Of a stretch of DNA of 32,073 nt, positions 1 to 32,073 are shown in pieces. The stretch lies in the NCBI GenBank assembly GCA_013215375.1, contig JABSRB010000054.1, positions 1 through 32,073 on the forward strand, read 5' to 3'. The notes below the pieces were generated by a model. That model was given only the letters and a program-made list of their open reading frames with translations. It had not been told where the DNA came from and did no database searches. Origin of the DNA: Oceanospirillaceae bacterium (GTDB lineage Bacteria > Pseudomonadota > Gammaproteobacteria > Pseudomonadales > Balneatricaceae). Position numbers and translations under genes: made by a program. How positions within the stretch are numbered: position 1 is the stretch's first letter; each line of letters opens with the position of its first letter.

Positions 1-349
1 TATCACCAAAGTGGCAATGGCTTTAAAAGAGAGTTTGCGCACTGATGATGATATTGCCGTGCGCTATGGTGGTGAAGAGTTTTTAATTCTACTGGTAGGT
101 TCTACCATGGAGCAAGCTGAGCGGGTTGCAGAACGCATTCAATCCATTATTCTTAAATTTGATATAAAACATGAAAAATCTAAATTTGATCAATTATCGC
201 TGAGCTTAGGTGTGGCACATTCGACTGAGTTTGAAAATGGTAATTGGCAGGCTCTGTTTGAAATTGCTGACAAACGCTTATACAGTGCTAAAGCTAACGG
301 TCGCGCCAGAACTGTATCTAAAGGTGACATGAAATCCCTAAGTACCTAA
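1..349 (+). CDS. Diguanylate cyclase, C-terminal GGDEF fragment (5' end outside window)
   Basis: This is the last ~115 residues of a protein whose reading frame is open to the left window edge. The active-site motif reads RYGGEEFLILL, a GGEEF variant of GGDEF, and is followed by the family's typical C-terminal block IADKRLYSAKANGRAR. GGDEF proteins condense two GTP into the second messenger cyclic di-GMP. The GGEEF form is normally active, so the catalytic core seems intact. The N-terminal sensor or membrane part lies outside the window, so the signal it reads is unknown. The gene converges on the minus-strand recombinase. Family assignment is firm; activity is inferred. Confidence 0.93.
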   Translation, partial: ITKVAMALKESLRTDDDIAVRYGGEEFLILLVGSTMEQAERVAERIQSIILKFDIKHEKSKFDQLSLSLGVAHSTEFENGNWQALFEIADKRLYSAKANGRARTVSKGDMKSLST

Positions 350-365
350 GATCATTATACATAGT

Positions 366-404
366 CCTAAATTTTGGCGTTGATTAACCAAAGCTAAATT
401 TAGG
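366..404 (+). terminator. Stem-loop between convergent genes, possible weak terminator
   Basis: Two perfect 9-nt complementary arms, CCTAAATTT (366-374) and AAATTTAGG (396-404), enclose a loop that can itself pair (TTTGG with CCAAA). It begins 17 nt after the stop codon of the GGDEF gene and lies before the 3' end of the recombinase gene. There is only a short T-run after the right arm (GGGGCTTTAA), so it is a weak intrinsic terminator at best. Confidence 0.45.
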
Positions 405-435
405 GGCTTTAAGTATTAATTGATGGGCTAAGTTA

Positions 436-1704
436 TCAAACCTTTCGTTTTACACCACTTCTCGCACGGTCCTTAATGTTGCTCTGTATGTAGTTTTTAT
501 CGGTGGTTTCAGAGGATGCATGCCCTAACTCATCAGCAAGGTGTTTTAATGGGCGAGTTCCCGCATCTTCAGTTGCGCCGGTATGGCGCAGCCAGTGAGT
601 AGTGGCGGCCATTAAGTAGTTGGCATCTTCTTTAAACCCATCTCTGTGCAGCGCTTTTATCGCGTAGTCAAAACTTTGCTCCACGATGCGTCTGATTTGC
701 CTGGAGGTCATGTTACCACTGCCGCGCAGCTTATTGAGCATGGCAGTATCTTCATCGGGCGAGGGCAGGGAGGACAACTCTCTATAATGTCGATAGCGCT
801 TAAGATAGACTAAATAAGCCTCGGGGACAGTCACAGAACGAATCTTATTTCCTTTACCAAACACGGTTAAATACCAAAAATTATCATCATCTTTGCTGAA
901 ATCTGACATTGTTGGGCGCCACTTAGCGTGTTCTGATAGCTCTGATACACGTAAATAGAGAGTTTTTAAAGTCACCACAATAAAGAGGTTTCTCTCGTAT
1001 TGAGGGTCTTCATCAGCCATTTCTTTAGTGATACCCAGCACATATTCCCATTGTAATTCACTCAGCGTATCGGGCGTTTTACGTTGTACTTGTTTGACTA
1101 AATAAGGACAGCTTTTCTTCACCACAGGAACAAAGTTTTTATCACATATTTCTTCCATTTGCGCATGTTGATATAAAACGCTAATAGCAGTAAAGGTAGA
1201 AATTAATGATTCTTGTGAAGGTCGGTATTGATCAATATTAGCTTGTGCATCTGGATTTTTCTTCGCCATGGATTTAGGCACTTTAACCACAAAGGGCCGC
1301 CATTTAGTATTTGAAATAAATTGACCAGTTTTTTCTTTAAAGCGTTGTTGTACAGATAAGCCAATCCATTTCTTTTCCGGTTTCCAGACAAACTCAATGT
1401 AAGCTTCAATATCTTTACGGCCAACTTGAAAAATACCTTTATCTAAAGTCTGCCAACAAAAAAGACACCAACGTTCAATCTCATTACGAAACCTGATAAA
1501 TGTACCGTCAGATTTTCGGCCCATGATATAGAGAAAGTCTAATACAAAAATAAGCTCAGTTTGTGCAGTTACGGTTAAATGATCTAGGCTGGTTAAAAAC
1601 TCAGCTAAGTTTGGGTACTCAGTGTGTAATTCATTTTTAACCATTAAAGAGCGTTGATATCTGATTTCAGCAAAGGTGTTAATTAGTGGTGTTACACGGG
1701 GCAT
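436..1704 (-). CDS. Tyrosine recombinase / phage-type integrase
   Basis: This 422-residue protein carries the full catalytic set of the tyrosine recombinase family in its C-terminal half: Arg252 (LYLRVSELSEH), a beta-hairpin Lys near 284 (VFGKGNKIRSVTVP), the His370-x-x-Arg373 box (THWLRHTGATED), His395 (ELGHASSETT) and the nucleophile Tyr405 (DKNYIQ). Such enzymes cut and rejoin DNA at specific sites through a covalent 3'-phosphotyrosine link. Residues 1-230 would hold the DNA-binding domains, but I do not recognise a named subfamily there. ATG 1704 has GGAA 6-7 nt upstream. No tRNA, excisionase or other phage gene is visible nearby, so it is an orphan, perhaps a remnant of an integrated element or a chromosomal recombinase. 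It appears intact. Confidence 0.92.
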   Translation of the reverse strand: MPRVTPLINTFAEIRYQRSLMVKNELHTEYPNLAEFLTSLDHLTVTAQTELIFVLDFLYIMGRKSDGTFIRFRNEIERWCLFCWQTLDKGIFQVGRKDIEAYIEFVWKPEKKWIGLSVQQRFKEKTGQFISNTKWRPFVVKVPKSMAKKNPDAQANIDQYRPSQESLISTFTAISVLYQHAQMEEICDKNFVPVVKKSCPYLVKQVQRKTPDTLSELQWEYVLGITKEMADEDPQYERNLFIVVTLKTLYLRVSELSEHAKWRPTMSDFSKDDDNFWYLTVFGKGNKIRSVTVPEAYLVYLKRYRHYRELSSLPSPDEDTAMLNKLRGSGNMTSRQIRRIVEQSFDYAIKALHRDGFKEDANYLMAATTHWLRHTGATEDAGTRPLKHLADELGHASSETTDKNYIQSNIKDRARSGVKRKV

Positions 1705-1761
1705 GAAATTTCCAATGATTAGAGTATAGAGTCACAAAAAGCTATTATAGAGCCTTCTCAT

Positions 1762-1795
1762 ACTATGTCCAATACTTAAGAGTATTGGACATAGT
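1762..1795. repeat. Near-perfect 34-bp palindrome upstream of the recombinase
   Basis: The left arm (1762-1776, ACTATGTCCAATACT) and right arm (1781-1795) are exact 15-nt reverse complements around a 4-nt centre, TAAG. Pairing can extend two more positions outward through a T-G wobble and an A-T pair. It sits about 58 bp upstream of the recombinase start codon, so it could be an autoregulatory operator, a recombinase core site or an RNA hairpin in the leader. It has no flanking T-run. The symmetry is seen directly; the role is inferred. Confidence 0.7.
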
Positions 1796-2216
1796 GTAGT
1801 GTTATATGGCCTATCATTCACTTAATCTAAACGTCTAAGTTTGAGCGGCTTCTTCAATGTCTAACATTGCTGGCGACCTTGCATCTAACAGTTCAGTTTG
1901 GCCGCGAAATTCAAGATTAAACCTGTTATTGCTATGAGTTAAAATTATCCTTTAAAACCGACTATCCACTATAGAACCTTTGCTTATTTGGGTTCGTTCA
2001 ATTCATCTCATTGAACAACTAAATGATTTTGCGTTAGTTAGTCCTGATGACTAATATCAAATTTTTATTATGCTACAAACACGTACTACAAATAAGCATA
2101 AACTACCTATATTAATCATATATATACTTAATTATTTGATCGCTTTTATTTGGTTGAAATGTAGTCAGTTTGAGCTGTGTTAGTCGTTCCGTTCCTCCCT
2201 TATTGTCCCCCCTCAA

Positions 2217-2244
2217 TGGACAAAACATAAATAAACACTATACT
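2217..2244 (+). promoter_or_regulatory. Sigma70-type promoter for the CBS-nuo operon
   Basis: A -35 box TGGACA (2217-2222, five of six matches to TTGACA) is followed after 16 nt by the -10 box TATACT (2239-2244, five of six). It lies about 40 nt upstream of the CBS start codon. The -35 is overlapped by a 6-bp inverted repeat, TTGTCC (2203-2208) and GGACAA (2218-2223), which could be an operator. This is the best-placed promoter for the long plus-strand operon that follows. Confidence 0.5.
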
Positions 2245-2285
2245 AAAGTGAGATTCGCTTCATTACTTAACAGGGAGGAGTCCAT

Positions 2286-2705
2286 ATGTTTAGGTCAGTT
2301 AATGCTCTAGATTATATGACGGCACAACCCGTTGTGGTAAAACCAGATACCAATATTTTCAATGTCATTCACGAGATAATTGTGCACAGAGTTTCTGGTG
2401 CCTCGGTGGTTGATTCCGACAATAATATTGTTGGTATTATCTCTGAAATTGACTGCCTGCGAGCGATACTCGATGGTAGTTATTACAATGAAGTTGGTGG
2501 CACAGCCGCAGATTTCATGTCCACTGACATTGAGTCAGTAACATCTCACGTAGACATTCTCGCCGTAGCAAAACGCATGGTTACCGATAGAAGACGTCGT
2601 ATTCCCGTTGTCGAAAAAGGCAAGTTTATTGGACAATTGAGTGTGCGCAGCATCCTCAAAGCGATAAAAGATTTTGATGTCCCGGAAGATAAATCAGAGC
2701 GTTAA
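2286..2705 (+). CDS. Two-CBS-domain protein at the head of the nuo operon
   Basis: This 139-residue protein consists almost entirely of a CBS pair: domain 1 at about residues 7-62 (ALDYMTAQPVVVKPDTNI ... VGIISEIDCLRAIL) and domain 2 at about 74-131 (DFMSTDIESVTSHVDI ... RRRRIPVVEKGKFIGQLS). CBS pairs bind adenine nucleotides such as AMP, ATP or NAD-type ligands and act as energy sensors when attached to or partnered with other proteins. There is no catalytic domain and no membrane segment. The ribosome-binding site is strong (AGGGAGGAG before ATG 2286). The gene ends 42 bp before nuoA on the same strand with no terminator between, so it is probably co-transcribed with complex I. A regulatory role towards NADH oxidation is inferred only. 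Confidence 0.9.
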   Translation: MFRSVNALDYMTAQPVVVKPDTNIFNVIHEIIVHRVSGASVVDSDNNIVGIISEIDCLRAILDGSYYNEVGGTAADFMSTDIESVTSHVDILAVAKRMVTDRRRRIPVVEKGKFIGQLSVRSILKAIKDFDVPEDKSER

Positions 2706-2747
2706 ATAAACACAGGCCTCACCGCTAATAGTGTTATAGGAGTCGAT

Positions 2748-3107
2748 ATGATTTCAATGTCTTTTGTTATCTATTTTTTGGCAATTATAATGTTAACCGT
2801 CACCATGCTGGTGATTTCCCGACTGCTTAACCCTAAAGTCATCCCCCGTAAAAATCCCCTGCCATTTGAGTCCGGTATTGTTCCCTACGGAAATACTAAC
2901 ATTCGCTGGAGCGTTAACTATTTTTTAGTGGCTATCCTGTTTGTTATTTTCGACATGGAAGCAGTATTTCTCTACGTTTGGTCAGTGGTGGTATTAGAGA
3001 CAGGCTGGCCCGCTTTTTTTGCAAACTCAGTATTTGTCGGCATCTTATTAATTGCATTGATCTATGAGTGGCGCATGGGAGTACTAGAATGGGGAAGAAA
3101 AATATAA
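2748..3107 (+). CDS. nuoA: NADH-quinone oxidoreductase subunit A
   Basis: This 119-residue membrane subunit of complex I has three hydrophobic segments, at roughly residues 3-25, 60-82 and 88-110. The family signature NPLPFESGIVPYG and the segment NYFLVAILFVIFDMEAVFLY mark it as NuoA/ND3. The acidic FDMEAVF helix and the loop between helices 1 and 2 sit at the quinone-chamber end of the membrane arm and are involved in coupling. A ribosome-binding site, TAGGAG, precedes ATG 2748. It is first of thirteen nuo genes in the standard order. Length is usual for a short NuoA (E. coli has 147 residues). Confidence 0.96.
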   Translation: MISMSFVIYFLAIIMLTVTMLVISRLLNPKVIPRKNPLPFESGIVPYGNTNIRWSVNYFLVAILFVIFDMEAVFLYVWSVVVLETGWPAFFANSVFVGILLIALIYEWRMGVLEWGRKI

Positions 3108-3140
3108 ATATGTAATTAGAGGCAACTCAAGGAGTTTAAT

Positions 3141-3782
3141 ATGCGCTGGAAGCTGTCGGAACCGCAACAGCAAGTGGATAACAACCCTACTCTCGAAGAA
3201 ATTCTAGAAAAAAACATCATATTAGCCAAACTGGATGATTTAGTCGCCTGGGGCAGAAGCAATTCTCTGTGGCCGTTCAATTTTGGCCTCTCCTGTTGCT
3301 ATGTCGAAATGGCCACAGCCTTTACCAGTCGCCACGATATTGCCCGCTTCGGCGCAGAAGTTATTCGCGCCACGCCAAGAGAAGCGGATTTAATTGTCAT
3401 TTCTGGTACGCCTTTTCTTAAAATGGCACCTGTTATCAAACACTTATACGAACAAATACTAGAGCCTCGCTGGGTTATTAGCATGGGTTCGTGTGCTAAC
3501 TCTGGTGGAATGTATGACGTTTACAGTGTGGTGCAAGGGGTTGATCGTATCCTGCCTGTGGATGTTTATGTGCCTGGCTGCCCTCCTCGCCCTGAAGCGC
3601 TGCTCTACGGTTTAATACTTTTGCAGCAGGCAATTAAAGACGGTGCACCTAAGCAGCGACGACCGTTGGGCAAAGTGGTGACAGCACAAGAAATTGACGA
3701 TTTTGCAAGTCGCTGCCTACGCGATGAAAAGCAGGCAAAAAGAATAGCCATGACCCAGATAGACAGTCCCAAGGGAGTGTAG
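3141..3782 (+). CDS. nuoB: NADH-quinone oxidoreductase subunit B (N2 cluster)
   Basis: This 213-residue peripheral-arm subunit holds iron-sulphur cluster N2, the last electron carrier before quinone. The four ligands are visible: the tandem cysteines Cys52-Cys53 (GLSCCYVEM), Cys118 ([12 protein letters not shown]) and Cys147 ([14 protein letters not shown]). Length and motifs match NuoB/PSST. The start at 3141 follows the sequence CAAGGAG. The stop codon is 6 nt from the nuoCD start, indicating translational coupling. Confidence 0.97.
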
Positions 3783-3788
3783 CTGATT

Positions 3789-5549
3789 ATGATGAGAGCT
3801 GATCTAGTCGCAAAACAACTAATATATACACAGCTTCAGCAACACTTTGATCAGCATTCGTTGCGTCTGCAACACAGCTGCTGTGACACTCTGACACTTT
3901 GGGTATCAGAGTCTGACTTAAAACCGTTTTTGCTTCATTTACGAGATGGGCCTTTGCGTTACCATATGCTGTTTGATTTATATGCGTTGGACGAGAGGTT
4001 ACGCCAGCATTGGGATGGGCAGCCAACATGTGATTTCAGTCTGGTTTACCAGCTGATGTCGGTGCGACAAACTTGTGACATTAAGCTTAAAGTGGCACTT
4101 TGGGGGGATTACCCCAGTACCGAAACCATAACCGACTTGTGGCCAAATGCCAATTGGTACGAGCGTGAAATATGGGATATGTTTGGCATTAAATTCGTTA
4201 ATCATCCGCTGTTAAAGCGCATTTTAACTCCCCCTACTTTTAATGGTCATCCACTGCGCAAAGAGTATGCCTGTCGCGCTACCGAGCAACCCCCTTTCCA
4301 ACTCGATGACGAGCAGCAAGCTAAAGAGCAGCAAGCATTACGTTTTGATCCCGGGGACTGGGGCATGAGCCGCCAATCTGCCGAATCTGATTTTATGTAT
4401 CTTAATTTGGGCCCCAACCATCCCAGTGTGCACGGTGTGTTTCGCATTGCCCTGCAATTAAATGGTGAACGCATCATAGACGCGGCTCCCGATATTGGAT
4501 ATCACCACCGCGGCGCCGAAAAAATAGCTGAGCGCCAGACTTGGCACGGCTTCATTCCCTATACCGATAGGATAGATTATCTGGGTGGAGTGATGAATAA
4601 CTTGCCCTATGTGATGGCGTTGGAAAAAATGGCCAAGATCGATGTGCCAGAGCGAGCGCAGTGCATTAGAGTAATGCTGTGTGAGTGTTTTCGCATTCTC
4701 AGTCACATGTTGTTCTACGGGACTTTTACCCAGGATTTGGGGCAGCTCTCAACAATATTTTACCTTTTTACTGACCGAGAGAAACTCTTTGCCATTATCG
4801 AGGCTATTACTGGTGCACGCATGCACCCGAGCTGGTTTCGCATTGGTGGCGTCGCCCAAGATTTGCCGATTGGCTGGGATGTGATGTTGCGTGAATTTCT
4901 AGACTATTTTCCTGCACGTTTAGATGAATACGACGTGTTGGCAATGCAAAATTCTATCTTGAAAAAACGCACCGTCGGTATTGGTAAATACAGTACCGCT
5001 GAAGCTTTGGACTGGGGAGTGACAGGTGCAGGGTTAAGAGCCACCGGACTTGATTTTGATTTGCGCAAGGCACGTCCCTACAGTGGTTATGAAAACTACG
5101 AGTTTGAAATCCCGCTGGCTAATAATGGCGACTGCTACGATAGGTGCTGGGTGCGGGTGCAAGAAATGCGTCAGAGCTTGAAGATAATTCGCCAGTGTCT
5201 GGACAACATGCCCAGCGGCCCTTACAAAGCATCACACCCAGCAACGACTCCACCTGTGAATGAGCGTAGTAAACAAGATATTGAAACCCAAATTCAGCAT
5301 TTCCTCAACGTTAGTTGGGGGCCTGTGATGCCGGTAGACGAGGTCTGTGTGGCCATAGAGGCGACGAAAGGAATCAATAGTTACAGTTTGTATAGTGATG
5401 GTTCTAATACTAGCTATCGAACCCGAATTAGGACGCCTTCATTCCCGCATTTGCAGATGATACCGCAGATATCCCGTGGTTTATTGCTGCCTGATCTGAT
5501 CGCAATTATCGCCAGCATAGATTTCGTAATGGCCGACGTAGATAGGTGA
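3789..5549 (+). CDS. nuoCD: NADH-quinone oxidoreductase subunits C and D, fused
   Basis: This 586-residue fusion joins the 30-kDa subunit (NuoC, residues 1 to about 165) and the 49-kDa subunit (NuoD, from about 195). The NuoC part shows [20 protein letters not shown] near residues 120-139. The NuoD part shows [13 protein letters not shown] (207-219) and [19 protein letters not shown] (237-255), which line the quinone pocket beside cluster N2. Fusion of C and D is typical of gammaproteobacteria such as E. coli (about 600 residues) and supports that placement. Two ATGs occur in tandem at 3789 and 3792, so the start is uncertain by one codon. The stop codon lies 4 nt before nuoE. Confidence 0.97.
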
Positions 5550-5553
5550 TGAA

Positions 5554-6144
5554 ATGAACGTAGAGAAAGCCACCAACAATATTCAAACCGATCGTCGGCA
5601 ACTGCTTACCGCGCTTAGTGACGGCGAAAAAAACGAGATTGATCTGTTACTACAGCATTATCCTAGAGCCAGTGGCGCCACTATAGACGCTTTAAAAATT
5701 GTACAACAGTATCAGGGCTGGGTTAGTGATATGGCTATTGCTGCGCTGGCCCAGTATATGCGAGTGCCTCTGGCCGAGCTGGATTCGGTGGCGACCTTTT
5801 ATAATTTGATTTTTCGCCGCCCAGTCGGCGCTACGTTAATTCACCCTTGTAACGGCATTAGTTGTCAATTACTGGGATGTAAAAAAATTCAGCGACAACT
5901 GGAAACACAGTTGCAAATTAGTGATGGTGGTACAACCACTGACGGGCAGATCACCTTGCTTTCGCTGCCCTGTCTAGGGGCTTGTGATAAGGCACCAGTA
6001 CTTCTGTTAAGAAAGTCACTGCGAGTCGAGTCGACAGGCCCTATGCATTGTTCAGATCAATTATTAGAAAATTTGAATACCAGAAAAATCGAATTAGTCA
6101 TCAATAAACTCTGGGGGCGACGCTATGAGCGAGCAAGATCTTAG
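5554..6144 (+). CDS. nuoE: NADH-quinone oxidoreductase subunit E (2Fe-2S)
   Basis: This 196-residue NADH-module subunit binds the off-path 2Fe-2S cluster N1a through Cys99-x4-Cys104 (HPCNGISC) and Cys140-x3-Cys144 (LPCLGACD). The thioredoxin-like domain occupies the second half, preceded by a helical region with the family block VQQYQGWVSDMAIAALAQYM. The protein is about 30 residues longer than E. coli NuoE. The extra length is split between both ends, and the final ~20 bp overlap the nuoF start, which implies coupled translation. Confidence 0.95.
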   Translation: MNVEKATNNIQTDRRQLLTALSDGEKNEIDLLLQHYPRASGATIDALKIVQQYQGWVSDMAIAALAQYMRVPLAELDSVATFYNLIFRRPVGATLIHPCNGISCQLLGCKKIQRQLETQLQISDGGTTTDGQITLLSLPCLGACDKAPVLLLRKSLRVESTGPMHCSDQLLENLNTRKIELVINKLWGRRYERARS

Positions 6145-7423
6145 TCATTCGCCACCCTTAAAACCTTTGAGCCAACACCTAAATGTAGTGGCGCCATTGA
6201 GTCTGCAGCAGTATCGTGAAGTTCAAGGTTATCAAGGGTTTGAGCGGGCACTGGGTCAGAGCAGCGAGCAAGTGTTAGACATTATCAAAGCGTCAAACTT
6301 GCGCGGTCGCGGCGGTGCTGGCTTTCCCACGGGTATGAAATGGAGTTTTGTGCCCACCCCAAATGGCGATCTTGGGCCTAGATATCTAGTGGCCAATGCC
6401 GATGAAATGGAGCCTGGGGCATTTAAAGACCGCTGGTTGATGGAAGGTGCTCCCCATCAACTGATAGAGGGAATGTTAATCGCCGCCCATACGATCTGTG
6501 CCACTGTTGGTTATATTTTTATACGAAATGAATATTCACTCGCCGCTGCACGTCTGCAATCTGCCATAGATGAGTGCCTTGAAGCAGGGCTATTGGGCGA
6601 TAACATATTAGGTTCGCGATTATGTTTCCAGTTACACATCCATACCAGTGCCGGACGTTATATTTGTGGAGAGGAAACAGCACTGATTAATGCCTTAGAG
6701 GGTAAGCGCGCGATTCCTAGAGCTAAACCACCCTTTCCTCAAGTAGCAGGTTTATGGGGCAGACCCACCATCGTTAACAACGTGGAGACGTTTTATAATT
6801 TACCTAACCTACTGCGCTTTGGCGCTCAGTGGTATCAATCGTTAGGCCTTTTGGACGACGCAGGCAGTAAGATTTTTGGAGTCAGTGGACGGGTGAAAAA
6901 CCCGGGCCTATGGGAGCTACCAATGGGCACCAGCATCCGAGAAATTATCGAACAACACGCTGGGGGCATGGCCGATGGCTATCAGCTGCGTGCCTATTTG
7001 CCCGGTGGCGGCTCAACAGACTTTTTATTGCCTGAACATTTAGATACCGCCATGGAATATAACACTATCTCGGCGGTGGGCAGTCGCATGGGCACTGGCA
7101 CTATCATAGTGTTAGATGATCGCAACTGCCCAGTCGATATGATCCTCAATTTGGTTAGTTTTTTCTCCCAGGAATCTTGTGGTTGGTGTACACCTTGCCG
7201 CGAGGGATTACCCAGTGCCAGTTACTTGCTGCGTCAGATTGAGGAAGGCAATGGCAAGTTATCGGATTTACAGTATTTAACCGACATTATAGAGCTAATC
7301 AGTTTTGGCAATACCTTTTGCGCATTAGCGCCAGGAGCTGCAGAACCTTTACAGAGTGGCCTTAAATTTTTTGCAGAAGATTTTGCCCAGCATATAAAGC
7401 AGCAATGCTGCCCTTATCACTAA
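6125..7423 (+). CDS. nuoF: NADH-quinone oxidoreductase subunit F (FMN, NADH binding)
   Basis: This 432-residue subunit is the NADH dehydrogenase site of complex I. The nucleotide-binding glycine-rich loop GRGGAGFPTGMKW spans residues 61-73. The FMN/NADH region includes NADEMEPGAFKDR (91-103) and GRYICGEETALINALEG (177-193). The 4Fe-4S cluster N3 ligands are Cys352, Cys355, Cys358 (SCGWCTPCREG) and Cys399 (NTFCALAPG). The start at 6125 overlaps nuoE by 20 bp. About 113 bp separate it from nuoG, with no gene or clear signal in the gap. Confidence 0.97.
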   Translation: MSEQDLSHSPPLKPLSQHLNVVAPLSLQQYREVQGYQGFERALGQSSEQVLDIIKASNLRGRGGAGFPTGMKWSFVPTPNGDLGPRYLVANADEMEPGAFKDRWLMEGAPHQLIEGMLIAAHTICATVGYIFIRNEYSLAAARLQSAIDECLEAGLLGDNILGSRLCFQLHIHTSAGRYICGEETALINALEGKRAIPRAKPPFPQVAGLWGRPTIVNNVETFYNLPNLLRFGAQWYQSLGLLDDAGSKIFGVSGRVKNPGLWELPMGTSIREIIEQHAGGMADGYQLRAYLPGGGSTDFLLPEHLDTAMEYNTISAVGSRMGTGTIIVLDDRNCPVDMILNLVSFFSQESCGWCTPCREGLPSASYLLRQIEEGNGKLSDLQYLTDIIELISFGNTFCALAPGAAEPLQSGLKFFAEDFAQHIKQQCCPYH

Positions 7424-7536
7424 TGGCATGCTTGGATTTATCTACATTGTAAAAACAGAGAGCAAATAGAGAAGTGTCAAAGTAGTAAGTTATTAACGAC
7501 TTGTGAAAGTTGAATGCACCATCATGGAGAGCAGCT

Positions 7537-10293
7537 ATGCCCGAAATTATAGTGGACGGCAAAAGTTATCAGGTAGCAGCCGGTGGCAATTTGCTACAGG
7601 CCTGCCAGAGCTTAAAACTTGAGCTGCCATATTTTTGCTGGCATCCGGCGTTAAACTCGGTCGGATCTTGTCGCCAGTGTGCGGTGTTGATCTATCAGAG
7701 CGAAGAAGATACCCGCGGACGTATTAGCATGGCCTGCATGACGGCGGTTGCTGATGGTCAAAGGCTCTCCATTAAAGCGGATAAAGTAGCCAAGTTTCGC
7801 GAGTTGTGCATAGAGGCGACCATGACTGGCCACCCCCACGACTGTCCGGTATGTGAGGAAGCCGGCGAGTGTCATCTACAAGATATGACTTTGCTCAGCG
7901 GTCATATTAACAGACGTTTTGAAGGCCCCAAAAGAACCCATAACAATCAATATCTAGGCCCATTTATTAACCATGAAATGAACCGCTGTATCGCCTGTTA
8001 TCGCTGCGTCCGATTCTATAGAGACTACAGTGGCGGTACCGATCTGAATGTCTTTGCCAGTCGTAATAATGTCTTTTTTGGTCGCGCTGAGGCAGGTGTG
8101 TTGGAAAGTGAATTTAGCGGTAATTTGGTTGAAGTGTGCCCTACTGGCGTCTTTACTGATAAGACCTATAGCCAGCATTATAGCCGTAAGTGGGATCTGC
8201 AATCAGCACCGGCAATTTGTATACACTGCAGTGTTGGTTGCAATATTTATCCCGCTGAGCGCAACGGTATATTAAGAAGAATAAGCAATAGATTTCACTC
8301 GCAACTCAATGGCCATTTTCTTTGTGACAGGGGGCGTTTTGGTTATGAGTTTGTCAATCATGCCAAGCGCAACGAACAAGTATGGCAACGCAACCAACAG
8401 TCTAAATGTACCGATCAGCTTGATACACAGCAGGCATTCAATCGCTTAACTGAATTGTTGGCAACCACCGATCAAGATGAATTAGTGGCCATTGGATCCT
8501 CAAGAACGTCACTGGAAAATAACTTTAGTCTGCAGTGTCTGGTGGGTAAGGAGAACTTTTATTCTGACATGAAATCTGTAGTACAAATACAAGTTAATCA
8601 GCTACTAGCGCATTACCGTCAGGTTCAGCAAAGCTCTGATCTGCAGTCACTAGAGCAATCAGACTGCCTATTACTGATTGGCGAAGACGTGACTCAGACG
8701 GCTCCAAGAGTAGCACTCGCAGTGCGGCAGATGTCTAGGAATGCAGGTATTGAAAAAGCAGCCGCACTGGGAATCCCCTACTGGAGTGATGCGGAAGTAA
8801 AAAATATCAGCCAGGATCTCAAATCTCCCCTGCATATTATCAGCCATTGCCACACCAAACTGGACGATATCGCCACGAGCATCGACACTCGTCATCCCGA
8901 TGTGCAATTACTGTTGATCGAGAAAATTAGCCACTATTTGATCGTGGATGCAAATATTAGCACTCAAATCGATCCAGATAATGAATTAGATCAAACAGCT
9001 TTGGCTATCAGTATAGACCTGCGCAATGCACAGCACCCTTTTATACTCACTGGGATTCACTTAGGACAAAATTCAGCGATTTTTACCGCCACTTTACTGC
9101 TGTCTGCCATACTTTATCAGCTCAATCCAGCGGCGGGGTTTATCTGTACCTTGCCTCAAGCAAACAGTTTAGGGCTGTCACTGCTCAATGATGGAGACTG
9201 TGATTTAGACGCGGCACTGCAGCGTCTAACTGAACATAAAACTAAAACGTTAATCATCTTAGAAACCGATTTATACCGTTATTATAGCGTCGAAAAATTG
9301 CAATATCTGTTTGATAATGTTGAGAATATCATAGTTTTAGATCATCTATTGACGGCCACTGCTGAGCAGGCAGATCTGTTATTACCAACCTGCAGCTTTG
9401 CAGAGTCTCATGGCAGCTGGGTTAATTATGAAGGCCGCTTACAAGGGGGGATAAAATGTTTCGCCGCTAGCAAACAGCGTCGACCCGCCTACCAATGGTT
9501 GACCAATGATACTGATTTTCAGAGCATAATCAAAGATTTATCGGGGCTGTCAGATTGTCTGAAAACACTGGGGTCGCTGTATCCTAAGCAGTCAGGCGGA
9601 TTCAACAATGCCCGAAAATCGGTACGTGAGTCAGGGCGAACAGCTCTTTCATCTTATATAGATATCAAAGAGATACCACCAGATAATGATTTTGATTCTA
9701 ACTATCAGCACTCCAGTGAAGGCATCGCCAGTCATATAGACAAAAACCAATCACCTGCCTATATATGGTCACCAAACTGGAACTCAAACGAGGCTGTCAG
9801 TCATTTTCAACAAACAGATAATGGGGCTATCCGAGGTGCGCCACAAGGCATATTACTGTTTGATAAAACCGCCAACGACACTGTATTCAGAGTGAAAAAT
9901 GCCACTGGCGAAGCGCCATTAGCTAAGCCGCCCAACGTGGACAAGCTATTCAAAGTATTGCCTTTTCATCATATCTTTAACGACGAGGAGCTGAGCAGTT
10001 ATGTGGCCACTGTTCAGCAACTACAACCTAAAGCTTGTCTTAAACTCAATTCGCAACAGGCACAGAGCTTGGGTTTTACCGCTGGCGAACAGCTCCACTA
10101 CTGCTTTGTGCCTGCCATCATATCTAACCACGACCGTTTTAAATCAAAAGAAACTCAATCACTACCCTTACAGATAGATGACGGCATTGCCACGGGAGTG
10201 ATCTTATTGCCGGCGAACATCATTCAACAGCAGGGAGCAAGTTTCGATAATTGGTTATTGCTGACTCGTACCTCCACGAGGGGCGAATCATGA
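7537..10293 (+). CDS. nuoG: NADH-quinone oxidoreductase subunit G
   Basis: This 918-residue iron-sulphur subunit has an N-terminal 2Fe-2S ferredoxin domain (Cys34, 45, 48, 67), a His99-x3-Cys103-x2-Cys106-x5-Cys112 4Fe-4S site, a second 4Fe-4S site (Cys151, 154, 157, 201) and a third set, Cys228, 231, 235 and 263, matching the extra N7 cluster known in E. coli and Thermus. The rest is a molybdopterin-oxidoreductase-like fold that has lost catalysis in this family. ATG 7537 was chosen because GGAGAG lies just upstream. A TTG nine codons earlier keeps the frame open but lacks a ribosome-binding site. The C-terminal third is poorly conserved, as is normal. The stop overlaps the nuoH start (ATGA). 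Confidence 0.95.
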   Translation: MPEIIVDGKSYQVAAGGNLLQACQSLKLELPYFCWHPALNSVGSCRQCAVLIYQSEEDTRGRISMACMTAVADGQRLSIKADKVAKFRELCIEATMTGHPHDCPVCEEAGECHLQDMTLLSGHINRRFEGPKRTHNNQYLGPFINHEMNRCIACYRCVRFYRDYSGGTDLNVFASRNNVFFGRAEAGVLESEFSGNLVEVCPTGVFTDKTYSQHYSRKWDLQSAPAICIHCSVGCNIYPAERNGILRRISNRFHSQLNGHFLCDRGRFGYEFVNHAKRNEQVWQRNQQSKCTDQLDTQQAFNRLTELLATTDQDELVAIGSSRTSLENNFSLQCLVGKENFYSDMKSVVQIQVNQLLAHYRQVQQSSDLQSLEQSDCLLLIGEDVTQTAPRVALAVRQMSRNAGIEKAAALGIPYWSDAEVKNISQDLKSPLHIISHCHTKLDDIATSIDTRHPDVQLLLIEKISHYLIVDANISTQIDPDNELDQTALAISIDLRNAQHPFILTGIHLGQNSAIFTATLLLSAILYQLNPAAGFICTLPQANSLGLSLLNDGDCDLDAALQRLTEHKTKTLIILETDLYRYYSVEKLQYLFDNVENIIVLDHLLTATAEQADLLLPTCSFAESHGSWVNYEGRLQGGIKCFAASKQRRPAYQWLTNDTDFQSIIKDLSGLSDCLKTLGSLYPKQSGGFNNARKSVRESGRTALSSYIDIKEIPPDNDFDSNYQHSSEGIASHIDKNQSPAYIWSPNWNSNEAVSHFQQTDNGAIRGAPQGILLFDKTANDTVFRVKNATGEAPLAKPPNVDKLFKVLPFHHIFNDEELSSYVATVQQLQPKACLKLNSQQAQSLGFTAGEQLHYCFVPAIISNHDRFKSKETQSLPLQIDDGIATGVILLPANIIQQQGASFDNWLLLTRTSTRGES

Positions 10294-11231
10294 GTGATAT
10301 TCTGACGCCTCTAATAATTTTAGTAGTACTACTGCTCAGCGCCGCCCTATTGACCTGGGTTGAGCGACGTGTGCTGGGGTTATGGCAAGATAGGTACGGG
10401 CCAAATAGAGTCGGACCCTTTGGTCTGCTGCAAGTGGTCGCCGATATGATTAAGCTGTTCACTAAAGAAGATTGGATTCCGCCCTTTGCCGATAAAGTAA
10501 TTTTTGTCATAGCCCCGATGATCGTCATGACCATGATGTTGCTGGGGTTTGCGATTATCCCCTTTTCTTCCGAGCTGCAAATTGTTGATTTTGATCATGG
10601 TTTACTGTTTTTTTTGGCGATCAGTTCGCTGTCGGTGTACAGCGTGATGTTGGCGGGATTTTCATCCAATAGCAAATACGCGTTATTCGGGGCACTTCGG
10701 GCCACGGCGCAAATGATCAGCTACGAAGTCTTTATGGGGCTGTCGTTGATGGGTGTGGTAATACTGTCCAACAGTTTCAGCTTGCGCGATATTGTTGAAG
10801 CCCAAACTGAGCAGTGGTTTTTTATTCCACAATTCTTAGCTTTGCTGGTATTTATGATTGCCGGAATCGCCGAGAGCCATCGCGCTCCGTTTGATCTGCC
10901 AGAGGCGGAGCACGAGATTGTAGCAGGGTTCCACACTGAGTATTCGAGCATGAAATTTGGTATGTTTTTCATCGGTGAATATCTTGGTGTGATACTGATT
11001 TCAATGATGATAGTGACGCTGTTTTTTGGCGGATGGCATGGCCCTTGGCTACCGCCACTGCTGTGGTTCTTATTAAAAACGGCGCTGTTTGTGCTGTTTT
11101 TTATATTGTTGCGCGCCGCCACTCCCAGGCCTAGATATGACCAACTGATGAGCTTTGGCTGGAAGTATATGCTGCCCTTGTCACTGATAAATTTAATGAT
11201 AACCGCCGCCTTAACACTGTGGAATCAATAA
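10290..11231 (+). CDS. nuoH: NADH-quinone oxidoreductase subunit H
   Basis: This 313-residue membrane subunit joins the peripheral and membrane arms and forms much of the quinone tunnel. It has about eight hydrophobic segments. Signature blocks are WVERRVLGLWQDRYGPNRVG (residues 23-42), DMIKLFTKEDW (52-62) and the acidic cytoplasmic loop AESHRAPFDLPEAEHEIVAG (194-213). ATG 10290 forms an ATGA overlap with the nuoG stop and is preceded by GAGGGGCG. The longer frame starting at a TTG upstream would overlap nuoG by 43 bp and is less likely. Confidence 0.96.
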   Translation: MSDILTPLIILVVLLLSAALLTWVERRVLGLWQDRYGPNRVGPFGLLQVVADMIKLFTKEDWIPPFADKVIFVIAPMIVMTMMLLGFAIIPFSSELQIVDFDHGLLFFLAISSLSVYSVMLAGFSSNSKYALFGALRATAQMISYEVFMGLSLMGVVILSNSFSLRDIVEAQTEQWFFIPQFLALLVFMIAGIAESHRAPFDLPEAEHEIVAGFHTEYSSMKFGMFFIGEYLGVILISMMIVTLFFGGWHGPWLPPLLWFLLKTALFVLFFILLRAATPRPRYDQLMSFGWKYMLPLSLINLMITAALTLWNQ

Positions 11232-11296
11232 CAGCAACTTTTTAGATTAGCGCAAGCAGTGGCAGTGGCTAAGATCAATAAAATGGAGCTAAGTCT

Positions 11297-11812
11297 ATGA
11301 AAAGCCAGCTAGAAACTTTAGCAAAAGTCTTAAAACACAGTTTTAGTCCAGCAGATACCGTGCAGTACCCTGAACAGCAACCTTACTTATCACCGCGGTA
11401 TCGAGGTCGCATTGTGTTAACCAGAGACCCAGATGGCGAAGAGCGCTGTGTCGCCTGTAATTTGTGTGCCACAGTGTGCCCAGTAGACTGCATTGCGCTG
11501 CAGAAAACTGAATTAGCGGATGGTCGCTGGGTAGCTGAAACTTTTGACATCAATTTTGCCCGCTGCATTATGTGTGGATTTTGCGAGGAGGCCTGCCCCA
11601 CCCACGCCATTCAGCTCACCCCTGATTTTGAAATGGCAGAGTATGATCGGCAAAACCTGTTGTATCGCAAAGAACATCTGTTGATCTCGGGCACGGGTAA
11701 ATATCACGATTATAATTTTTATCAGATTAGTGGTAAAGCTATTGCAGGCAAGGGAAAAGGCGAGGCACAGCGAGAATTAGCACCGGTCGACATCAAGAGT
11801 TTACTGCCATGA
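11297..11812 (+). CDS. nuoI: NADH-quinone oxidoreductase subunit I (two 4Fe-4S)
   Basis: This 171-residue ferredoxin-like subunit carries clusters N6a and N6b. Two complete 4Fe-4S motifs are visible: Cys51-x2-Cys54-x2-Cys57-x3-Cys61-Pro ([12 protein letters not shown]) and Cys90-x2-Cys93-x2-Cys96-x3-Cys100-Pro ([12 protein letters not shown]). It passes electrons from NuoG to N2 in NuoB. GGAG lies 8 nt before ATG 11297. The stop overlaps nuoJ by 4 nt. Confidence 0.97.
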
Positions 11813-12324
11813 CCTCCATGCTTTTTTATCTGGCCGCTGGCGTAGCCATTATAGCAGCGCTATTAACCGTGACCCGCCACAATGCGGTACATGCGCTACT
11901 CTATTTAGTCATTACCATGCTGGCTATTTCGCTGATATTCTTTTTGTTTGGTGCGCCTTTCGCCGCAGCCTTGCAAATTATTATTTATGCCGGCGCGATC
12001 ATGGTGTTATTTGTGTTTGTCACTATGATGCTGCATCAGGGGGAGTTAAGCGTTAAACAAGAATCTCAGCTGTATCGTCCCGCGCAATCTTTAGGCGCCA
12101 TATTACTCAGTACTATCTTGTTATTCGAGGTTATCTATCTACTCAGTCCGCAGGCAGCAGTCATTATTACCCCCGATACCAGAGTAGTGATTGGCGCTAA
12201 AGAAATAGGTCTTAAGCTATATACCTCATATTTATTATTAGTGGAAATAGCCGCGCTTTTATTGCTTACCGCTCTTATTGGCGCATTTCACTTAGGTAGA
12301 CGGCATCAGGAGAATTCAAAATGA
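11809..12324 (+). CDS. nuoJ: NADH-quinone oxidoreductase subunit J
   Basis: This 171-residue membrane subunit (ND6 family) has five hydrophobic segments. The family block [23 protein letters not shown] near residues 53-75 contains the pi-bulge helix that rearranges during coupling. Conserved [14 protein letters not shown] precedes it. It overlaps nuoI and nuoK by 4 nt each (ATGA joints), implying coupled translation. The family match is clear despite low overall sequence complexity. Confidence 0.95.
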
Positions 12325-12623
12325 TCAGTGCCGAACAGTTGCTGTTTTTTAGTCTGACACTGTTTGTAATAGGTGTGTTTGGCTTACTAGTGCGACGTAA
12401 CTTACTGTTTATGTTGATCTCAATTGAAATAATGCTAAATGCAGTCGCTGTGTTATTTGTGGCAGCAGGTAGTTATCACCACAACAGTGATGGGCAGATA
12501 ATGTATCTGTTGATTTTAACCTTGGCCGCCTCTGAAGTTGCAGTCGGTTTGGGATTAGTCATTCAGATGTATCGGCGCACATTATCTTTGGATGTCGATC
12601 AACTGTCGAAGATGCATGAATAA
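12321..12623 (+). CDS. nuoK: NADH-quinone oxidoreductase subunit K
   Basis: This 100-residue membrane subunit (ND4L family) has three transmembrane helices. The two buried glutamates essential for proton pumping in E. coli, Glu36 and Glu72, fall at exactly the same positions here (LISIEIMLNAV and LAASEVAVGLG). Start overlaps nuoJ by 4 nt. A 62-bp gap follows before nuoL with only a short GATGG/CCATC stem. Confidence 0.96.
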   Translation: MISAEQLLFFSLTLFVIGVFGLLVRRNLLFMLISIEIMLNAVAVLFVAAGSYHHNSDGQIMYLLILTLAASEVAVGLGLVIQMYRRTLSLDVDQLSKMHE

Positions 12624-12685
12624 TTAAAGCCAAGCCCTGCAACTGAGGGGCCTGATGGTGCCATCCAAGAACAAGGGAGAGTTCT

Positions 12686-14563
12686 ATGCAAGATCAATAC
12701 ATGGAGAATTTACTGTTAACGGTTGTCTTATTGCCGCTATTCAGTGCATTAGTGTTGATCTTTGCCGCACTGTTCTCAGTTAGGCTGACCAAGCAAATGG
12801 TTGCCATGTTAGGGGTTGGCTCTATCGCCGTCGCTGCCTGCTGTGTGTTTCTGATAAAACTACATTTTTCCACAGTTGCTGGCGCCAGTTTCAGTCATAG
12901 CTATGCCAATTGGATTGAAGTTGGAGACTTCAAAGTGGCGTTTGGCCTGTATTTAGATGCTCTATCGCTGGTTATGATCTCCATTATCACTGGTGTCGGT
13001 CTGTTGATACATTTATATTCCGTGGGTTTTATGCAGAAAGAGCCGGATTTTCAACGCTTTTTTATCTATCTGAATCTGTTTATTAGCGCCATGTTAGTGC
13101 TAGTGCTGGCCGATAATTTATTAATGCTGTTTCTCGGCTGGGAAGGCGTAGGGCTTTGCAGCTATTTATTAATAGGCTTTTGGCACCAAAAAACAGTCAA
13201 CAATTTAGCAGCCAACAAAGCATTTATCATGACTCGCATCGGTGATACAGGCATGGCGATTGGCTTGTTGTTGATGTTTGTATTACTCGGCAGTTTGGAT
13301 ATTCAACAAGTCCAACTAAAGGCGAGCGAATTATGGCCACTGGCCACTGAATCAGGAATGTCATTAGACCTAGTAACGATTTGTTGCCTGTTACTGTTAG
13401 CCGGCGCTGTCGGAAAATCAGGGCAGCTGCCTTTGCATTCTTGGCTACCTGATGCAATGGCGGGCCCAACTCCAGTCAGCGCACTGATTCACGCCGCCAC
13501 GATGGTAACAGCGGGTGTCTATTTAATTGCCCGCTTTCACCCACTATTTAATTTATCACCGTTAGCGATGACATTGGTGGCAGTGATTGGTGCTATTACT
13601 TTATTGATAGCCGCTACATCTGCGCTAATGCAAAACGACATTAAACGTATTTTGGCCTATTCTACCATCAGCCAGATTGGCTACATGTTTTTGGCACTCG
13701 GGGCCGGCGCTTATTCGGCTGCAGTGTTTCACTTAATGACTCACGCGTTTTTTAAGGCGCTGTTGTTTTTAGCAGCAGGCGCACTCATTTACAGCATGCA
13801 GCATCAACACAATATATTTCGCATGGGCGGACTGGCTAAAAAACTACCGTTTATTTGTGGCTGTTTTCTGTCAGGTTGCGCTGCATTGGCAGCACTGCCG
13901 TTAATGTCGGGCTTTTTCAGCAAGGAATTGATCTTAGAGAAGCTACTGGAACAGCAAATGTATGTTTTCTGGGCCGTGGCTATTCTCGGTGCATTTATCA
14001 CCGCTCTATACAGTTTTAAGTTGTTTTTTGTGGTTTTTCTGGGCCCAGTGCAACAGCAACCCGATAGTAAGCTTAGTAGCAGTATGTTAATTCCACTGGG
14101 GGTGTTGTTATTGTTAAGTATTTTTGGCGGAATTCAGCCACAGTCGTTGATAGATATATTTGCTAGCCAGCATTTACTTGAAACAGGGAGTATTGAAACC
14201 ATAGAAATAATGATGTTGTTTGCTATAGCAGTTCCCATTATCGGTGTGATCACTAGCTGGATTCTGTTTAAAAAACAGATATTTGGCAGCGCTATTAACT
14301 CTGCTAAGTTGAGGCAGCTGCACCAATTTTTATACACTGGCTGGCAAGTCGATTGGCTCTATAACAAACTCTTTACACAGCCATTTATTAAAATAGCGCG
14401 CAGTAATCAAGAAGATTTTATCGATAAATTTTATCTGGCATTAATGAGACTAAGCCGAGCATGTCACGGTTTAGTTAATCTGCTGCAAAATGGTCAGCTC
14501 AGGTGGTATAGCGCCTCGTTGGTGTTAGCTATGCTACTGGCTTTTTCGCTGATAAATTTTTGA
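12686..14563 (+). CDS. nuoL: NADH-quinone oxidoreductase subunit L (antiporter-like)
   Basis: This 625-residue subunit is the distal antiporter-like proton channel, related to Mrp antiporter subunits. The channel glutamate of helix 5 is Glu153 (LFLGWEGVGLCSYLLIGFW), and the helix 7 region GAVGKSGQLPLHSWLPDAMAGPTPVSALIHAATMV carries the conserved lysine. Broken-helix blocks and a long C-terminal helix with charged residues around 550-590 are as expected. ATG 12686 has AGGGAGAG upstream. Length is close to E. coli NuoL (613). Confidence 0.97.
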   Translation: MQDQYMENLLLTVVLLPLFSALVLIFAALFSVRLTKQMVAMLGVGSIAVAACCVFLIKLHFSTVAGASFSHSYANWIEVGDFKVAFGLYLDALSLVMISIITGVGLLIHLYSVGFMQKEPDFQRFFIYLNLFISAMLVLVLADNLLMLFLGWEGVGLCSYLLIGFWHQKTVNNLAANKAFIMTRIGDTGMAIGLLLMFVLLGSLDIQQVQLKASELWPLATESGMSLDLVTICCLLLLAGAVGKSGQLPLHSWLPDAMAGPTPVSALIHAATMVTAGVYLIARFHPLFNLSPLAMTLVAVIGAITLLIAATSALMQNDIKRILAYSTISQIGYMFLALGAGAYSAAVFHLMTHAFFKALLFLAAGALIYSMQHQHNIFRMGGLAKKLPFICGCFLSGCAALAALPLMSGFFSKELILEKLLEQQMYVFWAVAILGAFITALYSFKLFFVVFLGPVQQQPDSKLSSSMLIPLGVLLLLSIFGGIQPQSLIDIFASQHLLETGSIETIEIMMLFAIAVPIIGVITSWILFKKQIFGSAINSAKLRQLHQFLYTGWQVDWLYNKLFTQPFIKIARSNQEDFIDKFYLALMRLSRACHGLVNLLQNGQLRWYSASLVLAMLLAFSLINF

Positions 14564-14623
14564 GGAAGCATCATTTAAGACCTAATAAACACTCTATCAT
14601 CGCGCAATACAAGGATTGAAATA

Positions 14624-16084
14624 ATGTTAATGGAGTTAATTGCAATTTTATTAATCGGTGCCCTGCTCGCCTCGATCAGCGAATTAATAGCACCAGCTCT
14701 TGCAAAATGGGTGGCTTTGTTGAGCTTGTTGGTAACGTTAGTGCCGCTGTACAGCATTGTAGTGCTTGCCAGTAACATTGAACAGGGCGGCTGGATCGTT
14801 GATGAGAGCACACTGTGGATTAGCCGCTTTAATATTTCGCTGCATTTGGCGTTAGATGGGCTCAGCCTACTGTTAGTATTACTGACCATTTTTATGGGGC
14901 TCATCGCAGTGCTGTCTGCCTGGAGAGAAATAACCTATAGATGCGGATTTTTTTATTTTAATCTGCTCTGTTCCCTGGCGGGAGTGATTGGTGTTTTTTG
15001 TGCTTTAGATTTATTTTTGTTCTTTGTTTTTTGGGAGGTAATGCTGGTACCTATGTACCTGATGATTGCCATCTGGGGTTATGATAACCGTCGTTATGCG
15101 GCAATTAAATTTTTCCTCTTCACTCAGGCCGGCGGCCTGATTATGTTACTCAGTATTTGTGCTTTAGTGTTGCTGCACTACCAAAACAGCGGTCAAATAA
15201 GTTTTGATTACCATGATTTGATGTTACATCAGTTGTCAGAACCCGCTGCATTTTGGGTGATGTTAGGTTTTTTTATCGCCTTTGTTATCAAATTACCTAT
15301 CGTGCCCTTTCACAATTGGTTGCCGGATGCGCACACCCAAGCTCCTACCGCCGTGAGTGTGATCCTAGCCGCTATCTTACTCAAAACCGGAGGTTATGGA
15401 CTGCTGCGTTTTGCATTGCCGATGTTTCCAGCGGCCTCGGCACAAATAGCTCCCTACGTAATGATAATAGCCGCTGTGAGCATTATTTATGGCGCAATTA
15501 TGGCTTTTTCTCAGCAAGATTTAAAACGTCTGGTGGCATACTCCAGCATCTCGCATATGGGTTTTGTGTTGCTCGGCTGCTACGCGCTTACCCCACTGGC
15601 ACAGCAGGGAGCGGTATTGCAGATGTTAGCGCACGGTGTAAGTACCGCGGCACTGTTCGCTTTAGTCGGCGCTATTCAATACCGCTACCACAGCCGAGAT
15701 TTAGCTCAGCTAGGTGGGTTGTGGCAAGTTATTCCAAAATTGAGTGCGATGCTGTTGTTTTTTGTTATTGCCTCACTAGGCATGCCAGGTTTAGGTAACT
15801 TTGTCGCAGAATTTCTAGTGTTAGTCGGCAGTTTCAAGGTCAATCCTGGTGCTACCATCGCAGCGACTATCGGCCTAATCTTGGCGGCTATCTATTCATT
15901 GCGCATAGCACAGCAGAGTCTATTTGGTCCGCTAAAACTTGGCAGTAGCCTAGATCTAGATGGTCGTGAAATATTGATGATGCTAAGTATGGCGCTATTA
16001 TTGATCTGGATGGGGTTGCACCCTCAGCCACTACTCGATTTAGCCCAGCAAAGCGTCAATTTGCTGCCAGCAGGAGCGAAGTAA
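14624..16084 (+). CDS. nuoM: NADH-quinone oxidoreductase subunit M (antiporter-like)
   Basis: This 486-residue second antiporter-like subunit has about 14 hydrophobic segments. The helix 5 glutamate is Glu138 (FVFWEVMLVPMYLMIAIWG), and helix 7 contains KLPIVPFHNWLPDAHTQAP with its conserved lysine. AAGGA lies 8 nt before ATG 14624; an in-frame ATG two codons later is a possible alternative. The stop codon shares its last A with the nuoN ATG (TAATG), giving stop-start coupling. Confidence 0.96.
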   Translation: MLMELIAILLIGALLASISELIAPALAKWVALLSLLVTLVPLYSIVVLASNIEQGGWIVDESTLWISRFNISLHLALDGLSLLLVLLTIFMGLIAVLSAWREITYRCGFFYFNLLCSLAGVIGVFCALDLFLFFVFWEVMLVPMYLMIAIWGYDNRRYAAIKFFLFTQAGGLIMLLSICALVLLHYQNSGQISFDYHDLMLHQLSEPAAFWVMLGFFIAFVIKLPIVPFHNWLPDAHTQAPTAVSVILAAILLKTGGYGLLRFALPMFPAASAQIAPYVMIIAAVSIIYGAIMAFSQQDLKRLVAYSSISHMGFVLLGCYALTPLAQQGAVLQMLAHGVSTAALFALVGAIQYRYHSRDLAQLGGLWQVIPKLSAMLLFFVIASLGMPGLGNFVAEFLVLVGSFKVNPGATIAATIGLILAAIYSLRIAQQSLFGPLKLGSSLDLDGREILMMLSMALLLIWMGLHPQPLLDLAQQSVNLLPAGAK

Positions 16085-17541
16085 TGAATCAGGTCTTCCT
16101 ACCTTGGATCATCATTAGCAGCAGTGCCTTGTTAATAATGTTGTTCACCGCCATCAAACGCGATCATTTGTACACTAGCATGATCAGTTCTACAGCGTTG
16201 CTTGTCGCTTTGATAGCTCAGTTATTACAAGTTAAAACAGCAAGCTATCACAGTGATCTAATCTTTATTGACGCCGCGACAGCGCTACTGTCCGCCTTGC
16301 TTATACTTTTGGCGCTGCTGCTCAGTTTGCTGTTGTATCCCTGGCTGAAAAGTCTTAATGAGCCCAAAGAAGAATATTACATGTTGTTTTTGCTGGCCAC
16401 CCAAGGGGCAATGATAGTGGCCGCCAGTGATCATTTTGCTAGCTTTTTTATGGGGCTAGAGCTGCTTAGTTTGTCGATAGTACCGATGATCGTCTACCAG
16501 GACAAAAATGCTAAGGCTTTAGAAGCGGCCGTAAAGTACTTTGTTTTATCCGCCCTAGCCTCTGCCATTATTTTAATGGGTATTGCGCTGTTGTATTTTT
16601 ATTCCGGCTCCCTGTCGTTCTCTGCTTTACTGCAAGACACTGCTATAACTGAGTTAGCTAGCGCGCAAACATCAAATATTGCCTACCAAGTTGCCATCTT
16701 GATGTTATTGGTTGGCATTGCCTTTAAATTGTCTCTGGTGCCTTGTCACTTGTGGATTGCGGATGTGTTTGAAGGAGCTCCGCTGCCTACCACTGCATTA
16801 CTCGCGACACTCTCTAAAGCCGCTATTTTTGTGTTGTTAATACGGCTTTTTAGCAGTGGTAGCTGGCAACAATATCCGGATTTCATAACAATACTGTCAT
16901 TAATTGCCGGAGCATCTATGTTGCTGGGTAATGTTTTAGCGCTGCTACAGACAAATTTGTTAAGGTTGCTCGCTTATTCATCTATCGCCCATTTCGGTTA
17001 CTTATTGCTGGCTATTTTAGCTATGCACCCAGAACAAGCGTTGGTTTCTACTACGAGTTTAGCGGCTGAAGCGTCGCTGTTTTATCTACTTGGCTACACG
17101 ATGACGTTACTAGGGGTCTTTTTGATTTTGATGCTACTGGCGAGTCAGCAGTCGTCACTGGACTTTACCCTGGAACGGCTCAAAGGCTTATTTTGGATAG
17201 AGCCTAGCGGTGCCATTGTGTTGGGAATTCTGTTTTTATCTTTGGCGGGGATTCCTTTAACCATAGGATTTGTTGGTAAATTCTATTTAACGTTTGCGGC
17301 AGTCAACAGTCAATTGTGGTGGCTACTAGGCACCTTAGTGATCAGTAGTTTGCTAGGGCTTTTTTATTATTTACGGGTGATATTAATGATGGTGGAAAAA
17401 CCTGGGACAGTCGCGCAGAAGTTGATAGTACTGAACCCTAGCAGTGTATTTGTGTTGAGTTTTATGGCTTTAGTGGTGGTTGGTATCGGTGTGTTTCCAG
17501 GTCCATTGGCGGCATTTGTGCAGAGTATTATCGGCTCTTAG
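16084..17541 (+). CDS. nuoN: NADH-quinone oxidoreductase subunit N (antiporter-like)
   Basis: This 485-residue third antiporter-like subunit has about 14 hydrophobic segments. The helix 5 glutamate is Glu126 (FFMGLELLSLSIVPMIVYQ), followed by the conserved lysine region AAVKYFVLSALASAI and the block FKLSLVPCHLWIADVFEGAPL. GGAG lies upstream inside the end of nuoM. It is the last complex I gene; the same-strand nhaD start follows 58 bp later, without a terminator between them. Confidence 0.96.
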   Translation: MNQVFLPWIIISSSALLIMLFTAIKRDHLYTSMISSTALLVALIAQLLQVKTASYHSDLIFIDAATALLSALLILLALLLSLLLYPWLKSLNEPKEEYYMLFLLATQGAMIVAASDHFASFFMGLELLSLSIVPMIVYQDKNAKALEAAVKYFVLSALASAIILMGIALLYFYSGSLSFSALLQDTAITELASAQTSNIAYQVAILMLLVGIAFKLSLVPCHLWIADVFEGAPLPTTALLATLSKAAIFVLLIRLFSSGSWQQYPDFITILSLIAGASMLLGNVLALLQTNLLRLLAYSSIAHFGYLLLAILAMHPEQALVSTTSLAAEASLFYLLGYTMTLLGVFLILMLLASQQSSLDFTLERLKGLFWIEPSGAIVLGILFLSLAGIPLTIGFVGKFYLTFAAVNSQLWWLLGTLVISSLLGLFYYLRVILMMVEKPGTVAQKLIVLNPSSVFVLSFMALVVVGIGVFPGPLAAFVQSIIGS

Positions 17542-17599
17542 TGTTTTAAACCAAGATAGAAAAGTCAAATATACAGCCTTGCGATGAGGAGTCTTGTCT

Positions 17600-19051
17600 A
17601 TGAAATATATCACTGGCTGGTTAGTTTTATTGCTTAGCACTTCAGTGCAAGCTATCGAATTATTGGATAAACCATGGATAGACCTAACCCAGCATTGGGT
17701 TGGATGGGTCGCATTGCTGGTTTTTGTATTGGCTTATGCGTTGGTGATCAGCGAAGAGTTTTTGCATTTAAGAAAATCTAAAGCGGTGATACTGGCCTCG
17801 GGGATTATCTGGGGCATTATTGGTTTTGTCTATGCCGGTCGGGGCATGACTGGTGAAGTTGAAGCTGCGGTACGGCATAATTTACTAGAATATGCTGAGT
17901 TGATGTTGTTTCTGCTAGTGGCCATGACCTACATTAGCGCCATGCAAGAGCGGAATGTATTTAATGCATTAAGGTCTTGGCTGATAGCTAAAGGTTTCAG
18001 TTTTCGGCAGTTATTTTGGCTGACAGGAATATTCGCTTTTTTTATCTCTCCGATTGCTGATAACTTAACCACGGCACTATTGATGTGTGCTGTAGTGTTG
18101 GCTGTCGGCGGTGAAAATGACAAATTCATCTCGCTCAGCTGTATTAATATTGTAGTAGCGGCAAATGCCGGAGGAGCTTTCAGCCCTTTCGGAGACATTA
18201 CCACTTTAATGGTATGGCAAAAAGGCGTGGTTGAATTTCAGACATTTCTAAGTTTATTTATCCCCTCAGTGGTTAACTATTTAGTACCAGCCGCCATCAT
18301 GTATTTTTTTATTCCCAACCAGCACCCGACTGGTAGTAGTGATCTACAGCAAATGAAGCGCGGGGCGAAAAGAATTATTCTACTATTTCTAATCACAATC
18401 ACCACCGCGGTTTGTTTTCACAATTATTTACATTTGCCGCCGGTGGTGGGTATGTTTACAGGTTTTTCACTGTTGCAACTATTTGGATATTTCCTAAAAC
18501 GTACCCATCACAGAGACATCGAAAAGCAACCAATAGGAAGTAATGAGCAGAGTTTTAATAACATTGAAATACTAAGCGCCAGCAAAGACTTAGAACATGA
18601 AGAAACAAAGCCTTTCGACATATTTAACCAAGTATCAAAAGCCGAATGGGACACATTATTGTTCTTTTACGGGGTGGTGCTCTGTGTCGGTGGATTAGGT
18701 TTTATCGGTTATTTAAGTCTCGCTTCCGAAGTTATGTATAACCAGTGGGGAGCGACAACGGCAAACATTGCCGTAGGATTTATCTCGGCCATTGTCGATA
18801 ATATTCCGGTGATGTTTGCGGTATTAACCATGATGCCAGACATGTCTCAGGGACAGTGGTTGTTGGTAACGCTTACCGCGGGTGTCGGTGGCAGCATGCT
18901 CTCGATAGGTTCTGCAGCAGGGGTCGCCTTAATGGGTGCGGCTAAAGGAAAGTATACTTTTTTTGCCCATTTACGGTGGTCTCCGGTAATCGCCCTAGGT
19001 TATTTTGCCAGCATAGCGACTCATCTATGGCTAAATTCTAGTTATTTTTGA
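17600..19051 (+). CDS. nhaD: NhaD-type Na+/H+ antiporter
   Basis: This 483-residue inner-membrane protein of the ion-transporter superfamily exchanges cytoplasmic Na+ (or Li+) for external H+. Family hallmarks are FFISPIADNLTTALLMCAVV (about 148-167), ANAGGAFSPFGDITTLMVWQKG (188-209), ISAIVDNIPVMFAVLTMMP and GGSMLSIGSAAGVALMG. The first 18 residues resemble a signal sequence, as seen in other NhaD proteins. A hydrophilic, charged insertion at about 300-345 likely forms a cytoplasmic loop. ATG 17600 was preferred to the TTG two codons upstream because GAGGAG lies 9 nt before it. It is placed directly after nuoN on the same strand, so it may use the proton gradient made by complex I to expel sodium. 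No clear terminator follows. Confidence 0.93.
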   Translation: MKYITGWLVLLLSTSVQAIELLDKPWIDLTQHWVGWVALLVFVLAYALVISEEFLHLRKSKAVILASGIIWGIIGFVYAGRGMTGEVEAAVRHNLLEYAELMLFLLVAMTYISAMQERNVFNALRSWLIAKGFSFRQLFWLTGIFAFFISPIADNLTTALLMCAVVLAVGGENDKFISLSCINIVVAANAGGAFSPFGDITTLMVWQKGVVEFQTFLSLFIPSVVNYLVPAAIMYFFIPNQHPTGSSDLQQMKRGAKRIILLFLITITTAVCFHNYLHLPPVVGMFTGFSLLQLFGYFLKRTHHRDIEKQPIGSNEQSFNNIEILSASKDLEHEETKPFDIFNQVSKAEWDTLLFFYGVVLCVGGLGFIGYLSLASEVMYNQWGATTANIAVGFISAIVDNIPVMFAVLTMMPDMSQGQWLLVTLTAGVGGSMLSIGSAAGVALMGAAKGKYTFFAHLRWSPVIALGYFASIATHLWLNSSYF

Positions 19052-19858
19052 ATGGTATGGTTATTAAAACAGACGATATTGAAGGCGTTTTCTATTAAAA
19101 ATAAATAATATAGTTTCACTTGGCTCACAGATGATTTTTATGACAAGTACCTAAAAACAGCCATTGTATCGTCTTTCAATTGATACTAAATTAAAGCTAA
19201 TTGCATCGTAAAATAGCTATCAATTTTGTCGATTTCTGCGCAGTTTATTGTTGGTCTTATCCGTTCTAGATCACCATCTATTGTTCTTTGCATTTGCGGC
19301 TTGCAGATAGGATTATGCCTGCTAATGTAAATAGAAAATCAAACAACAATTTAACATAATAATAAATACATGAATACTTATTATTGTATATTTCTTCGCC
19401 ATTGATTAATTTGTATGTAAGTAAATAGACACTTCTTTTAATACGACGGTAGGCTGGTAATCTGACAAAACTGCCGATAATTAGCTGCGATAGAGCGCTG
19501 CGTTTCAAGAGTAGTTAATAACTATATATGCAACGCCCTACCCTCTCTTTATTGAACATATTTTTTATACGGTTGACAGTGCAACAAAGCAGTGTGGGTT
19601 TTCGATACAGCGTTACCTAATACAAATAGGCTAGTCGGTAAAGACCGGAGGTTTTCAAATTCTTGGCGGTGAAACGTATTAAATAAATGAATATTTATTG
19701 AACTTTTCATGCACTGGTCTATTTTCTACTATTAAGTATATTGATTAAATAGACGCGCATAGGTATATTGAAATTGAGTTTATCTAATACGCAAGTAATC
19801 TTACCTTTAGGTAAACCAATAATAGCTTATTGAAAGCAATAATAATTAGGGGCTGTAC
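19052..19858. other. AT-rich non-coding interval upstream of fadL
   Basis: This 807-bp gap holds no convincing gene. It contains a consensus TTGACA at 19573-19578 with no good -10 at the right distance, a perfect GTTACCTA half-site at 19612-19619, an all-AT stem-loop at 19682-19699 and, near its right end, the complete palindromic operator at 19801-19814. It separates the nuo/nhaD transcription unit from the fatty-acid genes. No clear intrinsic terminator after nhaD was found in it. Confidence 0.6.
19801..19814. promoter_or_regulatory. Putative MerR-family operator upstream of fadL
   Basis: TTACCTTTAGGTAA, a 6+6 inverted repeat with a 2-nt centre, ends 44 nt before the fadL start. The same TTACCT-NT-AGGTAA pattern occurs 50 nt upstream of the merR gene at 21301. 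MerR proteins bind short palindromes between the -35 and -10 boxes and often control their own gene, so the pair is best read as sites for that regulator. I cannot place the -35/-10 boxes confidently. Confidence 0.6.
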
Positions 19859-21136
19859 ATGTTAAAAATAAATAAAAAAACACTGGCTATTGCGATCAGC
19901 GCAGTAGTTGTTGCCACAGGCGCATCAACTATTCAAGCGGCAGGATTTCAACTAAAAGAACAAAGCGCTGAAGGTCAAGGCAACTCTTTTGCAGGACAAA
20001 CTGCGAAAGCTGTCGATGCTAGTACAATCTTTTATAACCCAGCAGGTATGTCTCGCTTAGAAGGAAACCACGTACAATCTAACTTATCGTATATCGCGCC
20101 AAAAGCTAAATATGAACACAGTAGCGCTAGCTCTATAGTAGGCGCTAGTCCGCTGTCAAAATCATCAGGTATTGACGGTGGGGTATCAGCTATAGTACCG
20201 GCTGCATATGCGGTTTGGGACTATTCGGATGATATTAAATTAGGCATTAGTATTAATGCCCCCTATGGCCTATCAACTAAGTTCGATGAAGACTGGGTGG
20301 GTGCAGATTATAATGTGCTGAGTGAAATTAAAACGATTAATATAGCCCCTTCGATTTCTTACAAGGTCAATGATAAATTTTCTATTGGCGGCAACATTCA
20401 ATTCCAAAAACTTGAAGGCACTCTAAGCAGCCAAACATTCTATAAAGCTGGTCTTGGAGATGTCACTGTTAAAGCATTAACCACATTAAAGGCTGAAGAT
20501 ACAGGATTTGGTTATAGCCTAGGTTTTTTATATGAGTATAGCGATAAAGGACGTATTGGCTTTAATTACCGCTCAGAGATTAAACATACTTTAAAAGGTG
20601 AAGTTAGCACGCCTGATATAGGCAGCAAATTCGATGCGACAGCCAAGTTCACCACTCCGGCCGCTGCCTCAATTGGTATCTATCATGATGTTTCGGATCA
20701 GTGGGCACTGTTAGCCGATGTCTCTTGGACTGATTGGTCTGTATTTGACGAGCTGGAAGTGTTGAAGACAGATGGATCCGTTGCCACTTCTACAACCTAC
20801 AACTGGAGTGATAATGTCTTTGTTGCTTTAGGCGCAAACTACCAGTACGACGAAAAACTGCAGTTGAAGTTTGGTGTTGCCTACGACCAAGGTGCCGCAA
20901 ACGATGAAGATCGTACCGCTGGCATCCCTGACGCAACAAGATACTGGGCGTCAATTGGTGCATCGTACAAAGTGAATAAGCAGACCACGTTAAATGCTGG
21001 TTTCTCTCACATTAGAGCAAAGTCCGCTAAAGTAACTGAAGCGTTTTCAACAACCAACAAAAAGGCAACTAGTTACTCAGGCACCTTCAAGCCTAGTGTC
21101 AACATCTTAAGTGTTGGTATGGATTACCAGTTCTAA
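19859..21136 (+). CDS. fadL: FadL-family outer-membrane long-chain fatty acid / hydrocarbon porin
   Basis: This 425-residue protein has a signal peptide (positive start MLKINKKT, hydrophobic core to about residue 25, cleavage after the Ala27/Ala28 region) and then the family's N-terminal hatch sequence AGFQLKEQSAEGQGNSFAG and the NPAGM motif (residues 60-64). The remainder alternates like a beta-barrel and ends in a C-terminal phenylalanine (MDYQF), as barrel proteins inserted by the Bam complex do. FadL proteins move hydrophobic substrates through the outer membrane by lateral diffusion. AGGGG lies 6 nt before ATG 19859. It has its own terminator, and its position before a beta-oxidation operon supports fatty acids as substrate, though related compounds are possible. 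Confidence 0.95.
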   Translation: MLKINKKTLAIAISAVVVATGASTIQAAGFQLKEQSAEGQGNSFAGQTAKAVDASTIFYNPAGMSRLEGNHVQSNLSYIAPKAKYEHSSASSIVGASPLSKSSGIDGGVSAIVPAAYAVWDYSDDIKLGISINAPYGLSTKFDEDWVGADYNVLSEIKTINIAPSISYKVNDKFSIGGNIQFQKLEGTLSSQTFYKAGLGDVTVKALTTLKAEDTGFGYSLGFLYEYSDKGRIGFNYRSEIKHTLKGEVSTPDIGSKFDATAKFTTPAAASIGIYHDVSDQWALLADVSWTDWSVFDELEVLKTDGSVATSTTYNWSDNVFVALGANYQYDEKLQLKFGVAYDQGAANDEDRTAGIPDATRYWASIGASYKVNKQTTLNAGFSHIRAKSAKVTEAFSTTNKKATSYSGTFKPSVNILSVGMDYQF

Positions 21137-21152
21137 AAATGATGAAATAATC

Positions 21153-21184
21153 AAAAAGCCTTTCTCTTAGAAGGGTTTTTTTTT
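21153..21184 (+). terminator. Intrinsic terminator of fadL
   Basis: AAAAAGCCTTTCT pairs with AGAAGGGTTTTT around a CTT loop, with two G-U wobbles, and is followed by a run of eight to nine T residues. It starts 16 nt after the fadL stop codon. The A-run on the left pairs with the U-run, a common form of strong terminator. Confidence 0.88.
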
Positions 21185-21234
21185 GTCTTTTTTAAAATTA
21201 CTTTTGCTATAAATTTGATTTTATATATACTGAT

Positions 21235-21250
21235 GTTACCTATAGGTAAC
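21235..21250. promoter_or_regulatory. Putative MerR-family operator upstream of merR
   Basis: GTTACCTATAGGTAAC is a perfect 16-bp palindrome that ends 50 nt before the merR ATG. Its core matches the site upstream of fadL. A -10-like TATAAC lies at 21254-21259 just downstream, which would put the operator in the spacer as is usual for MerR regulators. Autoregulation is inferred. Confidence 0.65.
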
Positions 21251-21300
21251 CTATATAACTATTACATCACTATCGATGTGAAGATTGATAAAGGCCAACT

Positions 21301-21681
21301 ATGAGCAATGAAGATTTTTATACCGTCCCAAAGCTTGCTAAAGAGCTGGGAATAACCCCTAGGGCCATAAGATTTTATGAAACTAAAGGGTTGTTAATCC
21401 CCCAGCGCGCAGGTAGCACTCGGGTCTATACTAATAAGGACCGAGCGCGGTTAATTTTGATTTTGCGTGGTAAAAGACTAGGTTTTAGTTTGGCGGAGAT
21501 TCAAGAGTTCTTGGATCTCTACACATTTGATCCCAGTCATAAAGAACAAACACAAATGCTGCACAACAAGGTTGAATTTAGAATCAACGATCTTGAAGAG
21601 CAGCGAGTAGAGTTGGAACTAGTATTAAAGGAGCTCGGTGACATTAAAAACAAATGTCTAGACACTTTAAACAATCAGTAA
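21301..21681 (+). CDS. MerR-family transcriptional regulator
   Basis: This 126-residue protein has an N-terminal winged helix-turn-helix (residues about 6-75: YTVPKLAKELGITPRAIRFYETKGLL, then the wing STRVYTNKDRARL) and a C-terminal dimerising coiled coil (about 85-122, with LEEQRVELELVLKELGDI). It lacks the cysteine pattern of metal-sensing MerR proteins; only one cysteine, near the C-terminus, is present. Small MerR proteins of this kind often regulate acyl-CoA catabolism (LiuR is an example), where an acyl-CoA may be the effector. AAGG precedes ATG 21301. It lies immediately upstream of the beta-oxidation genes and behind a palindrome shared with fadL, so it is the likely local regulator. 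The effector is unknown. Confidence 0.9.
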   Translation: MSNEDFYTVPKLAKELGITPRAIRFYETKGLLIPQRAGSTRVYTNKDRARLILILRGKRLGFSLAEIQEFLDLYTFDPSHKEQTQMLHNKVEFRINDLEEQRVELELVLKELGDIKNKCLDTLNNQ

Positions 21682-21733
21682 ACAGCGCTAGTTAAAACCG
21701 ACTATAAATATAAGTAAACATCGGAGATAAACC

Positions 21734-22858
21734 ATGAAAAACGCCGTAATTGCAGGCTACACCCGCTCCCCTTTCCATTTAGCTAATAAAGGTGAACTAA
21801 CTAGAGTAAGACCTGATGATATGGTCGCTGAGGTTGTACGTGCATTGGTTGAGCGCACTGGCGTCAAAGGTGATGACCTTGAAGCCCTTATCTTAGGTTG
21901 TGCTTTCCCCGAAGGCGAGCAAGGCTTCAACATTGGTCGTACTGCTGTATTTTTGAGCGGCCTGCCTAACAGCGTTGGCGGTTCTACCGTTAACCGTTAC
22001 TGTGGATCGTCCATGCAAGCTATCCATATGGCTGCGGGCAACATCGCAATGGGCGCTGGTGATGCATTTATCTGTGCCGGTATCGAGAGCATGTCACGCA
22101 TTCCTATGATGGGCTTCAACCCAATGCCAAACCCTAAGCTTTACACGGATTACCCAGAGTCAATGATGGGTATGGGTGATACAGCTGAAGTAGTTGCGAA
22201 AAAACACGGTATCTCACGTGAAGCACAAGAAGCTTTTGCGGTTAAGTCACAGCAAAAAGCGGCTAATGCACGTGAGCAAGGTTTATTTAAAGACGAAATC
22301 GTCCCGATTAACGGTGTTGAACACGACGGTTGTATCCGTCCTAATACAACAGCAGAAACACTTTCAGGTTTAAAGCCTGCTTTTGATGCAAACGGCAGTG
22401 TTACTGCTGGTACTAGTTCGCCGCTTACTGATGGCGCATCTGCAGTATTGGTTTGCTCTGAAGAGTACGCTGCTGCCAATGGCATCAAGCCAATGGCGCG
22501 CATCTTATCTGTGGCAACTTCTGGTTGTGATCCAGAAATCATGGGCATGGGCCCTGTTGGCGCGACCAACAAAGCACTAGCGCGTGCCGGTCTTAAGATT
22601 GAAGATATCGATATTATCGAACTAAACGAAGCGTTCTCTGCTCAAGCGTTAGCTTGCATTAAAGAGCTTGGACTAGACACAGACAAAGTGAACTTAGATG
22701 GCGGTGCTATTGCTCTAGGTCATCCTTTAGGCGCTACTGGTGCACGTATCGTTGGTAAAGTAGCAGCATTGCTACAACGTGAAGGTAAGCGTTACGGTCT
22801 AGCTACACAGTGTGTAGGAGGCGGTCAAGGTGTCGCTACTATAGTGGAGGCGATCTAA
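21734..22858 (+). CDS. Acetyl-CoA acyltransferase (3-ketoacyl-CoA thiolase)
   Basis: This 374-residue thiolase cleaves 3-ketoacyl-CoA with CoA to acetyl-CoA and a shortened acyl-CoA. The nucleophile is Cys90 (VNRYCGSSMQAIHMA). The second catalytic block ELNEAFSAQALA and the His330 motif (GGAIALGHPLGATGAR) are present, as is the general-base Cys360 (TQCVGGGQG). Length is slightly short for a degradative thiolase (about 390). CGGAGA precedes ATG 21734. One base separates its stop from the next gene, so the two are translated together as the thiolase and multifunctional halves of a beta-oxidation system. Confidence 0.95.
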   Translation: MKNAVIAGYTRSPFHLANKGELTRVRPDDMVAEVVRALVERTGVKGDDLEALILGCAFPEGEQGFNIGRTAVFLSGLPNSVGGSTVNRYCGSSMQAIHMAAGNIAMGAGDAFICAGIESMSRIPMMGFNPMPNPKLYTDYPESMMGMGDTAEVVAKKHGISREAQEAFAVKSQQKAANAREQGLFKDEIVPINGVEHDGCIRPNTTAETLSGLKPAFDANGSVTAGTSSPLTDGASAVLVCSEEYAAANGIKPMARILSVATSGCDPEIMGMGPVGATNKALARAGLKIEDIDIIELNEAFSAQALACIKELGLDTDKVNLDGGAIALGHPLGATGARIVGKVAALLQREGKRYGLATQCVGGGQGVATIVEAI

Positions 22859-22859
22859 C

Positions 22860-25187
22860 ATGAGCACAATTAATAAAGTTTGTGTGATTGGCGCAGGTGT
22901 GATGGGAGCTGGCATCGCCGCTCATATCGCCAATGCCGGTCATCAAGTATTGCTAATGGATATTGTGCCTGAGGGCGCAACTGACAGAAACGTGGTTGCC
23001 AAAGGCGCCATTGCTAAGCTGATCAAGTCAAATCCAGCAGCCCTTACCGCTAAGCGCAATGCCAAGCTGATTACCCCGCTAAACATTGAAGACGATCTCG
23101 CGCAAATTGCCGATTGCGATTGGATTATTGAAGCGATTGTTGAACGTCTTGATATCAAACAAAATCTTTACGCTAAGATTGATGCAGTGCGCAAGAGCGG
23201 CGCTATTATCTCTTCAAACACTTCGACGATTCCGCTAGCGGCATTAACCAAAGGTTTGAGCGATGCGTTTGCCGAAGATTTCTGTATTACTCACTTCTTC
23301 AACCCGCCGCGTTACATGCGTCTGCTTGAAATAGTTAAAGGTGAGAAAACTCGCCAGAGCGCGATTGATACGGTCAGTGAGTTCTGCGATTACAAACTGG
23401 GTAAATCTATTGTCGATTGTAAAGACAGCCCTGGTTTTATCGCCAACAGATTGGGCGTTTACTGGATCTATGTTGCATTAGTTGAAGCATTAGATGCAGG
23501 CCTAACAGTTGAAGAAGCCGATGCTATTTTATCTAAGCCCTGCGGCATTCCTAAAACCGGTGTATTTGGTTTAATGGATCTGGTTGGTTTAGATCTAATG
23601 CCTAACATTCTAGATTCTATGGTTAGCTTGTTACCTGAAAATGATCCGTTTGTCCAAATCAGACGTGAACTACCGCTATTAGAGAAAATGATTGCCGATG
23701 GTTACACCGGTCGTAAAGGTAAAGGTGGTTTCTACCGCATTAACCGCGCTGATGGCAAGAAGGTAAAAGAAGCGATTAATCTAGTCACAGGTCAATATCA
23801 CCCTGTTGCAAAGGTTAGCCTTCCTGAAGCTCGCAGTAACTTCAAGAAAATAGCACAACTACTTGATACTGATAGCAAAGGTGGAAATTACGCATGGCGC
23901 GTTATGTCCAAGACATTGGCCTATGCTGCTAGTTTGATTCCTGAAGCGGCTGACGATATTACCGCTATTGATGAGGCAATGCGTTTAGGTTACAACTGGA
24001 AGCTGGGTCCATTTGAGCTGATTGATAAACTCGGATCACAAGCTTTCGTTGATAAACTCGAAAAAGAAGGCGAGAGCATCCCCGCCCTACTAGCCACCGC
24101 TGCTGGCCGTAAATTCTATACAGAAACTGACGGTGTACCTCAGTATCTGGGTAAAGATGGCAATTACAAAACCTTTGAGCGCGCAGCTGGCATTGTCATG
24201 CTTGCAGATATCAAGCGCAACGCTAAGCCACTGCTTAAAAATGGCTCCGCGGCACTTTGGGATATCGGCGATGGTGTAGTTTGTTTTGAATTCACTTCAA
24301 AAATGAACTCTCTTGATGCTAACACCATGGATTTGTTGCAAAAATCTATCACTGCTGTGAAGAAAAATCACAAGGCAATGGTGATTTACAACGACAGCAG
24401 TAACTTCTCAGCCGGTGCTAACCTTGGTTTGGCCATGTTTGCTGCCAATATCGCCGCTTGGCCTGAGGTTGCTAAACTTATCTCTTCTGGTCAAAAAGCC
24501 TATAAAGCCCTCAAGTACTCACCCTTCCCTGTTGTTTCAGCTCCGGCTGGCATGGCGCTGGGCGGCGGTTGTGAAATCTTGTTGCACTCAGATGCAGTAC
24601 AAGCGCACATCGAGACTTACACAGGTTTAGTAGAAGTAGGTGTTGGTCTTGTTCCTGGTTGGGGTGGTTGTAAAGAAATGCTAGCACGCTGGCAGAGCAA
24701 CCCTAAGCACCCACGTGGACCTATGCCGGGTGTTGGTAAAGCGTTTGAGCTTATCTCTACTGCTGCTGTGTCTAAATCTGCTGAAGAAGCCAAAAACAAT
24801 CTAGTTATGCGCCCTACCGATGGCATTACTATGAACCGCTACCGCTTGCTGGCGGATGCCAAGCAAAAGGCATTGTCATTAGTTGAAGGCTATGAAGTAC
24901 CCGCAGAGCCGACCTTTAACTTGCCAGGCCCTAGTGCAAAAGCTGCCTTAGAAATGGCTGTGGACGGTTTTGTTCGCGCCGGTAAAGCGACTAAGCACGA
25001 TCGCGTTGTCTCTATCGCGGTTGCCGAGATACTCTCAGGCGGCCCTAAAGCAGATCCTAAAGTTGAGCAGTCGGAAGATGACATCTTAACCTTAGAGCGC
25101 AAAGCATTTATGAAAATTATTCGCCACCCCGACAGTATGGATCGTATTGAGCACATTCTGTTAACCGGCAAACCTTTGAGGAATTAA
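22860..25187 (+). CDS. FadN-type 3-hydroxyacyl-CoA dehydrogenase / enoyl-CoA hydratase
   Basis: This 775-residue bifunctional enzyme has its dehydrogenase domain first and its hydratase domain last, the reverse of E. coli FadB and FadJ. The Rossmann NAD-binding loop is VIGAGVMGAGIAAHIANAG (9-27), the dehydrogenase catalytic histidine is His146 (CITHFFNPP), and the C-terminal dehydrogenase domain begins DSPGFIANRLG. The crotonase fold spans about 470-640 with glutamates Glu572 (GGGCEILLHSD) and Glu592 (LVEVGVGLVPGWGG) in the two catalytic positions and the oxyanion-type block NFSAGANLG. The layout matches Bacillus subtilis FadN. It catalyses hydration of enoyl-CoA and NAD-dependent oxidation of the 3-hydroxy product. 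It sits between a thiolase and an acyl-CoA dehydrogenase. Confidence 0.93.
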   Translation: MSTINKVCVIGAGVMGAGIAAHIANAGHQVLLMDIVPEGATDRNVVAKGAIAKLIKSNPAALTAKRNAKLITPLNIEDDLAQIADCDWIIEAIVERLDIKQNLYAKIDAVRKSGAIISSNTSTIPLAALTKGLSDAFAEDFCITHFFNPPRYMRLLEIVKGEKTRQSAIDTVSEFCDYKLGKSIVDCKDSPGFIANRLGVYWIYVALVEALDAGLTVEEADAILSKPCGIPKTGVFGLMDLVGLDLMPNILDSMVSLLPENDPFVQIRRELPLLEKMIADGYTGRKGKGGFYRINRADGKKVKEAINLVTGQYHPVAKVSLPEARSNFKKIAQLLDTDSKGGNYAWRVMSKTLAYAASLIPEAADDITAIDEAMRLGYNWKLGPFELIDKLGSQAFVDKLEKEGESIPALLATAAGRKFYTETDGVPQYLGKDGNYKTFERAAGIVMLADIKRNAKPLLKNGSAALWDIGDGVVCFEFTSKMNSLDANTMDLLQKSITAVKKNHKAMVIYNDSSNFSAGANLGLAMFAANIAAWPEVAKLISSGQKAYKALKYSPFPVVSAPAGMALGGGCEILLHSDAVQAHIETYTGLVEVGVGLVPGWGGCKEMLARWQSNPKHPRGPMPGVGKAFELISTAAVSKSAEEAKNNLVMRPTDGITMNRYRLLADAKQKALSLVEGYEVPAEPTFNLPGPSAKAALEMAVDGFVRAGKATKHDRVVSIAVAEILSGGPKADPKVEQSEDDILTLERKAFMKIIRHPDSMDRIEHILLTGKPLRN

Positions 25188-25189
25188 TC

Positions 25190-26974
25190 ATGGCGACTTA
25201 TAAAGCCCCTATCCGCGATATGCAATTTGTATTGTACGAATTACTCAATGGCGACAAAATTAGCGAGTTACCTGGCTTTGAAGAAGCCACTCGCGATCTA
25301 ATAGACCCTGTTTTAGAAGCGGCGGCTACTTTTAGTGAAGAAGTACTATACCCGCTTAATCGCTCTGGTGATGAAGAAGGTTGTAAGTTAGAAAACGGTG
25401 AAGTTACAACTCCTAAAGGTTTTAAAGAGGCCTATAAACTGTTCTGTGACGGCGGTTGGAGCACGTTTGGCTGCGATCCTGAGTACGGTGGAATGGGCAT
25501 GCCTAAAAGCGCTCACTCCATGGTTGAGGAAATGCTCTGCTCGGCGAATATCTCTTTTGGCATGTATCCTGGTCTCTCTTTTGGTGCCTACCATGCGCTG
25601 CATACCTTTGCATCCCAAGAGATCAAAGATCAAATGTTGCACAAGATGGTCGATGGTACTTGGTCGGGCACTATGTGTCTGACTGAACCGCACTGTGGTA
25701 CTGATTTAGGATTGTGTCGCACTAAGGCCGTGCCGCAAGACGATGGTTCGTACTTGGTCAGCGGTACTAAAATCTTTATTTCAGCCGGTGATCACGATCT
25801 GACTGAAAACGTATTACACTTAGTCTTAGCCCGTAGACCCGATGCCCCTGCTGGCATCAAAGGCATCAGCTTGTTTATCGTGCCTAAGTTTAATATCGAT
25901 GCCGATGGCAATCCTGCTGATCGCAATGGCGTTGTCTGTAGTGCTATTGAGCACAAAATGGGCATCAAAGGCTCATCCACTTGCGTGATGAATTTCGATG
26001 GCGCTAAAGGTTTCTTAGTCGGCGAACTCAACAAGGGCATGCAGGGCATGTTTGCGATGATGAACAGAGCCCGTCTTGCGGTAGGTATGCAGGGCTTAGG
26101 TCTCTGTGAAGTGTCCTATCAAGGTGCGGTAGAATACGCTAAAGATCGTCTGCAAGGTCGTTCATTATCCGGTGTTAAACACCCCGATAAGCCTGCGGAC
26201 CCTATCATCGTACATCCTGATGTGCGTCGTATGTTAATGACGATGCGCGCATACACAGAAGGCTGTCGTGCCTTTGGTGCCTGGGTTTCTGAAGAGTACG
26301 ATTACTCGAGTAATCATGCGGATGCCAAGCGTCGTGCAGAAGCTGATGAGTTTGTACAGCTGACCACCCCGGTGGTTAAATCACTGTTTACCGATCTTGG
26401 TTTTGAAGTGACTAACTTAGGGATGCAAGTGCTGGGCGGACACGGCTTTATTCGTGAGTCGGGTATGGAGCAGTATGTACGTGACTGCCGTATCACCCAA
26501 ATTTACGAGGGAACTAACGGTATTCAAGCGCTGGATTTAATCGGACGTAAAATGCCGGCTAAAGCAGGTCGTAACTTACGTCGTTTCTTCCATCCGATAC
26601 AAGAGTACTTGGAAGCCAACATGGCCAACCCTGCCCTTGCAGAGTTCATCCAGCCGCTTTCTAAGTCTTTCATCCGTCTACAGCAAGCCACTGGCCAAAT
26701 CGCCACTGTTGGCATGTCTAAGCCTGAGGAAGCCGCAGCAGTTGCCAGCGACTACTTAAAGTTGTTTGGTTTAGTTGCCCTTGCTTACATGTGGTGTCGT
26801 ATGGTTGAAGTTGCATTGGAAAAAGAAGCCAGTGATACCAGCGGTTTCTACAGCGCTAAAGTGAAAACTGGCCGTTTCTACATGCAAAAATTGCTGCCAC
26901 AGACCAGTACTTTGTTTGCCACTATCATGGCTGGCGGTAGTACTTTGATGGATCTTGACGAAGATCAATTCTAA
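25190..26974 (+). CDS. Acyl-CoA dehydrogenase (large, C-terminally extended)
   Basis: This 594-residue flavoprotein introduces the first double bond of beta-oxidation, passing electrons to ETF. Family features: an N-terminal extension starting YKAPIRDMQFVLYELL, FAD/substrate blocks MCLTEPHCGTDLG (162-174) and GTKIFISAGDHD (192-203), GMQVLGGHGFIRESG (411-425) and the catalytic Glu440 in QIYEGTNGIQALDLIGRK. A roughly 130-residue C-terminal domain follows, as in the DmdC and Pseudomonas PA0506/PA0508 types. The length equals that recalled for B. subtilis FadE. GAGGAATTAATC precedes ATG 25190, and it starts 2 nt after the upstream stop. The substrate is probably medium- or long-chain acyl-CoA. 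Confidence 0.94.
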   Translation: MATYKAPIRDMQFVLYELLNGDKISELPGFEEATRDLIDPVLEAAATFSEEVLYPLNRSGDEEGCKLENGEVTTPKGFKEAYKLFCDGGWSTFGCDPEYGGMGMPKSAHSMVEEMLCSANISFGMYPGLSFGAYHALHTFASQEIKDQMLHKMVDGTWSGTMCLTEPHCGTDLGLCRTKAVPQDDGSYLVSGTKIFISAGDHDLTENVLHLVLARRPDAPAGIKGISLFIVPKFNIDADGNPADRNGVVCSAIEHKMGIKGSSTCVMNFDGAKGFLVGELNKGMQGMFAMMNRARLAVGMQGLGLCEVSYQGAVEYAKDRLQGRSLSGVKHPDKPADPIIVHPDVRRMLMTMRAYTEGCRAFGAWVSEEYDYSSNHADAKRRAEADEFVQLTTPVVKSLFTDLGFEVTNLGMQVLGGHGFIRESGMEQYVRDCRITQIYEGTNGIQALDLIGRKMPAKAGRNLRRFFHPIQEYLEANMANPALAEFIQPLSKSFIRLQQATGQIATVGMSKPEEAAAVASDYLKLFGLVALAYMWCRMVEVALEKEASDTSGFYSAKVKTGRFYMQKLLPQTSTLFATIMAGGSTLMDLDEDQF

Positions 26975-27000
26975 GCGTTAATTAACTAACGTTTATTTAT

Positions 27001-27262
27001 GGAAGTAGCGAATAAGCCCCAGATGTTCCCTGTGGATAACTAAGCGGTCAAATCCGCGAAAGAACGCGAAGTGAATGGCGAGTCCTTTACAAGCGTTCTG
27101 ACAAAGGAGTTGATCGCTTAGATATCCACCCTTCGGGGCGCACAGGATTGTTCGTGCTCTTTGTTAATGACTTTCGCCGGGCAACCAGCCCGCCTGTAGC
27201 CATTGCCTCAATCACAAACAATCCTGTGCGCCAGGGGTGTCTGGGGCTTGTTAGCTACTTCC
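27001..27262. repeat. 262-bp nested inverted-repeat element (MITE-like or structured RNA)
   Basis: The outer arms 27001-27023 and 27240-27262 are inverted repeats of 23 nt (21 Watson-Crick pairs, one G-U, one mismatch). Inside lie two independent long hairpins. Arm A pairs 27032-27046 with 27115-27129 (14 of 15), with further pairing at 27061-27067/27093-27099. Arm B pairs 27138-27156 with 27213-27231 (18 of 19) and is capped by CGGGC-AACCA-GCCCG at 27178-27192. A CCC-TTCG-GGG motif lies between the arms. No gene is encoded. The folding is a three-way junction in RNA, or a cruciform in DNA. It occupies nearly all of the gap between the acyl-CoA dehydrogenase and the thioesterase. No target-site duplication was found. 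Confidence 0.8.
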
Positions 27263-27299
27263 TTTGCTCCCTATCCTTCTCAGCTAATGAGAGGTGATA

Positions 27300-27866
27300 G
27301 TGGAGTTTATAGAGTCAAATAATATGAATATGCACTTGCGTTTAGTTAAAGTTTTAACCGCCGGTTTTCTAAGAAAAAAGTTTAATACCAGCACTAGAAC
27401 CCCATCAACGATGACGATGCGTGTCTGGCCAATGGATTTAGATTTTAATTTACATAAAAACAACGGGCGCTACTTATCCTGCATGGATTTAGGTCGTTTC
27501 GATCTGGCTTTTCGTTTAGGTTTGCATATTCCGCTAATAAAAGAAAAATGGATGCCATTGGTTGGTAGCTCAACCATACGCTACAAAAAATCTTTAGGCC
27601 CTTTTCAGCGTTTTGATTTAGTGACCAATATCGCTGGTTGGGATGAAAAGTGGATTTTTATGCAGCAAGAATTTCGGGTCGGCGATGTTGTCTATGCACG
27701 CGGCTGTACTAAAGTACTCTTTAGAGGCAAGACGGGCAATGTTCCAAGTAAAACTTTGATGGCATACGCCAACATCGACGAGTCATCACCCGAACTACCC
27801 CAGTGGATACAAGATTGGCACCATGCCGATCAAGCTTTAGGCAAAACATTACAATTACAGAAGTGA
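27300..27866 (+). CDS. THEM6-like acyl-CoA thioesterase (hotdog fold)
   Basis: This protein of about 188 residues has a single hotdog domain. The diagnostic block is MDLDFNLHKNNGRYLSCMDL (about residues 45-64), where the Asp and the N-x-H-x-N-N residues form the active site of 4HBT-type thioesterases. Downstream VGSSTIRYKKSLGPFQRFDL and FMQQEFRVGDVVYARG are the expected strands. It would hydrolyse an acyl-CoA to free acid and CoA. The start is uncertain: GTG 27300 has GAGAGG about 5 nt upstream and is preferred; GTG 27294 and ATG 27324 are alternatives. It is 7 nt from the next gene, so the two are co-transcribed. Confidence 0.85.
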   Translation: MEFIESNNMNMHLRLVKVLTAGFLRKKFNTSTRTPSTMTMRVWPMDLDFNLHKNNGRYLSCMDLGRFDLAFRLGLHIPLIKEKWMPLVGSSTIRYKKSLGPFQRFDLVTNIAGWDEKWIFMQQEFRVGDVVYARGCTKVLFRGKTGNVPSKTLMAYANIDESSPELPQWIQDWHHADQALGKTLQLQK

Positions 27867-27873
27867 GGTCTAC

Positions 27874-28692
27874 ATGAGTAATTTAAAAGGTAAAACGATA
27901 TTTATTTCAGGCGCGAGTCGCGGTATAGGCCTAGCTATTGCTAAAAAAGCCGCTGCAGATGGTGCTAACATTGTTATCGCTGCAAAATCAGCGCAAGCAC
28001 ATCCAAAGCTGCCCGGTACTATTTTCTCAGCAGCTAAAGAGATTGAAGCATTAGGTGGTCAAGCGCTACCTCTACAAGTAGACATCAGAGATGAAGAGCA
28101 GGTTGCTCGTGCGGTAGAAAAAGCCGTTGAAAGATTTGGTGGCATTGATATCTGTATCAATAACGCTTCGGCAATCAGCCTCAGCAAGACTTTAGATACA
28201 CCCATGAAGCGCTTTGACCTTATGCATCAGGTAAATACGCGCGGCACATTTGTTGTATCACAAGCGTGCCTACCTCACTTGCTTAAAGCGGAAAATCCAC
28301 ACATATTGAACCTTTCTCCACCGTTAAACATGGATCCAAAATGGTTCAAAAATCACACGGCTTACACAATCTATAAATACGGTATGAGCATGTGCATGCT
28401 GGGCATGTCAGCTGAGCTTAAAAAGCAAGGTGTTGCAGTAAACGCGCTTTGGCCTAAAACTGTGATCTACACTGCAGCGCTTGCGGCTATTGGCTCACTA
28501 ATCCAAGCTGATAACTGCCGTACGCCACAAATTGTTGCAGACAGTGCCTACCAAATACTGATACGCGACGCCAAAGGCTGTACTGGTAACTTCTTTATCG
28601 ACGAAGAAGTACTAGCAGAAGCAGGTATTACCGACTTAGAGCAGTATGCTGTCAATCCTAGTAAGCCATTGCTTCCCGACTTGTTCCTATAA
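27874..28692 (+). CDS. HSDL2-like short-chain dehydrogenase/reductase
   Basis: This 272-residue NAD(P)-dependent oxidoreductase has the glycine motif GASRGIG (13-19), NNAS (96-99), the catalytic Ser148 (ILNLSPPLN) and Tyr164-x3-Lys168 (AYTIYKYGMSM). The sequence closely follows the hydroxysteroid dehydrogenase-like 2 subfamily, including HILNLSPPLNMDPKWFK and VNALWPKT. Human HSDL2 is peroxisomal, linked to fatty-acid metabolism and carries an extra C-terminal sterol-carrier domain, absent here. GAGG lies 5 nt before ATG 27874. Its substrate is unknown; context suggests an acyl-CoA or fatty-acid-derived alcohol or ketone. A strong terminator follows. Confidence 0.92.
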   Translation: MSNLKGKTIFISGASRGIGLAIAKKAAADGANIVIAAKSAQAHPKLPGTIFSAAKEIEALGGQALPLQVDIRDEEQVARAVEKAVERFGGIDICINNASAISLSKTLDTPMKRFDLMHQVNTRGTFVVSQACLPHLLKAENPHILNLSPPLNMDPKWFKNHTAYTIYKYGMSMCMLGMSAELKKQGVAVNALWPKTVIYTAALAAIGSLIQADNCRTPQIVADSAYQILIRDAKGCTGNFFIDEEVLAEAGITDLEQYAVNPSKPLLPDLFL

Positions 28693-28700
28693 AGTTACTA

Positions 28701-28742
28701 CTACTGCATGTTTACCCCCTTAAACATGCAGTAGGTTTTTTA
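28701..28742 (+). terminator. Intrinsic terminator of the beta-oxidation operon
   Basis: CTACTGCATGTTTA (28701-28714) and its exact 14-nt complement (28721-28734) enclose a CCCCCT loop and are followed by GTTTTTT. It begins 8 nt after the stop codon. The T-run is on the plus strand only, so it mainly serves the operon arriving from the left. Confidence 0.95.
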
Positions 28743-28839
28743 TTATAAAAAGATAAAACATTTCTCTACTGTACTTCCTCTCTGTCAAAAAAATACTTTA
28801 TTATTGTTGTTCTAAACAGATTCTCTGTGATTATAAAAG

Positions 28840-29310
28840 TCATACAATCCCCATTGTTGCCGGCATTTTTATGGCAATAACCTGACCCTTCGCACAAATC
28901 ACTCCCAACGCCGAAAGGGTGATATCAATCACTATTTTTCGCTCCTTTATTTCAATAAACGCGCCAATAAGTTCCAGTTCAACGCCGATGGGGGTTGGAG
29001 CGACAAAGCTAACATTGAGATTGCCAGTGACAAAACGCATTGCAGGAGATGATCCAAGCTCCCGTCCCGCCTGTTGATATGCCTTAGCTGAGGCGCTGCC
29101 TGTACCGTGGCAATCTATCAGTGATGCGATTAGACCGCCGTAAACAAAGCCTGGTATAGCGGTGTGTACTGCTAGCGGGGTGAAGTGGGCAATCGTCTGC
29201 TCATTGTGCCAATAACTTTTTAACTGATGCCCTTGATTATTGTGTTTACCACAGCCAAAACAGCGGCTTAGATCATCTGGGTAGGCATCTTGGAACGCTA
29301 TTTCAGGCAT
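28840..29310 (-). CDS. PaaI-family thioesterase
   Basis: This 156-residue hotdog-fold protein resembles the PaaI/YbaW-type acyl-CoA thioesterases. It begins with a Cys pair in RCFGCGKHNNQG (Cys17, Cys20), a common N-terminal feature of a PaaI subgroup, and has the central block GFVYGGLIASLIDCHGTGSA (54-73), where the helix carries the active-site acidic residue. It would release CoA from a toxic or dead-end aryl- or acyl-CoA. GGAG lies about 7 nt before ATG 29310. It is the last gene of the minus-strand operon, 18 bp after the ligase-like gene. Confidence 0.88.
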   Translation of the reverse strand: MPEIAFQDAYPDDLSRCFGCGKHNNQGHQLKSYWHNEQTIAHFTPLAVHTAIPGFVYGGLIASLIDCHGTGSASAKAYQQAGRELGSSPAMRFVTGNLNVSFVAPTPIGVELELIGAFIEIKERKIVIDITLSALGVICAKGQVIAIKMPATMGIV

Positions 29311-29328
29311 GTTTTCTCCGAATTTTAA

Positions 29329-30570
29329 TTAACTAAAGTCGCGCTGATCATCAATCACTTTCCCATCGTCAATTAAACTGCCCACAGCTACTAGCTCTAC
29401 GGTGCCGTTTAAATTGGTGATGTTTTTTAAGCTGGCGATTATGGCGGTACGCAGGTTTTCATGCTCGCTATTGTGACTGTCTATTTCGCATTGCAGCAAC
29501 ATCTGATCATTGTGGTTTTTTTGTATCACTACGAGTCTGCTCTTAATGATTTGTCTGTGTAATTGGCGTATTTTTTCGATTTGTTGCGGGTGCACAAACA
29601 TGCCTTTTACCTTAGTGGTTTGATCGGCACGGCCCATCCAACCTTTAATGCGCATGTTAGTGCGCCCGCATTCGCTAGTGCCTGGTAATAATGCTGATAA
29701 ATCCCCCGTGGCGAAGCGTATTAATGGGTAGTCTAGATTAAAGCTGGTGACTACGACTTCCCCGACCTCTCCCTCAGCGACGATCTCACTCGAGCCTGGG
29801 CGAACAATTTCAACGATAATGTCCTCGGCAATGATTAAACCTTGGTGCGGATCGCTTTCATAACCGATAAGCCCAACATCAGCAGTAGCGTATGCCTGTA
29901 ATGCCAATATGCCAGCAGCCTTAAACTCGGCTCTCAAAGGAGGGAGATAAGCCTCCCCTGTCACTAACGCTTTTTTGATACTGGATATATCACGATTATC
30001 GGCTTTCGCTTTATCGAGTAGTATTTTCAAAAAAGACGGTGTACCGCAATAACCTTCTGGCCTTAGGTTCTCTATAACATCTAACTGTTGCACGGTTTGG
30101 CCAGGACCAGCTGGAATAACGGTACAACCACAAGCCCTAGCACCCGAGTCGAGAATAAAACCTCCCGGGGTTAAGTGATAGCTAAGGCAGTTCTGTACTT
30201 TATCGAAGCGCCTAAAACCCGCTGCATAAAAAGCTTGTCCTAAACGCCACCAATCATCCGTAGTGCGCTCTGGGTCATTAATGGGGCCCGGAGATTGGAA
30301 TACTCGATCAACACGGCTCTCAGGGCCAATGAGGCCGGCAAAGGGAGGTTGTCGCTGTTGCATGTCGATCAAGTCAGATTTACGGACGATAGGTAGTGTT
30401 GCTAGCTGTGCCCTACTGTCTATCTTGTTCGCATCTATATGTTGCAGGCTGTTTGTGTAATAAGCACATTGTTGTTGCGCATAATTAATCAAAGGGGTTA
30501 ATTGTGATAGCAGCTGCTGTTCACGCTCGGTACTAGGTACAGTTTCCTGCTGACTAAAATATGGACTCAT
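29329..30570 (-). CDS. Phenylacetate-CoA ligase-like AMP-binding protein
   Basis: This protein of 413 residues resembles PaaK-type adenylate-forming CoA ligases, which activate a carboxylic acid with ATP and CoA. Visible family blocks are LVTGEAYLPPLRAEF (202-216), YATADVGLIGYES (227-239), FATGDLSALL (286-294) and the hinge region MGRADQTTKVKGMFVHPQQIEKI (about 312-334). The phosphate-binding loop is unusual: where PaaK has a Ser/Thr/Gly-rich SSGTTGKPT, this protein reads FQSPGPINDPE (91-101). ATG 30570 is chosen because AAGG lies 8 nt upstream; a GTG three codons earlier has no spacing for it. Located between a Liv-type transporter and a thioesterase. The substrate and catalytic competence are uncertain. 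Confidence 0.82.
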   Translation of the reverse strand: MSPYFSQQETVPSTEREQQLLSQLTPLINYAQQQCAYYTNSLQHIDANKIDSRAQLATLPIVRKSDLIDMQQRQPPFAGLIGPESRVDRVFQSPGPINDPERTTDDWWRLGQAFYAAGFRRFDKVQNCLSYHLTPGGFILDSGARACGCTVIPAGPGQTVQQLDVIENLRPEGYCGTPSFLKILLDKAKADNRDISSIKKALVTGEAYLPPLRAEFKAAGILALQAYATADVGLIGYESDPHQGLIIAEDIIVEIVRPGSSEIVAEGEVGEVVVTSFNLDYPLIRFATGDLSALLPGTSECGRTNMRIKGWMGRADQTTKVKGMFVHPQQIEKIRQLHRQIIKSRLVVIQKNHNDQMLLQCEIDSHNSEHENLRTAIIASLKNITNLNGTVELVAVGSLIDDGKVIDDQRDFS

Positions 30571-30613
30571 ATGACACACCTTAATTTGATCACAAATAGA
30601 ATGTAACTTTTAG

Positions 30614-31435
30614 TTAAAGCCAACGCTTGCGGCGTTTGTAAGACTTTAAATTTTTAAAACTCTTGCGCTCTTCATTACCACCACCCAAGTAGAATTCTTT
30701 AACATCTTCGTTGTTCAGTAGCTGTTCGCCAGTGCCATCTAGGACTATTTTTCCCGATTCCATGATGTAGCCATAATCGGCAGCACGTAGTGCATAGTTG
30801 GCGTTTTGCTCGACCAATAACATAGTGATGCCCTGGTCCTTATTGATCTTTTTGATAATAGAAAAAACTTCTTTGACCAGTAGTGGCGAAAGCCCCATGG
30901 AGGGTTCATCCAAGAGAATCATCTTCGGTCTGGCCATTAAGGCCCGCCCTATAGCCAGCATTTGCTGTTCGCCACCAGAGAGATAACCGGCTAAACCAGT
31001 ACGCTCTTTGAGGCGCGGAAAATAGTCAAAGACCATTTCAATATCCGAGTTTATATTGGCATCGTTACGGGTATAGGCACCGAGCTTTAAATTTTCGATC
31101 GAGGTCATGTCCTCAATGATTCTGCGCCCTTCCATCACTTGAAAAATGCCGGTGCGCACTATCTCGTCGGCGAGCTTTTTATCGATTCGCTCTCCCATAA
31201 AATGAATGTCGCCACGGGTGACTTCGCCATCTTCGGTGCGCAGCAAACCGGAGATTGCCTTTAAAGTGGTCGATTTTCCCGCACCATTGGGGCCAAGCAA
31301 AGTAACCACCCCGCCTTGGGGTACTTCTAAGCTCACACCGCGCAGCACTTGGATCACTTCGTCGTAAACCACTTCGATATTGTTAACCGATAGCAGCGGT
31401 GTAGCAGTGGTCGTCTGAATAGCACTTTGAGACAT
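30614..31435 (-). CDS. livF: LivF-type ABC transporter ATP-binding protein
   Basis: This 273-residue ATPase belongs to the branched-chain amino acid (HAAT) importer family. It has Walker A GPNGAGKST (48-56), Q-loop FQVMEGRRI (98-106), signature LSGGEQQ (152-158), Walker B ILLDEP (173-178) and the LivF-typical LLVEQNANYALRAAD (206-220), where many ABC proteins have a histidine. The basic tail FKNLKSYKRRKRWL is longer than in E. coli LivF and is like the variants found beside CoA-ligase genes. It powers uptake together with permeases that must lie outside the window. The substrate cannot be named from the ATPase. TAGGAG precedes ATG 31435. Confidence 0.93.
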   Translation of the reverse strand: MSQSAIQTTTATPLLSVNNIEVVYDEVIQVLRGVSLEVPQGGVVTLLGPNGAGKSTTLKAISGLLRTEDGEVTRGDIHFMGERIDKKLADEIVRTGIFQVMEGRRIIEDMTSIENLKLGAYTRNDANINSDIEMVFDYFPRLKERTGLAGYLSGGEQQMLAIGRALMARPKMILLDEPSMGLSPLLVKEVFSIIKKINKDQGITMLLVEQNANYALRAADYGYIMESGKIVLDGTGEQLLNNEDVKEFYLGGGNEERKSFKNLKSYKRRKRWL

Positions 31436-31457
31436 ACAAACTCCTAGCTATAATACA

Positions 31458-31485
31458 GCTCGGACATTGCAGGCAATATCCGAGC
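31458..31485 (-). promoter_or_regulatory. Strong RNA hairpin between binding-protein and ATPase genes
   Basis: Two 13-nt arms (31458-31470 and 31473-31485) around a 2-nt centre pair with 12 Watson-Crick pairs plus one U-G wobble in the minus-strand transcript. It lies about 22 nt upstream of the livF start. It has no T-run, so it is more likely an mRNA-stability or processing element, or a translational control, than a terminator. Confidence 0.6.
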
Positions 31486-31498
31486 GGCTCTAAAAAGT

Positions 31499-31518
31499 GA
31501 CAGGACCGCAGCCCTGTC
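31499..31518 (-). terminator. Stem with short U-run after the binding-protein gene
   Basis: Read on the minus strand, GACAGG (31518-31513) pairs with CCTGTC (31504-31499) and is followed by ACTTTTTAG. It begins about 15 nt after the binding-protein stop codon. The run of five T suggests partial termination, which would lower expression of the downstream ATPase and ligase genes compared with the binding protein. Confidence 0.5.
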
Positions 31519-31533
31519 GGATTTTTTTATTGA

Positions 31534-32073
31534 TTAATAACCCAACCAGTCATCGCGACGCGCTAAGGTAACGGTCGTGACTTTTTCTATCTTCACTTCA
31601 CCGCCGTTGTAATTACCTTTGTAGATATTGACTTGGTTGATACCGCGGTGATCTTTGGCGGTCCAGTTAGCGGCAAGGCATACTCCTTCCAGTCCTTTAG
31701 GTACCCAGTCAGACTTAGCGTACATGCCCTTCTTGATGTTTTCGCCGGTAATGCCACCGTTCTCCTGTGCCCACTCCATCGCCTCTTTCATAAAGTAAGT
31801 AGAACAGACCCCGCGCATATAATGATGCAAGCGCTCTTGCTCGCCGCTGGGATCAGACATCTTAGAGATTTCACGCACTAAGGTCATTCCCGATACACTG
31901 TCATTCCAAAATGGCGTCATCGCCGGGAAAATGTAGTCTTTTATTCCCTCGCCCGCCGCGGCAAAGGTCTTTTTATCACCGCCCCAAATGTTGGACATAA
32001 ATTGAATATCAGTGCCGACCGTATTACAGGACTTGATCAGTGATAATACAGATCCTCCTAAATTGCCTAGGTA
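31534..32073 (-). CDS. Liv-type ABC transporter substrate-binding protein, C-terminal fragment
   Basis: The last 179 residues of a protein whose reading frame is open to the right window edge; the N-terminus and signal peptide are outside. The segments GSVLSLIKSCNTVGTDIQF, FMSNIWGGDKKTFAAAGEGIKDY and NGGITGENIKKGMYAKSDW resemble the second lobe of periplasmic binding proteins of the LivK/peripla_BP_6 family as found beside CoA-ligase and LivF genes. An internal ATG at 31998 is not a real start, since the frame continues upstream of it. It would capture the transporter's substrate in the periplasm; the ligand is not recognisable from this part. Confidence 0.83.
   Translation of the reverse strand, partial: YLGNLGGSVLSLIKSCNTVGTDIQFMSNIWGGDKKTFAAAGEGIKDYIFPAMTPFWNDSVSGMTLVREISKMSDPSGEQERLHHYMRGVCSTYFMKEAMEWAQENGGITGENIKKGMYAKSDWVPKGLEGVCLAANWTAKDHRGINQVNIYKGNYNGGEVKIEKVTTVTLARRDDWLGY

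What the first reader, a model, noticed from the sequence alone, without database searches (positions are those of the whole stretch)
27001..27262. 262-bp element of nested inverted repeats in the beta-oxidation operon
Three levels of near-perfect inverted repeats (23-nt outer arms with 21 pairs plus a G-U; a 15-nt inner pair with 14 matches; a 19-nt inner pair with 18 matches) stack into an outer stem carrying two roughly 95-nt hairpin arms, with CCC-TTCG-GGG at their junction. The few deviations include a G-U pair, as would be expected if structure is preserved. It fills nearly the whole gap between two same-strand genes and encodes no protein. It could be a palindromic MITE or repeat family, a structured regulatory RNA controlling expression of the last two genes, or a DNA cruciform. 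I do not recognise it as ERIC, REP/BIME or another named family.
Basis: partly seen in the sequence, partly recalled or inferred. Interest (0 to 1): 0.78.

Follow-up and report, generated by a model that had tools for sequence, protein, structure and literature searches.

The report
Folded non-coding jumping DNA element
This 262-base stretch between two fat-breakdown genes looks like a small non-coding transposon that relies on other elements' enzymes to move, and its two-armed folded body recurs in many other proteobacteria while the ends change.

Summary
In detail: 27001-27262 folds into an outer stem carrying two ~97-nt hairpin arms (z -12.6). It is a MITE-type transposon. The own genome gives 20 matches at 18 places, and 7 of 7 genomes of the genus match. 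Of 45 full-length copies, 27 have an exact 4-bp target duplication, 26 of them YTAR (shifted control: mean 0.2). Two sister loci lack the insertion. A degraded IS5-family element in a sister genome has near-matching ends and TTAG on both sides, so IS5-type transposases are the likely movers.

The body is less ordinary. Across 37 cores, 55 of 71 base pairs show compensated changes (0 of 500 shuffles as many), and loop motifs recur. A covariance model finds the core in 60 of 398 Pseudomonadota genomes, 40 of 213 genera, at similar size but with different ends. Rfam gave no match at its cut-offs. Pairing holds along propagating lineages but decays in single copies, so I infer that the fold serves the element's spread.

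The parts
27001..27262 (+). whole element (MITE copy L001), 262 bp; the strand is the reading strand of the model and is arbitrary for the transposon
   Evidence: 20 matches at 18 places in the own genome; fold
27001..27023 (+). left terminal inverted repeat (stem P1/P1b)
27240..27262 (+). right terminal inverted repeat
27027..27031 (+). stem P2, 5' side, pairs with 27233-27237
27032..27129 (+). left hairpin arm (P3); model R2
27129..27137 (+). junction CCC-TTC-GGG (overlaps the ends of both arm models by one base)
27137..27232 (+). right hairpin arm (P4); model R1
26997..27000 (.). left flank TTAT; the right flank 27263-27266 is TTTG, so no intact target duplication at this copy (2 of 4 match)
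25190..26974 (+). acyl-CoA dehydrogenase gene upstream
27294..27866 (+). thioesterase-like (4HBT_2) gene downstream; start likely ATG 27324, as in two relatives

Best explanation
The feature is one copy of a non-coding, non-autonomous DNA transposon (MITE-type). An IS5-family transposase supplied in trans recognises its ~20-bp ends and inserts it at YTAR sites with a 4-bp duplication (duplications shown; mover inferred from ends in sister and distant genomes). It most likely landed between the two genes after this lineage split from its sisters (two sister loci lack it; loss in both is less likely). Its body belongs to a widespread Pseudomonadota family of elements of about 255-270 bp with two hairpin arms, in many members related to each other as inverted copies; the arms are kept by compensated change (shown). 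I infer that folding within one strand helps the element itself to propagate, as a transcript or as single-stranded or cruciform DNA, because pairing holds along propagating lineages but decays in single copies. Any effect on this operon would be incidental.
For: Copies: 20 matches at 18 places in the own genome, 10 over the whole query; 7 of 7 genus genomes. Duplications: 27 of 45 exact, 26 YTAR, 8 more at 3 of 4; 36 shifted controls mean 0.22, max 1. Empty loci: gaps of 97 and 12 bp in the two sister loci, against 349 bp here, 87 without the element. Partner: L070:1333-2500 in G003, TTAG on both sides, PF01609 and PF05598 matches, one end at 1 of 20 mismatches from a genus end. Ends like those of local elements near PF05598 matches in G027 (2 and 1 of 16 mismatches), G282 (0, one end), G392 (2, one end). 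Structure: compensated changes in 51 of 90 pairs and 55 of 71. Distribution. Loops in 21 elements outside the training set: 61% against 25% by composition. Core, internal branches 125 double changes to 30 breaks; terminal 88 to 103.
Against: The window copy has no intact duplication. No complete partner was seen in the window's own draft genome, only fragments without such ends, and L070 is itself broken. In several genomes no partner end was found, and 8 of 18 had no PF05598 match. The internal/terminal contrast could partly reflect slow repair on long branches; copies with decayed duplications are only a little more broken (5.2 against 4.1 pairs), which leaves room for some selection on resident copies. 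The loop figure is inflated to an unknown degree because the model that found the 21 elements rewards consensus letters. A 160-bp copy lacking the left arm has intact ends and an exact TTAG duplication, so a whole fold may not be needed to move. No transposition or transcription data.
Confidence: 0.8

Rival explanations
1. An ordinary IS5-type MITE: the arms are a passive long palindrome, and compensated changes arise mechanically, by template switching within hairpins or conversion between copies, not by selection.
For: Transcripts of MITEs typically form stable stem-loops (passage of PMC10969869). Single copies decay. Some variants carry paired or hairpin insertions. A copy without the left arm has an exact duplication.
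Against: Template switching would perfect stems, but unpaired motifs inside the arms recur across the phylum set, 61% against 25% by composition, with the selection bias stated above. Size stays similar in very different genomes.
Confidence: 0.25
2. The element makes a functional RNA from the + strand (trans-acting or processed), and selection acts on the transcript.
For: In the left arm, changes from Watson-Crick to G-U outnumber changes to A-C, 74 to 27, p 3e-6. Conserved internal loops.
Against: Right arm 32 to 40, ends 30 to 35, overall 138 to 104, p 0.03; distinct site types 38 to 32 and private states 17 to 23 in the genus set. No Rfam match at cut-off, no orientation preference (++ 13, -- 10), no promoter-like site inside by a simple sigma-70 scan. 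The phylum counts, 51:4 and 32:16, are biased because the model chose the strand.
Confidence: 0.35
3. A cis-regulatory RNA of the beta-oxidation operon.
For: It lies between two co-directional genes.
Against: Absent from the same gap in G003 and G004; other copies lie beside other genes in all arrangements; no terminator-like site.
Confidence: 0.04

Closest known systems
MITE-like R0 and R2 repeats of Pseudomonas fluorescens SBW25 (PMC2718517, passages), as examples of insertion-sequence-linked MITEs
   Same: Non-coding, intergenic, many copies, inverted ends shared with an insertion sequence
   Different: R0 is 89 bp and R2 110 bp, with the repeats as stem and the core as loop; here 262 bp with two arms. 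Sequences not compared.
Correia/NEMIS elements of Neisseria (reviews PMC10969869 and PMC2229807, passages)
   Same: MITE whose folded transcript is cut by RNase III
   Different: 24-bp ends and TA at the termini; here GGAA-type ends and YTAR. A likeness of an internal motif is recalled, not tested.
CIR repeats of Caulobacter and Brucella (PMC2229807, passages)
   Same: Two long inverted repeats forming two arms joined by a linker
   Different: No terminal inverted repeats and a GANTC motif, according to the review; sequence not compared
ERIC/IRU (PMC2229807, passages)
   Same: Intergenic palindromic mobile repeat
   Different: 127 bp, 7-bp ends, TA
QMITE1 and QMITE2 (PMC5896051, passages)
   Same: MITEs with stable folded transcripts; some give sRNAs
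   Different: QMITE1 300-400 bp with 2-3 nt duplications; QMITE2 150-190 bp with 7-11 nt duplications and a GTAG REP; sequences not compared

Membership tests
MITE (non-autonomous DNA transposon) | small, non-coding, terminal inverted repeats | tested here: met
   no ORF of 80 aa or more; ends
MITE (non-autonomous DNA transposon) | multiple dispersed copies | tested here: met
MITE (non-autonomous DNA transposon) | target-site duplication | tested here: met
   27 of 45 exact; not at the window copy; borders were chosen with a small bonus for an exact duplication
MITE (non-autonomous DNA transposon) | empty site in relatives | tested here: met
   2 of 2 sister loci found; the gene was found in 3 of 7 genus genomes, the own included
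MITE (non-autonomous DNA transposon) | ends shared with an autonomous element of the same genome | tested here: inconclusive
   not seen in the own draft genome; a degraded one in G003 and ends in some distant genomes
IS5-group mobilisation | 4-bp YTAR duplication | tested here: met
   26 of 45; that YTAR is the IS5-group type is recalled
IS5-group mobilisation | transposase acts on these ends | not testable with these tools
   needs a transposition assay
Known RNA family (Rfam 15) | match to a curated model at its cut-off | tested here: not met
   window 26900-27400 and 19 loci: over the window element only two sub-threshold miRNA-type matches, E 0.22 and 0.71; the one match above cut-off was a tRNA beside, not in, the L148 match
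Correia/NEMIS | 24-bp ends with TA at the termini | tested here: not met
   against a table in PMC2229807
ERIC | 127 bp, 7-bp ends, TA | tested here: not met
   262 bp, ~20-bp ends, YTAR
REP/BIME | short palindromic units with a GTAG-type tag | not tested
   size and two-arm form differ; no sequence test was run

The most novel reading that the evidence does not exclude
A single, ancient, structured non-coding module has spread through Pseudomonadota by taking on the ends of unrelated insertion sequences (YTAR/IS5-type, TATA-flanked, others). The core is the selfish unit, acts as a folded nucleic acid recognised by a conserved host factor, and treats transposases as interchangeable vehicles.
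Probability: 0.35. Interest if true: 0.85.

Novelty: new variant of a known kind. Interest (0 to 1): 0.66.

Why it matters
MITEs are usually seen as leftovers of insertion sequences whose bodies are free to drift. Here the body is what is kept, with compensated base changes and recurring loop motifs over much of a phylum, while the ends change with the lineage. That makes it testable whether a folded non-coding body contributes to transposition or persistence, and it gives a covariance model with which to annotate a widespread repeat family that I did not find named in the papers searched.

Tried and rejected
H-type pseudoknot in the left arm (TCCTTT with AAAGG): nearly invariant letters that fail in some subfamilies, and not among the covarying helices found, so not claimed.

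Strand test (G-U against A-C): in the genus set 193 to 46 by cells but 38 to 32 by distinct site types and 17 to 23 by private states; on the tree significant for the left arm only; the phylum count is biased by the model's choice of strand. RNA against DNA is left open.

Oriented co-transcribed element: not supported by gene context (54 of the 55 elements with ends: -+ 18, ++ 13, -- 10, +- 5, and 8 lacking a flanking ORF on at least one side). Divergent gaps are the commonest, which I did not test against gap length. Copies in L011, L013 and L042 may cut or join ORFs; not followed.

Naming the host: the genome-contig scan gave three distant homologues only; not resolved.

Searches of plasmids and phages with the window element and of viral contigs with its end found nothing. 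A relative, L180, matched 4 plasmid records; L172 none.

Literature: ten searches; four papers seen in passages, others as listings. I found no description of this family there; most subscription papers are not held, so it may be known elsewhere.

Rows dropped: 8 of 63 loci without two ends; of the 55 kept, 46 used and 35, by length, with L046 left out by name; of 45 distant loci, 3 had no ends and 9 of the other 42 were left out by name; of the 46 loci one, L108, was not carried into; L167 and L169 of 23 phylum loci, where my script placed the match wrongly. Borders were chosen with a bonus for an exact duplication.

Full report
What is there. Window 27001-27262 has 23-nt outer arms (91% complementary), a 20-nt right inner pair (95%) and a left inner pair with 14 of 15 matches. 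It folds to -140.3 kcal/mol, z -12.6, none of 200 shuffles as good. It lies between a same-strand acyl-CoA dehydrogenase gene and a thioesterase-like gene, with no ORF of 80 aa or more inside.

It is a mobile repeat. The own genome (5.0 Mb, 96 contigs) gives 20 matches at 18 places, ten of them over the whole query. Of 57 genomes (the own and relatives) 8 match: 7 of 7 of the genus and one of another genus. Of 63 loci examined, 55 gave a pair of ends. Of 45 full-length elements, 27 have identical 4-bp flanks, 26 of them YTAR, and 8 more match at 3 of 4; the same test at 36 outward shifts gives a mean of 0.22 and a maximum of 1. Borders were chosen with a small bonus for an exact duplication. 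The window copy is flanked by TTAT and TTTG, so its own duplication is not intact.

The place. The thioesterase gene was found in 3 of 7 genus genomes, the own included. The gap to the dehydrogenase is 349 bp here (87 without the element), 97 bp in L158 and 12 bp in L159, both without the element. Insertion in this lineage is the simplest reading.

Who moves it. Genus subfamilies have different ends (for example GGAAGTAGCGAATAAGTCC, GGAACATGCGATTAAGTCC, GGAACCTCTGAACAAGTCC, GGAAACAGTGAATAAGTCC), left and right changing together. In sister genome G003 a 1168-bp element (L070:1333-2500) with PF01609 and PF05598 matches has ends GGAAGCAGCGATTAAGTCAT and GGAAAATGCGATTAAGTCCC, the second 1 of 20 from a genus end, and TTAG on both sides; the PF01609 match reads through 2 stops and the longest ORF of that frame set is 230 aa, so it is broken. 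In distant genomes, ends like the local ones lie near PF05598 matches in G027 (two ends 1163 bp apart, 2 and 1 of 16 mismatches), G282 (one end, 0), G392 (one end, 2); G060 has two ends 1160 bp apart with CTAG on both sides, but each at 4 of 16 mismatches, the limit of the scan; G136 and G068 have single or unpaired ends at 2-3 mismatches; in G258, G013, G193 and G488 nothing convincing was seen, and the G258 end searched came from a doubtful element. Of 18 genomes 8 had no PF05598 match. In the own draft genome only fragments without such ends were seen. That YTAR and GGAA-type ends are IS5-like is recalled knowledge.

The body is conserved in structure. On 35 copies (34 of the genus, one of another genus) RNAalifold gives 90 pairs, 51 with compensated double-sided changes; a search over all column pairs ranks helices of this fold highest. 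On 37 cores from several families, 55 of 71 pairs have double-sided changes and 95.9% of cells pair; the covariation score is 0.640 against 0.193 in shuffles (0 of 500 as high) and at most 0.080 when partners are slid. The structure was derived from this alignment, which favours it against the slid versions.

It is widespread. The right-arm model R1 is found in 31 of 116 family genomes, 7 of 16 genera, and 12 of 369 class genomes, 9 of 272 genera, the own genome included in each. The left-arm model matches in 39 of 46 loci brought in by R1 (41 matches; in one, L145, on the other strand and further off). The core model R3 is found in 60 of 398 phylum genomes, 40 of 213 genera, at E up to 1e-4, often at several places. 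Of 23 such loci, 21 were inspected: 19 measure 255-268 bp between ends and two 241 bp by the rule used. Twenty further copies show inverted ends at similar spacing, 264-296 bp by a rule that extends outwards into palindromic flanks. Ends differ: GG-type with CTAG or other YTAR flanks; CCCA-type flanked by TATA in 4 of 5 (L162, L170, L174, L175; not L182), where the duplication could be TA because TATA is palindromic; AGTGTCC-type; GAGCCTG-type. In these 21 elements, none used to train R3, 44 unpaired columns match the training consensus at 61% on average (49-70%) against 25% by composition; the model that found them rewards those letters, so this is inflated to an unknown degree. The motif is roughly gcAGGcgc...GcaggnAATGg...cCctTnnCAAg...AACgc in the left arm and its inverted complement in the right. 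The model also matches the opposite strand in 18 of 21. Comparing left arms with reverse-complemented right arms, 19 of 32 elements exceed their shuffle mean by 0.05 or more (up to 0.66 against 0.50); the window's own does not (0.48 against 0.50). L180 matches Azotobacter, Pseudomonas and Halomonas plasmid records at 73-82% identity; the Azotobacter copy is flanked by CTAG on both sides, the Halomonas copy by TTAG and CTAG.

What the fold does. Parsimony on a 68-sequence tree gives, in the core, 125 compensated double changes to 30 breaks on internal branches and 88 to 103 on terminal branches (odds ratio 4.9, p 3e-11). Lineages that go on spreading keep the pairing, while single copies decay. 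I read this as selection for propagation, not for a host function at each site. Breaks repaired on long branches would look like double changes, and copies with decayed duplications are only slightly more broken (5.2 against 4.1 pairs). A 160-bp copy without the left arm, with an exact TTAG duplication, also speaks against a strict need for both arms.

RNA or DNA. Changes from Watson-Crick to G-U against A-C: 138 to 104 overall, 74 to 27 in the left arm, 32 to 40 in the right arm, 30 to 35 in the ends. The left arm behaves like a + strand single-stranded molecule, RNA or DNA; the rest does not discriminate. No Rfam family reached its cut-off over the element in the window stretch or the 19 loci given.

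Verdict. A MITE by the tests run; IS5-type mobilisation likely; a structured core of unexpected breadth that I did not find described in ten searches of an open-access library. 

Noticed in passing
L008, L009, L010, L027, L041, L053-L057, L064: Longer variants (279-342 bp) carry extra hairpins or paired insertions in the arms, for instance 14-nt additions on both sides of the left stem or a GATGAAA...TTTCATC hairpin; L054 and L055 have the addition on one side only, as if halves recombined.
   Followed up: partly
L012/L020 (G000:C43:25700-25859): A 160-bp copy lacking the left arm, with both ends and an exact TTAG duplication: one arm may be dispensable for movement, or was lost afterwards.
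   Followed up: no
L011, L013, L042: Copies that may interrupt or join open reading frames (flank-joined ORFs of 201, 310 and 516 aa).
   Followed up: no
G000:C94 (L024) and the end of G000:C6 (L097): Transposase-domain matches on a short contig and at a contig end in the own genome; a partner element may be hidden in assembly gaps.
   Followed up: partly
L070:2785-3294: The broken IS5-family element seems to lie within another transposase gene (IS256-like by eye).
   Followed up: no
L148:1634-1715: A tRNA gene (Rfam match) lies next to a weak, very GC-rich right-arm match in G371.
   Followed up: no
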